Assembly (NCBI GenBank): GCA_002842095.1
Contig: PHCB01000002.1
Span: forward strand, 124,001 to 188,000
From: a candidate division BRC1 bacterium HGW-BRC1-1
GTDB lineage: Bacteria; Sumerlaeota; Sumerlaeia; Sumerlaeales; Sumerlaeaceae
Reading direction: 5' to 3'
Length of the DNA: 64,000 bases
In this document: positions 1 to 64,000 of the stretch, piece after piece
Numbering within the stretch: position 1 is the first letter of the stretch
Layout of the letters: every line of letters begins with the position of its first letter
The notes under the pieces: generated by a model
Seen by the model: only the letters and a program-made list of their open reading frames with translations
The model's database searches: none
What the model was told of the DNA's origin: nothing
Position numbers and translations under genes: made by a program

Positions 1-432
1 GGTCAGGTGTGGCGGTTGTTCACGCCCATTTTTCTCCACCTTAGTCTCATGCACATCCTCTTTAATCTGATGTGGCTGCATGCACTGGGGGGTGGGATTG
101 AATCCCATGACGGCTCCCGTCGGCTGGGGCTGATGGTGTTGTTCATGGCGCTGTCCAGCAACCTGCTCCAGTATTGGATGGCGGGCGGCAACTTCGGCGG
201 TATGTCGGGGGTGGTTTACGGTTTGTTCGGCTACACCATTATTCGCATGAAATACGATCCGACGGTGCCTTATGAGTTGGATCGGTTTAATACGGTCCTG
301 ATGATCGGCTGGTTCTTCCTTTGCTGGACAGGCTGGATGGGCCCCATAGCCAACTGGGCCCATACGGGAGGGTTCCTGCTGGGCTTGGCGTGGGGCGCGT
401 GGGACAGCCGACTCTGGAGAAAGACCCGCTGA
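1..432 (+). CDS. Rhomboid family intramembrane serine protease, 5' end outside the window
   Basis: The reading frame is open from the first base (GQVWRLFTPIFLH...), so the N-terminus is missing and 143 residues are visible. The segment matches the GlpG-type catalytic core: HLSLMHILFN (the H-x4-H-x3-N oxyanion region), GGMSGVVYGLFGY with the GxSG nucleophile serine, and WAHTGGFLLG with the catalytic histidine in a late membrane helix. Rhomboids cleave membrane-embedded helices within the inner membrane. The gene converges on the glycosyltransferase with a gap of only 13 bp. A second, differently organised rhomboid lies 2.7 kb away. The family is confident and the substrate is unknown. Confidence 0.9.
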   Translation, partial: GQVWRLFTPIFLHLSLMHILFNLMWLHALGGGIESHDGSRRLGLMVLFMALSSNLLQYWMAGGNFGGMSGVVYGLFGYTIIRMKYDPTVPYELDRFNTVLMIGWFFLCWTGWMGPIANWAHTGGFLLGLAWGAWDSRLWRKTR

Positions 433-445
433 AACGTCCCGCGTT

Positions 446-1432
446 TTAACCGAGAGGCGGGCCGTTGTTATCGCGTGGCGGGCTTTGCACACGCGGCGAC
501 AGCAGCATCTCCATCGTCAGCCCCTGGAGCAGAAACTGGATCCCAAGGATGAAGGGCAGCACCGCCAGCATAACCGTGCCGGTGGGGTTGAGGACACCGG
601 TCATGTAACCGCGAATCCAAACGTACCCGCCGAAAAACGTGCCGAACATCGTCATCAGAAAACCCAGCAAATAGAGCGGGACGATGATGGAAAAATCGCG
701 CAGGATGTGGCGCTGAAATAAGCGCGCAAAGAACCCCTTCACGAGCAGCGAGGGGAAGTACGACAGCACCTTGCCAATCTGCAGCGACGAAATTTCGCCG
801 CGATAAATGGCGGGCATGGGACAGTCGAGAACGCGGGCTGACTCGATGTTGAGCCGGATGAGCATTTCGTTTTCGAAGAAGTAGCGCCGGGTTCGCAGAT
901 GCTCCAAATCCAGCAGGCTCAAATACGGAGCGGAGATGGCCAGATAGCCATTTTGCGGATCGAAGACATGCCAGTATCCACTGGCGGCCTTGGTGAGAAA
1001 GGTCAGGGCGATGTTGCCCATCAGGCGGGCGTTGGGCATGTCGCGCAATGCGCCCGCATGGAGGAAGCGGTTGCCCTTGGCGTAATCGCAAACCCCCACG
1101 GCGATGGGATCCACGAGATCGATCATGCGTTCGGGGTCCATCTGTCCGTCGCCGTCCAGCTTCACCACGATGTCAGCACGCATTTTTAGCGCGCACGCGA
1201 ACCCTGTCGCCATGGCCCCGCCCACGCCTTGATTAACCGCGTTATGCGCAACCTGAAGGCGCGGATTGCTCTGCGCCATCCTGGCCAGCACCTCGGCCGT
1301 GGTGTCCGGGCTGGCATCGTTCACCGCGATGATGTGGTCCACCCAATCGGGCACACTCGCCACCACCTCACCGATGTGATCGGCCACGCGATAGCTTGGG
1401 ATAACGACAGCGATGGTTTTGTTTTTATACAT
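446..1432 (-). CDS. Family 2 glycosyltransferase, DPM1/GtrB-like
   Basis: A 328-residue GT-A glycosyltransferase. Residues 5-110 carry the nucleotide-sugar fold: VVIPSYR near the start, a VNDASPD segment, and KLDGDGQMDP containing the DxD metal/nucleotide motif. Two hydrophobic segments near residues 245-270 and 285-310 anchor it in the membrane, as in polyprenyl-phosphate sugar transferases of the GtrB/DPM type. It probably charges a lipid carrier with a sugar or extends a surface glycan. It is transcribed divergently from lysS and has no glycan cluster around it, so the acceptor is unknown. The start MYKNKTIAVVIPSY is the natural N-terminus for the fold. Confidence 0.88.
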   Translation of the reverse strand: MYKNKTIAVVIPSYRVADHIGEVVASVPDWVDHIIAVNDASPDTTAEVLARMAQSNPRLQVAHNAVNQGVGGAMATGFACALKMRADIVVKLDGDGQMDPERMIDLVDPIAVGVCDYAKGNRFLHAGALRDMPNARLMGNIALTFLTKAASGYWHVFDPQNGYLAISAPYLSLLDLEHLRTRRYFFENEMLIRLNIESARVLDCPMPAIYRGEISSLQIGKVLSYFPSLLVKGFFARLFQRHILRDFSIIVPLYLLGFLMTMFGTFFGGYVWIRGYMTGVLNPTGTVMLAVLPFILGIQFLLQGLTMEMLLSPRVQSPPRDNNGPPLG

Positions 1433-1615
1433 TCAGGCGCCTTTGCCTTGAAATGGAAGGCTGCAAAAAATCATCGTGGCAAGGTTTTCGACCATCTGCT
1501 GAATCAACATCTTTGCAATCAAGATGTAAACACCTCACGGCGCTTCTTGACACGCGGCAGCGCCGCCCCGAAACCCAACATCATTCCGCCTGTGAAAGTG
1601 GCTCCCTTGTCCGAT

Positions 1616-3094
1616 ATGCTGAAAGACCATAACGAAATCATCCGAATCCGCTACGCCAAAGCCGACAAGCTGCGCGAAGAGGGGGTTAATCCTTATGTGA
1701 ACCGTTGGGACCCGACCCATTCATCGGCGGCCATCAAGGCCGGTCAGGAAGCGCTCATCGAGGCGAAAACGCCGGTGCGCGTGGCCGGCCGGATCATGGT
1801 CATCCGACACATGGGCAAGGCCTCCTTCTTCCATCTCAAGGATTCCAGCGGTCTCATTCAGGTTTATCTCAAACGAGATGCGCTGCCGGAGGAGGACTAT
1901 CGCCTGTTCAAGGAACACTCCGACATGGGCGATATCGTGGGGGTCAGCGGGCCGTTGTTCATCACCCGCACCGGCGAGCTGACGGTGCAGGCCGTCTCAT
2001 TCACGTTCCTCACAAAGAGCGTCCGCCCGTTGCCCGAAAAATGGCATGGGTTGAAGGACACCGAACTGCGTTACCGCCAGCGTTACCTCGACATGATCGT
2101 GAACGACGAGGTCTCGCAGACCTTCGTGAAACGCAGTCGCATTGTCGGTTCCATGCGGCGCTTCCTTGAAGAGCGTGGTTATCTGGAAGTGGAGACCCCG
2201 ATGATGCAGCCCATCTGGGGCGGCGCTGCGGCGCGACCCTTCAAGACCCACCACAACGCCCTGGATGTGCCGCTATTCCTGCGCATCGCACCGGAGCTGT
2301 ACCTCAAGCGGCTGATGGTTGGCGGCTTGGAAAAGGTTTTCGAGATCAACCGCAACTTCCGCAACGAGGGCGTGAGCACACGCCACAACCCCGAGTTCAC
2401 CATGATGGAGCTGTACACGGCCCATTGGGATTATCGCGATACGATGGACCTGACGGAAACGATGATCCGCTCCATTGCGGCCGAAGTGTTCGCTCAAACA
2501 AAATTTGTCTGGGGCAAGCATGAGTTCGATCTCGGCGAGCCCTTCGCGCGCATCGGTTACATCGAAGCGGTGCGCCGCTATGTGCCCGAGGCCGCTGATG
2601 TTGAGTTGCGCTGGGATGATCCCGCCGACGAAACCCGGCGCAAGATGGCTCCGTTTCACAAACCCGAAAAAGCCGTCACCACGGCTCAGATGATCGTGGA
2701 GTTGTTCGAGGCGCGGGTCGAACCGAACCTCGTGCAGCCCGTCTTCATCACCGATTTTCCCAAGGAAAACAGCCCGCTGGCCAAGGCGCGTCCCGATGAT
2801 CCGTCGGTCGCGGAGCGTTTCGAATTGTATATTTGCGGAATGGAAATCTGTAACGGCTACAGCGAACTGAACGATCCCCGCGAGCAGTACGAACGCTTCC
2901 GGGATCAGGTGGCGGCGCGAGCGCAGGGCGACGACGAGGCCCACGAAATGGACGAGGATTACATTCGCGCGCTGGAATACGGCATGCCCCCCGCCAGCGG
3001 GTTGGGTGTGGGAATCGACCGTTTGGTCATGCTGATGACAGGGTCGGAATCAATCCGTGACGTGATTTTGTTCCCGCTGATGAAGCCCGAATAA
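1616..3094 (+). CDS. lysS: Lysyl-tRNA synthetase, class II
   Basis: A 492-residue enzyme of normal length that attaches lysine to tRNA-Lys; a tRNA-Lys(TTT) gene lies at 55.7 kb. An OB-fold anticodon-binding domain spans roughly residues 45-150. The class II core follows, with motif 2 (FEINRNFRNEGVSTRHNPEF) and motif 3 (GLGVGIDRLVMLMTG). The frame is open far upstream to 1229, but that part is the antisense of the glycosyltransferase gene and has no homology. Conserved sequence begins at MLKDHNEIIRIRYAK. A GTG at 1592 is the only other reasonable start. It converges on the rhomboid gene. Confidence 0.95.
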   Translation: MLKDHNEIIRIRYAKADKLREEGVNPYVNRWDPTHSSAAIKAGQEALIEAKTPVRVAGRIMVIRHMGKASFFHLKDSSGLIQVYLKRDALPEEDYRLFKEHSDMGDIVGVSGPLFITRTGELTVQAVSFTFLTKSVRPLPEKWHGLKDTELRYRQRYLDMIVNDEVSQTFVKRSRIVGSMRRFLEERGYLEVETPMMQPIWGGAAARPFKTHHNALDVPLFLRIAPELYLKRLMVGGLEKVFEINRNFRNEGVSTRHNPEFTMMELYTAHWDYRDTMDLTETMIRSIAAEVFAQTKFVWGKHEFDLGEPFARIGYIEAVRRYVPEAADVELRWDDPADETRRKMAPFHKPEKAVTTAQMIVELFEARVEPNLVQPVFITDFPKENSPLAKARPDDPSVAERFELYICGMEICNGYSELNDPREQYERFRDQVAARAQGDDEAHEMDEDYIRALEYGMPPASGLGVGIDRLVMLMTGSESIRDVILFPLMKPE

Positions 3095-3118
3095 CCCCGC
3101 CGCTTCCGTTCGGTTATT
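3090..3118. terminator. Hairpin shared by convergent lysS and rhomboid genes
   Basis: AATAACC at 3090-3096 pairs with GGTTATT at 3112-3118. The stem covers both stop codons of the convergent genes and could end transcription in both directions. The T tract is short, so this is a modest candidate. Confidence 0.4.
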
Positions 3119-3821
3119 TGTCGCCGAAACGCCGCGGTCCGGGTTTCGTTTTGCGGCGTCCGGGCAACGGCGGAAGGCGAAACCAATCGAACAATCCGGG
3201 GAACCGCACGAAGAGTATCCCGAAAACCAGCCCGCCCAGATGGGTCAGGTGTGCCACGGTGCTGCTACCGGCGACCTGGAATGACGAAAACAGAGTGAGT
3301 ACGCCCAGAATGGCGACGAAGTATTTCACCTTCATGGGGATGATGAAATAGAGCAGCACGACATCGTCCCGGTAATAGTACGCGTAGGCGAACAGGATGG
3401 CATAGCATACGCCGCTGAGGCCGACGATGGTTGCCTGGGGCGTGCCCACCAGCACCATGGCGGCAAGGTGGGTGCCCACCGCAGCGATGGCAGCCAGCGT
3501 GCAGAAACGTGCATAAACCTGCGATCCCCAGCGATACTCGAGGCGGCGACCGAACATCCAGAATGTGAAGAGATTAAAGAAAAGGTGCCCGAAACCGCCG
3601 TGCATGAAGGCGTAGGTGATTAACTGCCACAGTTGAAACCGGTAGAGGGTGGTGTCGGGGCTGGCCCCAAGCAGCCTGAACAGAAGATCACCGGGAACAA
3701 ATAGTATGGCAAAAAAGACCGCCGTACATATGTACATCACCCACTTGGTGACCGGCAGATAGAGGATGCCGAGGCGCTCCTCGAGATCATGAAAAAAACC
3801 GCCCATTCCTGCAGGAGTCAT
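3114..3821 (-). CDS. Rhomboid family intramembrane serine protease
   Basis: A 235-residue protein with about six membrane helices. It has the rhomboid signature set: FMHGGFGHLFFN (oxyanion region), GLSG with nucleophile Ser116, and HLTHLGGLVFG with the catalytic histidine near residue 174. The Arg/Lys-rich tail after residue 200 is probably cytoplasmic. It differs clearly from the rhomboid at the start of the window, so the two are not a recent duplication. Its start overlaps the aroA stop by 4 bp (ATGA), so it is the last gene of the minus-strand run and is translationally coupled to aroA. The link to aroA is probably only shared transcription. Confidence 0.92.
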   Translation of the reverse strand: MTPAGMGGFFHDLEERLGILYLPVTKWVMYICTAVFFAILFVPGDLLFRLLGASPDTTLYRFQLWQLITYAFMHGGFGHLFFNLFTFWMFGRRLEYRWGSQVYARFCTLAAIAAVGTHLAAMVLVGTPQATIVGLSGVCYAILFAYAYYYRDDVVLLYFIIPMKVKYFVAILGVLTLFSSFQVAGSSTVAHLTHLGGLVFGILFVRFPGLFDWFRLPPLPGRRKTKPGPRRFGDK

Positions 3822-5215
3822 GTCTGGTCTCCGCCCGAGGTTTCGCGTTCAAATTTAATGCGTGCTCCCAGCCGGATCATGTCCTGAAAAAACCGCGGGT
3901 AGGATTTCGCCACATGTTCGGCTCCGGAGATGGTCAACCCCTTGGCGCAGCGCAACCCGACCTCGGTGAGCAGCATGATCACGCGGTGATCGCGGCAACC
4001 GTCCACAACCACTCCGCCCTCGTAACCGGCGGGGTTGCCGTGAATGATGATGGCATCCGGGTCGGCATCGCCGCATTGGTTGCCTTCCTCGCAGTGCACA
4101 CCAATCTTGCGCAACTCGGCCAGCGGCTCGCTGATGCGGTCGCACTCTTTAAGCCGCAGGTTCGCCACGTTGTGGAAACGCGAAGTCCCCTGGGCGAAAC
4201 AGGCCGGCCCCATAAGGGCCAGCACGGCGTCGGTGGCGGTGTCGCCGTCGAAATCCACGGCGGTCAGCGGAGCGCGAGCCACACGAATTTCGTGCTCGTG
4301 GCGCGTGAGAGAAGCGCCCATGGTGCTCAGCACGTCGGCGGCCGCGCGTTCCCCCTGATTGTCGTCGAGAAGCCCTTCCACGGCGATACCGTCGGCCGTG
4401 AGCGCACCCGCAGCCAACAGGGCGGCGCTTCCAGGCCAGTCGCCGTTCACGCGGAATTCTCCCGCTTTGTAAGACTGGGGCTCCACGCGAAAGTGCATCA
4501 GATCATCCGAGGCTTCCACCACAATGCCCGCGTCGGCCATCACTTCCAGAGTCTGGCGCACCGGATCGCGCGAGACGAGTTTGTCCGTCACCGTAATCTC
4601 AAGAGGCTGACCAATAAGCGGCGCGATGAAAAGTAGACCGCTGAGAAATTGTGAGCTGCGCGCCCCGCTGATTTTCACCTGGCCGCCGTGCAGGGCGCCA
4701 GCCCCTCCGCGGATGGTGATGGGCAGCATGCCATCGGTGCTGTTGGTCGAGACCCCCAGTTGGGCCACCGCTTCCAGAAGATCCGCATTGGGGCGTTTGC
4801 CCAGCGAGTCGGGTCGATCGGTTTCGAATTGTGCCTCGGTGCACAGTGCGCCCACCGCCAGCAGAAAACGCAGCACCGCGCCGGCATTGCCCACTTGCAA
4901 CGGCGTCGTCGGATGAGGTGTTGCGCCAAAACCCACAATTCGAACATCGGCGCTTCCGTCGCCATTTTCCCTCACGTCCACCTCGGCACCCAGGGTGCGC
5001 AGGCAGCGGGTCATGGCGTCGGAGTCGTCACTTATCGCCGCATTTCGCACGGTACTCTCGCCCGTGGCCAGCGCGGCAACCAACAGGCGGCGAGTGGTGT
5101 AATTCTTCGAGGGTTGTGCGCCTACCACTCCCCGTAGAATTTGGGGACCGGGGAGGATGATGGCACGAAAAGGCCCGCCGCCACTGGGCGGACCGGCATC
5201 AGCTTTCCGTTTCAC
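3818..5215 (-). CDS. aroA: 3-phosphoshikimate 1-carboxyvinyltransferase (EPSP synthase)
   Basis: A 465-residue enzyme that joins phosphoenolpyruvate to shikimate-3-phosphate in chorismate synthesis. Visible family motifs are PSKNYTTRRLLVAALA (phosphate-binding N-terminus), GNAGAVLRFLL, ISGARSSQFLSGLLF, LRLKECDRISEPL with the catalytic glutamate, DHRVIM, and VAKSYPRFF with the late lysine. It is about 35 residues longer than the E. coli enzyme because of a Gly/Pro-rich N-terminal extension. Two usual residues differ: KNYTTRR replaces K-S-x-T/S-x-R and GNAGAVLR replaces GNAGTxxR, so this is a divergent subtype. The first bases overlap the end of the upstream small membrane protein gene by 17 bp. 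Confidence 0.93.
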   Translation of the reverse strand: MKRKADAGPPSGGGPFRAIILPGPQILRGVVGAQPSKNYTTRRLLVAALATGESTVRNAAISDDSDAMTRCLRTLGAEVDVRENGDGSADVRIVGFGATPHPTTPLQVGNAGAVLRFLLAVGALCTEAQFETDRPDSLGKRPNADLLEAVAQLGVSTNSTDGMLPITIRGGAGALHGGQVKISGARSSQFLSGLLFIAPLIGQPLEITVTDKLVSRDPVRQTLEVMADAGIVVEASDDLMHFRVEPQSYKAGEFRVNGDWPGSAALLAAGALTADGIAVEGLLDDNQGERAAADVLSTMGASLTRHEHEIRVARAPLTAVDFDGDTATDAVLALMGPACFAQGTSRFHNVANLRLKECDRISEPLAELRKIGVHCEEGNQCGDADPDAIIIHGNPAGYEGGVVVDGCRDHRVIMLLTEVGLRCAKGLTISGAEHVAKSYPRFFQDMIRLGARIKFERETSGGDQT

Positions 5216-5531
5216 GGCTTGGCGAGTCGATGAAACGATCGTAAGCGTAGTCGAAGACAGACACCAGCAGGAAGCCGATTACAAGCACCCCAAAAAAGAA
5301 ATACAGACCCTGAGTCTCGCCAATGACAGCTTTAACCAGCATCAACTGCAACGCGCAGAAGGCCATGAAAATGAGATTTGCGGTCAGATAGAACGCAGCA
5401 CCGAAGCGGTGCCCCTGACGGTAATCCACCATGGCGGCGGTTTCGGTGGTTGTTGCCGCGCCGTCCGGCCGTTGTGCAGCGGGCGTTGCAGCGTTTTGCT
5501 TTCCTGTATTGTCTCGGCGTTTACGTACCAT
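5199..5531 (-). CDS. Small two-helix membrane protein of unknown function
   Basis: A 110-residue protein. A Thr/Ala-rich polar head (residues 1-40) is followed by two hydrophobic helices near residues 46-68 and 75-96, then a short acidic tail. I do not recognise the family. It lies 8 bp downstream of the large TPR gene and overlaps aroA by 17 bp, so it is certainly read as part of this operon. The clean hairpin topology and tight packing favour a real gene. It may help the secreted TPR protein encoded just upstream, but nothing in the sequence proves that. Confidence 0.7.
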   Translation of the reverse strand: MVRKRRDNTGKQNAATPAAQRPDGAATTTETAAMVDYRQGHRFGAAFYLTANLIFMAFCALQLMLVKAVIGETQGLYFFFGVLVIGFLLVSVFDYAYDRFIDSPSRETES

Positions 5532-5539
5532 GGTCGTGC

Positions 5540-8242
5540 TTATTTAGGTTCCTTACTTTCGACAGCCTTGATCTTGACCTGCACGGAAATGCGCTCTTTG
5601 TCCAGCGCGATCGACTTGCGCCAGTAATCCAGTGCGGTGGCGGTCTCGCCCCGGGCGCGATAAATATCGCCAAGATGCTCGTAAACCTCGGGGTCTTCGC
5701 CTATGAGGGCGGCGGCTCGCTGCACGTATTCCAGAGCCAGATCGTTGTCGCCCATTTTGAAATAGACCCAACCCATGCTGTCGAGGATGTGAGGTGCGCC
5801 CGGATTGAGGAGCAATGCCTGCTCGATCAATTTCTTCGCCTCGTCCAATTCCTTCCCCTGATCAGCCAGCATGTAGCCCAGCGCGTTCAGGGCGCTGTCG
5901 TTGGTCGGGTTCAACTCAATGGCTTTTTCCAGATGCTTGCGGGCGGTATCGAACTTCTTTTGCTCCATGGCTATGGAGCCAAGGAAGTAGTAATAGGTGT
6001 CAGCGTTGCGCGCGCTGCGTCGGGCGAGATCGCGGAAAATCTTCTCGGCGGCATCGTAGCGTTTCATCTGATACAAAGCGACGCCACGCATGGAATCCAC
6101 TTCTTCTGATTTGCCCAGCCGTTGCTCCGCCTGCTTGACTGCCGCCAAACTTTCCTCGCTGCGGCCTGCTGCGGATAATCCGTCGATCAGCAAACGATGG
6201 GCATCCAGAGAGTCGGGTTTGTCCTCCACCATGCGGCGATAAATCTCGATGGACCGGTTGTGGTCGCCCCGGTCGTTGTAGATCTCGGCTTCCAACTGGC
6301 GCAGGTCATCGCTCCCGCGGAAAAGCGGGATGGCGCGGTTCACCAGCGCAAGGGCCTCATCGTATTTTTTTTGCAGGCTGAGGGTGCGCGCCAGTCGAAT
6401 GTAGGGGGGCAGCTTGCCCGGCGAGGCATCGATGGCTTTTTCGAAGTATTGAACCGCCTCGTTGATTTCGCCATTGGTCAGAAGGAATTCTCCAGCCAGC
6501 ATCATGACCTCTGCGCGGTCAGCCTCTGTGCCGCTGGTTACCTGGTCCAACACAACGGGGATGTGCTGCTGACGTCCCGAGCGCACAAGGCTGTTGAGCA
6601 GGCTCGCCAGCATCACCCGATTTTCGGGCGCCTTTTGCAGGGCTCGCTCGTAATAATCGGCGGCCTGGCCGAAGTCCCGATTTTTTTCGAACACCACACC
6701 AAGAGTCATCAAAAGCTCGGGGGCACCCTCGGTGCGGTCGATGCCGGTTTTCAAAACGCGAATGACGTCCGTGGTGTTTTCGTCTTTTTCATAAAGGGAA
6801 GCCAGGCTTACATAGAGCTTCTCTGCCTTGGGGTTGAGAGCCAGTGCCTTCTCATACATGGCAATGGCGCGCGCGGGTTCTTTGCGATTGATGAGGGTCT
6901 GGGCGATGGCGTCGTAGATTTCCACGCGGTCGGGGTTGAGGTCCACGGCCTTGGAAAAGAGTTCCGTCGCCTCATCATATTTTTTACGATTGAGCAGGAT
7001 GTTGCCCACGGCCACCATGGCTTCCACGTTCTCGGGGTCCAGTTCCAGCACGTGCTGATACTGAGTCAGCGCCTTATCCATATCCTTGGCGGCAATCAGC
7101 TGCTCGGCGTAGATTCGCTGCACTTCGCTCGAATGGGGGTAGCGGTCGGCAAACTTCTTGTACCGATCCATCGCGGCTGCTTCTCCGCCTTTGCTTTCAA
7201 CTTTGCGGATCGCTTCATCGAACATGCGTAACAATTGCGGATTTCTCGGCTCGATAAGAACGGCGGTTTCATAAGTCGAAAGAGCGTCTTCGGTGCGACC
7301 GAGTTCGTCGTAGAGTTGACCGAGGTAGACGTAAGTGTTGATGAAGCCACGGCGCTGCTCGATGACACGCTCGTAAAAAGCGATGGCCTCGTCGGTGCGG
7401 CCTGTGCGCGATAGGACCTGCGCCAGAATGAGCATGGCGCGTGTGTTGCGGGGTTCGGCCAACAGAATCTCGCGGTAGGTCTCCACCATGCGATCCACAT
7501 TTTGCTGCATGATATAGAGGTTCGCCAAACCATTCAACGCTTCGAGGTTGCGGGGCTGGAGACGTTTCACTTCCTGGAAAGCGGCCACGCCCTGTTCCTG
7601 CAACTCCTTACGCCGGGTCCCGGAACCATCCTGCGCCATACCTGAGAGAATTTTGCCCTTCAGGATGAGGGCGGCCACGTTCTGGGGAGATTTTTTCAGA
7701 ACATCATCCACCGTCGTCAGTGCTTCGTCATAGCTGCGCTTGGCGATGAGAGCGTCCGCCACGCCGAGCATGAGGTAGACGTTGTCGGGTTGGAACTCGA
7801 GGGCAGCGCGGAACTCTCCAAGGGCATGGGCAGCCTCATCGTGAGCAAGGAAGTATTGAGCGAGGAAGAAATGGTTGCGCGCCTTCAGCTCTTTTTCTTC
7901 AAGATCCGTCAACTGGGGTGTGACAAAGCTGCGGTAAAATTCGTCCGGCGACATGCCGATAAGTGAGAACCGTTGCACCCACCCGGCGCCGATACGCTGC
8001 ACCGTGGTGGGTAGCGACATGGTCGGTCGTGGTAAAACCTGGGGGCGAGATGTGACAGAATCGCCCACTTGGTTGGATTTTGAAAGGGTGGTGGTCGCGG
8101 TGGAAACGTCTGACTGCACACTTGCCGTGGACAGTGGGTCGGGCGGGTTGGTACCTTGCGCGTACGAGTGTGCGGTCACCAGTAAGAGTGCCGCCGACAT
8201 CAGGTTAAAACGCGAAAAAAAACTCAGGTTAAGCCTCCCCAC
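5540..8242 (-). CDS. Large secreted TPR-repeat protein
   Basis: A 900-residue protein made almost entirely of tetratricopeptide repeats from about residue 115 to the end (for example APHILDSMGWVYFKMGDNDL and AEKLYVSLASLYEKDENTTD). TPRs are protein-interaction scaffolds. The N-terminus reads as a signal peptide if the GTG at 8242 is the start: basic residues R3 and R11, then a hydrophobic core ending AHSYAQG. An internal ATG at 8200 would give an n-region without positive charge. The 3' end of nadK overlaps by 19 bp. Length and architecture resemble outer-membrane or exopolysaccharide TPR scaffolds. The partner is unknown. Confidence 0.85.
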   Translation of the reverse strand: MGRLNLSFFSRFNLMSAALLLVTAHSYAQGTNPPDPLSTASVQSDVSTATTTLSKSNQVGDSVTSRPQVLPRPTMSLPTTVQRIGAGWVQRFSLIGMSPDEFYRSFVTPQLTDLEEKELKARNHFFLAQYFLAHDEAAHALGEFRAALEFQPDNVYLMLGVADALIAKRSYDEALTTVDDVLKKSPQNVAALILKGKILSGMAQDGSGTRRKELQEQGVAAFQEVKRLQPRNLEALNGLANLYIMQQNVDRMVETYREILLAEPRNTRAMLILAQVLSRTGRTDEAIAFYERVIEQRRGFINTYVYLGQLYDELGRTEDALSTYETAVLIEPRNPQLLRMFDEAIRKVESKGGEAAAMDRYKKFADRYPHSSEVQRIYAEQLIAAKDMDKALTQYQHVLELDPENVEAMVAVGNILLNRKKYDEATELFSKAVDLNPDRVEIYDAIAQTLINRKEPARAIAMYEKALALNPKAEKLYVSLASLYEKDENTTDVIRVLKTGIDRTEGAPELLMTLGVVFEKNRDFGQAADYYERALQKAPENRVMLASLLNSLVRSGRQQHIPVVLDQVTSGTEADRAEVMMLAGEFLLTNGEINEAVQYFEKAIDASPGKLPPYIRLARTLSLQKKYDEALALVNRAIPLFRGSDDLRQLEAEIYNDRGDHNRSIEIYRRMVEDKPDSLDAHRLLIDGLSAAGRSEESLAAVKQAEQRLGKSEEVDSMRGVALYQMKRYDAAEKIFRDLARRSARNADTYYYFLGSIAMEQKKFDTARKHLEKAIELNPTNDSALNALGYMLADQGKELDEAKKLIEQALLLNPGAPHILDSMGWVYFKMGDNDLALEYVQRAAALIGEDPEVYEHLGDIYRARGETATALDYWRKSIALDKERISVQVKIKAVESKEPK

Positions 8243-9111
8243 GCCAGCTTTGAACGTAGCTTGGCGAAGAAATCGTCTTCAAATACGACCAACGGCAAGT
8301 ACACGGGGGCCCGGGAAATCTTTAGGCGGTCGAGATGTGTGACCGCGCTCCAGGCCTGACCATCAACAAACACATTTGCCTCCTCCAACGCTTTGCGCGG
8401 GTGGAACTCCACGTCGATACGGCTGGTGGGCCGCAGGACAAGTGGAGCAATTGTCATGCCATGGGGACAAATCGCATTCACCAGAAGCGCCTCCAGGGCA
8501 GGATCAAGCACCGGACCATGGGCAGCATAGTTATATGCCGAACTTCCGGTGGGGGTGCATATAAGTAGTCCGTCGCCGAAAACATCGGTGGAGGGAATTC
8601 CGTCAACACTCACCCGCAGGTGCACCACACGGCCCCACACGCTCTTCGCCACAACTATGTCATTCAGCGCAATGGCTGTGATGGGGGAGTCGCCCAGGCC
8701 GCTTTCCAGCGTCGCTTCCAGCATCATGCGCGCCTCGGTCCGAAAATTTCCCGAGTGGACTGTGTCCAGCGCCGAGATGATATTTTCCGGCTCTACCTGC
8801 GTGTGGAACCCCAGGCTGCCCAGGTTCACCGACAGCACGGGAATGTCCAACGGTGCCACCGCGTGGGCGGCCACAAGGAGGGTACCGTCCCCCCCCAACG
8901 TCACGGCCACGTCGCACCCTGCGAATTGCCGGCGCAAATCACGCATGCGTTCCGGGTCAAACTGGATCAGAGGCACGGGCCGCTTGTCGTTGCTGTCGCT
9001 GAAGGCGACTTCCAACTCCACGTCGTTTCGCGCGGCCCAATCTTTCATGCCCGCCACGACTTCGGCAACCTGCTGCTTTTCGTGATTTGCAACCACCGCG
9101 ATGCGTTTCAT
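8224..9111 (-). CDS. nadK: NAD kinase
   Basis: A 295-residue enzyme that phosphorylates NAD to NADP. It has the diacylglycerol-kinase-like GGDGTLL motif near residue 77, then NLGSLGFHT, and the second conserved block CTPTGSSAYNYAAHGP, where the usual form is TPTGSTAYxxSxGGP. The ALNDIVVAK segment corresponds to the ALNE/D motif of the family. The start at ATG 9111 gives the usual MKRIAVVANHEK beginning of a Rossmann-like fold. It is the second gene of the minus-strand run, 111 bp after tlyA, and its end overlaps the TPR gene. nadK next to tlyA is a common bacterial gene order. Confidence 0.95.
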   Translation of the reverse strand: MKRIAVVANHEKQQVAEVVAGMKDWAARNDVELEVAFSDSNDKRPVPLIQFDPERMRDLRRQFAGCDVAVTLGGDGTLLVAAHAVAPLDIPVLSVNLGSLGFHTQVEPENIISALDTVHSGNFRTEARMMLEATLESGLGDSPITAIALNDIVVAKSVWGRVVHLRVSVDGIPSTDVFGDGLLICTPTGSSAYNYAAHGPVLDPALEALLVNAICPHGMTIAPLVLRPTSRIDVEFHPRKALEEANVFVDGQAWSAVTHLDRLKISRAPVYLPLVVFEDDFFAKLRSKLAWGGLT

Positions 9112-9222
9112 GGGACCTCACATTTCCGACGATTCGAAATCAGTTAAAAAAGACAACGCACTGGAGCGCCACGTTCACAGCCATGAGCGTCGCATTTTTG
9201 CACGGCATCCGGGGTGGGATCA

Positions 9223-10071
9223 TTATTCGGCTGGAGGACTCTTACACGCTGTCGCAATGGCGGCGTCAACGTCAAAGCCCAACTCGGTTGATGGGGGAAT
9301 TGATTCTGCCAGGTGTTTCCGCAGATGCATGAGGAATTCGCGATTCCCTTCACCACCCAGAATGGGAGATGGGATGAGTCCAACAACCATCCACCCGCCG
9401 GCACATGCGGCGGTCGCCACCTCGTGAAGGATGCGCGCGTGGGCGGCCTCGTCGCGAATGATGCCACGCCCGCGATTCACTTCGTCGCGTTCCGCTTCAA
9501 ATTGCGGTTTCACTAAAATCACCGCTTCGCACGTTTTCGGGCCGGACCCAAACAGCGGCGTTAAAATTTTTTTCACGGAGATGAAGGAGACATCCACCAC
9601 GAAGAGGGATGGCGGCTCCTCGAAATGGGACGTGGTCAGTTGTCGCGCATTGGTATGATCGCACACCGTCACGCGCTCGTCGGTTCGCACCCGTTCGTGC
9701 AACTGCGTGCGTCCCACATCCACAGCGAAGATCCGCTTCGCGCCACGCTGCAACAGCGAGTCCGTGAAGCCGCCGGTGGAGGAACCGATGTCGGCACACA
9801 CCAGGCCCGCGGCCTTGATTTTAAAGGCGTTCAGCGCCGCCTCCAGCTTCAGTGCGCCGCGACTTACAAAGCGTTCCGGCGCGACCATTTTCACATCTGC
9901 GTCGGAGGGAAAACGCTCGCCGGCTTTCGTGGCGAGCGATCCGTTCACGGTTACTTCGTGGGCGAGAATGTGCCGTTGAGCGTCGTCTGCCGTGTCCGAC
10001 AGGCCACGGATTACCATAAGGGCGTCTAAACGGTGCTTCTCGCGCCCTTTGCTTTTGGGGGGATTATGCAT
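9223..10071 (-). CDS. tlyA: TlyA/hemolysin A family rRNA 2'-O-methyltransferase
   Basis: A 282-residue protein. An S4 RNA-binding domain (RLDALMVIRGLSDTADDAQR, residues 11-70) precedes an FtsJ-like methyltransferase with GSSTGGFTDSLL (SAM-binding loop), FAVDVG, VDVSFISVKK and ILVKPQFEA. TlyA proteins methylate rRNA ribose; the haemolysin name is historical. The frame remains open to 10437, but that part is antisense to the HU gene. The ATG at 10071 directly precedes the S4 domain and is preferred. It is the first gene of the minus-strand run and diverges from HU, so the 118 bp between them must hold both promoters. Confidence 0.93.
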   Translation of the reverse strand: MHNPPKSKGREKHRLDALMVIRGLSDTADDAQRHILAHEVTVNGSLATKAGERFPSDADVKMVAPERFVSRGALKLEAALNAFKIKAAGLVCADIGSSTGGFTDSLLQRGAKRIFAVDVGRTQLHERVRTDERVTVCDHTNARQLTTSHFEEPPSLFVVDVSFISVKKILTPLFGSGPKTCEAVILVKPQFEAERDEVNRGRGIIRDEAAHARILHEVATAACAGGWMVVGLIPSPILGGEGNREFLMHLRKHLAESIPPSTELGFDVDAAIATACKSPPAE

Positions 10072-10152
10072 TTTTTCAGTTGACCGATTCCTCAAAACCT
10101 TAGAAGTCTGACATGCCGTTGGGGTATCAGAGATTTCCCATTCGGTTTGATG

Positions 10153-10158
10153 TACAAT
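10153..10158 (+). promoter_or_regulatory. Possible -10 box for the HU gene
   Basis: TACAAT lies 32 bp before the HU start, which is a plausible distance for a sigma-70-type -10 element. No convincing -35 box is spaced 16-18 bp upstream. The RBS of HU (AGGAAAGGAG at 10171-10180) is strong. Confidence 0.25.
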
Positions 10159-10189
10159 CAAGCGCCACAGAGGAAAGGAGCGTATTACT

Positions 10190-10468
10190 ATGACAAAGCA
10201 GGATTTCGTCGACGCAGTTGCAAAGCGCGCCGAGAAGATGGAAATTAGCAAGACAGCCGTACGCGATCTCGTTGACATGGTCTTCGAGGAAGCCGCCAAG
10301 GCCATTAAGAAGGACAAGCGTTTCTCATTCCCCGGCTTCGGCACCTTCACCGTGAAGGCACGCAAAGCCCGTGAAGGCCGTAACCCCAAGACCGGCGAAG
10401 CCTTGAAGATCAAGGCCAGCAAGACCGTCGGTTTCAAGCCGGCCCCTACGCTGAAAGAAAAGCTGTAA
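10190..10468 (+). CDS. hup: HU-family nucleoid DNA-binding protein
   Basis: A 92-residue histone-like protein that bends and packages DNA as a dimer. It has the diagnostic beta-arm region FPGFGTFTVKARKAREGRNP followed by KTGEALKIKASKTVGFKP, and the length is exactly that of bacterial HU. A strong ribosome-binding site precedes the ATG. A strong rho-independent terminator 70 bp downstream makes it a monocistronic, probably highly expressed gene. Nothing distinguishes HU from IHF subunits except the canonical HU arm. Confidence 0.96.
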   Translation: MTKQDFVDAVAKRAEKMEISKTAVRDLVDMVFEEAAKAIKKDKRFSFPGFGTFTVKARKAREGRNPKTGEALKIKASKTVGFKPAPTLKEKL

Positions 10469-10540
10469 TCTGATTTAACGGTTAGGCTGGGGCAGGAGCG
10501 TCTAACGCTTTTGCATCCCTGTCACACCTCCATGAAAGTT

Positions 10541-10587
10541 TGAGCGAAATCGCCCTTCCGGGTTTGGTTTCGCTCATTCTTTTTTTT
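10541..10587 (+). terminator. Rho-independent terminator after HU
   Basis: TGAGCGAAA (10541-10549) pairs perfectly with TTTCGCTCA (10568-10576). The loop contains a secondary CCC/GGG pairing. The stem is followed by TTCTTTTTTTT (10577-10587). This is a textbook intrinsic terminator on the plus strand. Confidence 0.92.
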
Positions 10588-10665
10588 GGGTGGGTTTCCC
10601 CCGGGTTCGAAATCCCCTGAACCACCCCGACGAATTCACCGGCGCGGACTGTGTTAATCTAATCC

Positions 10666-12093
10666 ATGAGCCGTTGGGTACTTAATCTCCTCTTCATTGT
10701 GTTGGTCGGCAGCATCCTCGCTTTTGCCCCCCTGGGCTATCGCACCTACGAGCCTGTGCAAAAAAACAATCAGGCCGTGGAGGCGTTGAACGCCCGCAAG
10801 TATGACGAGGCAATCGCCCTTCTCAGCGATGCCATGGCCAACAATCCCGACAACGGAGTCTTCCGCGACAACCTTCTGGCCGCCTACAACGGCAAGGCCG
10901 TGGAAGCCGAAAAATCTTCCGAGGGAGACAAGGCTCTTGGCTGGTACGAGAAGGGACTTTCGCTCGATCCGACGAATCAAATCCTGCTTCAGAATTACGT
11001 TACGGCCCTCAACAACATGGCCGTGCACCAATCCAACGAACGCAATTTCCCCGAATCGCAGGGGATGTTCGAGCGGGCGGGTAAACGCCTCGCTGAAGTG
11101 AAGGACGAGGGCGTTCGCAAAGAGATTCAGAAAAACTACTCCTCCTTGCTGGCGTTGTGGGGCGCAGAACTTATGAAACGCGACCAGTATGACCAGGCCA
11201 AGACTGCCTTTAACCAGGCGCTGGAACTCAACGGTCAGAATCCCACGGCAGCGATCTACCTCGGAGACCTCTTTTATGAAGCCGATGCTTACGAAGACGC
11301 GCGAAGATTATATGCGCTCGCCATGGAGCATGACAAAACCAACGCGACTTATCTGAAAGATCGTCTCGCGATGATTGAGGATGAATCCAAGGTTCAGGCG
11401 CTTTTCAAAAAAGCGGAGGACTCCAAGAAACGCTTCCTTATCCAGTACGTTGATTACAACAACGGCACCCCCATCGAAGAAATCCTGGAGATGCTTAACG
11501 ATGCTTATGACGACGTCGGCAAGAAGTTGGGGATCTATCCCGCCCGCCACGTGAACGTGAAGATTTACGAGGGCGAGGATTTCTACAAGATCAGCCGCCT
11601 GCCCGAGTGGGCCGTGGGAATCTTCGACGGCAAAATGCGGTTGCGGGTGGAGGACATCCAGAGCGGCCCCGCGCAGGTGCGCGACCTGCTCTATCACGAA
11701 TACACCCACGCCGTGCTGGCCATGAACGTAAAGCAGAAGGTTCCCGCCTGGTTCCACGAGGGGTTGGCCCAGTTGATGGAACCGCAGTTTGCGGAAAACG
11801 CCGGCGAGCAAACGCAGATGCGGGCGGCTCTGGCGCGCAAGCAACTCAGTTTTGAAGTACTGAAGGAATCCTTTCGCGAACTCGGTTCCCGTCAGGACGC
11901 GGAGAACGCCTACCTTCTCTCCAAGTACTTCCTCGCGTCCCTCAACCGCACCCACGGCACGAAGAAGATGAACACGTGGATCGCTGAAATGACGACCACC
12001 GAATCCAAGTTCGAGGAATCCTTCCATCGCATCTATGGCGAAGAGGTCGAAGACGCGCAGGAGAAGTGGATCAAGAGTCAGGTGCGTAACTAA
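10666..12093 (+). CDS. Membrane-anchored TPR protein with MA-type zinc peptidase domain
   Basis: A 475-residue protein. Residues 5-25 form a signal anchor, and residues about 30-240 are TPR repeats. The C-terminal half is a gluzincin peptidase of the MA-like type: LLYHEYTHAV gives HExxH, and WFHEGLAQLME supplies the downstream glutamate ligand. Catalytic residues are intact, so it should be an active metalloprotease on the outer face of the membrane. It follows the HU terminator and converges on wecB, so it is a single-gene unit. The substrate is unknown. The combination of TPRs with a peptidase MA domain is seen in other bacteria, but I know of no assigned physiological role. Confidence 0.85.
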   Translation: MSRWVLNLLFIVLVGSILAFAPLGYRTYEPVQKNNQAVEALNARKYDEAIALLSDAMANNPDNGVFRDNLLAAYNGKAVEAEKSSEGDKALGWYEKGLSLDPTNQILLQNYVTALNNMAVHQSNERNFPESQGMFERAGKRLAEVKDEGVRKEIQKNYSSLLALWGAELMKRDQYDQAKTAFNQALELNGQNPTAAIYLGDLFYEADAYEDARRLYALAMEHDKTNATYLKDRLAMIEDESKVQALFKKAEDSKKRFLIQYVDYNNGTPIEEILEMLNDAYDDVGKKLGIYPARHVNVKIYEGEDFYKISRLPEWAVGIFDGKMRLRVEDIQSGPAQVRDLLYHEYTHAVLAMNVKQKVPAWFHEGLAQLMEPQFAENAGEQTQMRAALARKQLSFEVLKESFRELGSRQDAENAYLLSKYFLASLNRTHGTKKMNTWIAEMTTTESKFEESFHRIYGEEVEDAQEKWIKSQVRN

Positions 12094-12094
12094 T

Positions 12095-12111
12095 TCGCCC
12101 TGACCGGGCGA
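12095..12111. terminator. Short hairpin between convergent peptidase and wecB genes
   Basis: TCGCCC (12095-12100) pairs with GGGCGA (12106-12111) over a five-base loop, between two convergent stop codons. There is no T tract, so termination is only suggested by position. Confidence 0.3.
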
Positions 12112-12115
12112 GCGC

Positions 12116-13222
12116 TTACGCCTGCTCTATCAGCACATCCACGATGCGTTGTGAGGCGCGTCCGTCGCCGAAGGGGTTGCTCGCCTGAGCCATGGCCGCG
12201 TGGGCCGCTGGATCATCCAGAAGCGCGTTTGCCTCCCGCGTGATCCGTTCGCGATCCACCCCCACTAACTTCGCGCAACCGCTTTCCACGCACTCGGGAC
12301 GTTCTGTCACATCGCGCGTAACAAGCACGGGCACGCCCAGCGCCGGAGCCTCCTCCTGGATGCCGCCCGAGTCGGTGATGATGAGCGTGGAACGCATCAT
12401 CAACGCCACCGTTTCCTCGTAACCCGTGGGCGCAGCCAGACGGATGTTTTTTACATCGCCGAGCATCTCTTGCACCGGGCCCTCCACGCGCGGGTTGGGG
12501 TGGACCAGATACACGAGATCCGTGTCGGGGTGTGCGAGGGCGATATCCTTCAGTGCCGCGCACACCTGGCGCAGACCATCACCAAAATTTTCGCGTCGAT
12601 GTCCGGTGACCATCACCAGGCGCCGTCCCTCCGGCGGTGCCAGCGGCGACGTGGGCGGCTTGGGTCGTCGCGTAATAGTTTGGAGCGCATCCACAACGGT
12701 GTTGCCCGTGGTGAACACGCGCTCCTCCGCCACGCCGTCGCGCAGCAGATTGCGGCGGGCGCGGTCGGTGGGCGCAAAATGCCAGCGGGCGATCTGCCCC
12801 ACCAGGCGGCGGTTAATTTCCTCGGGGAAGGGAGCATATGGGTCGTCGGTGCGAAGCCCGGCCTCGACGTGGGCCACCGGGATGCGCTCGTAAAACGCCG
12901 CCAGCGCACCGGCGAAAACAGTTGTGGTGTCTCCCTGCACGATGACCGCGTCGGGCTTGGTCTCGGCCAGGGCCGCTGGCAGGCGATCGAACAAACGTGA
13001 CGTGAGCTGCGCCAGCGATTGCCCCGGCACCATCACATCGAGATCGATGTCGGGCTTCAGCCCGAAGGCGCCCAGCGCCTGATCAAACAGCGTGCGATGC
13101 TGCGCGGTGCTGCAAAGCAGCGTCTCAACCCCCGACCTCCGACGGGCCTCCAGTACTACCGGTGCCAGTTTGATCGCCTCGGGGCGTGTGCCCGCAATAA
13201 CCAGAAAACGCTTGTTCGTCAT
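12116..13222 (-). CDS. wecB: UDP-N-acetylglucosamine 2-epimerase (non-hydrolysing)
   Basis: A 368-residue enzyme that interconverts UDP-GlcNAc and UDP-ManNAc for surface polysaccharide precursors. All family blocks are present: GTRPEAIKLAPV at the N-terminus, VQGDTTT, HVEAGLRT, PEEINRRLV, GHRRENFG, and TDSGGIQEEAPALGVPVLV. The frame extends to 13306, but the conserved Rossmann start begins at MTNKRFLVIAGTRPEAIK, so the ATG at 13222 is chosen. It stands alone, with convergent and divergent neighbours unrelated to polysaccharide synthesis, and the pathway that uses ManNAc is not in the window. Confidence 0.95.
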   Translation of the reverse strand: MTNKRFLVIAGTRPEAIKLAPVVLEARRRSGVETLLCSTAQHRTLFDQALGAFGLKPDIDLDVMVPGQSLAQLTSRLFDRLPAALAETKPDAVIVQGDTTTVFAGALAAFYERIPVAHVEAGLRTDDPYAPFPEEINRRLVGQIARWHFAPTDRARRNLLRDGVAEERVFTTGNTVVDALQTITRRPKPPTSPLAPPEGRRLVMVTGHRRENFGDGLRQVCAALKDIALAHPDTDLVYLVHPNPRVEGPVQEMLGDVKNIRLAAPTGYEETVALMMRSTLIITDSGGIQEEAPALGVPVLVTRDVTERPECVESGCAKLVGVDRERITREANALLDDPAAHAAMAQASNPFGDGRASQRIVDVLIEQA

Positions 13223-13400
13223 TATGCCCGCCTGTTCACTGTTCCCAACTGTAATGAGAGCATGAAAATCCGTCAGATTGCCCATGCGCCACGATTTTCG
13301 TGGCAAAAGCGGGCCGTCTGCCGGAAATAATGTACCTCACCGGTCTGTTATGACCGAGGTACGATTAATTCCCACGTTCAAAGAGGATGAAGCACCTCCC

Positions 13401-14282
13401 ATGGCTGAGAATGTAAAGGTTTTGCGCCGCCGTGTGCGGTCCATTCGAAATACGAAACAGATCACCCGCGCCATGGAGATGGTAAGCGCCGCCAAGTTGC
13501 GCCGCGCCCAGGATCTGCTTCTTGCGGGCCGGCCCTATGCGGGCAAGCTTCAAGAACTCCTCGGCCACCTTGCATCCAGCGCCGATACGGATCATCCTCT
13601 GTTCGCGCAACGCGACGTGCGGCGACGCCTTGTGGTTGTGGTTACGGCCGACCGCGGTCTGGCGGGTGCCTTCAACGCGCAGATTATCAAACGCGCCGAG
13701 GCTGTGCGCAGAAACTCACCGGTGCCCGTGACGCTGGGCATCATCGGCAAGAAGGCCAACGACTATTTCAAAGGGCGGGGACTCGACATCGCCTTCGCCA
13801 TCACCGACATGGCCGGTCGTGTCTCGGCCACTCGCAGCCGCGAAGTTGCCGAGAACGTGACTCAAATGTTTATGAGTGGCGAGGTGGACGAGGTCACTCT
13901 CATCTATAACCGCTTCATCAGCACGATCCAGTATGTGCAGATGGAAGAACAGTTGCTGCCGCTGGACCCCGAATCGCTGCTGGGCCTCGCGGCGGATCAC
14001 GCCGCCCACGGTGGCCGGCAGGTTGACTACATCCTTGAGCCATCGCCCAAGGACGTTTTCACCTCGCTACTGCCACGTTTTGTGGCGAGCAAAATTTACA
14101 TCACCCTTGCAGAGACTTTCACCGCTGAACACGCCGCCCGCATGGTTTCCATGAGCGCCGCGACGAAAAACTGCGAGGAGCTGATAAGCTCCCTCACGCT
14201 GCGCATGAACAAGGCGCGGCAGGCAGCCATCACGAAGGAAATTCTCGAGATCGTGGGCGGTGCCGAGGCGCTGAAAGGCTAA
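13401..14282 (+). CDS. atpG: F1F0 ATP synthase gamma subunit
   Basis: A 293-residue protein with the two long coiled-coil ends of the gamma rotor: RRVRSIRNTKQITRAMEMVS at the N-terminus and ARMVSMSAATKNCEELISSL with a matching C-terminal helix. The alpha/beta Rossmann-like middle (VVVVTADRGLAGAFN) is present. The start MAENVKVLRRR fits the family; the open frame upstream to 13278 is not conserved. The gene is not in an atp operon: wecB lies divergently upstream and an ABC-transporter operon lies convergently downstream. Either the atp genes are scattered or this is a second copy. Confidence 0.93.
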   Translation: MAENVKVLRRRVRSIRNTKQITRAMEMVSAAKLRRAQDLLLAGRPYAGKLQELLGHLASSADTDHPLFAQRDVRRRLVVVVTADRGLAGAFNAQIIKRAEAVRRNSPVPVTLGIIGKKANDYFKGRGLDIAFAITDMAGRVSATRSREVAENVTQMFMSGEVDEVTLIYNRFISTIQYVQMEEQLLPLDPESLLGLAADHAAHGGRQVDYILEPSPKDVFTSLLPRFVASKIYITLAETFTAEHAARMVSMSAATKNCEELISSLTLRMNKARQAAITKEILEIVGGAEALKG

Positions 14283-14314
14283 CCCGGCGCGAAGCACGTG
14301 TTCGGTTCAGAGGG

Positions 14315-15418
14315 TTACGGCTGGTTCTCAATGGCCGTCGAGGTCGTTGGCGCATCCTGCGATGCAATCGTTTCCCTTAATCTCCTGAGTGAGATTTCGA
14401 GACCCGGCAGATTCTGCTGGGCGTTGTGGTAGCGCGTCCCCAGATCAAGTGCCTCTTGCGGCCCGACCAGCTCACGCGTCAGTAACACCGCCAGGGTGCA
14501 GGCCGCGCCGGCATCTTCTTCGTTGTATGTGGTCCAGCGCGCGCTTTCCTCGCCGCCCGGCGGTCGCGCCTTCAACGCCAATTCCGCCGCTTCCTTGAAA
14601 GCGCCCAGAGCTGCCGCGTCATCTTTGCGGGCCCGCAAAACGTAGCCCAGCATCAAAGGCATCTGAAACGCTGTCGGATTGTTTTTGATTCCCTCGCGCA
14701 CAAATTTCTCAGCCTCGGCCAGTTGCTCGGGCGTGCGCATGGTTTTTAGCCACCATGCACCAATCATGTACGACCGCACATTGTGCGGATCGCCCAGCGT
14801 TGCCAGCCGGTACCATGGCAGCAGTTCCGTTCCCGCCGTATGCTGGTGCGGTTCGCGCGGGTCGCGCCACGGTTTCACTTCACGTTGCAGTCGCCCCACA
14901 AACCCTCGGAAATCTTTTTCCGGGCGGGGGATGATGGTCTCCACGAGATGTTTGTCCTCGTCCTCGCTATTGTGTGCGGTGGTTACCGATGTCTCGTGAT
15001 CAGCCGCATGATCATGTTCATGGTTATGGCTGGGGTCCGTGCAGGTTTCGGCGGTGTGGATATTCGCCGGAGCAACCCGCGACTCAAACCGTTCCAGCGA
15101 ATTGGTGGATGAATCCGACCCCTGCCCCGGTTCTTCGCCCGACGTCTCCAGCGAGGCCAGATCGATGTGGGGTTCGTAACGAATGCCGCTGTCGAGATAC
15201 GTCTCGGTTTTGACGAAAAGCATGTCGCCCAGATTCGTGCGGAAGTCCCCAAGAATAACCGCCATGGCGCTCTGGTTGCGCTGTTCCTGGGCCAGCGGAT
15301 CCTGGCTCCGTGCGCCCACATGAATCTCCTCGTTGGCCAGCCGCATCCCCAGCGCGGGCACGAACACAAACGCCGCGGCGGCCACCCAACCCGCTGCCTG
15401 TGAGAGTTGGCGCGACAT
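14315..15418 (-). CDS. Membrane-anchored His-rich TPR-like protein of an ABC-2 transporter operon
   Basis: A 367-residue protein with an N-terminal signal anchor (about residues 8-26). Residues 130-146 are strikingly histidine-rich (DPSHNHEHDHAADHE), followed by a helical TPR-like C-terminal half. It is the last of four coupled genes: the stop of the second permease and this ATG share a base (TGATG). The His/Asp patch resembles metal-binding loops in zinc or nickel handling proteins, but no catalytic motif is visible. It is probably an extracytoplasmic accessory protein of the transporter. The function is not recognised. Confidence 0.7.
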   Translation of the reverse strand: MSRQLSQAAGWVAAAAFVFVPALGMRLANEEIHVGARSQDPLAQEQRNQSAMAVILGDFRTNLGDMLFVKTETYLDSGIRYEPHIDLASLETSGEEPGQGSDSSTNSLERFESRVAPANIHTAETCTDPSHNHEHDHAADHETSVTTAHNSEDEDKHLVETIIPRPEKDFRGFVGRLQREVKPWRDPREPHQHTAGTELLPWYRLATLGDPHNVRSYMIGAWWLKTMRTPEQLAEAEKFVREGIKNNPTAFQMPLMLGYVLRARKDDAAALGAFKEAAELALKARPPGGEESARWTTYNEEDAGAACTLAVLLTRELVGPQEALDLGTRYHNAQQNLPGLEISLRRLRETIASQDAPTTSTAIENQP

Positions 15419-16236
15419 CACAATGGCCTCCTGCGGAAAAGGGCGATCGCAAGCATTGTCGCGGCAGCGGCAAAAATCGCTCCATAGCCGAGCCGCGCCA
15501 GTACCGACATGGCGCTTAAGGCCGGTGCGCCATCGGTGTAGGCGGTCGTCAGGCGCAGCAAATCCAGATTGGGCAGATAGTTTGTCGTCCAACGCGCCAC
15601 CGTCGCAGCGGTTTCGCTCGGCGTGCGGGAAGCGACAATTCCCGTCAGCGAGTGGCCCTGAAGCATTAACGCAAGCGCGACAATGACCGCCATCCCCCTG
15701 GGCATGATGAGCGACAGCATCGTGGTGACGGCCGCCGCCACGCCCAGCGCGGTGATTTGCAGCACAAACGACTGCATCAACAGCGCCGATGAGTTCGATT
15801 CGGCCATGGCGCTCGGCAGTAAAAACACAGGCGGTGCCCAACCCAGCAAAAAGAGCGGAATGAACGCCAGCGTTCCACCCAGCCACGCGCCCAGAATTCG
15901 CCCTGTTACGTATTGGCCCCGCACCAGCGGCTTGGCCAGCAGCGGATGCACCGTGCGCAATTCCATGTCGTCGGGAATCTGCCGCGCCGCCGTGAGAATG
16001 GTGGCGAGCAGCGCCAGCAGGAACGCCATCTCCAGCCCAAGGTTCAGCAGGAAAGTCGCCGTCGCCGGGTTCTCCACACCCACCACAGCGGCCACCGCAA
16101 TCCCTCCCAGGTAAAGCGCCATGAAGATGAGCAACACCACAAAGCCGCGTCGCCGCATCGCCTCGATCATGGAGCCGCGCAGGAGGATCAGCAGCGGCGA
16201 TTCGGCGCGCTCCGCCTGGTTCATCGCGTTGCTCAT
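15418..16236 (-). CDS. ABC-2 type transporter permease (second)
   Basis: A 272-residue membrane protein with about six hydrophobic segments. The diagnostic linker after helix 2, ILTAARQIPDDMELRTVHPL, is followed by LAKPLVRGQYVTGRILG and matches the ABC-2 membrane-protein pattern seen in the neighbouring permease (LASRQLPREFDNRTIHPLLA). The two permeases are therefore paralogues and probably form a heterodimer. Translation from ATG 16236 overlaps the end of the first permease by 4 bp. The frame is open upstream to 16680, but that part only mirrors the neighbour gene. Confidence 0.85.
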   Translation of the reverse strand: MSNAMNQAERAESPLLILLRGSMIEAMRRRGFVVLLIFMALYLGGIAVAAVVGVENPATATFLLNLGLEMAFLLALLATILTAARQIPDDMELRTVHPLLAKPLVRGQYVTGRILGAWLGGTLAFIPLFLLGWAPPVFLLPSAMAESNSSALLMQSFVLQITALGVAAAVTTMLSLIMPRGMAVIVALALMLQGHSLTGIVASRTPSETAATVARWTTNYLPNLDLLRLTTAYTDGAPALSAMSVLARLGYGAIFAAAATMLAIALFRRRPL

Positions 16237-17009
16237 AGCGGCCGCCTCCGGAACATCAGATAGGCCACACCCAGATAAAGCGCCGCATAGGCCGCACCGT
16301 ACACGGTCAGTTGGGCCATCACGCTTAATGGGAGCGGCCCCCACGCATCGGCGTGGATGGTTTTTTCGGACAGATCGAAAAGGGTTAGTTGGGGAAGGAG
16401 GTAATTCATCGCCACCATCAGCACCCGCCCCACGTTGCCGGTCTCTTTGTAGATCATGACCGAGGCCGACATGATGATGGCCGACGTGAAATAAAACACG
16501 ATCCCCAGCGTGATGGCGGCGTCGAGATTGAACCGCAGCGACAGCGCAAAACCCAGCGTCGCCAGGATGAGCATCATGATCATCTGCAGATAGAAATACT
16601 GCGCAAACAACGCCCACGGAATCCCGGTGCCCAGCCAATACGACCCCGCCACGTACACCGCCAGAAGCAGCGCGAAGCAAAACGCCGCCGCTGCCATCAC
16701 GCCCAGCAATTTCCCCACGAGGAACGTGCTGCGCCCCACGGGTTTCGCCAGCAGCGGGTGGATGGTGCGGTTGTCAAATTCGCGCGGCAACTGCCGGCTG
16801 GCCAGCACCACGGTGGTTATCGCCGCGGCCATGCTCATGACCTGCAACGTCACCTCGCGATAAAATTTCGTCAGTCCCTCAAGGGCGAAAAAGTGGATCG
16901 ACATGACCCCCGCCACCAGCGCCACCGACAGCAGCACCACGACGTAAATCTCGCGTCGACGCACAGCCTCGATGAGCACCGTGCGCGCAATGAGAAGGTG
17001 CTGTCTCAT
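16233..17009 (-). CDS. ABC-2 type transporter permease (first)
   Basis: A 258-residue membrane protein with six predicted helices, starting MRQHLLIARTVLIEAVRRRE. The amphipathic entry and the LPREFDNRTIHPLLAKPVGR linker are typical ABC-2 permease features. It overlaps the ATPase stop by 4 bp and the next permease by 4 bp, so all three are co-translated. With its paralogue it should form the membrane channel of an exporter driven by the upstream ATPase. The cargo could be a lipid, a drug or a polysaccharide; nothing in the sequence decides this. Confidence 0.88.
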   Translation of the reverse strand: MRQHLLIARTVLIEAVRRREIYVVVLLSVALVAGVMSIHFFALEGLTKFYREVTLQVMSMAAAITTVVLASRQLPREFDNRTIHPLLAKPVGRSTFLVGKLLGVMAAAAFCFALLLAVYVAGSYWLGTGIPWALFAQYFYLQMIMMLILATLGFALSLRFNLDAAITLGIVFYFTSAIIMSASVMIYKETGNVGRVLMVAMNYLLPQLTLFDLSEKTIHADAWGPLPLSVMAQLTVYGAAYAALYLGVAYLMFRRRPL

Positions 17010-17962
17010 CGTTGCGCAGGGCTTTCCGTGGCAGACGCGTTGCCCGCAGGCCTCACGAGATTGATGAAATATTCCTCAAGACTGCGCGAGCGGTTCGACG
17101 TGCTGATGATGCGTGCCCCCGCGGCAGCCAGCGCCTCCAGCGCCCCGGCGAACACCGCCGCATCGCGCGTCACCACGCGCAGACTTTCGCCGTCGCGGTC
17201 CGGTTGTAGCGCAGCCACCTCCGGTGGGGGAGCGGCCCCGTCGGCCATGCGGAACAGAACTTCGAATTCTGTCAGCGGCCCCATCATCTCGGCCATGGGC
17301 GCCTGCTTCACCACGCGTCCGCGATCCACAATCACCACGCGGTCGCACAGGCTTTCCACCTCGCTCAACTCGTGGGAGCTGAAGAAAATCGTGCGCCCCC
17401 GCTGCTTGATTTCCAACAGCACCTGCCGCAGGTCGAAACGCCCCAGGGGGTCCAGTCCGCTCGACAGCTCGTCGAACACAAGCAACTCCGGATCGGCGAT
17501 GATCGCCTGTGCGATACCCAGCCGTTGCTGCATCCCCTTCGAGAAATTTTTCAACAGCGACTCCCCGCGCCCCTCCAGTCCCAGCTCCGCCAGCAACGTT
17601 GGGATGCGCTGACGCAGCGCGGCGCGGCTCAGCCCCGCCAGCCCGCCGTAAAGCTCCAGCAATTCGCGCGCCTTCATGAACGGATAATACAGCGCCACCT
17701 CGGGCAGATACCCCATGCGCCGCCGGCTGTCGGTCGTCCCGGCCTTCTCGCCAAACACCGTCACGCTACCCGCGGCAGGGAACAAAAAGCCCATCATCGT
17801 CTTGATGGTCGACGATTTCCCCGCGCCGTTTGCGCCGATGAACCCCACGCACTCGCCCCGCGCCACGGAAAAGGACACTCCGTCCACAGCCCGCACCACG
17901 TTTCTCCCGCGGCCATATTCCACCACCAGATCCTCAACCTCGACAATCTGTTCGCCGCCCAT
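17006..17962 (-). CDS. ABC transporter ATP-binding protein (ABC-2 exporter)
   Basis: A 318-residue ATPase. The Walker A is GANGAGKSS (about residue 42), the signature helix NFSKGMQQRLGIAQA, the Walker B LLVFDELSSGLDP with the catalytic glutamate, and the H-loop FFSSHELSEVE. The C-terminal 100 residues form the extra domain seen in CcmA/NatA-type ATPases. The chosen start MGGEQIVEVEDLVVEYG begins at the fold; in-frame codons to 18016 lack support. It heads a four-gene operon with two permeases and a His-rich TPR protein. Confidence 0.93.
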   Translation of the reverse strand: MGGEQIVEVEDLVVEYGRGRNVVRAVDGVSFSVARGECVGFIGANGAGKSSTIKTMMGFLFPAAGSVTVFGEKAGTTDSRRRMGYLPEVALYYPFMKARELLELYGGLAGLSRAALRQRIPTLLAELGLEGRGESLLKNFSKGMQQRLGIAQAIIADPELLVFDELSSGLDPLGRFDLRQVLLEIKQRGRTIFFSSHELSEVESLCDRVVIVDRGRVVKQAPMAEMMGPLTEFEVLFRMADGAAPPPEVAALQPDRDGESLRVVTRDAAVFAGALEALAAAGARIISTSNRSRSLEEYFINLVRPAGNASATESPAQR

Positions 17963-18133
17963 CGCACATCTCCAAGTCGGGCCAGGTGCCCATACGATTA
18001 AAACCAACCCCATCACGAAAGATCACAAACCCAAAATCAAGCCCGGAACGGCAGGGGAGCGAATGGAAAAAACATTCCGCAGGGGCTGTCCTGTGTGTCT
18101 GCCCTCCGTCACAGCGCACAAAAACAATTAAAT

Positions 18134-18160
18134 CCACAGATGGCGCAGATGCTCGCAGAT
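18134..18160. repeat. CAGAT short repeat with 10-bp period
   Basis: CACAGATGGCGCAGATG continues into CTCGCAGAT, giving three CAGAT cores spaced about 10 bp apart. A close relative lies at 63893-63921 near the window end. Confidence 0.5.
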
Positions 18161-18191
18161 TTGTTCATGCCTGCGGAGCGGGCTCAGGCCA

Positions 18192-18417
18192 TTAGAGCGT
18201 TTTCGATTAAAATGATTACAGACTCGTGGTGCGCTTGGATGTCGAATTGTGACCGCCAATTCCTGACGTAGGTGGCGACCACGGCCTCGCCCGGGCACCC
18301 GATGCTACCGCCCTCCCACTTGCCCACTCGCTGGCGGATGGCAACCTCGGTGTGACCGGTGTGCAACCGGCGTGCAACCGGTGTGCAAGCAGTGCAATCG
18401 GCGCGCAATCGACAAGC
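18192..18417 (+). repeat. 226-bp dispersed repeat element, copy 1
   Basis: It begins TTAGAGCGTTTTCGATT and ends in a degenerate array of 11-bp units of the form CCGGTGTGCAA. Bases 21805-22019 repeat it along the full length with scattered substitutions and an 11-bp shorter array. A third, inverted partial copy lies at 55376-55480. A reading frame runs through both full copies on the minus strand, but the array part is low complexity and the frame is not the conserved property, so I treat this as non-coding. Confidence 0.85.
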
Positions 18418-18698
18418 CATTATCCGTCCAGAGGTCTGCCTTAGGCCTCCGCGCGGCCTTCAGCTTGCCATGCACGCACAGTCGCTCCTAACCCAATACT
18501 CCAACTATTTCGATATTGCAGGATCTGGCAATACTTGCGTCAAAACCGCTCGAGCTGGGGGTGGAGGTCGCATCGCGAACGGAACCCCGGGAACAGCCCC
18601 CACAAAAATCCCGCTCCGGAGGAATGGCTGAATGAACCAACGCCCACCCTCCCCAATGAATAGCACCCCGCCCCCATTCGTATAACTTTTCGCAGCGT

Positions 18699-18774
18699 GG
18701 GGGTATAGCTCAGCTGGGAGAGCGATACGTTCGCAACGTATAGGCCAGGGGTTCGAGTCCCCTTACCTCCACCA
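18699..18774 (+). tRNA. tRNA-Ala (anticodon CGC)
   Basis: A full cloverleaf: acceptor GGGGGTA/TACCTCC, D stem GCTC/GAGC, anticodon stem ATACG/CGTAT with loop TTCGCAA (anticodon CGC at 18732-18734), and T stem AGGGG/CCCCT with loop TTCGAGT. The acceptor contains the G3:U70 wobble pair, the alanine identity element, and CCA is encoded. It decodes GCG. Confidence 0.97.
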
Positions 18775-18794
18775 CCCTGCACACCCGCCCGGCG

Positions 18795-20273
18795 TCAGGC
18801 TTGGGCTAACTCGTGGACCGTCGACAGGAAAAGCTCGGTCAGTTCAGGGTCAAACTGGGTGCCGACATTGCTGCGGATTTCGCGCACGGCGGCGTCGAGG
18901 CCGAGGCTGGTTCGGTACGGGCGGTCGCTGTTCATGGCGTCGAAGGCGTCGATGATCGACAGGAAGCGCGAACCAAACGGGATGCTGTCGCCTTTCAGGC
19001 CGTCGGGGTAGCCGGTGCCGTCGTAGCGCTCGTGGTGGTGGCGCACGAGCGTCGCCACTTGCGACAGCAGGCAATCGGAATTTAAGATGTCGAATCCCCA
19101 CTGGGGATGCATGCGCATGACTGCCCATTCCTCGTCATCCAGCGGGCCGGGTTTGTTGATGATGTCATTGGGCACGCGGATCTTGCCGATGTCATGCAAC
19201 TGCATGGCGAAGCAGATGGTGTCGCGCTGATCCTTGGGCAGGTTCAGCCGGTCGAGCATCCGCTCGAGGTAGGTATGGGTGCGGCTGCTGTGGTCGCCGG
19301 TTCCGTGGTCCTTCTGCTCCAGCGTCTTCGCCAGGGACGAAATGGCGCCGATGGTCATCTTCTCGCAGTTGTCATAGAGGTGCAGGTTGACGCCCAGCAA
19401 AGCGATCTCGGCGCAGATCAACTCAAGGATTTGTTCGTCCGTTTCGGTAAAACCGGTGGGGTTGGACGGGCGGGCAATCTGCACCACGCCCACGGTGCGC
19501 CCCTGCGAACATACGGGCATGAAGAGCGTCTCGGGCAGCCTGGCAAAGCACTCGGGTGCGTCGTCGGCGGATGGCTCTCCTCCGCGCATGGGCTGTCCGC
19601 TCAGCATCACGTGGAGCAGCGCCTCCTGTAGGTCGGCAGCGGTGCCGTTGAGGTTCGTGTCGGCAGGCAGCCGGCAAATGATGGGGTGTTGCTCCATTTG
19701 CAGCGTGAGGGTGCTGTAATCCGACTCCAGGATGCGGTGTACGTAGCTCAGCACCTCCAGCATGGCCTGGGGCAGATCGCGCGAGGCGGGAAGCAGATTG
19801 AGCATCTGCACGAGCCCTCGCATCGCCTGCTGACCGCGCACCGTGTTGTGGGTGTGCACCATCAGCATTCGGTTCAGCTCACGGTTCTGGCGCTGCATGT
19901 TGGCCCGATCCAGAGCGCGGTCGATGGTGAGGAGCAGCAGATCGAGATCGAAGGGCTTGGTGATGTAGTCTTCAGCGCCGAGCTTGAGGCACTCAAGTGC
20001 GGTGGGCAGGCTGGAGAAGGCGGTCATTAGGATGATGGGAGGGCGATTGGGAAGGTCGGCGGTGGCGCGCACGAGTTCGATGCCGGTCATGCCGGGCATA
20101 TGCACGTCCAGCAGCATCAGGTCGAAGCTGTGGGGCGCGGAAAGGCGCGTGAGGGCATACTCGGCGGAGTGCAGAAGGGTTGCCTCGTGGCCGAGGTCGG
20201 ATAGGATGTCGCCGATCTGTGTGGCGAACACGATTTCGTCGTCGACGATCAGGATATTGTGGGAGGGGTTCAT
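18795..20273 (-). CDS. Response regulator with GAF and HD-GYP domains (c-di-GMP phosphodiesterase)
   Basis: A 492-residue protein. A receiver domain spans residues 1-125, with phospho-acceptor aspartate in LMLLDVHMPGMTG and the conserved lysine in ITKPFDLD. A GAF-like region spans about 165-310. The HD-GYP domain (about 320-480) carries LHDIGKIRVP and HHERYDGTGYPDG, so the metal-binding and GYP residues of an active cyclic-di-GMP phosphodiesterase are intact. Its ATG shares one base with the stop of the upstream histidine kinase (TGATG), making a coupled two-component pair that should lower c-di-GMP when the kinase is active. Confidence 0.93.
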   Translation of the reverse strand: MNPSHNILIVDDEIVFATQIGDILSDLGHEATLLHSAEYALTRLSAPHSFDLMLLDVHMPGMTGIELVRATADLPNRPPIILMTAFSSLPTALECLKLGAEDYITKPFDLDLLLLTIDRALDRANMQRQNRELNRMLMVHTHNTVRGQQAMRGLVQMLNLLPASRDLPQAMLEVLSYVHRILESDYSTLTLQMEQHPIICRLPADTNLNGTAADLQEALLHVMLSGQPMRGGEPSADDAPECFARLPETLFMPVCSQGRTVGVVQIARPSNPTGFTETDEQILELICAEIALLGVNLHLYDNCEKMTIGAISSLAKTLEQKDHGTGDHSSRTHTYLERMLDRLNLPKDQRDTICFAMQLHDIGKIRVPNDIINKPGPLDDEEWAVMRMHPQWGFDILNSDCLLSQVATLVRHHHERYDGTGYPDGLKGDSIPFGSRFLSIIDAFDAMNSDRPYRTSLGLDAAVREIRSNVGTQFDPELTELFLSTVHELAQA

Positions 20274-21556
20274 CAGCGGTTGGACCTTCCGGAGTTGGAA
20301 TGAGCGGGAGCAGGGGAGCTACCTTCGCCGGTTGTGGCGGAAACGGTTGCGTTATCGGGGGGCGCATCTGCGCCTGCACCGGTGTCGGCGGCGGGCACGC
20401 GCATCACGAAATGTGCGCCGCCCTCGCGCGGCAGGGCGTGCAGCGAGCCGCCGAACGACTCTGCCAGGCGGCGTGCGATGCCCAGGCCGAGCCCCGTGCC
20501 CTGTGCGTCGCCCTTGGTGGTGAAGAAAGGTTCAAAGACCTGCTCGAGCATGTCGGTGGAAATACCGGGACCGTTGTCCTCCACATGCACCTCGATGACG
20601 GGCGGCCCCGCGCCCGGGGCGACGAGGAGTGTACGCAGCGCGATGCCACCGCCACCGGGCAGGGCGTCGCGCGCGTTCAGCAGCAGGTTCAGCAGCACGT
20701 GGCGCAGCGCCGCCTCACCAGCGCGGGCGGCGGGCAGATCGTCGCCCAGTTGCTGGCGCACGAGGATGTTGGCCGAGCCGAAGGAGTAATCGAGCAGCGA
20801 GAGGAGATCGCGCACGACGGCGTTCACATCCGAGGGCGCGCCTATTTCGTCGCCGCCATGGGCGAAGCGCGAGAAGCGGATAATCTGCTCATGCGAGCGA
20901 TCCACCTGCTCGTTGATAATTTGCAGATGCTTCAGGATTTTACCATCGGCGGCGGTTTCGGTGCCGCGACGCAGGCCATAGCTGGCCGAAACTTTGATGA
21001 TGGAGAGCAGGTTCTTTAGTTCGTGGGTGAGGCTGCCCGCCAGATGCACGAAGTACGCCTTCTTCTGCACGTCCTGCAGGCGCTGCTCCAGGTGGCGCGC
21101 CTGCTCGGCGGCGTCGGCTGCGGCGGCGCGGTGCTGTTCCACCTCGCGGCGCAAGGCGCCGTCCTGCGCCGCCTGTGCCACGGCCCGGGCCAGCCAGGCC
21201 GGGTCGAAGGGCTTGAGCAGGAAGTTGCGCAGGCGCGGCAGCGACTGGAGGAGGTCGGATGGTGGCGGCAGCGTCGCCAGCGCGACGATGCCCAGATGAG
21301 GGTTGGCGGGCTGCATCTTGCCGAGCAGGACGGGCAGCGTGCCCGCGATGCACTCGGGAAAGTCGAGGTCCAGCACCACCACGTCGAAGTTCGAAGCCGC
21401 GCACAGGTCGGGGATTATGTGCGGCGAATCGGTCGTTGTAAGCGCGAAGCCGTGATCGGCGAGCAGGTCGTCGAGTACGTCCATCAACACCGGCTCGCGC
21501 ACGACGAGCAGGACGTTACCAGACACGGATGTAGGCAAGGCTTCGGGCATGGTCAT
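20273..21556 (-). CDS. Histidine kinase with N-terminal receiver domain
   Basis: A 427-residue soluble kinase. Residues 10-125 form a receiver-like domain (VVVLDLDFPE and LLKPFDP). A coiled-coil rich in Ala/Gln/Glu follows, then the H-box LTHELKNLLSI and an HATPase domain with NLLLNARDALPGGGG, VEDNGPGIS, FEPFFTTKGDAQ and GTGLGLGIARR. There are no membrane helices, so input must come through the receiver or a partner. It is translationally coupled to the HD-GYP regulator downstream, its likely phosphotransfer partner. The first visible block is GNVLLVVREPVLMD, and the ATG at 21556 is reasonable. Confidence 0.9.
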   Translation of the reverse strand: MTMPEALPTSVSGNVLLVVREPVLMDVLDDLLADHGFALTTTDSPHIIPDLCAASNFDVVVLDLDFPECIAGTLPVLLGKMQPANPHLGIVALATLPPPSDLLQSLPRLRNFLLKPFDPAWLARAVAQAAQDGALRREVEQHRAAAADAAEQARHLEQRLQDVQKKAYFVHLAGSLTHELKNLLSIIKVSASYGLRRGTETAADGKILKHLQIINEQVDRSHEQIIRFSRFAHGGDEIGAPSDVNAVVRDLLSLLDYSFGSANILVRQQLGDDLPAARAGEAALRHVLLNLLLNARDALPGGGGIALRTLLVAPGAGPPVIEVHVEDNGPGISTDMLEQVFEPFFTTKGDAQGTGLGLGIARRLAESFGGSLHALPREGGAHFVMRVPAADTGAGADAPPDNATVSATTGEGSSPAPAHSNSGRSNR

Positions 21557-21804
21557 CTCGAACGAGAGTCATCAACAGGCAACGGGTAGAATGCATCGAA
21601 ATACAAGCTACAATATTGTGAACCAGGACGCCGGAGCGAATCAAGGACGAAATGCATCTGCGGCGGGGGGCGGTAAATTGGCGAAGCAATGTTTCGGGCG
21701 CGGCACGCCACCGGCTCGGACCGTGAACCATATTAGCGCGCGCCATACCGCGATAAATAGGTCTTCCCAACAGTTCGTCATTGGAGTAAATTCACTCGGT
21801 CAGG

Positions 21805-22019
21805 TTAGAGCGTTTTCGATTCAAATGATTACAGACTCGTGGTGCGCTGGGATGTCGAATTGTGACCGCCCATCCCTGGCGTCGGTGGCCACCACGTCCT
21901 CGCCCGGTTGCATGATGCTACCGCCTCCCACTTGCCCATTTGCTGGCGGATGGCAACCCCGGTGCAACCGGTGTGCAACCGGCGTGCAAGCAGTGCAACT
22001 GGCGCGCAATCGGCAAGTC
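21805..22019 (+). repeat. Dispersed repeat element, copy 2 (215 bp)
   Basis: It aligns end to end with 18192-18417: TTAGAGCGTTTTCGATT, then GATTACAGACTCGTGGTGCG, GTCGAATTGTGACCGCC, CACTTGCCCA and GGCGGATGGCAACC, ending in 11-bp CCGGTGTGCAA-like units. Both full copies lie in intergenic DNA in the same orientation, 3.6 kb apart, flanking the tRNA-Ala/c-di-GMP gene pair. The rest of the interval 21557-22044 holds no gene that I can support. Confidence 0.85.
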
Positions 22020-22044
22020 AACAAGCGGCCATGTGGATTTTTGG

Positions 22045-23589
22045 CTAAGGAGTGGTCGTGTCAGCGTTACCTGCGGAAGTCGTGTTGTCGGGTGCGTTAC
22101 GGTCGTCGGCCGCCTCGAATTGTTTCGCCAAATCGTCAAAGCGCTCTTTTGCGGTGGTCCATTCCTGCAGGGCCGCTTTGCGTTCTTCGCCACTTGTGTT
22201 TTTCACCTTGTCGGTGGCAGCGCGCAGTTCCTCGTTGGTTGCGTCCATCTGTTTGAGAATGGTTCCGCGGCGGAGGACGGCTTCCAGACTGGGGGCCGGC
22301 TCGCGTACGGGAATGGCGCTTTCAGCAAAACGTGCCTCGGAGCGACCAGCGGCGTAAAACGCCACGGCTGCAACCAGTGCCAGCACTACCAACGCCACGG
22401 TCTGTGGCCCGCGGGCGGATTTTTGTGGCGGCGCGGGGGGCGCTGTGGCGGGCACGTAGTCGTCGCCGAAGACAAACTCGAGCGCTTCAGCCGAAACGGG
22501 CACGCCCTGGTCGCGCAGCACCAGCAGCAGCCGTTCCGCACCGGAGAACCCGGTCAGGGAGAAGCGGCGCGAGGTTCCGGAACGTGCGTGTATAATCAGG
22601 GCGGGGTGGCTCTGTACTCCCGCGGTCATTTGCGCCGCGGTGCGCCATTGTCCCACGAGGAAGAGGATGCGTCGCGTCCAGACCATCCAGCGCGGCGGCT
22701 CCACAATAATTGGTTCGATTGCAGTAATTTCCTCAAAAGGGAAGTCTTGCGTGCGCGTGAGCAAACCGAAGCGCAGCCGATCGGGGAGAATGAGGATTTC
22801 GTACGCCGCGAACCATGCCGAAACAACCCACGTGACCAACCCGCCGGTGGAAAAAAGCAGGGCGACGAGCGTGATGCCAAAGTAACCGTGCTCGACCATG
22901 ATTCGCGCCATGATGCTGTCGCGCGTACACACGAAAAGTGGCAGCGCAAAGAATACAGCGCCGAGCAGCACGCCCACCACGTCGGGCAGGATGGCGCCTT
23001 GCAGCCGGTTATAGCGGTAAGCGTCGCCGCCGGGGCGTTTCCATGGGATGGCGATATAGAGCGCCAGTCCGAGCAGAATGATCATCCATCCGAGCCGCTG
23101 GTGCGGATGCACTATTGCGCCGGGAGCGTCTTGCAAGTCGCCGGCTTCATGCAGCGTGGCGCTGAGGAAGCGCGACGGGCCGTCGCCATCGAAAGCCAGG
23201 TACACATGGGGATTACGGGGTGAGAGCACCTCACGCACCGGCGCCATGACTGGGTCGTCAATCGCATAATACAACAGTGTGTTGAAGTGCCCCCGCGCCG
23301 CGTGTTGCTTCAACTCGGGATCCGGCTGGCCCTGATTAAACAAAGCCTGAACGCGGGCGCGGAATTGGCTCCAGTCGCTGCCGGGAAGCGCAAGTGTTTG
23401 CGCGGCGGTTGTCTCGTCCATCAGGAACTGATCGAATGTCAGGCTCTCGCTCCAACGCGCCTTCTGCTTGAACCTGCGTTCGAAGTCAGGCTCGTGCACT
23501 GTGATTGCCTGCGGCACCGTGTAGGCCAGCAGCCAGATGCCCGTGAACAGCGCCACGGCGAGGATGATTCTGCGAATGCCTTCGATCAT
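22045..23589 (-). CDS. Multi-pass membrane protein with PH-like cytoplasmic domain, unknown function
   Basis: A 514-residue protein. One helix lies at residues 5-27, followed by a roughly 150-residue extracytoplasmic part and helices near 165-185, 210-230 and 240-265. A segment resembling bacterial PH domains follows (LPDRLRFGLLTRTQDFPFEE), then a further helix around 415-435 and a charged coiled-coil tail ending in Asn/Thr-rich sequence. The PH-like reading is my pattern judgement only. It is followed 35 bp on by no coupled gene, and the next gene (VCBS-like) lies upstream on the same strand, so the two may be co-transcribed. Confidence 0.7.
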   Translation of the reverse strand: MIEGIRRIILAVALFTGIWLLAYTVPQAITVHEPDFERRFKQKARWSESLTFDQFLMDETTAAQTLALPGSDWSQFRARVQALFNQGQPDPELKQHAARGHFNTLLYYAIDDPVMAPVREVLSPRNPHVYLAFDGDGPSRFLSATLHEAGDLQDAPGAIVHPHQRLGWMIILLGLALYIAIPWKRPGGDAYRYNRLQGAILPDVVGVLLGAVFFALPLFVCTRDSIMARIMVEHGYFGITLVALLFSTGGLVTWVVSAWFAAYEILILPDRLRFGLLTRTQDFPFEEITAIEPIIVEPPRWMVWTRRILFLVGQWRTAAQMTAGVQSHPALIIHARSGTSRRFSLTGFSGAERLLLVLRDQGVPVSAEALEFVFGDDYVPATAPPAPPQKSARGPQTVALVVLALVAAVAFYAAGRSEARFAESAIPVREPAPSLEAVLRRGTILKQMDATNEELRAATDKVKNTSGEERKAALQEWTTAKERFDDLAKQFEAADDRNAPDNTTSAGNADTTTP

Positions 23590-23624
23590 GAGATTGCCTC
23601 CTGGGGTCGCGTAGCGGCGATGCG

Positions 23625-24635
23625 CTACTCGGTGTGGGTTGTCACTTCGATGTGGTCGGGGTACGCTGTCACAACCACGGTTGCGTTGCCTGCGTTAATC
23701 AGCTTCAGCACGCCGGGCGAAACACGGACGGGAACGCGGCTGAACAGCAGTCGGTGTTCGGGCGAATTAAAATAGTCGTCATCGGGCAAATCGCGCCGGT
23801 GGCGAATCTTGTAGCGGTGGTAGTTGGCGCGGTCCTGGGCCAGCACGTCGGCGAGGCCCGTCAGGCGCTCTCCCTTGGAACTGCGCATGTCCTCGGGGCC
23901 AAGCTGGCACATGTAGGCCACCAGCGGCTCGGGCGTCGTTGCCGCGGGTTTGGCTGCCTCAGCGGGCACAGCCTCGTCGCCCACGTCGCCCTCGGAGGTG
24001 AGCGGCTTCAGCCACTTGCGCAGGCCCATCCCCCTGGCGTCCAGACCCATCATCGCTTTACCCATACGGGCCGATGCGCCTCCGCTGTATTCCGTTATTA
24101 CGACCGTGGCGGTGTTGCCCGGCTCAATCGATTCGATGGAGCTGACCCACCGCCCCTCGTACTTCTCGCTGTTCGCCCACGGGAATCGGTCGGAGTCGGC
24201 GGGCGTCTCGAGGAGTTGCGCGGCGCGCACCTGTTTGAAGGCCCCGTTCTCCCAGCGCAGCACGCGAAAGGTGGTGGGGGAGACATCGCTCTGCGGCGCG
24301 GGGGCGATAAGCTCCATGGCGCCATCGCCGTCGATGTCACCGATCGCAACAGGCATGCTAATGCCGTAGTCCCATTCGCCGAACACGAGATTGTTCTCAG
24401 TGTCCATCGCGCGAGGCCCGGTCCAGATGGCATCGCCTTCCTTGTTCAGCACCACGAGGTGATAGAAGCGCCCGGTCTCATTGCGGCCCGAAGTGCGCAC
24501 CTCGATGGTTTCATCCACCCCGTCGCCGTTCAGGTCGGCCTTCCAACTGCGCTGCCCCTCCGCGTGGCAGATCCCTGCGAAGGCGATATGCGCCGCCAGC
24601 AGTGTTGCAAAAGCGAGTCTGTTCGAAATCTGCAT
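23625..24635 (-). CDS. Secreted VCBS/FG-GAP-like protein
   Basis: A 336-residue protein with a clear signal peptide (MQISNRLAFATLLAAHIAFA, ending CHAEG). The mature N-terminus has WKADLNGDGVDETIEVRTSG and then IGDIDGDGAMELIAPAP, the calcium-binding D-x-N/D-x-D-G pattern of VCBS/FG-GAP repeats. The C-terminal 100 residues have no recognised domain. A good ribosome-binding site (AAAGGAG) lies 11 bp before the ATG at 24635, which is why the longer open frame to 24761 is rejected; that extension runs into the 11-bp tandem array. It is probably periplasmic or surface exposed. Confidence 0.75.
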   Translation of the reverse strand: MQISNRLAFATLLAAHIAFAGICHAEGQRSWKADLNGDGVDETIEVRTSGRNETGRFYHLVVLNKEGDAIWTGPRAMDTENNLVFGEWDYGISMPVAIGDIDGDGAMELIAPAPQSDVSPTTFRVLRWENGAFKQVRAAQLLETPADSDRFPWANSEKYEGRWVSSIESIEPGNTATVVITEYSGGASARMGKAMMGLDARGMGLRKWLKPLTSEGDVGDEAVPAEAAKPAATTPEPLVAYMCQLGPEDMRSSKGERLTGLADVLAQDRANYHRYKIRHRRDLPDDDYFNSPEHRLLFSRVPVRVSPGVLKLINAGNATVVVTAYPDHIEVTTHTE

Positions 24636-24739
24636 GTCATCCGTCTCCTTTGCCCGCGCCAAGGCGCCGCATGATACCAATTCAGGTTGGAAACCGGAAA
24701 AATGAGGGTGCAAGCAGGAAATGAACGATTGCGCATCCT

Positions 24740-24783
24740 CCGGTGTGCAACCGGTGTGCAACCGGTGTGCAACCGGTGTGCAA
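24740..24783 (+). repeat. Four perfect tandem copies of an 11-bp unit
   Basis: Four uninterrupted CCGGTGTGCAA units. The same unit occurs three times at 28895-28927 and, in degenerate form, within the dispersed element at 18192, 21805 and (inverted) 55376. It lies about 105 bp upstream of the VCBS-like gene start. Confidence 0.92.
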
Positions 24784-24805
24784 GCTCCCGCTTCACTTCG
24801 CTCAA

Positions 24806-24866
24806 GGGTACGAATTTAGGGGACAGGGCGGGTTTTTTAACAGGAGCGGGGGCATTCCTGCCCCCG
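24806..24866 (+). repeat. TACGAATT module plus CGGGGGCA/TGCCCCCG hairpin
   Basis: GGGTACGAATTTAGGGGACAGG precedes a perfect 8-bp stem (24847-24854 with 24859-24866). Related copies lie at 28951-28975, 30469-30533, 35942-35961 (hairpin only) and 51147-51176, so it is a dispersed family. Confidence 0.8.
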
Positions 24867-25057
24867 TGTTCTTCCCCCGAGGCCTCTCAAAGCCACCGCA
24901 AACTCCGATAACCGAATCCCTCAAAATCTTCGGTCAGGGATGACGGCGAATTCTCTAATGCGAATGGACGCGGATAAACGTGAACTGATCAAATTCTGAT
25001 GACAAATCCAATCCCATCGTAGGAGCGGACCTACGTGTCCGCCCAATGCCCCGGCAG

Positions 25058-25879
25058 ATGGGTACACCTTCTTTTCACGAGGAGAATTCCCCGTGGCGGC
25101 GTTTCATCACCAAACTGTGCCTTCATCCTCTAAACCGTCGCCCGCGAGATAATGCGGCCGCCAATGTTTGCGCTTCAGATCGGCCTTCAGAGCCGTAGTT
25201 TCGGAGATGGGAAGGTCGCTGGATTTCTCCAAAGAAGACCAGATGATAGATGATGGATCTCCTGACTCCCGCGGATTCTCCATAAAATCCCCGTACCACC
25301 ACTGACCATCCATCAAGCAGGGAATCTGGGTGGTTCCCAGATCGACCACGAGCGGAAGCCATACTGACGGAGAGGGTTGCCGCTCGTGCGGTTTGCTTGT
25401 CTCGCCGTCATCATGAAGCGCGACATACCCATTTTCCAGCGCCCAGGCACCCTTGCTCATAATTGTGCGCGGCATGATATCTGCCCACTCCAGATAGATG
25501 AACGTCTCATCTGGAAACAAATACAGGTCGAAGCCAGAGAGGGCACCTTTCTTCGTCGGCCCTGGATCCGCATAGTAGCCCGCAACGGAGGCCGTGGTGA
25601 GCGGATCGGGCGAACGCACAGCCTCCCTATCGGGGGACACCGGCGCCTGCTTCGGGTCGCGTACTTTTTTTGCAATGGCCGCCACGCGCTCGGCGGCCGG
25701 CACCTGCGTGAAAGTCGTCGATGTGACAAAATCGGCGGCGGCAGCCATGCCCGCCCCGAGGCAGATCAACAATACGCTAACCCATTTCATATGGAAAACC
25801 CTCCGATATCGCAATGAAAGCCGCATCATGCCCTACATCCCACTTCGCACTGCTGAAGCACAGCCGGTCAACCCGATTC
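25058..25879. repeat. Segmental duplication, copy A (822 bp)
   Basis: The block includes a whole gene and both flanks and matches 49656-50476. Similarity begins at GGGT(A/G)CACCTTCTTTTCACGA beyond the gene's 3' end and stops at CCGGTCAACCCGATTC beyond its 5' end. Both non-coding flanks are conserved, so the unit that was copied was a DNA segment, not only an open reading frame. A heptamer repeat abuts the right edge. Confidence 0.85.
25107..25790 (-). CDS. Secreted protein of unknown function, paralogue A
   Basis: A 227-residue protein with a signal peptide (MKWVSVLLICLGAGMAAAAD). The mature part has the segments VAGYYADPGPTKKG, LYLFPDETFIYLEWADIMP and ISKGAWALENGYVALHDDGE-like sequence, and it ends KHWRPHYLAGDGLEDEGTVW. 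The paralogue at 49701-50387 is similar along its whole length. A consensus GGAGG lies before the ATG at 25790. The DPLTTASVAGYY block suggests a domain that reports on a displayed value or a folded beta protein, but I recognise no family. It sits alone, inside the 820-bp duplicated segment. Confidence 0.8.
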   Translation of the reverse strand: MKWVSVLLICLGAGMAAAADFVTSTTFTQVPAAERVAAIAKKVRDPKQAPVSPDREAVRSPDPLTTASVAGYYADPGPTKKGALSGFDLYLFPDETFIYLEWADIMPRTIMSKGAWALENGYVALHDDGETSKPHERQPSPSVWLPLVVDLGTTQIPCLMDGQWWYGDFMENPRESGDPSSIIWSSLEKSSDLPISETTALKADLKRKHWRPHYLAGDGLEDEGTVW

Positions 25880-25880
25880 C

Positions 25881-25913
25881 ATTCGTAATTCATAATTCGT
25901 AATTCGTAATTCC
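25881..25913. repeat. Heptamer repeat (GTAATTC type), single arm
   Basis: ATTCGTAATTCATAATTCG continues into TAATTCGTAATTCC, tandem 7-bp units that are the reverse complement of GAATTAC/GAATTAT. It abuts the edge of duplicated segment A. Confidence 0.8.
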
Positions 25914-25927
25914 AAATTGCATAAATA

Positions 25928-25979
25928 TCTTCCTTGCCCGCCCCACAACCGCCCTGCCAGATTGGCTTTCAACCACGAC
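25928..25979 (+). repeat. 52-bp module shared with 32039-32091
   Basis: TCTTCCTTGCCCGC at the start, a CAGATTG core, and TTTCAACCACGAC at the end are common to both sites, each 15-20 bp downstream of a GTAATTC heptamer array. Confidence 0.7.
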
Positions 25980-25980
25980 C

Positions 25981-26208
25981 GCGGCGCTAAAGGAGATCTA
26001 TGGCGCGTTGAAACCGGGAGGTCTGGTTTCCGTGCCCGGGACCGTCTTTGATCCCCATTTCCAGTGTCGTAGCACAGTATTACGTCTTGCTGGCGAAGCA
26101 GGCTTGGTCCCAGCGGAATTCTTTGGAAACAGGATGTCGTTTATGATGAATTTCCAGAAGTCTTACCCTGAAGAGGAAGAACATGCCCCCAACCATCTCA
26201 GGGCGTGA
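25981..26208 (+). pseudogene. C-terminal remnant of a class I SAM-dependent methyltransferase
   Basis: The frame reads AALKEIYGALKPGGLVS, then VFDPHF, VLRLAGEAGL and AEFFGNRMSFMMNFQK. This is the usual end of UbiE/COQ5-type methyltransferases: the LKPGG strand-turn followed by the RLAxxAGF and FTMNFxK segments. Everything N-terminal to it, including the SAM-binding glycine motif, is absent, and the frame starts exactly where the 52-bp repeat module ends. It therefore looks like a gene truncated by a repeat-mediated event. Its stop overlaps the start of the CPBP gene by 26 bp, so the two were probably once an operon. Confidence 0.6.
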
Positions 26209-27025
26209 AGCATACCGTGTACCCTTCCGTTCGTTAGCCCCATTTCTGCTGATTTCGTTCGGCTTGGCTTGGGGTATTCTTGGCTTGTTCATCTTTCTCC
26301 AGGAACCTATGGAAGCGGTGTTTGGCCACCTCACCGGCAACCATCCGCTCTTCTTCCTGGCCGTGTACGCGCCTGCAATCGCGGCGTTCACTCTTGTTGC
26401 CCATAACGGTGGCCTCGCAGGCTTGAGGTGCTTCCTCGGACGGGCGTTGCTTTGGCGCTGCAGCGTGGCCTGGTATGCCTTTCTGATCATTGGCATTCCG
26501 TTGGTCTTCATTAGCGGTTCCGCGATCAGGGGGAATCTTCTCACGGAACCATTTCCATTTGCGTCCTTTCGGGCTCTGCTTGTGGCGTTGGTTCTCGCCG
26601 TAGTCAAAGGCCCGGTCGAAGAATTCGGCTGGCGGGGCCTGGCACTTCCGCTTCTACAAAGGAAGTTTGCTCCGATCTGGGCGGGGCTGATCCTTGGAGC
26701 CATATGGGGGCTGTGGCATCTGCCAGCTTTTCTCTTGAGCGGAACCCAACAGAGCGAGTGGTCATTCACGACGTTCCTGGCTGGGTGCTTGGCGATAAGT
26801 GTCATCGCAACTGCATTGTTCAATAGGTCGCATGGCAGCATTCTGCTGACGGGGTTCTTCCATTTCTCGCTCATGAACCCGATTTTTCCGGACGCGCAGC
26901 CTTACGACACGTGCCTGCTGATCATCGTCGCAACCTTGGTCGTTTGGTGGAGCCGCAAGGAGATGTTTACGAAGGAAATGTCTGTCACAGAAGTCATTCC
27001 GCACGGAAATGTTGCTGATGGCTAA
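26183..27025 (+). CDS. CPBP family intramembrane metalloprotease
   Basis: A 280-residue membrane protein with about eight helices. The Abi/CPBP signature is complete: VEEFGWRGLALP gives the EExxxR motif, IWGLWHLPAF the second motif histidine, and FHFSLMN the third. Such proteases process membrane proteins or act in bacteriocin immunity and prenyl-protein-like cleavage. The ATG at 26183 follows GAAGAGGAAG. The stop codon lies inside GGCTAAC, the first half-site of an attC-like element, so the gene may be an integron cassette. The upstream methyltransferase remnant overlaps its start. Confidence 0.88.
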   Translation: MPPTISGREAYRVPFRSLAPFLLISFGLAWGILGLFIFLQEPMEAVFGHLTGNHPLFFLAVYAPAIAAFTLVAHNGGLAGLRCFLGRALLWRCSVAWYAFLIIGIPLVFISGSAIRGNLLTEPFPFASFRALLVALVLAVVKGPVEEFGWRGLALPLLQRKFAPIWAGLILGAIWGLWHLPAFLLSGTQQSEWSFTTFLAGCLAISVIATALFNRSHGSILLTGFFHFSLMNPIFPDAQPYDTCLLIIVATLVVWWSRKEMFTKEMSVTEVIPHGNVADG

Positions 27026-27091
27026 CCATGCCATGCACCCGGACGAGAATTCCACTATGCTGCATCTCTGCCGGTCATGACCCCGTTAGGC
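27020..27091 (+). other. attC-like imperfect palindrome (integron cassette site)
   Basis: GGCTAAC (27020-27026) and GTTAGGC (27085-27091) bracket a 72-bp imperfect palindrome. The left arm has CATGCACCCGGACGAGA; the reverse complement of the right arm has CATGACCGGCAGAGA, matching with single-base bulges as in attC recombination sites. The CPBP stop codon TAA lies in the left core, as is usual for cassettes. No integron integrase gene is in the window. Confidence 0.55.
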
Positions 27092-27381
27092 GTTGTCAGC
27101 GCACACTGAGAATGAAAGCAAAGACAATCCATCCATGAAACCGCTAGAATGCAAAGGGGGACTGCTGAAGAATCCCCCTGCCGCTTCGGGCGTGATGTTT
27201 ACGTTGGTTTGTTGGTTCTCCCCGCAGGGCAAGAAAGATTCTTGATGGCCCGCAAGTCGTGCACTTCCTGCCCCTATCTTTTTACGAGTTTTCTGGCGAC
27301 GCAGCCCAAGAGCGAGGTGCTTAAGCCAAGGCTCTCATCATCGCGAATCGTGGTTCATCACTCCCTAATTGTGCTTGAAAA
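27092..27381. other. Intergenic region, nothing recognised
   Basis: Short frames exist (for example 27149-27439), but none has a ribosome-binding site, domain or plausible composition. I see no RNA gene or repeat here. Confidence 0.5.
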
Positions 27382-28125
27382 ATGCACCAACAGGGAGCAA
27401 CCAACTGGGAAATGGGCAAATTCAGTAGTCCCCAGTTGAGCCGCAGGACACGCCGCCTGCTGCTGCTGGCGGTGGCGGGAATCTTATTCGTGGTGGCCGG
27501 GTGGTTCGCCGCGACCTGGCTGAGTGTGCTGCGCCGCCTGGAGCGCGTGCGCGAGGATTTCACGCTCATCCACCGGGGTCTGTCAGAATTCGGCGTAGAC
27601 ATCGCCGGCATCCATCCGCCCGACACATCCATGCGCCGCGAGAAGAATCCCTCCGTGCCTCTGACGTTCGAGTGGGAACCTGGCTATGCCTATCGCGTTG
27701 GCCGGGCGAAGGGGGTGGGTTCAATTCCACCGTCGGTCGATTCGCCATTATATAATTGCCTCACGACACCGGTGCCCTATGTGGAGGCCAGCCACCTACG
27801 CGACCCGTTCCGTTGGGGGGCGACTTATGGCTATGCGAGTTGGAACTGGCAACACGACGATTTGCCGACACTTGCGATCGTCCACAGTCCCGGACCCGAT
27901 GGGCGCGACGACCGTTCCATCGTCGAGTTACAGCGCGAGGTGCGCGCGCTGCTCGTCTCGCGAAAGGCCGCCGGAGTTGACGAAAACGTTGCTCCACCGG
28001 CAGAGGCATTGCGTGACATGGTGGTGAAGGACCTCTACGACCCGACCAACGGCGTGAGGAGCCGCGGCGACCTGATCATGTTCTCCCAGTGGAGCAGTGT
28101 GCGGTTCGGCTTCGGGGCGAAGTAG
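27382..28125 (+). CDS. Membrane-anchored protein with pseudopilin-like C-terminal signature
   Basis: A 247-residue protein. Residues 20-45 form a single membrane anchor (LLLLAVAGILFVVAGWF) followed by a periplasmic domain. Two segments match the GspG-like prepilin at 40446: LTTPVPYVEASHLRDPF (there LITTPIAYMTGLLVDPF) and LYDPTNGVRSRGDLI (there TYDPTNGTISSGDLY). The prepilin cleavage motif is absent, so this could be a pilin-fold domain displayed on an ordinary anchor. A second ATG at 27412 is possible. It stands alone between repeats, and the function is unknown. Confidence 0.7.
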   Translation: MHQQGATNWEMGKFSSPQLSRRTRRLLLLAVAGILFVVAGWFAATWLSVLRRLERVREDFTLIHRGLSEFGVDIAGIHPPDTSMRREKNPSVPLTFEWEPGYAYRVGRAKGVGSIPPSVDSPLYNCLTTPVPYVEASHLRDPFRWGATYGYASWNWQHDDLPTLAIVHSPGPDGRDDRSIVELQREVRALLVSRKAAGVDENVAPPAEALRDMVVKDLYDPTNGVRSRGDLIMFSQWSSVRFGFGAK

Positions 28126-28163
28126 GCGGCAGAGGTCGGACCCCACAGGAGTTCGCCGTCCCC

Positions 28164-28679
28164 CTATTGATACTTCCGCCCTTCGTGTTCGAGCCATCCG
28201 GCCACATGGCCGCTACTGCCACCGGGCCGATGCGTCCAGTGCACCGTACCGCCCTCCTCGTTCCATTCGTACACACCATAGAAGCGCACCGTGTCGCCTT
28301 TCGCCAGCCTGGGGATCCTGCGCTCGGGCTCATCTATGTTGTGGGCGATCATCAGTGTCTGGCCGGTCGATAGCCGGAGCACGAATCTCTGGTGTCTGCT
28401 GCCATCGTTATCGTCCGTCAACAGTTTCGACACGACCCCCTCGCCCGACACCTGCAGGTTCTTCTGCCGCAACTGGAAAGCCAGCTGGAGCGCCGCGTTC
28501 GAATTGGTGACATGAGGCGCGGGATCGCCAGCCTTGCGCGGACGCGGCGTGGAGACAGTAACGACAACGCCACCGGACTCCGGGCCCGACGAGACATCTT
28601 CCCCCGCGAGTCGGAACAGGCCGAAAAGAAGGCCACCTAAAACAAGTAGCACCGCCGCGGCAAGAAGAGGTTTCTTCAT
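28164..28679 (-). CDS. DUF3465 family secreted protein
   Basis: A 171-residue protein with a signal peptide or anchor (MKKPLLAAAVLLVLGGLLFG). The C-terminal 110 residues match the DUF3465 pattern: GVVSKLLTDDNDGSRHQRFV, then SGQTLMIAHNID, GDTVRFYGVYEWNEEGG and VHWTHRPGG, ending WLEHEGRKYQ. This looks like a small OB/SH3-like extracytoplasmic domain of unknown activity. The ATG at 28679 is chosen over 28691 because it gives a standard signal peptide. It converges on the preceding gene. Confidence 0.88.
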   Translation of the reverse strand: MKKPLLAAAVLLVLGGLLFGLFRLAGEDVSSGPESGGVVVTVSTPRPRKAGDPAPHVTNSNAALQLAFQLRQKNLQVSGEGVVSKLLTDDNDGSRHQRFVLRLSTGQTLMIAHNIDEPERRIPRLAKGDTVRFYGVYEWNEEGGTVHWTHRPGGSSGHVAGWLEHEGRKYQ

Positions 28680-28894
28680 GCGTAAAGTCACTGACGGGTC
28701 AAGTCGCGATGGTCAAGAAAGACAGCGCTCAGGGCTGGCGGCCGGATGGACGGCGACCAGCGCGATGTCCGCGCGACTGGGGCTTTTAACGACCCATGCG
28801 CAGTGTCGGACAAACGAAGGAATGAACCCAGTAACTAACGTGAGATATAGAACGAAAACGGCAGTCGAACCAAGTGCTGCGACATGGACTCCCA

Positions 28895-28975
28895 CCGGTG
28901 TGCAACCGGTGTGCAACCGGTGTGCAAGTTCCTGCTACACTTCCTTCTTGGGTACGAATTAGGGGGGCAGGAATC
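28895..28975 (+). repeat. Three 11-bp CCGGTGTGCAA units plus TACGAATT module
   Basis: Three perfect tandem units (28895-28927), then GTTCCTGCTACACTTCC and GGGTACGAATTAGGGGGGC (28950-28968). The same order of array then module occurs at 24740-24866, so the two parts form one composite repeat. Confidence 0.85.
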
Positions 28976-29117
28976 TCCGGTTGTAGGTGCGAATCTACGT
29001 GCTCGTGCACCGAAAATATCCCGCTGAAGCGACACAAAAACATGACCGCAACTGCTAAAGAAGGTTGACTCGCTACGTTTTCAACGGTAGCTTTTTCCTG
29101 TTGTTTGGAGGTAGTTT

Positions 29118-30338
29118 ATGAGCCGTCTTGTTTTTCCTGCGTGTTGCACCGTTGCCTTGGCTTTGCTTGTCCTCATGCCGACCCACGCGCCCGCTGCCGA
29201 CCCCGTCACATCCGGCCAGCTAAATCCGCCCACCACCCATGTTGCCTTGGGGTGGAATGACTTGGGGATGCACTGCATGAACCGCAACTATGCTGACATG
29301 TGTATCCTACCGCCATTTAACAACCTGTGGGTTCAGGTGGTGCAGCGCGGCAATCCGCCCCAGCTCACAACGCAGGGCATCGAGCTGTCCTACCGCTTCC
29401 CCGACAACACCTATTCCGTAGGCAAGGTGGATTTTTGGAGCCACGAACAGCAACTCTTCGGCGTAAATCTGCCCGATAATGTTGGCCTCACCGGCAACGG
29501 TCTGACAGGCAAGCTCGACTGGAATGGAAGTGCCTACGAGGTGACCGGCGTACCGCTCACGCCATGGGACGATGCCAACCTCGTCACCGAGCAGCCTTAT
29601 CAGTACGCTGAAGTGACGGTGAAAAATGCGGCCACCAGCGTCACGCTCGACCAGACCATGTTCGTCGCGCCCACATCCACCGAGATGTCCTGCGGCACAT
29701 GCCACCATGAGGATAACATGAGCGTCGAGTATGTCATCCTGACCAAGCACGATGAAGAGCACGCATTGAACTTGCGCGGCAACCGCCCCGTGCTGTGCGC
29801 GAGCTGCCATTCCTCGAACGCGTTGGGCACACCCGGCACGCCCGGCGTAAAGTCCCTCTCGCAGGCGATTCACGGCAAGCATGCCGCGGAGATCGGGTCC
29901 ACCATGAACTGCTATTCATGCCACCCCGGGTCTCAGACCCAATGTCAGCGCGGAGCGATGCACCTCGCCGGAAAGGTCTGCAGCGACTGCCACGGCAACA
30001 TCCAGCAGGTGGCGAATTCTATCGCCGGGGGCAGGCGCCCGTGGATTGACGAGCCGCGCTGCAGCCAATGCCACGACGCTGCGCACAGTGAAAACGCAGG
30101 CAAGCTCTACCGCAATTCCATCGGCCACGGTGGGCTATATTGCGCGGCATGCCACAATAGCCCCCACGCCGAATTGCCCACCGCCAAGGCGCGCGACGCC
30201 GTGCAGGCTATGCGTGTGCAGGGCACCGCCACCTACATCCGCGACTGCATGGTTTGCCACACCACCATGCCCACCGCAGCCGGCCCTCACGGCGCATTGC
30301 CGCCATCGTCGGTCAGGAACTGGACGCTGTTCAACTGA
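29118..30338 (+). CDS. Secreted seven-haem c-type cytochrome
   Basis: A 406-residue protein with a signal peptide ending THAPAADP. Residues 40-185 form an N-terminal domain without haem sites (VALGWNDLGMHCMN at its start). Seven CxxCH haem-binding motifs follow: CGTCH (192), CASCH (227), CYSCH (265), CSDCH (288), CSQCH (315), CAACH (332) and CMVCH (357). Extra histidines between them can serve as distal ligands. It is probably a periplasmic or outer-surface electron carrier. No partner oxidase, porin or maturation genes are adjacent. A strong GGAGG precedes the ATG at 29118. Confidence 0.9.
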   Translation: MSRLVFPACCTVALALLVLMPTHAPAADPVTSGQLNPPTTHVALGWNDLGMHCMNRNYADMCILPPFNNLWVQVVQRGNPPQLTTQGIELSYRFPDNTYSVGKVDFWSHEQQLFGVNLPDNVGLTGNGLTGKLDWNGSAYEVTGVPLTPWDDANLVTEQPYQYAEVTVKNAATSVTLDQTMFVAPTSTEMSCGTCHHEDNMSVEYVILTKHDEEHALNLRGNRPVLCASCHSSNALGTPGTPGVKSLSQAIHGKHAAEIGSTMNCYSCHPGSQTQCQRGAMHLAGKVCSDCHGNIQQVANSIAGGRRPWIDEPRCSQCHDAAHSENAGKLYRNSIGHGGLYCAACHNSPHAELPTAKARDAVQAMRVQGTATYIRDCMVCHTTMPTAAGPHGALPPSSVRNWTLFN

Positions 30339-30468
30339 CAGTGCCAATCTTGTTAAGGATTTTCTGGCGGCGAAGCTCTCCGGGAACGGTCATTTTGAGT
30401 CGGCTCAGGCGATTGATTCGGACGGTGGAACGAGCGCCGCGACCGGAAACACCGTAACAGCTTCGTTG

Positions 30469-30533
30469 AGGGATACGAATGTGGGGGACAGGAATGCCGC
30501 CCTCCAAACAGGAGCGGGGGCATTTCTGCCTCC
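30469..30533 (+). repeat. TACGAATG module plus imperfect CGGGGGCA hairpin
   Basis: GAGGGATACGAATGTGGGGG is followed by AACAGGAG and CGGGGGCATTTCTGCCTCCG (30514-30533). It is the same composite as 24806-24866, with substitutions. Confidence 0.65.
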
Positions 30534-30536
30534 GCC

Positions 30537-31892
30537 CTACGGCCAAACGGACCTCAGCGGATAGGCTTCCATGGATATCACGCGCGCGGGTGGGCCGGTG
30601 GTGAACAGCTCGAGGTCATGGTCGTCTGCGCTTGGCAGGAAGCACGAGGTGAGGGCGACCTCGCCGTCGTTGCCGAATAGCTCGACCGAGGTGCGGTCGA
30701 TGAGGAGTTCCAGGCGGATGCGCGCGTCCCTCGCCTTCATGGGCGCGGAGGCGCCGAGGCACGAGATTCGTCCCTCCCTCGCGTCGAAGACCGCGGCCTC
30801 GCCGCGGATTCTGAACCCGACCTGCGCCGCGTCACCAACCTCGATCTCGGCGCGGATGTGCCACAGGTCACCCTTGAGTTCCGACAGCGGGTTTGCCCCG
30901 GGCTGGAGCGCGAGGTTCGCCCAGTGATGCCCCGGCTCGTGCAGCGACTCGATTTCCCGCACGGGGAGCTTTGTCAGGCGCGGTCCGCTCGGCGTGGAAC
31001 GGAGCTGAAGCTCGCAGGGGATGCTCATCTGCTGGTTGAACGGCATGCCGGGGTACTTGCCTTCGCGCATCCACGCTATCTGGATCCTGCGCCCGTCCTC
31101 CGGCAGAATGTCGCTGAAGGTCTGCACCGCGTAGCTGTTCCGGCCGTATTCGGCCTGAAGAAGCCCGGTTTCGGTCGTGAAGCGGTGCCCGTCGAAGGAC
31201 CCGACAAGGTAGCGCCCGTCTGCGGCGGTCCATACCCACTTGCTGCCGCCGTCGCCGCCAAGGATTGGCATCTCAAAGAAATCGGGACATTCGCTGGTTC
31301 CCGGGACGGTCATGTCGTGCAGGTGCCGCCAGTTCTTGAGGTCGGGCGAGTTGAAGAAGGCGAAGCTGTCGTCTTTGAGATAGAGCGTCATCACCCACTT
31401 GCGGGTCGGCGCGTGCCAGACGACCTTGGGGTCGCGGTTGCCCTCGGCGATGAAGGGAATGACGGGATTGCCCGCGTATCTGGTCCAGCTCCTTCCGCAG
31501 TCGGTGCTGGAGGCCAGACTCTGGACGTATGGCGATTTGATTCCGGCGGAGTCGGGACGCGCGACCGTGAAGAGCGCGACAATCGCCGTTTCGGCCCCCT
31601 TGCCGAAACCGCCGGTGTCCAGGGTGTCCACCACCGCCGAGCCGGAGAAGATGGTGCCCTCGGCGTCGGGCTCGATGGCGTCGGGCAGTTGCCGCCAGCG
31701 CAGCAGGTCCGTGCTGACGGCGTGCCCCCATGTCATGTTGCCCCACTCGAGCCCGTGCGGGTTGTGCTGGAAGAAGAGGTGGTACTCACCGTTGTGGTGG
31801 ACCAGCCCGTTGGGGTCGTTGAGCCAGTTCCTCGCCGCCGTGAAGTGGAACTGCGGCCTGAGGGCTTCGTGATAGAGTGAAGGGGTGGTCAT
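30537..31892 (-). CDS. Glycoside hydrolase family 32 (levanase/invertase type)
   Basis: A 451-residue fructan or sucrose hydrolase. It begins with the five-blade propeller signature FTAARNWLNDPNGLVHH, with nucleophile Asp26. It has the transition-state motif NRDPKVVWH and the acid/base glutamate in SECPDFFEM, and ends with a beta-sandwich domain (IRLELLIDRTSVELFGNDGE). There is no signal peptide, so it probably acts in the cytoplasm on imported fructosides, or its start is misplaced. No transporter or PTS gene is adjacent. The ATG at 31892 lacks a clear ribosome-binding site. Confidence 0.93.
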   Translation of the reverse strand: MTTPSLYHEALRPQFHFTAARNWLNDPNGLVHHNGEYHLFFQHNPHGLEWGNMTWGHAVSTDLLRWRQLPDAIEPDAEGTIFSGSAVVDTLDTGGFGKGAETAIVALFTVARPDSAGIKSPYVQSLASSTDCGRSWTRYAGNPVIPFIAEGNRDPKVVWHAPTRKWVMTLYLKDDSFAFFNSPDLKNWRHLHDMTVPGTSECPDFFEMPILGGDGGSKWVWTAADGRYLVGSFDGHRFTTETGLLQAEYGRNSYAVQTFSDILPEDGRRIQIAWMREGKYPGMPFNQQMSIPCELQLRSTPSGPRLTKLPVREIESLHEPGHHWANLALQPGANPLSELKGDLWHIRAEIEVGDAAQVGFRIRGEAAVFDAREGRISCLGASAPMKARDARIRLELLIDRTSVELFGNDGEVALTSCFLPSADDHDLELFTTGPPARVISMEAYPLRSVWP

Positions 31893-31977
31893 GTTGTGGT
31901 CCCGGATTGTGTGTTCGGTGCAGCAGATTCATCGCGTGCTTGCGCCGGCCGGTGCAAGCACGGTCAGCACGGCAACG

Positions 31978-32091
31978 AGGAATTATGAATTACGAATGGA
32001 AACGGGCCAGTTCTTAATTCGTAATTCGTACTTGACCGATCTTCCTTGCCCGCACGACAAGCACCCCGCCAGATTGTTTTTCAACCACGAC
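31978..32091. repeat. Heptamer hairpin repeat plus 52-bp module
   Basis: The left arm GGAATTATGAATTACGAAT (31978-31996) is complementary in type to the right arm TTAATTCGTAATTCGTA (32014-32030). A TCTTCCTTGCCCGC...TTTCAACCACGAC module (32039-32091), also present at 25928-25979, follows. Confidence 0.75.
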
Positions 32092-32111
32092 ATCGGAAGG
32101 TCTTACGCGCA

Positions 32112-33014
32112 ATGTTTTCAACCACCGCTATTTTTTCCACGTTCAAAACAAATCTGTCTCGCGCTGCCATCTGCGCGCTCATTCTTGTGGCGTGCGCGCT
32201 TGATGCGGCGGCTGCGAAGAAGATTTCCGTGTTCATCCGCGTGGATGATATTTTTACCAGTACCTCGGAAATTCGCCCCGTCGAGATAGACGCTTTCCTC
32301 AAGGCCGCCGAGAAGCACGACGCGAAGGTGATTCTGGCCACGGTGCCCAACCGCCTGCTGCAATGGCACATTAACACCGACGGACACATGACGCGGGCGC
32401 TGCTCTCCGCCGTCGACCGCGGCCATCAGGTGGTGCAGCACGGCTACAACCACATGTGCGCGTTTAGCAAAAACACGGGCGCCGAGTTCTCGACGACAGA
32501 ATCGATGAAGATGCTGACGCAGGAGCAACGCATCGACAAGATCGTGGAAGGCCGGCGCATTCTCGAGGCCGCCATCGGGCGTCCCGTCACGTGCTACATC
32601 GGCCCGGGCATGGACGACGACGTTTTAATCCCCATCGACGAGGCGGCGTTGCGCGCCAGAGGATTTGTCTGGTTGAAGGCCGAAAGGGCGACCCAGCCAA
32701 CCATCCTGCCCACGGGCGGCGCGATGTATCCCGGTACGCTTGACTTTGGATGGCAACTCACGGAAGAGAATTATGCGTCGCAGATGGAAGCGGCGAAGGA
32801 ATACTGTAAAAAATTGGCAGAGAATGGCGACGCGATTTGCCTCAAGTTCCACGAGCCGTACACGCGCGCGGGCTATCTTGATGGCATCGTGGCGAAGCAT
32901 CTTGATGAGTTGCTGACGTGGATGGATGCCCAGCAGGAGTGGGACATCGAATACGTCACGCTGGACAGCTACTACGCCTCCCACGGCGGCAAACCGGTAG
33001 TCGCGGAGAAGTAG
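32112..33014 (+). CDS. Secreted polysaccharide deacetylase-like protein
   Basis: A 300-residue protein with a signal peptide (hydrophobic core about residues 14-32, LSRAAICALILVACALDAAA). The mature protein starts KKISVFIRVDDIF, matching the first motif of the NodB-like/DUF2334 deacetylase fold (D-D). A second motif, HGYNHMC, could supply metal-binding histidines. The C-terminal part has CLKFHEPYTRAGYLD. It probably removes acyl groups from an extracellular polysaccharide, although the catalytic set is not typical enough to be certain. The ATG at 32112 is chosen because upstream codons belong to the repeat module. Confidence 0.75.
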   Translation: MFSTTAIFSTFKTNLSRAAICALILVACALDAAAAKKISVFIRVDDIFTSTSEIRPVEIDAFLKAAEKHDAKVILATVPNRLLQWHINTDGHMTRALLSAVDRGHQVVQHGYNHMCAFSKNTGAEFSTTESMKMLTQEQRIDKIVEGRRILEAAIGRPVTCYIGPGMDDDVLIPIDEAALRARGFVWLKAERATQPTILPTGGAMYPGTLDFGWQLTEENYASQMEAAKEYCKKLAENGDAICLKFHEPYTRAGYLDGIVAKHLDELLTWMDAQQEWDIEYVTLDSYYASHGGKPVVAEK

Positions 33015-33411
33015 CCCACGGGGCCGCAGGTGCGACGGCTCGATTCTCGATCCTGCGGGACAGGCCCATTAAACTTTACAAAGAGATCACCTCAAAGAAG
33101 ATCCGTTATCTTTGGATTCCCCGATGTGTGACATGGAACGGCAGATCGGGATGCGCCAGCTCACGGTAAACCAGACCTTTTCAAGGGCCCGTCCTGTCAA
33201 TTGCGGCGCTTCACCCTCGAATTCCGATTGAAAAAACTGTCAGCTGGAAGCATCTGGTTGGCAGAAGAGAAAATTCAGCGGTCCGATTTTGATTCTCAGA
33301 GGTCTAACCTGTGTGAGGTAACCTTCACGATGGCGCTTTCATCCAAGTCGCGAACGATGCACTTCGGGTGGCAAGCCATCATGACTAAATCTACCTGAGT
33401 AGGAGCGGACA
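33015..33411 (+). other. 397-bp leader region of the B12-sensor operon
   Basis: No credible gene. CCGCAGG (33024-33030) pairs with CCTGCGG (33052-33058) as a hairpin just after the deacetylase stop and may be a weak terminator. I looked for the B12-box and the conserved core of a cobalamin riboswitch before 33412 and did not find one. A ribosome-binding site TAGGAG lies 8 bp before the ATG at 33412. Confidence 0.5.
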
Positions 33412-34479
33412 ATGCAAACGGACTACCAGATTGCTGGAGAGACCATCATTGCGCGCAAGCGCGAGTTGGCGGAGGCCGCATGCGCCTGGCAGTATGAGCG
33501 CCAGCCCGGCGTGTGGGAACCCTACGGTGAGATCGGACGCCAGAGGGCCATTGAAGATGCAGAGTATCACCTCACCTTCCTGGCCGAAGCGTTAAGTGCG
33601 CAGCACCTTCCATTATTTACACAATATGTTGCCTGGGCAAAAGGGCTCTTCACCGGGCTGGGCCTGCCCGATGATGCACTTCAGATGGGTCTGGAATGCC
33701 AAATGGACGTTCTGCGGACGAAGCTCCCTTCGGAACTGAGCGGCCCGGCTAACGAATACAACGCCGCGGCCATTGCGCATCTCTCCGAATACCCAAACAC
33801 CCCGCTTCCTTTCGTTGACGAAACTCACTCGCTGGGCCCGTTGACAAAACGCTATCTTGATGCACTTCTGCGAGGTGAGCGCCACGAGGCCAACAAGCTG
33901 ATCATAGAGGCTGCCAGAAGCGGCGTCGCAATTCGCGAGATCTACGAGCAGGTATTTGAGCGATCCCAGAAGGAAGTTGGAAGGCTGTGGCAAACCAACC
34001 AACTGACGGTGGCACAGGAGCATTACTGTACGGCTTCGACTCAGTTGATCATGTCACAGTTCTACCCTCAACTCTTTGCCACTCCGCGCAATGGACGGCG
34101 TCTGGTGGCTGCGTGTGTCAGTGGTGAACTTCACGAGATTGGCGCCCGCATGGTGACTGATTTCTTCGAGCTGGACGGTTGGGATACTTACTACCTTGGC
34201 GCCAACTCGCCCACACATACCATCGTGCAGGCAGTCGTTGACCGAAAGGCCGACGTGCTCGCCGTGTCATCGACGATGACGTTCCACCTGCGCCAGGTTC
34301 GTGAGATCATCGCGGCTGTTCGTGCTTCGCCCAGCGCACGCTCCGTGAAGATTCTCGTTGGCGGATACCCGTTCAGTGTTGTCACGGGTCTTTGGACGGA
34401 GATTGGCGCAGACGGGTCCGGAATCAGTGCCTCAGGTGCCGTAGACGTCGGGAATCAGTTGGCTGGCAGCAAACATTGA
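33412..34479 (+). CDS. Cobalamin-binding sensor protein with CarH-type photoreceptor motifs
   Basis: A 355-residue soluble protein. Residues 1-140 are a helical domain I do not recognise. Residues 141-215 form the four-helix B12-binding-2 domain and contain W193-x9-E203-H204 (LWQTNQLTVAQEH), the signature of adenosylcobalamin photoreceptors of the CarH/LitR type. Residues 230-350 are the Rossmann-like B12 domain with E239-x-H241-x-x-G244 (GELHEIGARM), whose histidine is the lower axial ligand, and LVGGYPF. The MerR DNA-binding domain of CarH is absent, and the residue after W193 is Gln, where Thermus CarH has a His that captures cobalt after light. Its stop overlaps the GGDEF start (TGATG), so the two are co-translated. 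Confidence 0.85.
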   Translation: MQTDYQIAGETIIARKRELAEAACAWQYERQPGVWEPYGEIGRQRAIEDAEYHLTFLAEALSAQHLPLFTQYVAWAKGLFTGLGLPDDALQMGLECQMDVLRTKLPSELSGPANEYNAAAIAHLSEYPNTPLPFVDETHSLGPLTKRYLDALLRGERHEANKLIIEAARSGVAIREIYEQVFERSQKEVGRLWQTNQLTVAQEHYCTASTQLIMSQFYPQLFATPRNGRRLVAACVSGELHEIGARMVTDFFELDGWDTYYLGANSPTHTIVQAVVDRKADVLAVSSTMTFHLRQVREIIAAVRASPSARSVKILVGGYPFSVVTGLWTEIGADGSGISASGAVDVGNQLAGSKH

Positions 34480-35888
34480 TGACGGAGTCGCAATGGCAGG
34501 CGGACGGTTTTGCGATTCTCTGCAACACGCAAGGGGTCGTTCTGGACGTGCCCTATCAGACGCTGCCAATAGACCGTCAGTTAGTTCCCGGTGTTTCATT
34601 TGCCTTTTTGTTCCACGAGAACAGTATCGAGAAGGCGGTTCGTTTCCTCGCAAGCGCCCGCGAGCAGGACGTCTCCGAACACTGCTCGCTTAACATTTCG
34701 CTCGCTGGCAACGTTCTGCCTGTTTTCGTCAGCTCGCACCGAACACCAGAAGGGCTGAGAATAATGGGTGCGTTGTCAGAGCCGTCGCTGATAAGACTCT
34801 GTTCTACTTTACCGGAGAGCGCGCCGGGCCTTCTGCCTTTAAGCGCCGCCCCTTTGCTCGAGAATCAGGACCCACCCGCCGCGATTACCCCGCCTTTGGA
34901 TGCCGACTTGTTCGAGGAATTCTCTCGCCTCAACAACGAGTTCGCCAATGCACAACGCGAACTGGCCAAGGCTAATGCGGAAATCAACGCTCAGCGCGAG
35001 TGGCTGCAAGGCACATTGCGGAGCATCACGGACGCAGTCGTCGCCACAGACCAGACGGGCCGTATCAAGTTCATAAACCCGACGGCACAGAAACTTACCC
35101 AATGGACAGAAGACCAAGCAATTGGACTCCCATTGCATGATGTCTTTATGATCCTGACCGACGACACACGCGAAGCCGTCGAAGATCCGATTGAGGCCAT
35201 GAGAGTGTCCACCGGACAAACAGGCATCGGAGAGAATACCTACATCCTGGTCGCCCATGATGCGAGTGAGCTTCAGATCGAATGCACAACGGCTGTCATC
35301 GCCGGCCTGTCTGGTAGGCGTGAAGATCTGATTGGAATGGTTGTCGTGTTCCGCGACATCAGTGAGCGCAAACGCACGGAACAAGCCTTGAAAGCGTCGG
35401 CCCTGGTGGACGAACTCACAGGTCTCTACAATCGCCGAGGATTCATGGCACTGGCCGAGCAGCAGATGAGAGTTGCTCAACGGTTTGCCAATGAAGTCAC
35501 CGTCTTCTTTGCCGACCTCGACGGGCTGAAACGGATCAACGACACCCTCGGTCATCAAAGCGGAGACGAGGCGATCAGTGCTGCGGCGACGGTCATTCGT
35601 CGGTGCTTCCGCAAGTCTGACATCATTGCCCGTCTTGGCGGCGACGAGTTCGCAGTTCTTGCGGTGGAAAGCCGAAGAGAGAATAGCAGTCCGATAGGTT
35701 TGCGGTTACAGAGTCTTGTTGACGAGTGGAACGCTGAACCCGGAAGAGCGTTTGTCCTGTCAATTAGCCTCGGAACATCGCACAGTGACGCAAACCACCC
35801 GCTCACTCTTGATGAGATGCTGGAACAGGCGGATCAGCTCATGTATATCAACAAGAAGAAGAAGTATCGGGAAGTGTTGCCCCCCTGA
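34479..35888 (+). CDS. PAS-PAS-GGDEF diguanylate cyclase
   Basis: A 469-residue protein. Residues 1-100 form a PAS-like input domain, followed by a linker, a short coiled coil (about 145-175), a second PAS domain (TDAVVATDQTGRIKFINPTA), and a GGDEF domain from about 320. The active-site motif GGDEF is intact (387-391), and the inhibitory I-site RKSD (378-381) lies exactly five residues before it, so the enzyme should make c-di-GMP and be product-inhibited. There is no membrane segment. The start overlaps the stop of the B12-binding protein by one base; that partner is the likely signal input. Confidence 0.93.
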   Translation: MTESQWQADGFAILCNTQGVVLDVPYQTLPIDRQLVPGVSFAFLFHENSIEKAVRFLASAREQDVSEHCSLNISLAGNVLPVFVSSHRTPEGLRIMGALSEPSLIRLCSTLPESAPGLLPLSAAPLLENQDPPAAITPPLDADLFEEFSRLNNEFANAQRELAKANAEINAQREWLQGTLRSITDAVVATDQTGRIKFINPTAQKLTQWTEDQAIGLPLHDVFMILTDDTREAVEDPIEAMRVSTGQTGIGENTYILVAHDASELQIECTTAVIAGLSGRREDLIGMVVVFRDISERKRTEQALKASALVDELTGLYNRRGFMALAEQQMRVAQRFANEVTVFFADLDGLKRINDTLGHQSGDEAISAAATVIRRCFRKSDIIARLGGDEFAVLAVESRRENSSPIGLRLQSLVDEWNAEPGRAFVLSISLGTSHSDANHPLTLDEMLEQADQLMYINKKKKYREVLPP

Positions 35889-35941
35889 CCAGCTTTGTAA
35901 TCGCCGCGAAGTAAACCCCTCCTGTCAGATTTTTACAGGAG

Positions 35942-35961
35942 CGGGGACATTCCTGCCCCCG
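35942..35961. repeat. Imperfect CGGGGGCA-type hairpin repeat
   Basis: CGGGGACATTCCTGCCCCCG, one mismatch from the perfect palindrome at 24847, preceded by ACAGGAG as in the other copies. It lies 54 bp after the diguanylate cyclase and could act as its terminator hairpin, though no T tract follows. Confidence 0.6.
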
Positions 35962-36083
35962 AGCAGCATTACATCGCTATTGAATCGCCTTCTCTTTTTT
36001 TCCTGTGGACCTCGTACAAATAGTACGGTCCGGGTTCCCACGACTCCTTCTCTTCGGCTTCACGGGCGCTCTAATCTCCGCTT

Positions 36084-36836
36084 CTATTCCGTTGAGCCTT
36101 GGCTGTCGGGCGTGGTGCTGTCCCGTGGTGGCCGGTGTGAGGTCGATTGTGCATGTGTCAGCCAAAACCCGTAAAGTCCCGGCACGACCAGTATCCCAAA
36201 GGTGAGTAGTAAGACCGTATTCATAGTGTGCCAATACCGCCACAAGTAGGGCTGGAACAGTATGAATCTGGAATAGTATGCAGGCACGACAAGGGAGACG
36301 ACAAAAGCCCAATTCAGAGGGCTTCTCATCCATTTTGTCTCCATTGGATTCGCCTTCCACATCCAGATGACTACGGATGGGAGAAGAACCCATAAGCCAC
36401 AACACAAGGCGAGACCCAGAAAACGACGGTTTGTCATGCCCATGGAGAGAACGTACTGAACAAGAAGAAATGTTGGCACCAGAAGTTCAATCAACACCAG
36501 CGCAAAGAGGAGTATTGCTCCAGTGTTCACCCAGCGCCGCATAGTACGGTGGCCAATGTCCACAGCCGCGTGCAACAGCATGACCAAGGTGCAGGCAAGG
36601 CACGACATGATGGAGGTCGCCAGAAAGGACTTCCCCACCGTTGGCTGGTCCAGGGCAAGACCCGCATGCCGAATGTTGAATTGCTCGCTTAACCATGCGC
36701 CGCTGAACGTGAACTTGATGGCTGCAAACGGTGGAGAGTACGACATCCAATTGGTGGTAATGTAAACAAACTCGGCGAACACCAGGGCTAACAGTACCCA
36801 CGTACAGATCCTATGAGCGCGACTCAGTGTTTTCAT
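36084..36836 (-). CDS. Polytopic membrane protein, unknown
   Basis: A 250-residue protein with about six hydrophobic segments (for example TWVLLALVFAEFVYITT near the start and FVVSLVVPAYYSRFILF later) and a polar Ser/Thr-rich tail. I recognise no family. It is followed on the same strand, 43 bp upstream, by another small membrane protein gene, and both may form one unit. Its start is near ATG 36836 with a weak ribosome-binding site. Confidence 0.6.
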   Translation of the reverse strand: MKTLSRAHRICTWVLLALVFAEFVYITTNWMSYSPPFAAIKFTFSGAWLSEQFNIRHAGLALDQPTVGKSFLATSIMSCLACTLVMLLHAAVDIGHRTMRRWVNTGAILLFALVLIELLVPTFLLVQYVLSMGMTNRRFLGLALCCGLWVLLPSVVIWMWKANPMETKWMRSPLNWAFVVSLVVPAYYSRFILFQPYLWRYWHTMNTVLLLTFGILVVPGLYGFWLTHAQSTSHRPPRDSTTPDSQGSTE

Positions 36837-36879
36837 TCTTTTCTTTTCCTTATCGTCATGATTTCCCTCTGCGGGACGG

Positions 36880-37344
36880 TCAGGTTGACGGTTCGTCTGA
36901 TCTGTTCTTCTTCATTGCTGTGGCAGTTCCCTTGATGATGAACGCCATCAGAATGGAAAGGTACAGTCCGTTGTTGCAAGCGGCAGCCACGTACGCGGTG
37001 ATCGAACCGTTCTTCGCGATGGCGCGATCCAGCGTGGGGTATTGGAGCCGGCTCAGAAGAAGGACAGCAACGAAGCACACGCCAAATAGCGTCCCCCACA
37101 CCCGCCCGGACACGCGCAGTTTGTCCATCAAAAATCCCACGAGCGCGAGACTGCCAACTCCCGTCACCATGATGATCCAGAGGACATCGCGGAGATGACC
37201 GATGTTGTGCATGAAATAACAGACCCATGAACCGGCGATCGTACTGATCACGAAGAGAGCGTACTCATCACCCGGATGGAAGTAGGACGTAATAGCCGCA
37301 ATCGCCCAGATGATCGGCAATATTATAACATAGAATAGCCTCAT
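36880..37344 (-). CDS. Polytopic membrane protein, unknown
   Basis: A 154-residue protein with five hydrophobic segments beginning MRLFYVIILPIIWAIAAIT. The ribosome-binding site AAGGAGATAAGAAG directly precedes the ATG at 37344, so the upstream ATG at 37362, which lies inside that sequence, is rejected. It is probably co-transcribed with the membrane protein downstream at 36084. No family is recognised. Confidence 0.65.
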   Translation of the reverse strand: MRLFYVIILPIIWAIAAITSYFHPGDEYALFVISTIAGSWVCYFMHNIGHLRDVLWIIMVTGVGSLALVGFLMDKLRVSGRVWGTLFGVCFVAVLLLSRLQYPTLDRAIAKNGSITAYVAAACNNGLYLSILMAFIIKGTATAMKKNRSDEPST

Positions 37345-37427
37345 CTTCTTATCTCCTTCCATGTCGAACGTCGCAAATCAGCGGCGCGCTTTAGCGTGTA
37401 CGCTGTATTTGTCTTGTTCGCGATCTG

Positions 37428-37628
37428 CTAATCTGTGATTTCCCGTTCCAGTAGCAGGTTGATTCCGCCATTCCAAGAGGCGATCGTCCGCAGGCTGAAG
37501 TCCCCGTAGATACGATTCACACGCCAGCCATCACTCCCGAACTGGTTTAGGCTGTCCATCAACTGTTCTTCCTTTGACTGGCCAGTCTCTAGTTTCAGAT
37601 AATGAGTCTTGTACTCGTACTTCTTCAT
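37428..37628 (-). CDS. Small DUF4177-like protein
   Basis: A 66-residue protein, MKKYEYKTHYLKLETG..., with LMDSLNQFGSDGWRVNRIYG. The K-Y/W-E-Y-K start and the LNxxGxxGWxxV segment are the two marks of DUF4177, a small beta/alpha protein of unknown function found as a lone domain. A consensus AAGGAGAATCG precedes the ATG at 37628. The longer frame to 37697 has no such signal. Confidence 0.75.
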   Translation of the reverse strand: MKKYEYKTHYLKLETGQSKEEQLMDSLNQFGSDGWRVNRIYGDFSLRTIASWNGGINLLLEREITD

Positions 37629-37808
37629 TCGATTCTCCTTCTCGCGAACAGTATTATTGAGCCTACTTCGTGCCGATGGCACTCTTCCTGCTGGCACGCT
37701 GAGAAGTATTCACCTAATTATCGGCAGTCAAGGAGGAACCCCCCTATCCTTTCAACGTTTATCCATGTTATGTGCATCTCTTGTTACTGTTCCAGTCGGC
37801 TTTGCTCG

Positions 37809-38474
37809 TTATTTTGGAAGTGACCGCCCCCCGGCCGACGCGGGCGGTTTCACGCTGATCACGATGCCCTGGTTCTCTTTGTCCCCGGCGCGGGGGAAGT
37901 CCGACGCTTTGATGGTTATCGGGGCTGATGCACTCCTCGGTTTGCGTGGCGTTTGGATTGGCGTTCGGGTCGGCGGTAGATCCCAGGTGCCGTAGCGGGG
38001 GGCGTTGGAAGTTCGTGCGGGGCGGAACATCCACGCCAGGCTACCGGATTTCCATTGCCCGACCTGCGTGCCCGCCCAGCCCAGCGCGCCCACGTTGATG
38101 GCGACGATGCACCAGAAGGTAAACTGGTAAGCGGCCTTGCGGTTCTTGTGCCGAAATTGCCACTGCGCTACCAGCGCGCCGGGCCATCCGCCGAGCAGTT
38201 CCAGCAGGTGAAGGAAGCTCTCCCGGGTGCGCCATTGTTTGGCAATGGCGCTTTCCTTATCCGCCTTATACGCAGAATATGCGATGACGCTCGCAACCGC
38301 GTAGACCGCCAGCACGAAGAACGGGATGAGTCCGCTGAATGCCGCAAAGGTGATCGCGCCAAAAAATCCCGCCGCCACACAGACGCTGGCGTAAAACGCC
38401 GGACGTTTGCGCCGCACCGCGCGATTGCCCGCCCCCGAACGCGGCCGTACCGGTTTCTTCGAGACAGATCCCAT
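37809..38474 (-). CDS. DUF1294 family membrane protein
   Basis: A 221-residue protein. A basic N-terminus precedes helices near residues 28-48 and 52-70. The DUF1294 core follows: ESFLHLLELLGGWPGALVAQ, then FRHKNRKAAYQFTFW and a further helix. The C-terminal 70 residues are low-complexity and Pro/Arg/Ser-rich. The function of the family is unknown. It stands alone, with a heptamer hairpin repeat immediately upstream of the start at 38474. Confidence 0.8.
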   Translation of the reverse strand: MGSVSKKPVRPRSGAGNRAVRRKRPAFYASVCVAAGFFGAITFAAFSGLIPFFVLAVYAVASVIAYSAYKADKESAIAKQWRTRESFLHLLELLGGWPGALVAQWQFRHKNRKAAYQFTFWCIVAINVGALGWAGTQVGQWKSGSLAWMFRPARTSNAPRYGTWDLPPTRTPIQTPRKPRSASAPITIKASDFPRAGDKENQGIVISVKPPASAGGRSLPK

Positions 38475-38555
38475 TGAATTACGAATTACGAATTATGAAT
38501 TACGAATGGAAGCAGAAAAGATGTGGAAATTCCTAATTCCTAATTCGTAATTCTA
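38475..38555. repeat. Heptamer hairpin repeat with both arms
   Basis: The left arm has four tandem units, GAATTACGAATTACGAATTA then TGAATTACGAATGGAA (38475-38509). After about 20 bp the right arm TTCCTAATTCCTAATTCG continues into TAATTCT (38530-38555). The arms are complementary, so the whole forms a long AT-rich hairpin like the one at 31978. Confidence 0.8.
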
Positions 38556-38642
38556 AAATATATCGGCCGGTTTGCGGGGCTTGCTTGGGCAGCGCCCTTA
38601 TCCCATGACGCACCGAGCAAGCGGATCATAAAGGGAGACTCA

Positions 38643-39227
38643 GTGATCGAGATATTTCAAGTGGAAGCCGCCTTGTCCGTTGTCTTTGGCACCGATCCTG
38701 TCGCGGTTCGAGACACTGACTATCGGATCGTCGGCACTGCGGCTGCGCTGATTCATGGTGTGCAGTTGCCTGTCGGGGATATCGATGTGCTCGTGAGAGA
38801 GCGAGCAGGTGTCGACGCCTTCAGCGCCGCACTGTCTGGCTGGAAATCCTTGTTGCCGCTGAGATACCTCGAAGACTCCCGACAATATTGTGCATCATAT
38901 GAAGTCAATGGTGTCGAAGTCCAGTTCAGTACCGTTGAGTGGGACAACGAGTCGGATACGGGTGAATGCACCGGCCCCGGTCCCTGGACCCACTACTCTC
39001 TGGTGACCTGCGGATCGATACAGGTCCCTGTCGTAAATCTTGAGCTTCGCTTGCTCACCGAACTGGCACGTGGACGCGCAGATCGTTATGTCCCGATTTG
39101 GGAGTTCATCCAACCGCGAGGATATGACCGCGACTTGGTGGCACGCGGCCTCAAGGAGAGAGGAATCACCGAGGCCGCGCAGATGGACCTCGCCCTGCTA
39201 CGAGATTCCGGCGCCGGCGGGTCATGA
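38643..39227 (+). CDS. Nucleotidyltransferase-superfamily protein
   Basis: A 194-residue protein starting at GTG. Residues 20-50 read DTDYRIVGTAAALIHGVQLP then GDIDVLVRERAG, the pattern G-S/T-x-A-x-x-x-x-G followed by D-I-D of nucleotidyltransferase folds such as AbiEii-, MNT- and aminoglycoside-related proteins. The C-terminal domain is helical. It lacks an adjacent partner (AbiEi, HEPN), so it is probably a stand-alone gene. Activity on tRNA, nucleotides or an antibiotic cannot be decided from sequence. Confidence 0.65.
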   Translation: MIEIFQVEAALSVVFGTDPVAVRDTDYRIVGTAAALIHGVQLPVGDIDVLVRERAGVDAFSAALSGWKSLLPLRYLEDSRQYCASYEVNGVEVQFSTVEWDNESDTGECTGPGPWTHYSLVTCGSIQVPVVNLELRLLTELARGRADRYVPIWEFIQPRGYDRDLVARGLKERGITEAAQMDLALLRDSGAGGS

Positions 39228-39479
39228 CGAGCGACTTGTGGTATGCCAAGGAAAATGCACCATACGTGGGGAGCAGTCATTATGTCGCAAGATAGGCACA
39301 CCCGTTGCACGCCATGAGAGCATAGCAACAGCTTGCACCCGACTTGTTTCGTCCGCAGGTGAACCCGACGATAGGCCTCTCGCACCGGGTTTTAATGCGC
39401 CTGTCCTCGAAATCGAATAAGTTGCAGCCAGTCTGCGGACCTCGTTCAGGTGCCAGCACGCGGGGTCTGCAAAGGAAAA

Positions 39480-39527
39480 GGGCGTGCGCTACAGGCGGAA
39501 ATGGTTTCCCGTCGCCTGCACACGCCC
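39480..39527 (-). terminator. Rho-independent terminator for the small secreted protein gene
   Basis: GGGCGTG (39480-39486) pairs with CACGCCC (39521-39527), with a further CAGGCG/CGCCTG stem inside. Read on the minus strand it ends CACGCCCTTTTCCTTT. It lies 42 bp after the stop of the gene at 39569. Confidence 0.8.
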
Positions 39528-39568
39528 TTCTGGCGCTTGACCCTTGGCGTGTGGTGCCTGCGCCCGGA

Positions 39569-39757
39569 TCAGTCTCCGGCGACCAACAGCCAGAGCAGGT
39601 CGAGCAGGGATTCCGGCTCCTGGAACGGAGGGGGATCCTCAACCTGAACCTGATTCACGCCACCCTGACCCTTCTCGCCGCGGACCTTGTCGCCTCCTGC
39701 ATATGCGGTACCCACGACCAGCGTGAGAATCGCAAGGAACATCAACAGCTTCTTCAT
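39569..39757 (-). CDS. Small secreted protein
   Basis: A 62-residue protein. The signal peptide MKKLLMFLAILTLVVGTAYA ends at a canonical A-x-A site, and the mature part is about 42 residues (GGDKVRGEKGQGG at its start, then an acidic/Pro segment and a hydrophobic end LLDLLWLLVAGD). A perfect AAGGAGG lies 8 bp before the ATG, and a strong terminator follows. It is thus a self-contained, well-expressed unit. I recognise no family. A small amphipathic peptide, toxin or envelope protein are all possible. Confidence 0.8.
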   Translation of the reverse strand: MKKLLMFLAILTLVVGTAYAGGDKVRGEKGQGGVNQVQVEDPPPFQEPESLLDLLWLLVAGD

Positions 39758-40022
39758 GGCGATGCCTCCTTAGGCTTGATAAGGAAAGTATGGTTCACCG
39801 TAAAGGTAATTGTCACACGAAATAGGTCGGTTGATTTAACGGCCTGTTCACTCGATCCAGCACAACCAAAGACCGATGTGCCACTCAATAGGGTCCGGTT
39901 TGTTATCATTAAACCGCGCCTTAACTTAAGTCATATCAGTTTAATACAAAACTAATGAGAATGTTTAACTTAACTCGATTAATCTGCGAATAGGCATTCC
40001 GTCGTACAGTAAGCTCGGTCCA

Positions 40023-40334
40023 ATGGAAAGACGTAGAAAACCGTTCTTCAGGTACTGGGTGCGCACCGTGGCAGTTGTGGCGCTGGCCCTGTGGTTTGTT
40101 GTGCTTGGACTCGGCATTGCTCACGAATTCCTGCACCCGCACGAAGAGTCGCCATGTCAGTTGATTCAGTGCCTGGCGGCACCCGCTCTTCCGGTCATCT
40201 CGCCCGCAACCACACCAGTGCTCGTTGTCGTTTCTTTCCAGCCTTGTGCGGATCGGCCTGCAGGTCCATTTGTTGACGCACCAGCAACGCCTCACGAGCC
40301 GCGTGGACCTCCTGACTCTCTCGTGAGCATCTGA
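40023..40334 (+). CDS. Small single-helix membrane protein with His/Cys segment
   Basis: A 103-residue protein. A basic N-terminus (MERRRKPFF) precedes a helix at residues 15-35, then HEFLHPHEESPCQLIQC, which has three histidines and two cysteines in 17 residues. A Pro/Ala-rich tail follows. The layout resembles DUF2946-like proteins, small metal-related membrane proteins with a His-then-CxxC segment, but the spacing here is CxxxxxC. It is 111 bp before the prepilin gene on the same strand, perhaps co-transcribed. Confidence 0.5.
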   Translation: MERRRKPFFRYWVRTVAVVALALWFVVLGLGIAHEFLHPHEESPCQLIQCLAAPALPVISPATTPVLVVVSFQPCADRPAGPFVDAPATPHEPRGPPDSLVSI

Positions 40335-40445
40335 TCCGATGGGCGCACCATGCGCCCCGGCTCTTCCCCCCTCATCGTTATTCGTAAAGTCCGGTGTCAG
40401 TCTGCAGCCGCGACTTAGCTCATTGTGTCCTTCAGGAGAAGAAAT

Positions 40446-41114
40446 ATGAAGAATCGTGCATTCACGCTTATAGAATTGCTCATCGTAGTTGCCATTATTG
40501 CCATCCTCGCCGCCATTGCAGTTCCCAACTTCCTCGAAGCCCAGGTCCGATCCAAGGTTTCACGCGTCCGTGCTGATATGCGTTCCATCGCAACAGCTGT
40601 TGAGTCCTATGCGGTGGACAACAACAAGTACCCAATTTATCTGAATTCCCATGACGCCGAATATCCCAACTACGATTACACCACACCGGGCGCTCTGCAG
40701 GATGGCTGCTACGAACGCAACCTGCCCTACCTGATCACCACCCCCATTGCTTACATGACGGGTTTGCTGGTCGATCCGTTCCCGAACATGCACGGGGATG
40801 ATGATGGCGCCGAGAGGGTGGCGCACACGTACCACTATTCTAATGACCAGAACAATCAGTCAATGCCGTCGACCCCCCCGGGCCTCACGCAGTTCCCGGT
40901 TCGTGCATTGTACACCCAACTCGCGTTGTCTAACAACAATCCACCGAACTGGTATGCCAACGGCTCTGCGATCTGGACGATAGTCAGCCACGGTCCTGAC
41001 CTGACACATAATAACTACTTCGATGGTGTGGATCCGCGGACGTATGATCCGACGAATGGAACCATCAGTTCGGGAGACCTGTACATTTTTGGACCCGGGC
41101 TTGGAAGCAGATGA
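40446..41114 (+). CDS. GspG-like prepilin
   Basis: A 222-residue type II secretion/type IV pilin-like precursor. MKNRA is followed by FTLIELLIVVAIIAILAAIA, the prepilin peptidase site (A/F rather than the commoner G/F) with Glu at mature position 5. The hydrophobic stalk leads to VPNFLEAQVRSKVSRVRADM, and the globular end has TYDPTNGTISSGDLY. A good ribosome-binding site lies before ATG 40446, so the extra codons from 40425 are ignored. It is an isolated pilin with no secretion-system genes near it. Confidence 0.9.
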   Translation: MKNRAFTLIELLIVVAIIAILAAIAVPNFLEAQVRSKVSRVRADMRSIATAVESYAVDNNKYPIYLNSHDAEYPNYDYTTPGALQDGCYERNLPYLITTPIAYMTGLLVDPFPNMHGDDDGAERVAHTYHYSNDQNNQSMPSTPPGLTQFPVRALYTQLALSNNNPPNWYANGSAIWTIVSHGPDLTHNNYFDGVDPRTYDPTNGTISSGDLYIFGPGLGSR

Positions 41115-41300
41115 CCTGACAATAATCAGGAAGCAGGGCGTAACCCTGTTCCAAGCGCAGCAGTAAGTGGAGAAATGGGCAAGAGTACCGTATCTTGAGC
41201 CGGACCCCGGCACCACGGTGATTCTGGTATTTGCCCGATAAATTCCGGCAGCACGGGACCCTCACAGCAGGTCCCGCGCTGTCGGTTTATTTGCGTCAGC

Positions 41301-42506
41301 CTATTCATGCCTGAGCGCGTCAATCGGATTCAATCGTGATGCCTTGCGTGCGGGCACGTATCCGAAGCCCACTCCCACAGCCCCCGAGAACAGAATGGCA
41401 ATCACGACGATGTCAGGTTTCAAACCGAAGGGCATCCCAAATGCAATGGCGCCCCCGAATGAAAGCGCGATTCCCAGGAGAATTCCGATCATTCCGCCGA
41501 ACACTGACAGTGTGACGGCTTCGACGAGAAACTGGAGGAGCACCTCTCTTTCGCGTGCACCGATGGACAGTCGAATGCCGATTTCGCGTGTTCGCTCGGT
41601 AACAGAAACGAGCATTATGTTCATGATCCCGATCCCGCCCACGATCAGGCTCACACCCGCAATGGCGCCTAAAAGGGCGGTGAGGACGGTGGTCACATTC
41701 GTCAGCATCGTCCCCATTTCCTTCATGTCCTCCACCGAGAAATCATCCACCTGGCCCGCCGCGATGTGCCGCCGCTCGCGCATCAGCGCCTCCACCTGAC
41801 CCTTTGCGAGCGCGGTTTTCGCGCTCGTCAGCGCGCTGACGAGGATGGAGTTGATATCCGTGTTGCCGGCGATTCGCCGCTGAAACGTTACGACCGGGAT
41901 GACAACCAAATCGTCCTGGTCGGGCCCCATGGCGGCCTTTCCCTTCGACGCGGTAAGTCCGGTGACCGTAAAGGTGATTGTTCCTATTCGCACCGTGGAG
42001 CCGACGGGGTCCTGCTGACCGAACAGTTCGCGCCTGACCGTCTCGCCGATCACGCATACGGGCAGTCCGGCCTGCAACTGTGTCTCGGTAAAGCCTTCTC
42101 CTTGCGCGAATTTGTAGCCGCGTACCTCGAAGAACTCGTTGGTGCTGCCCTGGATCGTCGTGTTCCAGTTGCTGTTGCCGCAGACGACGAGCGCACTGCT
42201 ACTCGCTGTGGGCGCAACCTTGTCGACCGCCCCCGATTCTCGTTCGATGGCGACCACATCATTCATGGTAAAAGCGCTGGCCGTGGAGCTTACGGGGCCG
42301 TGGCGCTCCGCGCCGGGGGCGACGATCAGCAGGTTCGTCCCCATGCTCGCGATGTCTGCGGTGATGCGCGCGGTCACACTTCGCCCCAGCGTGACCATGG
42401 CGATTACGGACGCCACTCCAATCATAATTCCCAGGGTGGTGAGAATCGAGCGCATCGGGTTTCTCCGGATTTCGCGGAACGCCAGGATGATGGTTGCGCC
42501 GATCAT
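41301..42506 (-). CDS. MacB-type ABC transporter permease
   Basis: A 401-residue FtsX/MacB-family permease. There is one N-terminal helix (residues about 22-45), a large periplasmic domain (45-270) and three C-terminal helices with MRERRHIAAGQ before and GIGIMNIMLVSVTERTREIG after. MacB complexes move substrates across the periplasm using an adaptor and an outer-membrane channel. It lies last in a three-gene unit and overlaps the ATPase by 4 bp. No TolC-like channel gene is seen in the window. Confidence 0.9.
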   Translation of the reverse strand: MIGATIILAFREIRRNPMRSILTTLGIMIGVASVIAMVTLGRSVTARITADIASMGTNLLIVAPGAERHGPVSSTASAFTMNDVVAIERESGAVDKVAPTASSSALVVCGNSNWNTTIQGSTNEFFEVRGYKFAQGEGFTETQLQAGLPVCVIGETVRRELFGQQDPVGSTVRIGTITFTVTGLTASKGKAAMGPDQDDLVVIPVVTFQRRIAGNTDINSILVSALTSAKTALAKGQVEALMRERRHIAAGQVDDFSVEDMKEMGTMLTNVTTVLTALLGAIAGVSLIVGGIGIMNIMLVSVTERTREIGIRLSIGAREREVLLQFLVEAVTLSVFGGMIGILLGIALSFGGAIAFGMPFGLKPDIVVIAILFSGAVGVGFGYVPARKASRLNPIDALRHE

Positions 42507-43243
42507 GCCGCGCCCTCCCCCGTTTGTTCCCCTTGCCCGGTAAGCGTGTCACTCTCGATGACACCGTCATGGAAGCGCACAATGCGCCTCGCATAGTCCG
42601 CAATGTCCGCTTCGTGTGTCACAACCACGATCGTGATCCCTCGGCGGCGGTTCAGGTCAATCAGCAGTTGCATGGTGTCGCGCTTGCGCGCGGAGTCGAG
42701 GTTGCCTGTTGGCTCGTCGGCGAGCAGTAGAAGCGGGTTGGTGACGATCGCGCGCGCAATCGCCACACGCTGCTGCTGGCCGCCGGACAATTCGGCGGGC
42801 GTATGGTGTGCGCGTGCGCCCAGTCCAACTTCTTCCAGCGCTTGCAATGCGAGGAGTCGCCTTTCTGACAGTCCAACGTGCCGGTAAACCAGTGGCAGCT
42901 CAACATTTTCGATGGCGGAGGTCCGGGCGAGAAGGTTGAATCCCTGGAATACGAAGCCAAAATAGTGGCGTCGCAGCAGCGCCCGCTGGTCGCGCGTAAG
43001 CGAATGCACATCCACACCTTGAAAGAGGTAATTACCGGAGGTTGGGGCGTCGAGGCAGCCGAGCACGTTCAGGCAGGTGGACTTGCCGGAGCCGCTGGCC
43101 CCCACAATGGCCACAAACTCGCCGTGCTCAATGACAAGCTCGGTTCCGTCAAGAGCCCGCACCTCCGACTCGCCGGCGCCGTACACCTTGGACACGTGAC
43201 GCAATTCTACAAGCGGGGTAGCAGTCGTTTCCACAGGTTTCAT
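42503..43243 (-). CDS. ABC transporter ATP-binding protein (MacB/LolD type)
   Basis: A 246-residue ATPase with Walker A GASGSGKST, Q-loop FQGFNLLAR, signature ELSGGQQQRVAIARAI, and Walker B LLLADEPTGNLDS, the classic LolD/MacB form. It energises the permease encoded immediately downstream. Its ATG shares a base with the stop of the adaptor gene (TGATG). The frame upstream to 43378 overlaps the adaptor and is not used. Confidence 0.93.
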   Translation of the reverse strand: MKPVETTATPLVELRHVSKVYGAGESEVRALDGTELVIEHGEFVAIVGASGSGKSTCLNVLGCLDAPTSGNYLFQGVDVHSLTRDQRALLRRHYFGFVFQGFNLLARTSAIENVELPLVYRHVGLSERRLLALQALEEVGLGARAHHTPAELSGGQQQRVAIARAIVTNPLLLLADEPTGNLDSARKRDTMQLLIDLNRRRGITIVVVTHEADIADYARRIVRFHDGVIESDTLTGQGEQTGEGAA

Positions 43244-44493
43244 CAGGCTTCCTCCTTCATGTCCACGAGAAGCGGTGTTCCCGGTTCGAGTTGACCCTTG
43301 AGTATCTCGGTCATGTTTCCGTCGGACGATCCCGTCTGCAATTCCACCGCAACCGGCTCGTCGTTCGTCAGCATCCATACCTTGCGGAGGGGTACGGTTT
43401 CCTGTTGGCCCACAGCCTTTTCGCCGCGTTTGAGCTGCTTGGATGGGGGAGTGAACCTGAGCGCGGCGTTGGGCACCATCAGCGCGTCGCGTCGCGTCTC
43501 CGAGATAATCGTCGCGGTGCAGGTCATGCCCGGACGAAGAAGCCCGTCCTCGTTGTCAACGCTCAGCACCGCCTGATAGGTGACAACGTTCGACGAGTCG
43601 GTCGGCTCGTTGTGAAGCGACAGCACACGGGAAACGAACTTCCGTTCGGGATACGCCTCCACCGTGAATGAGGCTTCCATCCCTTCGCGTACCCTTCCCA
43701 CATCCGCCTCGTCCACATCCACATTCAGCCGCATGTGTTTCAGGTCCTGCGCCAGTTTGAACATCAACGGGGTTTGAAACCCGGCGGTTACCGTCTGCCC
43801 TGGCTCCACCAATCGTGAAAGCACGCTGCCATCGATGGGCGAGCGGATCGTCGCCTTGGCAAGGCGGGACGTGGCGGACTTCAGCGTAGCCGTGGCAAGC
43901 GTTGCGTTTGCCGTTGCCGCTGCAAGGTTCGCGACCGCGCGGTCATTCGCCGCCGTGGCCGTATCAAGGTCCTCCTGGCTTACAACTTTTTTGACCTTCA
44001 GAAGCGACACGCGCTCGAAACTCGCTTGGGTCTCATGCGCCGTGACTTGCGACAACTTGATGGCTGCCTCGGCAGCGGCGACCTGCGCCGATTCCTTGTC
44101 AACGGCGGCGCGAAGTTCTTCCTCGTCAATCACTGCCAATATCTGACCGGTCGACACGCGGTCATTGGCGTCCACATTCACGGCCAGAATGCGCCCGCTC
44201 ACCTCGGCCCCCACCTCGACTGTGGTCGTGGCCTGAAGCGTTCCAGTCGCGCTCACAGTGATCGTCAAATCTCCCCGCTCGCTTTGCAGTGTGTCATAGG
44301 CGCTGCCGGCACCGCTCGAGCCCAACTTCAGCGCGACCGTGGCCGCCGCCGCTGCCGCCAGAAGCAGGGTTACGGCGACGATCCTGACCGGCCATCCTCT
44401 TCGCCGGGTGCCAGCCTCAAGCGTGCTCTTGATCTCTTCCGCAGTCGGGCAGTTCTCATACACTCGGTTTTTGTCTTGGATTGCGTCATTCAT
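43243..44493 (-). CDS. HlyD/MacA-type periplasmic adaptor
   Basis: A 416-residue membrane fusion protein. There is a short cytoplasmic segment, a helix near residues 38-58, a lipoyl half-motif (VEVGAEVSGRILAVNVDAND), an Ala-rich alpha-hairpin (about 130-210), the second lipoyl half (KATIRSPIDGSVLSRLVEPG) and a beta-barrel end. It bridges the MacB-type permease to an outer-membrane channel. GGAGTGAACGAC before the ATG at 44493 fixes the start. A palindrome at 44545-44558, just upstream, is probably the TetR operator. Confidence 0.92.
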   Translation of the reverse strand: MNDAIQDKNRVYENCPTAEEIKSTLEAGTRRRGWPVRIVAVTLLLAAAAAATVALKLGSSGAGSAYDTLQSERGDLTITVSATGTLQATTTVEVGAEVSGRILAVNVDANDRVSTGQILAVIDEEELRAAVDKESAQVAAAEAAIKLSQVTAHETQASFERVSLLKVKKVVSQEDLDTATAANDRAVANLAAATANATLATATLKSATSRLAKATIRSPIDGSVLSRLVEPGQTVTAGFQTPLMFKLAQDLKHMRLNVDVDEADVGRVREGMEASFTVEAYPERKFVSRVLSLHNEPTDSSNVVTYQAVLSVDNEDGLLRPGMTCTATIISETRRDALMVPNAALRFTPPSKQLKRGEKAVGQQETVPLRKVWMLTNDEPVAVELQTGSSDGNMTEILKGQLEPGTPLLVDMKEEA

Positions 44494-44544
44494 GTCGTTC
44501 ACTCCTGTGTCCGTAGTCTGCAATTTGACGCCTTGTTGCTCATG

Positions 44545-44558
44545 AGTAAGCGCTTACT
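44545..44558. promoter_or_regulatory. Palindromic operator upstream of the efflux operon
   Basis: AGTAAGCGCTTACT, a perfect 14-bp palindrome between the TetR stop and the adaptor start. Its half-site AGTAA/TTACT is shared with the palindrome beside the tetR start (45385-45400), so both are probably bound by the same TetR protein. Confidence 0.75.
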
Positions 44559-44578
44559 TACCATTTGGATCGGTTTAA

Positions 44579-45382
44579 TCACCCTGCGGGTTCTTGGGGC
44601 GGTTCTGGTCTGTAGCAACGGTGGATTGCCTCCTCCTTGATTCCAAAACCCCGGAGCACGAACCATGCCACCTGGCGCACCAGATGATCATTGGGTATTT
44701 GGTCTGGGGCACCTGGCATGCTGTGCGACATGTGAAGTTTCATCGCTGACAGCATCTGAAAAACCATGGCTGGTAGAAGGTCCACATCCACCGGCCCGTC
44801 CACCGCGTCGCCAGCGGCTACTGCGGCACGAAAAGCGGCTCGGAATCGTTGACGCCTTTCCGCCGGTCTTGAGTTTGCCATAAATCGCGCAAATTCACCG
44901 TCTCCCAGCAGGCTGTGGAACATCAGGCGGTTCTGCAGAACCGCCTCGTCGTCCGGCCCTTTAGGCGGAGCGAGGAAGTGCGTTACAAGCTCGTGGGTGG
45001 TCAGGACGAGTGTCTCCGTGCAGGGCTCCAGCGCGTCGAAGCGCCGCATGGGAGTGCTATCCATCTCACGCTTGAATGCTTCCTGCATCCCGGCGAAGAG
45101 CGCTTCTTTAGTGGGGAAGTGTTTGAAGAGAAGAGCCTCGGAAACCCCGGCGACCCGCGCGAGTTCGCGCGTGGTAGTGCCGTGGAAACCTTTGTCGGCG
45201 AAGGCCCGCCTCACGGACCTGACGATGGCCGCCTGGCGCTCGTCGGCCGGCAGACGGATGGACGGGGCGGCTCGGCCGGAGTCGCCCGAATTCACGGAAT
45301 GAACCGGATTCACAGATTCGCGAGACCCGTCGGTTTGCTTCGTCCGGCCGGGTCGTTTCTTTTTGAGGGCTTCCTTTTTCAT
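44579..45382 (-). CDS. TetR-family transcriptional regulator
   Basis: A 267-residue protein, longer than the usual 190-230 because of a basic, low-complexity 45-residue head. The DNA-binding domain (about residues 50-95) has GFHGTTTRELARVAGVSEAL then LFKHFPTKEALFAG, the canonical helix-turn-helix. The C-terminal ligand-binding half is variable, as expected. The gene precedes the MacAB-like operon on the same strand by 85 bp, and related palindromes lie before both. It is probably the repressor of the efflux operon and of itself. Confidence 0.9.
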   Translation of the reverse strand: MKKEALKKKRPGRTKQTDGSRESVNPVHSVNSGDSGRAAPSIRLPADERQAAIVRSVRRAFADKGFHGTTTRELARVAGVSEALLFKHFPTKEALFAGMQEAFKREMDSTPMRRFDALEPCTETLVLTTHELVTHFLAPPKGPDDEAVLQNRLMFHSLLGDGEFARFMANSRPAERRQRFRAAFRAAVAAGDAVDGPVDVDLLPAMVFQMLSAMKLHMSHSMPGAPDQIPNDHLVRQVAWFVLRGFGIKEEAIHRCYRPEPPQEPAG

Positions 45383-45384
45383 TT

Positions 45385-45400
45385 GTGAGTGTTTACTCAC
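45385..45400. promoter_or_regulatory. Palindromic operator at the tetR start
   Basis: GTGAGTGTTTACTCAC has 6-bp inverted arms GTGAGT/ACTCAC. It ends 2 bp from the ATG of tetR and covers the place where a ribosome-binding site would be. Binding there would block both tetR initiation and the divergent promoter region of the SGNH hydrolase gene. The true tetR start could be the in-frame GTG at 45400, within the palindrome. Confidence 0.7.
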
Positions 45401-45562
45401 CAACGACGGAACTATTCTCACGTGGAGTTTCGGGCACGTTTTGATTGCCTCAGATTTATCTTGATTGATCCATCCGCAGAGGTGGCCTTTTTATACCGAC
45501 TGCGCATGTTGCCCTTGCGTGGCACTTCGCTGCACATTTCGGGAAAAGACGGAGAACATCCG

Positions 45563-46867
45563 ATGGGTTTCAACCACAGCATGAAGACGCGATTCAAAGT
45601 TTCGCATAAGGCCATGTTGCTCCTGCTGGCGCTTCTTGTCGCCCCCATGACCGTGTTTGCGGCCGATTCCGCGCTGGTGTTGAAGCAGGGTGACCGTCTT
45701 GCCGTGGTGGGGGATTCCATCACGCAGCAGAAACTTTACAGTAAATATATCGAGACCTACCTGACGGCCTGCGCGCCGCAACTGGAAATCACAGCCATCC
45801 AACTGGGCTGGGGTGGTGAGGCGGCGGGCGGCTTCGCCGGACGCATGGATAACGACCTCGTGCCCTGGAAACCCAATGTCATCACGCTCTGCTACGGCAT
45901 GAACGACGGCCTCTACAAGGCCTACGAAAGCGCCACCGGCAAGCCCTTCGAGGAGGCAATGCGCAAGATTGTCACCCGGTTCAAGGCATTGGGGGCAACG
46001 GTCATCGTCGGCTCGCCCGGGGTGGTGGATTCGTTCTCTTTCAAGGTTAACGCCACATCGTCAACGGTGTACAATGATACGCTCGGCAAACTGGGCGACA
46101 TCAACCGGAAGATCGCCGAGGACAACGGCATGCCCTTCGCCGATATCCACGGCGCCATGCTCTCGGCCATGGAAAAGGCGAAGGCCGCCAACGGCGAGAG
46201 CTTCCCCGTGGCGGGCACGGACGGGGTGCATCCCGGACCGAACGGGCAGCTCGTGATGGCCTACGAGTTCCTCCGCACCATGGGATTAGACGGCCAGATC
46301 GCCGCCATCACGGTGGATATGAACGGCGCAACGACCGCCACCGAGGGGCAGAAGATTCTTTCGGGCGGGGCGGGAAAGATCGAAATTGAAAGTTCGCGCT
46401 ATCCCTTCTGTTTCTTCGGAGGAGAGAAGGACTCCACCGGCACGCGCAGCATTCTCCCCTTTGTTCCGTTTCAGGAGAACCTCAACCGCTTCACCCTCAT
46501 CGTGAAGAATTTGCCCGGCAAACAGGCCGAGGTGAAGTGGGGCAACGCCTCGAAAACATTCGACAGCGAGCAGCTGGCAAAGGGCATCAATCTGGCCGCT
46601 GAATTCGTGGACGACAATCCCTTCACCGCCCCCTTCGACCGCGTGATGAAGGCGGTCGAAGAGAAGCAGAAACACGAAACCGACATGATAAAAGGGCCGG
46701 TGAACACAGTGGGCAAGCTGAAGGCCGGCAACCCCGCAGACCCGAAACTCGCCGAGGCAGTGGCTGCAAGCGAGACGGCCTGGACCCAATGGGAAACGAA
46801 GAAAGCAGATGTCCGTTCCGCATTCCAGCCCGTGCGCCACACCATTGAGATCAAGCCCGTGGACTGA
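45563..46867 (+). CDS. Secreted SGNH/GDSL hydrolase
   Basis: A 434-residue esterase-like protein with a signal peptide (KAMLLLLALLVAPMTVFA). Block I is VVGDSITQQ with the nucleophile serine, block II GWGGEAAGG, block III CYGMNDGL with the GxND asparagine, and block V GTDGVHPGPNGQ with the Asp-His pair, so the triad is complete. It probably removes acyl groups from an extracellular polysaccharide; a carbohydrate-esterase-like role fits the GH32 and deacetylase genes in this region. GGAGAACATCCG precedes ATG 45563, and the codons from 45389 are therefore ignored. Confidence 0.9.
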   Translation: MGFNHSMKTRFKVSHKAMLLLLALLVAPMTVFAADSALVLKQGDRLAVVGDSITQQKLYSKYIETYLTACAPQLEITAIQLGWGGEAAGGFAGRMDNDLVPWKPNVITLCYGMNDGLYKAYESATGKPFEEAMRKIVTRFKALGATVIVGSPGVVDSFSFKVNATSSTVYNDTLGKLGDINRKIAEDNGMPFADIHGAMLSAMEKAKAANGESFPVAGTDGVHPGPNGQLVMAYEFLRTMGLDGQIAAITVDMNGATTATEGQKILSGGAGKIEIESSRYPFCFFGGEKDSTGTRSILPFVPFQENLNRFTLIVKNLPGKQAEVKWGNASKTFDSEQLAKGINLAAEFVDDNPFTAPFDRVMKAVEEKQKHETDMIKGPVNTVGKLKAGNPADPKLAEAVAASETAWTQWETKKADVRSAFQPVRHTIEIKPVD

Positions 46868-46934
46868 CCAGCCCGCGCCATGGGGCTGCGGCAAAATGCC
46901 GTGAGAGGCACCGGATCAGGTTGTGTGTGCCCGG
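46859..46934 (+). repeat. Stop-codon-proximal structured repeat, copy 1
   Basis: It runs GTGGACTGACCAGCCCGCGCC, through the hairpin CGGCA-AAA-TGCCG (46889-46901), to CACCGGATCAGG. Copy 2 at 47935-48010 has the same order. In both, the first bases are the end of a coding region (Val-Asp-stop). The rest of 46935-47211 shows no gene. Confidence 0.8.
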
Positions 46935-47211
46935 CTTTCGAGTCCAAACATCCCGCCGCGCCCTCGAGCAACAATGCGTTGACAGGCCATCCATGTGCAT
47001 GGATTAATTCAACTCAGCCGGAGAAACGCAAACGGGCACTGCAGGAGTGCAACCCGCCAGGGATATCCGGCCGCGGCGGACAATCCGCCCAAGTGGAGCC
47101 CGGACCCATTGCGGGCTCCACGCTCAAGCACCAGGTTGGTGCCGCCAATGCTTAAGAAAACTCACCATTACCCCACTCTGTTTTTTCGAGGGAAGATCAA
47201 GGTTCCACAAC

Positions 47212-47943
47212 ATGTTAACAGATAGCTCTCCCGCAATGAGCGCCAGCGCCCACCTCAGAAAATCGTGGAATCGGCGGCGTTTGGGGGGCGTGTGCTCGGG
47301 GCTTGCTGCGTACTTCGGTATCGATGCGATCCTTGTCCGCATACTATTTTCGATATGGGCGCTTGGATCTGTCGCCTTTATAGTTTACCACTTTACCGCA
47401 AAAGAAGCATACGCTAATCTGGTTCTCCAATTGCAGCGTCACGGGATGACAGCTATTTTCTCGATTTCCGGAGGTTATAGTAATTTGTTTGTCCTGTTGT
47501 CGATCGCGCTGATTGGATCCCTCCCGTTCATCGCTTACCTGATCCTCCACTTCTGCCTTCCTTGGGATGAGCAGGAGGCCAGCAAGCATGCTCGCTACTC
47601 ATGGGGGTTCGCGCTCTTGGCCATCATTCTACTAGTCGGCAATGCATATGCTGCGTGCAAGTGTAGGATGGCGCAACTGCCAGACATCTTCGACCAACTA
47701 GGCGCTGAACTACCCGTGCTGTCCCACCCTTCCACGTTTCTCGCTCAGCAGCCAGTGCTGTGGATTGCAGGTCTAATCCTTGTTTTGATCATGCCGAGTT
47801 TCATTCCCTTGATGTGTGGGAAGCGCAGAGTGTTGCGCTGGGTCGCCATGGCACTCGTACTCCTTTCCTTGGCTTTTCCGATCATGAGCTGCGTCATCGC
47901 GTGGTCAGCAGTGGCCAAGATTACCGAGATGATCGTGGACTGA
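47212..47943 (+). CDS. PspC domain membrane protein
   Basis: A 243-residue protein. The N-terminal PspC domain reads SWNRRRLGGVCSGLAAYFGI followed by DAILVRILFSIWALG, the typical start of phage-shock-protein C relatives. Four further hydrophobic segments follow. PspC domains sense or buffer membrane stress; this protein has no PspA or PspB neighbour. The ATG at 47212 is reasonable, and the upstream codons to 47047 are low complexity. It ends Val-Asp-stop within the second copy of the structured repeat. Confidence 0.82.
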   Translation: MLTDSSPAMSASAHLRKSWNRRRLGGVCSGLAAYFGIDAILVRILFSIWALGSVAFIVYHFTAKEAYANLVLQLQRHGMTAIFSISGGYSNLFVLLSIALIGSLPFIAYLILHFCLPWDEQEASKHARYSWGFALLAIILLVGNAYAACKCRMAQLPDIFDQLGAELPVLSHPSTFLAQQPVLWIAGLILVLIMPSFIPLMCGKRRVLRWVAMALVLLSLAFPIMSCVIAWSAVAKITEMIVD

Positions 47944-48010
47944 CCAACCCGTGCCATGAGACTTCGGCAAAATGCCGGGACCGGCACCGGATCAGGTGGT
48001 GCGTGGCCGG
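47935..48010 (+). repeat. Stop-codon-proximal structured repeat, copy 2
   Basis: GTGGACTGACCAACCCGTGCC, hairpin CGGCAAAATGCCG (47965-47977) and CACCGGATCAGG are shared with copy 1. The last coding bases and stop codon of the PspC gene are inside the repeat. Confidence 0.8.
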
Positions 48011-48105
48011 CATCGGAATGGCACTTAGATGTATTGTCACTGTAAAGTCTTTATTAACAGTGATACACCTTGACTTGCTACCATTCGGGTCGGTCCCTGT
48101 TTTCG

Positions 48106-48576
48106 TTACCCGTCGGCGGGTTCGGGGCGGCCTGATTCGCGGAGCACTTCGATCCGGTCGCCCAGTTTCCCATCGCGCATCAGGTATTTGACGCGGAAGG
48201 AGGCGGGCACTGTCCGGACCTTCCCGGCATCGTCGATGGTTTGCTCGGTCCCGACGATCAGGATGGAGGTGCCCTTGTGGGTGATTTTGCCGACCGTGTT
48301 CATGTTGATACCCGTCTCCCAGGTCCGTGAGGGTTGTTCCTGGTAGTCCGGGGGCGTGATGGTGAGCAGGATATGGTCACCGTTGATGGCCGGGTCGCCC
48401 CCTCCCGTCTCGAATATGCGGATGGCCACCTCACGTTCCGTGTCGTTGAGCAGCGTGACAGTCAGGATGGTGTCCAGCCGTGCGTATCCGGGGTCCGCCG
48501 AGGCCCTGATCTCAGCGGCGTTTCCCGTTCCGACCGCCACCAGCAAAGCCCAAACTACAAGTGCCGCGCGTTTCAT
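48106..48576 (-). CDS. Secreted protein of unknown function
   Basis: A 156-residue protein with a signal peptide (MKRAALVVWALLVAVGTGNA). The mature part looks all-beta: RASADPGYARLDTILTVTLL then NDTEREVAIRIFETGG, resembling a single immunoglobulin-like domain of the kind seen in bacterial extracytoplasmic proteins. GGGGAGATAAAACG precedes the ATG. The family is not recognised. It is a lone gene between the structured repeat and the direct-repeat-flanked gene. Confidence 0.7.
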   Translation of the reverse strand: MKRAALVVWALLVAVGTGNAAEIRASADPGYARLDTILTVTLLNDTEREVAIRIFETGGGDPAINGDHILLTITPPDYQEQPSRTWETGINMNTVGKITHKGTSILIVGTEQTIDDAGKVRTVPASFRVKYLMRDGKLGDRIEVLRESGRPEPADG

Positions 48577-48650
48577 CGTTTTATCTCCCCGGTTGGATTA
48601 CATGCGGGCAACTTGGAGGAGGGTTGACCCATAATGAATTCCGGGGTCCA

Positions 48651-48772
48651 GCCCTTCAATCGTTTGGCCCGAACCGCAGATGCCTGATCAATTCCTCGTC
48701 CACGCGTGAAGCCCGCCAGCATTTCCAGAAACTCTGCCGCGCCCGGGGAAGTTGTCAACCCAACTTCGCTGC
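48651..48772. repeat. Direct repeat, left copy (122 bp)
   Basis: It matches 49432-49554 in the same orientation: CCCGAACCGCAGATGCCTGAT, TCGTCCACG and TTTCCAGAAACTCT are shared. The pair flanks the gene at 48755-49396, and the left copy contains the last 18 bp of that gene. On the minus strand both copies keep a frame ending VDEELIRHLRFGP-x-D-stop. Confidence 0.85.
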
Positions 48773-49396
48773 TGGGGGAGGCTCGGGCGGCGCGTTCTGT
48801 CGAAGAATATACCCGCCAACATCAGCAAACTGGAATCCGGAGCTTTCCAAAACACCAATGGATAGAGCTTTTGTATCGTCCTGCGATTTGCTCATGACCC
48901 AATAGCCGTAGTAAGGGTACTCCTTACCCGCAGGTCCGATCCAGTAGCCCACAGCTCTTTCATTGTCTATGAACTTAAGGACTGCCGCCCCAAACCTGTT
49001 TGTGCCCTTCACCGTGCTCTTCCAAGTTCCAACCAGCGTAGCCCCGTGGCGAAGTTGCGCGTCGAAGCTCCACTCAGCACGCGGGCGGGATGCCGCATTC
49101 CCAGCCCATTCGCTCACTCGAATGCTAAAACGTCCGCGCAACTTCCGCCTGATCTTGACCGTTGTGTAGGTGTTTCGGTCCCGGGGATCGGCTTCATCCC
49201 TTGGATCGAACTCCGCCGAATACCAGATACCACTGATGCGGTACGGAAGGTCGTTTGAGGCAACCCAAGTCTCATAGAGTCCTTTGAAAAACCATATCAC
49301 GCCCCCCGCCACTCCGGAAAATGCGGCGGCAACGGCGAGACCGAACCAATCGGTACTTTCAAGTTTTACAAGTAGTTCGTGGATCATCGCCACCAT
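48755..49396 (-). CDS. Single-helix membrane protein between direct repeats
   Basis: A 213-residue protein. A membrane helix lies at residues 18-38 (GLAVAAAFSGVAGGVIWFF), and the rest is a soluble, probably beta-rich domain (ISGIWYSAEFDPRDE, then VKIRRKLRGRFSIRVSEW and VGYWIGPAGKEYPYYGYW). I recognise no family. It is framed by 122-bp direct repeats and may have arrived, or be able to leave, by recombination between them. It could be an effector or immunity-type gene, but that is conjecture. Confidence 0.65.
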   Translation of the reverse strand: MVAMIHELLVKLESTDWFGLAVAAAFSGVAGGVIWFFKGLYETWVASNDLPYRISGIWYSAEFDPRDEADPRDRNTYTTVKIRRKLRGRFSIRVSEWAGNAASRPRAEWSFDAQLRHGATLVGTWKSTVKGTNRFGAAVLKFIDNERAVGYWIGPAGKEYPYYGYWVMSKSQDDTKALSIGVLESSGFQFADVGGYILRQNAPPEPPPAAKLG

Positions 49397-49431
49397 TCCT
49401 CGAGGCTCGGTGTTCTGCTTATTACAGACAG

Positions 49432-49554
49432 GCCCTTCAGTCGGTTGGCCCGAACCGCAGATGCCTGATCAGTTCTTCGTCCACGTGTGAAGCCCGCCAG
49501 TATTTCCAGAAACTCTACCGCGCCGAGGATGAGTTGTCAACCCGACTTCGCAGC
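49432..49554. repeat. Direct repeat, right copy (123 bp)
   Basis: It matches 48651-48772; the two copies differ by scattered substitutions and about 1 bp of length. It lies just upstream of the start of the enclosed minus-strand gene, so the repeating unit is about 781 bp. The interval 49555-49655 has no gene. Confidence 0.85.
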
Positions 49555-49655
49555 TCGATTCCCTCCGCAGGATGGGAACGCACGAAGGGGTGCTAGATCG
49601 GCTCAAAGGGGCCAGTCCTAAGCAATCCACATCCAATAGGATCGAACGTTGTCAG

Positions 49656-50476
49656 TGGGTGCACCTTCTTTTCACGATAAAAACCTTCCGTGATGGCGTT
49701 TCACCAATGAACCGTGCCCTCATCCTTCAAGCCGTCGTTCGCGAGATAATGCGGACGCCAATATTTGCGCCTCATGTCGGCCTTCAGAGCCGCAGTTTCC
49801 GACGTGGGAAGGTCGCGGGATTTCTCCAGAGAAAGCCGGATGATTGTTCTTCCCGTGCTTGGCATCAGCGATTTGTTTTTCAAATACTCGATGTCCCGCC
49901 GACCATCCATCAAACAGAAACTCTGGGTAGTTCCCTGGTCCACCACGAGCGGAAGCCATACCGGAGATAAATGCTGCCCCCAATTGCCGAGGCTTGTCTC
50001 GCCGTCATCATGCAGCGTAACATACCCTTCGTCCAGCGCCCAGGCACCCTTGCTCAGAATCGTGCGCGGCATGATGTCCGCCCACCTCAGATACATGAAC
50101 GTCTCATCTGGAAACAAATAGAGGTCCTCGCCCGAGAGGCCGCCTCTCTTTGTCGGCCCCGGGTCCGCATAGTAACCGGCCACGGAGGCCGTCGTGAGCG
50201 GATCGTGCAAACGCACGACGTCACGTTGGGCAGCCACCGGCGTCCGTTGCGTGGCCCTCAATCTTTCTGCAATGACCGCCACACGCGCAGCGGCAGGCTC
50301 CCGCGTGGAGGTCGTCGACGCGTCCAATCCGGCGGCGCCAACCACACCCGCCCCGAGGCAGACCAACAATACGCTAACCCATCGCATCTGGAAAACCCTC
50401 CGTCCACGCACTGAGACCCACATCATGCCATCCGCCGCATTTAGCGTGGCTGAAAAATAACCGGTCAACCCGATTC
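49656..50476. repeat. Segmental duplication, copy B (821 bp)
   Basis: The whole segment corresponds to 25058-25879, including non-coding flanks on both sides (GGGTGCACCTTCTTTTCACGA at one end, CCGGTCAACCCGATTC at the other). The copies are 24.6 kb apart in direct orientation. The right edge cuts into a remnant gene (50479-50619). Confidence 0.85.
49701..50387 (-). CDS. Secreted protein of unknown function, paralogue B
   Basis: A 228-residue protein with a signal peptide (MRWVSVLLVCLGAGVVGAAG). It has the same layout as the 25107-25790 protein: VAGYYADPGPTKRG, LYLFPDETFMYLRWADIMP and ILSKGAWALDEGYVTLHDDG, ending YWRPHYLANDGLKDEGTVHW. Substitutions are spread through both genes and both frames stay open, so both are probably functional. 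An open frame continues upstream to 51083, but the codons beyond 50387 are antisense to the GNAT gene. The ATG at 50387 is preceded by GGAGG. Confidence 0.8.
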   Translation of the reverse strand: MRWVSVLLVCLGAGVVGAAGLDASTTSTREPAAARVAVIAERLRATQRTPVAAQRDVVRLHDPLTTASVAGYYADPGPTKRGGLSGEDLYLFPDETFMYLRWADIMPRTILSKGAWALDEGYVTLHDDGETSLGNWGQHLSPVWLPLVVDQGTTQSFCLMDGRRDIEYLKNKSLMPSTGRTIIRLSLEKSRDLPTSETAALKADMRRKYWRPHYLANDGLKDEGTVHW

Positions 50477-50478
50477 TC

Positions 50479-50619
50479 AATTCCGTGGGGGGCGCGATTC
50501 TGTGGGGCAACGTCTGCCAGTCGTCCGAAAAGGCGCTTGCGGACGGCGCGCGCCGGTGGACGGAGTTCCTCACCAAGGTGCCGCCGCGTAATTCTGCGCG
50601 GGCGGCACGCACGCCATGA
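50479..50619 (+). pseudogene. C-terminal fragment of an unidentified gene
   Basis: A frame reading NSVGGAILWGNVCQSSEKAL then ADGARRWTEFLTKVPPRN ends at a TGA that overlaps the ATG of the GNAT gene (ATGA). It begins exactly at the edge of segmental duplication B. It looks like the tail of a gene, once coupled to the GNAT gene, whose front was replaced by the duplicated segment. The GGAILWG run faintly recalls the end of creatininase-type enzymes, but this is too short to claim. Confidence 0.45.
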
Positions 50620-51113
50620 TCGTCTCCAACTACAATATCAATCCACCGCGCCAGGCCCGGCGCGCACCCATGATTCCCCACGCGGAACTGGAGGAACTGG
50701 CGCATCTGGAAACCATCTGCTTCCCGCCCGAAGAACTGTACGACCTCGACACCCTCGCGCACTTCGCCAGCCGCAACGGCGCCGGCCTGTTGCGATGGAT
50801 CGAGCCGCGCGACAACGCGCTCCCGCACCTCGCCGCGTTTCACCTGTTCAACTGTTTCACCGCCGAACTCATCACCCTGGACGTCCACCCCGACCACCGC
50901 CGCCGCGGCATCGGCACTGCGCTGGTCACCGAGTCGCTGCGCAAACTGCGCGAACTCGGCCACCGCCAGGCCACCTGCCAGATAGCCACATCCAACGAGA
51001 ACTCGCTCCAACTCCACTACCGCCTCGGCTTCAAACCCGTCCGCACCCTGCGCAACTACTACGGCGCAAGACGCGACGCGCACCTGCTGGTGGCAACACT
51101 ACAAGGGCCGTAG
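50616..51113 (+). CDS. GNAT family N-acetyltransferase
   Basis: A 165-residue protein. The acetyl-CoA binding motif A is clear (ITLDVHPDHRRRGIGTALVT), with the C-terminal strand-helix (NENSLQLHYRLGFKPVRTLR) as in RimI-like enzymes. It transfers an acetyl group to an amine, either a protein N-terminus or a small molecule. The substrate is not evident. It overlaps the truncated upstream frame by 4 bp. GC at third codon positions looks very high compared with neighbours. The start may be the ATG at 50670 (MIPHAELEEL). Confidence 0.9.
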   Translation: MIVSNYNINPPRQARRAPMIPHAELEELAHLETICFPPEELYDLDTLAHFASRNGAGLLRWIEPRDNALPHLAAFHLFNCFTAELITLDVHPDHRRRGIGTALVTESLRKLRELGHRQATCQIATSNENSLQLHYRLGFKPVRTLRNYYGARRDAHLLVATLQGP

Positions 51114-51146
51114 CGGCGCCTCACTTCCTTGGGGGGGTTATGGAGG

Positions 51147-51176
51147 ATACGAATTAGGGGGGCAGGAATGCCCCCG
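51147..51176 (+). repeat. TACGAATT module with hairpin
   Basis: GATACGAATTAGGGGGGCAGG leads into ATGCCCCCG; GGGGGGCA-GGAA-TGCCCCCG forms a hairpin (51157-51176). It is the same family as 24806-24866, with module and hairpin fused. Confidence 0.75.
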
Positions 51177-51245
51177 AAATATCCCTTGAGACCCGCGATT
51201 ACCGCGTCTTAATTGCGCGTACCCAGAACGCTATCGGGGGGATTT

Positions 51246-51506
51246 GTGAGCGACGCACCCAGCACGGCAGGCGACGAGACCGCACGCGACGACGCGGCGC
51301 GCGGATTCATTTCGCGTTGGAGCAGATCCAGCTATGCCGAGCGGGTCATCTCGTTCACCCTCCCCGAACAAGTCCAAGCCGTCCGCGCCCAAAGAGCCCG
51401 CCTCGGCCCCGTAACCCCCGAAACCATAGCCCAAACCTTCCAAGGCCGCCGCACCAAGCAGATAGCCGAAATTATAGAAACCCTGAAAATCCTGGGGCAG
51501 GGGTAG
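51246..51506 (+). CDS. Small protein resembling a methyltransferase/restriction C-terminal tail
   Basis: An 86-residue protein from GTG 51246 with GGGGGG upstream. Its C-terminal half, ISFTLPEQVQAVRAQRARLG then FQGRRTKQIAEIIETLKILG, has the look of the helical tail that ends several DNA methyltransferase and restriction-type proteins; this is from memory and unproven. It lies 6 bp before the CoiA-like gene on the same strand. It may be the end of a lost larger gene or a small helical partner of the nuclease. Confidence 0.4.
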   Translation: MSDAPSTAGDETARDDAARGFISRWSRSSYAERVISFTLPEQVQAVRAQRARLGPVTPETIAQTFQGRRTKQIAEIIETLKILGQG

Positions 51507-51512
51507 GAGCGA

Positions 51513-53024
51513 GTGACACAGCATCCCAATACTCCCCCCCGCCCGTCACACGATGATGCTGAACAGTGCGAGAGTGGTCAAGAAGGACAGCGGGACAAGT
51601 TGCGTGTTCCATATGCTCTCCAAATGGATGCTGAAATTCCTTTGGGTCCAGCACAGGCAGAAAGCGGAAAGTTGTATCGGTGCCCCGAGTGCTTGGCACC
51701 TGTCCGGGTCCGTCACGGCGCCGTGCGACGTTGGCATTTCTTCCACGCAACCGATGCCGGCAATTGCGGATTCGGTGGTGAATCGTGTCAGCATGTGTTG
51801 GCAAAGCACCTAATCTACTGGGCGGTGATTGATTGGCGAAGGAATTCCGGACCGGTCCCAAAGTTGATTCGTGAGTGCCGCCGTAAACATCAAATATCGT
51901 CTGCGCTCAGCGATCAGGTTCACGACGCAGCAATTGAGTGTCGGGTTGGTCAGCTCGGGCACGGGTCGATCATTCCCGATGTACTGCTTCTCGATCACTC
52001 TGGCAAGGCGCACGCTGGAATCGAGATATGGTACAAGCATCAAGTTGACGAGGAAAAGGCGGTGCGAGCTGGCGATCTGCACCTCATCGAACTCCGGGCC
52101 GATGAGGTGCTTGACGATCCGTTGGTTTGGCGAGTGGTTGGCGAGACAGGCACCTCGGTGCCCTGGGTCTGCGCCGAGTGCGGCCCGCTCGATCAGCAGG
52201 AGGAGGAGGCCCGCCAGCATGCGGCGAAAGTGCGAGCCGCCAAGCGAGAGACCCAACGGCGAGAAGAGGCTCGATCCGCTGAGAGGGAGGAGCGACGGCG
52301 ACTGGAGGATCTGAGGCGTCGAAGCAAGGCGTTGAAACTCCGGGTTCACTGGCGTAATGCCAAGAATGTGCCATCGAACTATGGCATGGTACTGCGCGAT
52401 CAGAAAGTGCCGCAGGTAGACGGTTGCCCGCTGCAACAACGGTACTATATGGATCATCACTATGCCAATGTGGAAGCCGACTGCTCGGATTGCCAGTTTC
52501 AGTACGATATCCAGCAGCACTGGGACACGCGGAAACGCCGCGACTACCCCGAACTGGTGTTCTGTGAAGCCAACCAGCTTTCGGAGGCAGATCTTGCCTC
52601 AGAGCGAGCGCGGGTTCGCAGCGAGCGTGATGAATCAAATAAGCGCAAAGCCGAAGCATGGGCCGACCAAGCGAAGCCCCTCCCTGCTTCCCCTCCCGGT
52701 CCGCCGGTCTTTGAGAAGGCCCTGATACCGTACTTGTCGCGAACGGATCGTCCGGCTGAAACTGCCAATCCACCAGAACCCACACGAAGTCCGACGGGAC
52801 CTATTGCCCTGCATGTAGTCCCTTCCAGCACCAGGCATGAGGGTAAAGCGCCCATCACGGAGTACCGGGTGAAGTGTCCTCTGCGCCTTGGTAAATCGGA
52901 CCAAACCGTTTTGGTTCTGGAGGCATGCCCGAGGTGCGAAAGCAAGTATGAGATAGTCTCACCCTCCGATCAACCGATGATCGTTTGGTGCAATGGGCAT
53001 GCGAATTGTAAGGAATGGTGCTGA
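51513..53024 (+). CDS. CoiA-like nuclease with zinc-binding motifs
   Basis: A 503-residue protein. Residues 55-100 hold CPEC and RRWHFFH with GESCQHVLAKHLIYWAV, the zinc/CoiA N-terminal module. A PD-(D/E)xK-type core follows, with D146 (IIPDVLL) and E161-x-W163 (GIEIWYK), where CoiA-like proteins have E-x-Q. A 60-residue Glu/Arg-rich helix (about 228-290) links to a C-terminal half that ends in another Cys-rich ribbon (ACPRCESKYE, CNGHANCKEWC). CoiA proteins act in competence-DNA processing; similar domains also appear in defence contexts. It starts at GTG 51513 after TAGGAG. Confidence 0.7.
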   Translation: MTQHPNTPPRPSHDDAEQCESGQEGQRDKLRVPYALQMDAEIPLGPAQAESGKLYRCPECLAPVRVRHGAVRRWHFFHATDAGNCGFGGESCQHVLAKHLIYWAVIDWRRNSGPVPKLIRECRRKHQISSALSDQVHDAAIECRVGQLGHGSIIPDVLLLDHSGKAHAGIEIWYKHQVDEEKAVRAGDLHLIELRADEVLDDPLVWRVVGETGTSVPWVCAECGPLDQQEEEARQHAAKVRAAKRETQRREEARSAEREERRRLEDLRRRSKALKLRVHWRNAKNVPSNYGMVLRDQKVPQVDGCPLQQRYYMDHHYANVEADCSDCQFQYDIQQHWDTRKRRDYPELVFCEANQLSEADLASERARVRSERDESNKRKAEAWADQAKPLPASPPGPPVFEKALIPYLSRTDRPAETANPPEPTRSPTGPIALHVVPSSTRHEGKAPITEYRVKCPLRLGKSDQTVLVLEACPRCESKYEIVSPSDQPMIVWCNGHANCKEWC

Positions 53025-53307
53025 TAACGGCTGGAATTTGCCGACTCGAGCCGCCAGGACGCGTCTGGCCTGATCCATCCAAAGTCCGCTGCCGGGCAGG
53101 TGAAGGGCCGGCAGCGGCAGCAGGCACGCCAGCGTGATGCCAGTGTTCAACCCCAATACCCTTCCGGCAAAGTAGATCCAGAGGAGTGCAAATGTGATCG
53201 AAGCGTTATCCTCACAACGCTCACGCTGACGGTTCGCCTAGGGACGTACTCGGCACGGCTTCAGACGATATCTGTCCAGCGTGTTGTTGGCATCCCTGCA
53301 CGTCAAA

Positions 53308-54570
53308 TTAAGGCAGTGATTCGACTACGGTCGGTTGTGCGCATAGCTTTATCCATAGGGCAAAGCCTCGGTGCTGGAATCGATAGACTCCCGGCTGACC
53401 CTCCTTGCCAAGGATGATATGGCGATCTCGCAGGGCTTTTATGGCATTGCTCAGGACCGATGTCGTTCCTTTGAAGTGTTTCTTTATATGTGCACGATTT
53501 ACCCACGAATCGTTTTGCTCTGCCATGATACGAAGAACCTGTCTATAACTGTCATTTTGGATACGGTTATAGAAGTCGTTCCTGTAGTACCTATCGCCGA
53601 TGAGATCCATGGCTCCACGGGGAGCGAATGCGCCCTTTATCACATCGTCTTCGTCTATCGAGCAGTCGACGTCCATAGCAAACGCTGAGTAGCCAAACTG
53701 TTGAATGAAATGGGGATATCCTTCGGATATTCGCGTAACGAGATCACGGGCTGACGGTGTCAGGGCCACCTTCTCGTCGTTCAAATCATTTGCGTGGGCG
53801 ATGCAGACGTCAAGCACTTGACGCACTTCGTTTTGTGAAAGACGATTCAAGCAGTGCTCCTCGAACAGTCGGAGAGACGAGGGATGGCTGTTGTGAAGAA
53901 CCGCACGCACCTCCGGCAGACCAGCGATTCCCACAAGAACGCGATTACAGTCGCGACGCTGAAGGCGCTCTAGAAGGAGCTTCAGAAATGACCCGAGCTG
54001 AAGGGCAGAGGACGAGTTGTCGGCTTCGTCGATAAGGACAAGAATGCCCTCAAAGCTGTCGGCGAAACCGCTCGCTTGCGGTTGCATGCACATTCGCTGG
54101 GTTACAGCAGCAAAAGAGTTGGCGAATTCGTCGGCGAGGACCTCGTCACACTGAGCGCTGCCAGATGCATTCAGTTTCGTTCCAGCCACTTCGAGGCGTT
54201 TCAAGAAGCTCCAAGCATCTGCAAGAAAATGCCGTGCAGGTTCCGACTTGCCAAGTTCGCTAGTCAAAGCGCACTCTATCCGCCGGATAAGCCCCAGTTG
54301 AGTCGTGTTTCTATCAATGTCAACGTCGATAACAAGAAACTTAAACTTGAGGTTTTCAAGAACGATGGAGCCCTGCGCAAGACATCGGATGTAAGTCATG
54401 AGCGATGTCTTTCCGATTCCTCTTTCCCCCGTGATGATGAAGTGCGCGGGCTGGTCGGCTCGCGTCTGTACGAGTGAGGACTCAAGGCGCTCGATCTCCT
54501 CAATTCGACCGACGAACATACCAGGGTTCACGGGAGAGTTCGGGCGGAACGGGTTGATTCGCTTATGCAT
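53308..54570 (-). CDS. AAA+ ATPase of the Orc1/Cdc6-STAND-like type
   Basis: A 420-residue protein. Residues 8-45 carry NPFRPNSPVNPGMFVGRIEE, the entry segment of MoxR/Orc-like and STAND ATPases. The Walker A is ITGERGIGKTS, the Walker B ILVLIDEADN, and a sensor-like segment reads VGIAGLPEVRAVL. The C-terminus has a winged-helix pattern (IMAEQNDSWVNRAHIKKHFK). It is probably a nucleotide-dependent switch that binds DNA or a partner. The ATG at 54570 follows AAGGAAA. It converges on the CoiA-like gene 283 bp away. The 53025-53307 gap holds nothing that I can identify. Confidence 0.8.
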   Translation of the reverse strand: MHKRINPFRPNSPVNPGMFVGRIEEIERLESSLVQTRADQPAHFIITGERGIGKTSLMTYIRCLAQGSIVLENLKFKFLVIDVDIDRNTTQLGLIRRIECALTSELGKSEPARHFLADAWSFLKRLEVAGTKLNASGSAQCDEVLADEFANSFAAVTQRMCMQPQASGFADSFEGILVLIDEADNSSSALQLGSFLKLLLERLQRRDCNRVLVGIAGLPEVRAVLHNSHPSSLRLFEEHCLNRLSQNEVRQVLDVCIAHANDLNDEKVALTPSARDLVTRISEGYPHFIQQFGYSAFAMDVDCSIDEDDVIKGAFAPRGAMDLIGDRYYRNDFYNRIQNDSYRQVLRIMAEQNDSWVNRAHIKKHFKGTTSVLSNAIKALRDRHIILGKEGQPGVYRFQHRGFALWIKLCAQPTVVESLP

Positions 54571-54879
54571 TCGTGTTTCCTTTTCCTTGGCCAACAGTAC
54601 TATTGAGTCTACCTCGTCTGAGGCGTGATCGGCGGGGTTCCGACTCCTGTGCATCTGGATTCGTGGGGCCCGTGTCAAGCGGAGACCGCTTGCTCCTGAA
54701 GTGGTTATTCGCGCCTCAAGTCATTTCGCCTGCAGTTGAAGTGGGCAGAGACTGATAAGTTTCATGTCGTGACGATTCGGCTGGAGCCGGGCCGCGGGCG
54801 CGGCACGAAATAGGCATGTCGGGGGCGGGAGGGCGGCGACATCTCGCCGCGCAGCCCTTCGTCGAGGCAGGATTCCCCG
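54571..54879. other. Intergenic region, nothing recognised
   Basis: The 309 bp between the AAA+ gene and the small membrane protein contain no convincing coding frame, repeat or RNA. Frames crossing it are antisense to neighbours and have low-complexity composition. Confidence 0.5.
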
Positions 54880-55083
54880 CTACCAGTCGAACCGGGCGGC
54901 GACAAATGGCGCGGCCATTAGCGCCACGCCGATGAAGGTCATCCACGCGACATTCGCCACGAGGTACGGGTAGAAGCACAGCGCCCCTCCGGCGAGCATG
55001 AAGGCAATCTCCGACTGCTTCTTGCCATACACGAAATACGCCATTCCTACGAGGCCGAACAGGAAGGAGAGCGCGAGGTTCAC
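54880..55083 (-). CDS. Small two-helix membrane protein
   Basis: A 67-residue protein beginning at GTG. LSFLFGLVGMAYFVYGKKQS then FMLAGGALCFYPYLVANVAW and FIGVALMAAPFVAARFDW give two or three short hydrophobic segments with the GxxYFxYGK and CxYPY pattern common to small inner-membrane proteins found in many environmental bacteria. The function is unknown. It is a lone gene, followed by a region of decayed sequence. Confidence 0.65.
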   Translation of the reverse strand: MNLALSFLFGLVGMAYFVYGKKQSEIAFMLAGGALCFYPYLVANVAWMTFIGVALMAAPFVAARFDW

Positions 55084-55279
55084 TGCAGGTATCTACCCTT
55101 GGCGGCGCGGACAATTCCGTCCGCGATGGCGGGGGCAACCGTGCGGCAGGTCTGGTGCTGGCACTTCGCGTACGTCTCGGGCTTTCGCAGGACGAAATGG
55201 CGCGCCTGATGTATGTTTCGTCGCGCACCTTGCAGCGCCTCGAGTGCGGAGAGAGCCCCCTCAGTGGCGGCGATGCCGC

Positions 55280-55342
55280 CAGCCACTTTACGATTTCGCG
55301 GACTTCGTTGGTTCTGCCCAGTTTTACGCAAGCCTTGGCCAT
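55280..55342 (-). pseudogene. Short helical (TPR-like) gene tail, copy 1
   Basis: From 55342 the minus strand reads MAKACVKLGRTNEVREIVKW then LAAS. A closely related short frame occurs at 55538-55622, so this is a duplicated tail of some helical repeat protein. Confidence 0.4.
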
Positions 55343-55375
55343 GATTTGCGATAGGGAAATCGATTCCTTCCAACC

Positions 55376-55480
55376 GCTTGCACACCGCTTGCACACCGCT
55401 TGCACACCGGTTGCACGCCGGTTGCACACCGGTCGCGCCGGGGTTGCCATCCGCCAGGAAATGGGCAAGGGGGAGGTGAA
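55376..55480 (-). repeat. Dispersed repeat, inverted partial copy 3
   Basis: On the minus strand it reads CTTGCCCATTTCCTGGCGGA, TGGCAACCCCGGCG and then six or seven 11-bp units (ACCGGTGTGCA, AGCGGTGTGCA types). This is the 3' half of the element at 18192 and 21805. Confidence 0.8.
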
Positions 55481-55485
55481 GAATT

Positions 55486-55518
55486 AGGAATTATGAATTA
55501 CGAATTAGGAATTACGTA
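55486..55518. repeat. Heptamer repeat (GAATTAC type), single arm
   Basis: GAATTAGGAATTATGAATTA continues into CGAATTAGGAATTAC: five 7-bp units with variation. It lies directly against the partial dispersed repeat. Confidence 0.75.
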
Positions 55519-55537
55519 TTGCAGGCGAGTTCTTGTT

Positions 55538-55622
55538 CGCTGCCCGATCTTATTCCCGACGCAACCAGCCGCTTTAGGATCTCGCGGGCTTTGTTGGTTC
55601 GGCCCGGTTTTACGTAGGCCAT
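55538..55622 (-). pseudogene. Short helical (TPR-like) gene tail, copy 2
   Basis: From 55622 the minus strand reads MAYVKPGRTNKAREILKRLV then ASGI. It is similar to the fragment at 55280-55342 (VKxGRTNxxREI). Neither copy has a complete gene attached. Confidence 0.4.
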
Positions 55623-55695
55623 GTTATGCTCCCCGGGATGGACTCAATCCGCGCTGGATGCATAATGGGAAGGATTCGTGGAATGCTGACGGTAA

Positions 55696-55770
55696 TGGTG
55701 GGCACGCTGGGATTCGAACCCAGGACCAACGGATTAAAAGTCCGCTGCTCTACCGCTGAGCTACGCGCCC
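55696..55770 (-). tRNA. tRNA-Lys (anticodon TTT)
   Basis: Minus-strand cloverleaf: acceptor GGGCGCG/CGTGCCC, D arm GCTC/GAGC, anticodon stem GCGGA/TCCGT with loop CTTTTAA (anticodon TTT at 55736-55738), and T stem CTGGG/CCCAG with loop TTCGAAT. The CCA end is encoded. It decodes AAA/AAG and marks the end of the repeat-rich region. Confidence 0.97.
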
Positions 55771-56134
55771 AACGAGGTGGGGGGGTGGTGTCTTGCGGGG
55801 GGAAGTGCTTGCTGACAGGCATCCGGTCTCAGCACCCGAGAAGTTGCGCGCAAACCCGCGACATTTGCCTACAAGGGCTTGATGGCGCTATTCGTGAGGA
55901 ACCTTGCTGGGGGTGCAGTTCTTGCCCTTCGCTTCTTCATTTTTGCGGGCTTGTGGGTTCGCATTCCCCTTTACTTTTCGCGCAGTGCAAACGCTGTTAA
56001 TGCCACCTGATTTTACGGGCCGCGTTTGACGTTCTGCGTCACGGGGTTTTCGTCGGATTTCGTTTCGTCCTGCGCCGTGCCGCTGGAGGGCAAACTCGTC
56101 CCACCCATTAACGCCAGTTATGGCGGAGGACAAC
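55771..56134. other. Intergenic region, nothing recognised
   Basis: The 364 bp between tRNA-Lys and the large secreted protein show no repeat, RNA or supported frame. A good ribosome-binding site GGAGGA is at 56125-56130. Confidence 0.5.
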
Positions 56135-59100
56135 ATGCTCTCCAGAGCACGCACCCTATTGCAGGTGTTGCTGATGCACACCTGTGCCCTGTCGCTTTTT
56201 GCAGCGAACCCGCTGCACTCCACTCTCGCCGACTTCGAGTCGGGGTCCACCCAGGGGGCCGTGTCTGTTACGGCCGCCAATTCAGCATCCACCGGGAATG
56301 CAAATTCCACGTTGGTGAACGTCACGGATGCGGGGTCCAAGCGATTACGCATAACCGACGACGACGGCGTTTACAACGGGGCGGCCATCACGTTCTCCAA
56401 CGCCATTACGGGGCCGGGCTATTATCTCATTACGGCCGACGTGAAGGTGGACAACCCCGGTGGCATGGGTTCCTTCGGCATGGCCGTGCGCGAGGGTGGC
56501 GCGGTGGCCGGCAAGATCATGGACGAAAACGCCGGTTACGTGATGAACCTCTCGGGCACCGGCGATGCGGCTCTGGGTTACCAGACCATCGGCGCGGCGC
56601 TCGAAGTCGCCGCGGGCGGCAGTTTCCCGCGCGCGGTCACGGTTTATTTCAGCACGGATCCCTCCGGCAATAATTACACCGCCTCGGCCTACGAGGGGAA
56701 CTTCAGCGGCAACCATCGCGCGGGGACCACCACGTGGGCGGCGGGCACTTCCAACGCGGTTTACGTCGACAACATCAAGCGCATCGGGCCGGGCAATTTC
56801 GGCGAGGAGCGCCACCTGTGGATTTCCATCGGCGACGGCTACACCGACCTGGCCAAGCTGGAGAACATCCTCGTGCAGGCGAAGGCGAACAACTTCAACT
56901 GCATCGACATTCTCGCGCGCTATCGCAGCGATGCTTACTATGTGCCGAACCGCAGCGATTCCACCTACCCCAACCCCGAGCCTTTCGGAACCAAGGTGGG
57001 CGGCAAGGCGGCCTCGGCGGATAACGATCCGCTGCAATACGCCGTGGACCGCGGCCACGAGCTGGGGCTGAAAGTGTACGCGGCGTTCAGTTGCTTCCTC
57101 GTGTCGAATTCCAGCTACCCGACCACGCTTCCCTCGGGCAGCATCATGTGGTACTACAACAGCGGATCGCCCCGCGCGATGCTGACGACCGACCCCAGCG
57201 CCGAGGGTCTGTGGGCCGACTACGCCCGCGCCGACGTGCGCGATTATACGCGCAACGTGATGATGGACATGGTTGTGAACTACGACATCGACGGCGTCGT
57301 TTTCGACCGCATCCGCACGCCCAGCACCAACTTCAGCTACAACCCGCAGGGTCTGGCGGAGATGGGCGTTTCGGGCACGCCGTCGCCCACCGACACGACG
57401 TTCCGCAACGTGCGGCGCGACGCCCTCACCACTTTCCTCAAGGAAAGCTATGAGGCCGTTACCAACGTGAAACCCTGGGTGGTGGTCGGCTCGGCGCCCA
57501 TCGCGTACGGCACGGCGCTAACCGACACTTACAACTCCGTGTTGCAGTTCTGGCCCAAGTGGAGCGCTCGCCCCACGGCCAATCGCGCCATTTCCTTTGG
57601 CGTGATGGATCTCTACCAGCCGCAGTTCTACCGGCTCACTTCGTCGGGCGGATCGGCGGCCAACCGCACGCTTATGTTGAAGGCGCAGTATGGCGATATC
57701 GCCGCGTACTCGCTGGACATGGGCCTGATGCCCGGCTCGATGACGGCCATTGCGCCGCTGCTGTATCACCCCACCTCGGGTGACACGGACCAGAGCGGCG
57801 TGAATGCGCAGAACATCACCGACGCCCGCGAACTGGCCATGACCGGCATCGGCATTTATCCCGCCACGCAAACGCTGGCGGATATCGCCGCCATCCGCGC
57901 GCCCGGCGCAAGCTCCGCCGGCGTCGACGTTCTCGGTTCGCCCGCACCCTTCACCGATTATCTGATGAAGGCCGACTACGACAACGTAAAGCCCAACGCG
58001 GTGGGTTCATTCACCGCCACGGCCCGGGCCGACGGCACCGTGCTGCTCGGCTGGAACGCCCCCGCTGCGGCCTCTGACGGCGAGACCGCCAACGGCTATA
58101 TGCTCTATCGCTCGAAGACCAGCCCGGTTAAAGAATATCGCGCCAACCAGATCACGTTGAACGCCATAGCCGGAAGCGCCACGTCGTATGTGGTGCCCAC
58201 GGATTTCGAGGGCTCGTACTATTACAAGATCGTTCCCCTGGACGATTACAACAATCGCGGCCCGGCTTCCACGTCAGGACTCATCACCGTGGCGGGCGAA
58301 CCTGCTCCTCCGGCGGACGTGGTGGTGGACAACCCCGCGGCTTCCTTTACGGGAACGTGGAGCGTCGGTTTTTCCTCGTCGGACAAATACGGCGTGGACT
58401 ACGCCTACAAATACAACGGCGATGGCAGCAACACCGCCACCTTCACGGGCACCCTGCCCACGGCGGGACAATGGGAAGTCAGCGAATGGCATCCCGTGGG
58501 CACGAACCGCGCAACCAACGCCCGCCACGTCGTGAACCACGCGTCGGGCGCCACGACCTACAACGTGAACCAAACCGCGAATGGCGGGCAATGGAACGCC
58601 ATCGGCACGCACCAGTTTAATGCCGGAGCGGCATCTGTTACCATCGACGACCTCTTCACCGGTTCCGTCATCATGGCCGATGCGATCCGCTTCGGCTATG
58701 TGGTCACGGCTCCTGTGGCACCGTTGTCGCTCACGGCCACGGCTGCGGGGCAGACGGCGATTGATCTGGCGTGGTCGGACAATGCGTCCAACGAGCGCCA
58801 TTTCATCGTCAGTCGCGCATCCTCGGCGGCGGGACCGTTTGTCGATCGCGTGGTGCTGGGCATCAACGTGACCAGCTATCGCGACAACGGCCTGTCGGCT
58901 AACACCACCTACTATTACAAGGTGCGTGCCACCAACAGCGGCGGCGATTCGGCTAATTCGAATACCGCGTCGGCCGCAACCCTGCCCACGCCGCCAGCGG
59001 CGCCCAGCGGGTTGACGGCCACCGCAATGAGCGCCTCGCAGATCAATCTCGCGTGGACCGACAATGCGTCCAACGAGACGAACTTCGTAGTCGCGCGCGG

Positions 59101-59953
59101 CACGGCTTCGGGTGGGCCTTACAGCGACATCGCCACCCTTGCGGCCAACACCACCAGCTATGCCAACACCGGTCTCGCTGCCAACACGACTTATTATTAC
59201 GTCGTGCGGGCGGTGAACGGTGGCGGCTCCAGCGCCAACAGCGCCCAGGCCTCCGCAACAACGCAAGCGGCTCTGCCCGCCGCGCCAAGCGGATTGACGG
59301 CCACCGCCGTGAGCGCCTCGCAGATAAATCTCGCGTGGACCGACAATGCGTCCAACGAGACCAACTTCGTGGTCGCCCGCGGCACGGCGTCAGGTGGTCC
59401 TTACAGCGACATCGCCACCCTTGCGGCCAACACGACCAGCTACGCCAACACCGGCCTCGCTGCCAACACGACCTATTACTATGTCGTGCGGGCGACAAAC
59501 GCCGGTGGCGCCAGTGCCAACAGTTCGCAGGCTTCTGCTATCACCTGGCCGGCGGAGATCATCGTGGACAACACCGCCGCTGGCTTCACGGCGTCGGGCA
59601 GTTGGTACACGGCCACCGGAGCAACCGATAAGTACGGCACCAACTACCGCTACCGCAGCACGGCGGCTGCCTCGGATGCAGCAACCTGGAGCTACACCGT
59701 GCCCCAAACCCGCCAGTATGAAATCTATGCCTGGTGGAGTGTCGGAAGCAACCGCAGCAAAACCGCTCCATACGTAGTGGCCCACGCGGGCGGCAGCACG
59801 ACGGTCCCGAAGAACCAGCAAGCGACCGGAGGTTCCTGGCAGAGTCTGGGCGTTTATACGCTCAATGCCGGTGCCAACAACGTGAAACTGTCCTGCTGGA
59901 CCACCACGGGCTTCGTGGTCATTGCGGACGCGGTTCGCATCGTTCCTCGTTAA
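56135..59953 (+). CDS. Secreted GHL10-like glycosidase with FN3 and golvesin domains
   Basis: A 1272-residue secreted protein. The signal peptide is LLQVLLMHTCALSLFA. Residues about 25-225 form a beta-sandwich, and residues about 235-640 a glycosyl-hydrolase-like-10 (DUF187 type) barrel: ISIGDGYTDLAKLENIL, the DRGHELGLKVYAAF strand and VNYDIDGVVFDRIRTP with the family's DG-DR motif. Then come an FN3 domain (about 650-735), a golvesin-C-like domain (745-870), three FN3 domains, and a second golvesin-like domain (about 1150-1272, FVVIADAVRIVP end). It is probably attached to or acts on extracellular polysaccharide. GGAGGA fixes ATG 56135 over 56120. Confidence 0.85.
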   Translation: MLSRARTLLQVLLMHTCALSLFAANPLHSTLADFESGSTQGAVSVTAANSASTGNANSTLVNVTDAGSKRLRITDDDGVYNGAAITFSNAITGPGYYLITADVKVDNPGGMGSFGMAVREGGAVAGKIMDENAGYVMNLSGTGDAALGYQTIGAALEVAAGGSFPRAVTVYFSTDPSGNNYTASAYEGNFSGNHRAGTTTWAAGTSNAVYVDNIKRIGPGNFGEERHLWISIGDGYTDLAKLENILVQAKANNFNCIDILARYRSDAYYVPNRSDSTYPNPEPFGTKVGGKAASADNDPLQYAVDRGHELGLKVYAAFSCFLVSNSSYPTTLPSGSIMWYYNSGSPRAMLTTDPSAEGLWADYARADVRDYTRNVMMDMVVNYDIDGVVFDRIRTPSTNFSYNPQGLAEMGVSGTPSPTDTTFRNVRRDALTTFLKESYEAVTNVKPWVVVGSAPIAYGTALTDTYNSVLQFWPKWSARPTANRAISFGVMDLYQPQFYRLTSSGGSAANRTLMLKAQYGDIAAYSLDMGLMPGSMTAIAPLLYHPTSGDTDQSGVNAQNITDARELAMTGIGIYPATQTLADIAAIRAPGASSAGVDVLGSPAPFTDYLMKADYDNVKPNAVGSFTATARADGTVLLGWNAPAAASDGETANGYMLYRSKTSPVKEYRANQITLNAIAGSATSYVVPTDFEGSYYYKIVPLDDYNNRGPASTSGLITVAGEPAPPADVVVDNPAASFTGTWSVGFSSSDKYGVDYAYKYNGDGSNTATFTGTLPTAGQWEVSEWHPVGTNRATNARHVVNHASGATTYNVNQTANGGQWNAIGTHQFNAGAASVTIDDLFTGSVIMADAIRFGYVVTAPVAPLSLTATAAGQTAIDLAWSDNASNERHFIVSRASSAAGPFVDRVVLGINVTSYRDNGLSANTTYYYKVRATNSGGDSANSNTASAATLPTPPAAPSGLTATAMSASQINLAWTDNASNETNFVVARGTASGGPYSDIATLAANTTSYANTGLAANTTYYYVVRAVNGGGSSANSAQASATTQAALPAAPSGLTATAVSASQINLAWTDNASNETNFVVARGTASGGPYSDIATLAANTTSYANTGLAANTTYYYVVRATNAGGASANSSQASAITWPAEIIVDNTAAGFTASGSWYTATGATDKYGTNYRYRSTAAASDAATWSYTVPQTRQYEIYAWWSVGSNRSKTAPYVVAHAGGSTTVPKNQQATGGSWQSLGVYTLNAGANNVKLSCWTTTGFVVIADAVRIVPR
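59001..59546 (+). repeat. Tandem DNA duplication encoding FN3 domains
   Basis: Units at about 59001-59264 and 59283-59546 are offset by 282 bp (94 codons) and nearly identical, including silent positions in segments such as CGCAGAT-AATCTCGCGTGG and TTACAGCGACATCGCCACCC. An older third FN3 unit lies before them. Confidence 0.85.
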
Positions 59954-59979
59954 ACCGCGCCAAACAGTAGTTGTGTCAC

Positions 59980-60027
59980 AGGTTGCCGGATCCCGACAAA
60001 GGTTTGGGGTCCGGCAACCTTTTGTTT
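59980..60027 (+). terminator. Rho-independent terminator after the glycosidase gene
   Basis: AGGTTGCCGGA (59980-59990) pairs perfectly with TCCGGCAACCT (60010-60020), followed by TTTTGTTT. An 11-bp GC-rich stem with T tract. Confidence 0.92.
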
Positions 60028-60113
60028 GGACTCTCCGTCTTAAGTTCCGATAATAACCAAGATGGTCTGAACCTCAGGGGCCATCTATGTAACCCTCAAG
60101 GAGCTTTCCCCCC

Positions 60114-60734
60114 ATGCGTATCAGCGGATGGTCATTATGTCTCTCTGCACTCTTGTCGTTCGGCGCAACCTCGGTTCCGGCGGCTGAAACCACTGGCCCG
60201 CAAGCGGCAGTGGCTGGCACCACCTCTTCCCAAACAACGGAGAAATCTATGAAAACGGTTTACGATTTTACGCTCAAGAGCATCGATGGAAAAGACGTCT
60301 CCCTGGCCGATTATAAGGGCAAAGTCCTTCTCATCGTTAACGTCGCCAGCAAGTGCGGCTTCACAGGTCAGTACGACGGCTTGGAAAAAATCTACGACCA
60401 ATACCGCGACAAGGATGTGGTGGTGCTTGGTTTTCCGGCCAATAATTTCATGGGCCAGGAACCGGGGACGGATGCCGAGATCAAGCAATTCTGCACCACC
60501 AAGTTCGATGTGTCGTTCCCGATGTTCTCCAAGATTTCCGTCAAGGGCGATGACATCCATCCGCTCTTTCAGTTCCTTACCAGCGGCGATTTCTCCGGCG
60601 ATGTGAGCTGGAATTTTAACAAGTTCATTATCGGTCGCGATGGCCGGGTAGTCGCTCGTTTTGGTTCGCGTACCAAACCCGCCGACACAGAATTGGTGGC
60701 TGCTCTGGATAAAGCGCTGGCCGAAAAACCCTGA
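60114..60734 (+). CDS. Glutathione peroxidase-type thiol peroxidase, probably exported
   Basis: A 206-residue protein. A signal peptide (about residues 1-24, ending SVPAAET) precedes a GPx fold: NVASKCGFTGQYDGLEKIY with the peroxidatic cysteine, FPANNFMGQEPGTDAEIKQF, and WNFNKFIIGRDG with the conserved Trp-Asn. The active site is Cys rather than Sec. These enzymes reduce peroxides with thioredoxin or glutathione. An internal ATG at 60249 preceded by GGAG would give a cytoplasmic form of about 161 residues. A strong terminator follows. Confidence 0.92.
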   Translation: MRISGWSLCLSALLSFGATSVPAAETTGPQAAVAGTTSSQTTEKSMKTVYDFTLKSIDGKDVSLADYKGKVLLIVNVASKCGFTGQYDGLEKIYDQYRDKDVVVLGFPANNFMGQEPGTDAEIKQFCTTKFDVSFPMFSKISVKGDDIHPLFQFLTSGDFSGDVSWNFNKFIIGRDGRVVARFGSRTKPADTELVAALDKALAEKP

Positions 60735-60783
60735 AGCCCGTTCCTTAGCCCCTGCGCCAATTAGTCGCACTTCGCCCACTTGC

Positions 60784-60818
60784 TGCCTCCCCCCGCCTTA
60801 TTGTAGCGGGGGGAGGCA
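60784..60818 (+). terminator. Perfect 13-bp hairpin after the peroxidase gene
   Basis: TGCCTCCCCCCGC (60784-60796) pairs with GCGGGGGGAGGCA (60806-60818). Only a weak T run (CTAAATTTT) follows at some distance, so termination is likely but not textbook. Confidence 0.7.
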
Positions 60819-60927
60819 CCTTGGTCTAAATTTTGCAAGCATGGCCGTGTAAAGTCGTTGGTGCCTTGAACACCTCGTTGTTGACCCACCCACCGATCAT
60901 TTTCTTCCCATAGGAAGGTTTCTTCAA

Positions 60928-62640
60928 ATGCCCCAGAACACACCCCGCGAAACTCCGAGACAGTCTAATGGCAAGCGCCCCGGCGACGGCAATTTGTTCG
61001 TCCTCGCCCTGGTGCTTATCTTTGCCTCCTTCCTCATGATGGGAGCTTTCGCGCGCACCGTTCAGAAAACCGATGACGAGCAATTCTGGGAATTCGCGGC
61101 GATGTTCAACGAAGTCTATAAAGAGATCAGCGAACGATACGTTGACGAGGTTGACTCCAAGAAGCTCTTCGAAGGCGCTTTGCAGGGGATGTTCCTCACC
61201 CTGGATCCCCACTCGCAGTACATGGACCCCGACGTTTACTCGCAGCTTGAGAAAGACACCGAGGGAGCCTTCAGCGGCATCGGCACCCACATCACGATTA
61301 AAGACGGCGTCCTGACGATTATCGCGCCCATGCCCGGATCGCCCGCAGCTCGCTCCGGGGTGAAGGCCTGGGATCGTATCATCGAGATCGATGGCAAGAA
61401 AACCGAAGGCATCACCATCATTGAAGCCGTGAAGAAGCTAACCGGCCCCAGTGGCACCACCGTTAATATAAAAGTTTACCGCGAAGGCCAGCGCGACTTC
61501 CTCAACTTTACCCTCGTGCGCAAATCCATCAAGGTGGAGAGCATCTACAGCAAGATGCTCGAGGGCAGCGAAATCGGTTACGCCCGCATCACCAAGTTCA
61601 GCGACAACACCAGCCGCGACCTGCGCAAAGCTGTGGAGGCTTTGATTCAGGAGGGAGCAAAGGGAATCGTTGTGGACCTCCGCTTCAACACCGGCGGGCT
61701 TCTGAAGGAGGCGGTTGACGTCAGTAACATTTTCCTCCCGCGGGGAAAAGTGGTTGTCAGCACCAAGGGTCGCATGAAGAATCAGACCCAGGAATTGAAG
61801 GCTGAGAACGATCCCGTGACGGACATGCCTCTCATTATTCTCATCAATAAATCCAGTGCCAGTGCCTCTGAGATTTTCGCCGGCGCCATGAAGGATCACC
61901 ACCGTGGCGTGGTTCTGGGCATCAAAGGCCAGAATAGCTTCGGCAAGGGCAGCGTGCAGACCATTGAGGAATTAGCTCATTCTTTTGAGAAGGATGACAA
62001 CGGGAACTATCGCCCGGCGGCTCTGCGCCTCACCACGGCAAAGTATTATATGCCCAATGGTACCTCCATCGACAAGAAGGGCGTTGTGCCCGACATCGCC
62101 GTGGACCTGCCCAAAGGCAACGAAGACGCTCTGGCCCGCAAGGGTCTGTTCGGCGATCCCGTCACCGATGAGGAAGACGGCGACACGACGAAGAGCGTCT
62201 TTAACTGGAAAGAGGGCAACGGCAAACTGGAGTCCGACGATCAGGCCACCACAGCGGCTGACGCTACCAACGCCGATGACAGCATGACAAGTGGCGATGA
62301 GGAAGAGGACGACGGTCTGCTGTTTGGTTCGGCCGCGAAGAAGGACGAGGAAGAGACGACGGCTCCCAAGCCGAGGCGCGAGATCCCCATCGACTTCAAA
62401 CTTTTCCCTGACGCCAAAACCAGCGACACCCTGGCTGCAGAAGAAGCGGCCAAGCCCAAGAATGGCGACGTTGTTGACTACCAGCTCGAAGTTGCCCGGC
62501 GTCTGATGGAAGACCACCTGACGAAGGGGCTGGACTTCTATGCACCGGAAGCCGGCATGCGTGAAGGCATGGTTGCCTCCGAGACCGCTGAAACGACGGC
62601 GACCGCCGCAGCAGGCACCCCTGCGGTGAAACCCGAATAA
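60928..62640 (+). CDS. ctpA: C-terminal processing serine protease (S41, CtpA/Prc-like)
   Basis: A 570-residue protease. A membrane anchor lies at residues 22-42. The PDZ domain spans about 113-185 (AFSGIGTHITIKDGVLTIIA). The S41 core has GIVVDLRFNTGGLLKEAVD, the serine motif INKSSASASEIFAGAM (309-320) and Lys340 in NSFGKGSVQ, so the Ser-Lys dyad is intact. After about residue 400 comes a 100-residue Asp/Glu/Thr-rich insert, then a helical C-terminus, making it longer than typical CtpA (about 430-480). It trims C-termini of periplasmic proteins. Confidence 0.95.
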   Translation: MPQNTPRETPRQSNGKRPGDGNLFVLALVLIFASFLMMGAFARTVQKTDDEQFWEFAAMFNEVYKEISERYVDEVDSKKLFEGALQGMFLTLDPHSQYMDPDVYSQLEKDTEGAFSGIGTHITIKDGVLTIIAPMPGSPAARSGVKAWDRIIEIDGKKTEGITIIEAVKKLTGPSGTTVNIKVYREGQRDFLNFTLVRKSIKVESIYSKMLEGSEIGYARITKFSDNTSRDLRKAVEALIQEGAKGIVVDLRFNTGGLLKEAVDVSNIFLPRGKVVVSTKGRMKNQTQELKAENDPVTDMPLIILINKSSASASEIFAGAMKDHHRGVVLGIKGQNSFGKGSVQTIEELAHSFEKDDNGNYRPAALRLTTAKYYMPNGTSIDKKGVVPDIAVDLPKGNEDALARKGLFGDPVTDEEDGDTTKSVFNWKEGNGKLESDDQATTAADATNADDSMTSGDEEEDDGLLFGSAAKKDEEETTAPKPRREIPIDFKLFPDAKTSDTLAAEEAAKPKNGDVVDYQLEVARRLMEDHLTKGLDFYAPEAGMREGMVASETAETTATAAAGTPAVKPE

Positions 62641-62770
62641 GTAACCCGCTGTATTCCATCGGTTGGGTTTTCCTTGAACGGAAACTTTTCTGGTGGAAGA
62701 CTTACCGAGATGCCGTGGTTTGTACCGTGGCGGACTACAGGCGTGTGTTGACGCCGAGGAGTGAAACGCC

Positions 62771-63874
62771 ATGCGTAACATGTTGAGAACCAGTTCCGAT
62801 CCGAAGGCATTCTTGAAAGCGTTTTTGCGGACAACCCGCTATCACGCGATGGACTCGCTCGGCACCCTGAAACCCTTAAAGCTGCGTATTGGCCTGACCA
62901 ATCGCTGCAACGCCCGCTGCATCATGTGCAATATCTGGAAGATGGTCGACAATACTGCGGCTTATCTGCCCGAAGAATTGTCCGTCGATGAAATTGATGA
63001 GATTCTTCGAACCAACGCGCGGTTCCTTTCGCGGCTGAACCACATCTCTCTGACGGGCGGCGAGCCGACCCTGCGTCGCGATCTTGTGGATATCTTCCGC
63101 GTGCTCCATGGTCACTTCCCGAATATTGGTTTCAGTTTCAATTCCAACGGTTTCTCCACCGCCAAGCTTGTGACGGCAGTCGAACAGGTCCTTGCGTTTC
63201 ATCCCCGTTTGTCGGTCATGATCTCCCTCGATGGAATGGGGGAGGCCCACGACAAGGTGCGGGGTATGCGCAATGTTTTCCCCCATGTGCAGGCCAGTCT
63301 GCGCCAGTTGGCGGCCATGCGGGAGCGGCACCCATGGCTGCGGGTGGAATTGAACTTCGTGCTCACCCCCATCAATGCCGCCGACACGCGCAAGGTGTAT
63401 GATTTCTGCCGCGAGATCGACGTTCGGTTCAATCCCATCTATTGCATACAGGGCGAACTATACGACAACGAGGCCGAGGACAACACGGAACTGCCCGAGG
63501 AAACACGCCTGCTTTATATCGATATCTTCCGCGGCCTGCTCCGGGAGGACAATAGTCTTCAGACCCGCGAAATCCTGGACCAGCTACTGGGTCGCCCGCG
63601 CGACTTCGATTGCTGGGCGGGACGCACGATGTTCCTTATAGAGGAAAACGGCAACGTGTTTCCCAACGGGGGCTGCCCGAGCAATTTCCTTTTGGGAAAT
63701 CTGCGGGAGCACAATTATAGTTTTGAGAGCCTGCTTGCGTCCCATCAGGCAACACAGGTGTTGAGCCAGACAAACGACTGTCGTTTGTGCCGCCTCTCGT
63801 GCGAAACCATGACCACGCTGCAACACCCCGAAGCGCTGGCAGGCTATCGCAAGAGCCGCGAAGTGGATCTGTGA
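62771..63874 (+). CDS. Radical SAM protein with SPASM-like C-terminus
   Basis: A 367-residue radical SAM enzyme. C46-x3-C50-x2-C53 (TNRCNARCIMCNIW) binds the catalytic 4Fe-4S cluster, SLTGGEPTLR is the SAM-binding GGE motif, and SVMISLDGMGEAHDKVRG belongs to the barrel. C-terminal cysteines (DCWAGR, GGCPSN, DCRLCRLSC) suggest an additional cluster as in SPASM proteins. The substrate is unknown; no precursor peptide or glycan cluster is adjacent. GAGGAG precedes the ATG. It is the last complete gene of the window. Confidence 0.9.
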   Translation: MRNMLRTSSDPKAFLKAFLRTTRYHAMDSLGTLKPLKLRIGLTNRCNARCIMCNIWKMVDNTAAYLPEELSVDEIDEILRTNARFLSRLNHISLTGGEPTLRRDLVDIFRVLHGHFPNIGFSFNSNGFSTAKLVTAVEQVLAFHPRLSVMISLDGMGEAHDKVRGMRNVFPHVQASLRQLAAMRERHPWLRVELNFVLTPINAADTRKVYDFCREIDVRFNPIYCIQGELYDNEAEDNTELPEETRLLYIDIFRGLLREDNSLQTREILDQLLGRPRDFDCWAGRTMFLIEENGNVFPNGGCPSNFLLGNLREHNYSFESLLASHQATQVLSQTNDCRLCRLSCETMTTLQHPEALAGYRKSREVDL

Positions 63875-63892
63875 ACACGGATCGGAGCTCAT

Positions 63893-63921
63893 CCGCAGAT
63901 AGCGCAGATGGACGCAGATAG
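63893..63921. repeat. CAGAT short repeat with 10-bp period
   Basis: CCGCAGATAGCGCAGATGGA followed by CGCAGATAGA has three cores at about 10-bp spacing. It matches the element at 18134-18160. The final 79 bp of the window hold no gene. Confidence 0.5.
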
Positions 63922-64000
63922 AAACAGGATGGCGTCGGTCCCACCCTGCTCGGTTTTGTGGGGATGCCTCCATAAAAAAAGGGGACAGACTAAATCGTCT

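Follow-up and report, generated by a model that had tools for sequence, protein, structure and literature searches.

A photocobilin-type sensor of reversed domain order, encoded in a translationally coupled pair with a predicted diguanylate cyclase

Two overlapping genes and the domains of the cyclase

Coordinates are positions within the window, that is, the whole 64,000-nt stretch of DNA analysed, and all features described lie on its + strand. A gene specifying a protein of 355 amino acids, the sensor (33412–34479), follows a Shine-Dalgarno-like TAGGAG (33400–33405) and is succeeded by a gene for a protein of 469 amino acids (34479–35888), its partner. The two genes share one base in a TGATG stop/start overlap (34477–34481), an arrangement of translational coupling. 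The first-pass annotation of this DNA had placed both reading frames, the overlap and the sensor motifs discussed below correctly; of its phrase "fused by translational coupling" only the coupling stands, the genes being overlapping and unfused.

Pfam identified in the partner a PAS domain (residues 178–294, 6e-11; 35010–35360) and a GGDEF domain (residues 308–462, 5e-36; 35400–35864). The GGDEF motif (35637–35651), the metal-binding Asp and an RxxD I-site [RKSD, 35610–35621, five residues before GGDEF] are all intact, and on these motifs the protein is a diguanylate cyclase of predicted activity. An N-terminal PAS domain, also called in the annotation, went undetected in the Pfam scan of the partner; residues 1–110 (34479–34808) are nevertheless modelled, with moderate confidence (pLDDT 74.6, best Foldseek match 4e-5), as a PAS fold, which gives the order PAS, coiled coil, PAS, GGDEF. 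The coiled coil is a long helix (residues 142–179; 34902–35015) bearing a conserved LNNExxNxxREL motif.

It had been suggested that the sensor makes contact through the first PAS of the cyclase. This domain is indeed conserved with the pairing described below, but it is missing from the partners of loci L005 and L042 and from the fused protein of L002, all of which keep the helix. On this evidence the helix is likely to be the part that is essential, the coiled coil being more constant among partners than the first PAS. By itself the coiled-coil motif is unspecific, a similar helix occurring in an unrelated kinase (L080). No sequence match was found between the partner front and PpsR; the fold alone resembles PpsR, among many PAS proteins.

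Identity of the sensor

The C-terminal part of the sensor (residues 138–355; 33823–34476) comprises a four-helix bundle and a Rossmann fold, as judged from Pfam, the predicted structure and fold matches. Pfam reported B12-binding_2 (residues 146–215, 5e-14) and B12-binding (residues 230–338, 3e-23) and, as the annotation had it, neither a helix-turn-helix nor a MerR-type DNA-binding domain. All four published light-response motifs (PMC11796333) are present: GxxW [G190–W193, followed by Gln194; 33979–33993], EH [E203–H204], GxxH [G238–H241] and GxxxP [G263–P267; 34198–34212]. The first two form W193-x9-E203-H204, and the third is part of E239-x-H241-x-x-G244, which includes the axial His241 (G238–G244; 34123–34143). 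E203–H204 lie on helix 200–222 of the bundle (34009–34077). The Trp, the EH pair and the axial His are retained in all aligned fused globin-B12 homologues, while in the alignment methyltransferase-type corrinoid proteins have F or Y with V/L/M/I in place of W/EH; these motifs are thus not due to chance.

In a PDB search with the whole sensor the photocobilins ranked first [8j2w, 3.6e-24]. The predicted structure (pLDDT 90.6, pTM 0.85) likewise matched photocobilins 8j2w and 8j2y best, with Z 26.9 and rmsd 1.7–2.0 Å (1.7 Å over 208 residues), against a Z of about 21 for CarH and 20.7 for AerR; these full-sensor rows span residues 138–355 only, and the identity of the head comes from sequence profiles.

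The N-terminal head (residues 1–137; 33412–33822), "unknown" in the annotation, has in fact recognizable relatives. A profile built from the family's heads only matched allophycocyanins (2e-7) and the globin domains of the photocobilins AbPcob (9e-5) and SasPcob (4e-4), and in the whole-sensor PDB search residues 12–101 matched the SasPcob globin as a second, weak stretch, with allophycocyanin also matched weakly. In a Clostridium homologue the head forms its own ORF and scores above the Pfam Phycobilisome cut-off (24.9 vs 22.2 bits). To judge by these profiles the head is a phycobiliprotein-like globin, or photoglobin. The head profile also matched, with E values down to 1e-11, the C-terminal domain of B12-globin proteins from genomes of another phylum, so that by sequence the head-type domain sits at the opposite end of photocobilin-like proteins. 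Since the head is of photoglobin type and the fold is nearest to photocobilins, we assign the sensor to the photocobilin class with reversed domain order. On the same two grounds a CarH that has merely lost its helix-turn-helix was ruled out; of the original "CarH-like" label, what survives is an AdoCbl-photoreceptor-type B12 domain without a DNA-binding domain, not a derivation from CarH/LitR. Nor does Gln194 argue against photochemistry, and the earlier suggestion that it may alter the photochemistry is weakened, since the residue next to the Trp is Gln in SasPcob and Tyr in AbDPcob, both of which respond to light (PMC11796333, PMC10979010).

Two residues of the head are of interest with respect to a bilin. 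Asp49 (33556–33558) aligns both with SasPcob Asp270, which contacts rings A–C of biliverdin (PMC10979010), and with the Asp in the CxRD motif of phycobiliproteins; Trp75 (33634–33636), unchanged in 21 of 21 heads, aligns with the biliverdin-contacting Trp296 of SasPcob. SasPcob numbering was anchored via the chain positions of His108 and Trp61. In AbPcob, a poor biliverdin binder, His replaces the Asp (PMC10979010). The attachment Cys is absent from the head, with A46 at that position, and SasPcob is also without it. From these alignments biliverdin binding by the sensor is possible.

The window's genome has the means for making biliverdin and for adenosylating cobalamin, in that it carries a heme oxygenase (1.4e-24) and a BtuR/CobO cobalamin adenosyltransferase (1.4e-46); neither a PHY domain nor a PduO-type adenosyltransferase was found in it. 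Heme oxygenase is missing from 13 of the 14 other sensor-carrying genomes, and within the phylum it does not track the sensor, being present in one of four carriers and 10 of 36 non-carriers. Biliverdin supply was dropped as a predictor of the sensor for this reason, and biliverdin use is accordingly uncertain. In L034:1474–3590 (G000:C8) the heme oxygenase gene lies downstream, on the same strand, of a radical SAM gene whose product we take, on sequence alone, to be HemW/HemN-like. Also encoded in this genome is a MerR protein whose B12 domain is CarH-like (L063:883–1842, G000:C18), with G-x-x-W, EH and the axial His present; it may be a second B12 photoreceptor.

Pairing of sensor and transmitter in other genomes

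Of 27 loci in which the sensor is present, with its globin and B12 parts either fused or split, 22 have a co-directional transmitter adjoining it; several of the 27 come from closely related members of a single phylum, and they do not amount to as many independent events. Among the 16 loci measured the two genes overlap by as much as 11 bases or are separated by up to a few tens of bases, and in one case by 154. The output is GGDEF in nine loci (the window, L007, L015, L016, L045, L047, L051, L053 and L061) and a histidine kinase in ten (L002, L003, L005, L008, L013, L018, L019, L042, L076 and L077); in L002 sensor and kinase are a single polypeptide. Three loci (L004, L017 and L043) have no catalytic output. 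Five related sensors are without such a partner (L006, L009, L010, L011 and L012, the last on a locus that stops at the sensor gene), and none was seen within the flanks read for nine sensors with a C-terminal globin.

The search in the opposite direction tests the pairing more strongly than does this count of neighbours. With a threshold of E<=1e-6, the partner's PAS and coiled-coil front, used as a profile, gave 13 matches in nine of 22 genomes, and all 13 lie beside a globin-B12 gene; among them are the pairs L076 and L077, which were absent from the building of either model. In 301 genomes of another phylum the same profile recovered a single true pair, together with the L080 kinase, which matched in its coiled coil only. 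The pairing of sensor and transmitter is therefore real, and it recurs across bacteria and archaea. The co-occurrence that the annotation had asked for is thus borne out, and with the gene neighbourhood conserved, its proposal that the sensor acts by protein contact on the linked cyclase is probably correct.

When sensors with and without a partner were compared residue by residue, Q211 ranked first and Y218 third, both on helix 200–222; sequences related by descent entered this comparison as if independent, and common ancestry confounds it. We regard the association as a lead only, and the same face may serve a homodimer.

Several loci depart from the common plan. The partners in L017 (846–1490) and L043 (1116–1487) have at their C-terminus a short domain rich in Cys (CxxC...CPxC) in place of a catalytic output, and that in L004 (6044–6475) consists of the PAS/coiled-coil front alone. 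In L007 (4890–5993), L008 (852–1987) and L019/L064 the globin and B12 parts are separate adjoining genes in varying order; from this gene structure each half of the sensor can presumably function as a polypeptide of its own. Two Planctomycetes loci have no transmitter and carry upstream of the sensor an ECF-type sigma factor gene [L010:3763–4341 and L012:4246–4812; Pfam Sigma70_r2/r4], which in L012 shares an overlapping stop/start with the sensor gene, an arrangement suggesting that a sigma factor is what these sensors control. Globin-B12 sensors also occur in methanogens of the Methanomicrobiales (L003, L009 and L076), two of the three having a histidine kinase partner and no heme oxygenase. 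It is doubtful that light or biliverdin plays a part in the methanogens, and light is doubtful in the Clostridium relative. The closest public relative, L002, bears the label of a Klebsiella pneumoniae metagenome bin, which the content of the contig renders doubtful.

Proposed function and relation to known systems

We think it probable that the two proteins are a cognate sensor-transmitter pair in which light causes the adenosyl group to be lost, contact with the coiled coil of the partner is altered in consequence, and c-di-GMP output changes with it. The N-terminal photoglobin, which may hold biliverdin, would sit beside the C-terminal AdoCbl domain, and in the dark AdoCbl would lie under Trp193 and Glu203–His204. 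The Co-C bond would be broken by green light, or by red in a sensor that holds biliverdin; the adenosyl group would depart and the helix carrying E203–H204 would shift. Helix 200–222 is the equivalent of the SasPcob helix bearing Glu71–His72, the one which shifts on illumination (PMC10979010). The displaced helix bundle might then alter its contact with the PAS/coiled-coil front of the partner, and so change GGDEF pairing and c-di-GMP synthesis.

As to where such contact would be made, the crystal structure of AppA with PpsR has the SCHIC domain, of B12 fold, lying on the long helix between the N-terminal PAS and PAS1, and the contact modelled for AerR involves helix four of the bundle (PMC9144470). 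Light would be more likely to activate the cyclase than to inhibit it, by analogy with AbDPcob, whose turnover is raised >10-fold by light (PMC10979010). A separate photocobilin also alters the activity of AbDGC in trans, with isolated parts in vitro, and SasPcob without biliverdin affected AbDGC in the opposite sense (PMC10979010).

The main rival to light sensing keeps the same pair and has the sensor report, by being loaded or empty, the supply of AdoCbl, or else the redox or oxygen state, its photolability being incidental. It is kept alive by anaerobic and archaeal relatives, near ones being found in Clostridium and the Methanomicrobiales, and is favoured too by the general lack of heme oxygenase in carriers and by the observation that AdoCbl binding alone lowers AbDPcob cyclase activity relative to the apo form (PMC10979010). 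We consider it unlikely all the same: the adenosyl-holding Trp193 and Glu203–His204 are kept in every aligned fused homologue and lost from the methyltransferase-type corrinoid proteins, and a bilin-type globin would be an odd addition to a supply sensor. A misread corrinoid methyl-transfer protein beside an incidental overlap is highly improbable. MtgC/MtbC corrinoid proteins are the best NCBIfam matches, yet far below cut-off; the photoglobin head and the conserved transmitter neighbours speak against this reading, and the motifs together with the tree, which put the sensor outside the MtaC/MtbC type, rule it out.

Compatible with the preferred light-driven pair, as a version of it, is a green-only B12 photoreceptor whose head carries no bilin and has a structural or dimerisation role, as proposed for AbDPcob. 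The missing attachment Cys, the scarcity of heme oxygenase among relatives and the low biliverdin occupancy of AbDPcob, about 20% (PMC10979010), would fit this; on the other side, Asp49, lost in AbPcob, is retained here together with Trp75, and heme oxygenase is encoded in the window's genome, from which PHY domains are absent. We lean somewhat against this version. Only a little short of an even chance, in our estimation, is a broader proposal: a widespread, mobile, two-component-like module in which a reversed or split photocobilin works exchangeable outputs (cyclase or kinase) through a PAS/coiled-coil front on which it docks much as AppA does on PpsR, a module found also in anaerobes and in archaea without heme oxygenase, where the globin may hold another tetrapyrrole or none.

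Photocobilins, their reversed domain order and their control of cyclases are already known. What is new, as far as the literature examined goes, may be the natural cognate two-gene pair and the dedicated partner front with exchangeable outputs; a 2022 survey of photoglobins may list such operons. The natural partners of standalone photocobilins are described as unclear, the trans effect on a cyclase having been obtained in vitro alone, between parts that were isolated or mismatched (PMC10979010). In this locus and its relatives sensors are found with their natural partners, whose outputs are interchangeable and in which a candidate docking element recurs. The signalling step thereby becomes open to experiment, and a ready-made split optogenetic device for control of c-di-GMP or of a kinase would be at hand.

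The closest known systems are the photocobilins, SasPcob as a standalone protein and AbDPcob fused to its cyclase (PMC10979010), which have in common with the sensor a CarH-type AdoCbl domain, a photoglobin, the light motifs, the Asp and Trp of the biliverdin site, in SasPcob the Gln beside the Trp, and the control of a diguanylate cyclase, demonstrated in trans with isolated parts in vitro. They have been grouped by whether the B12 domain is N- or C-terminal (PMC10979010). In the window, by contrast, the globin lies N-terminal to the B12 domain, sensor and cyclase are encoded by two distinct genes coupled in translation, and the partner has a PAS/coiled-coil front of its own which recurs with other outputs. 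In AppA-PpsR and AerR-CrtJ (PMC9144470) a B12-fold protein without a DNA-binding domain likewise acts by contact, as proposed for our pair, upon a partner of similar build (N-terminal PAS, long helix, PAS, output); there the output is a helix-turn-helix instead of GGDEF or a histidine kinase, the photoglobin is peculiar to the window sensor, and the partners resemble one another in architecture, with no sequence match of the window's partner front to PpsR. CarH/LitR proteins share the AdoCbl photoreceptor domain, W-x9-EH and the axial His, whereas the sensor has no MerR domain, carries a photoglobin and has Gln194 in place of the second cobalt-ligating His. Lastly, the BBAG-2 globins encoded beside B12-binding proteins (PMC10151467) also associate a bilin-type globin with a B12-binding protein, but as a separate globin with an RGMC motif, whereas that of the present family is linked to a transmitter and fused to the B12 domain, or split from it in L007, L008 and L019.
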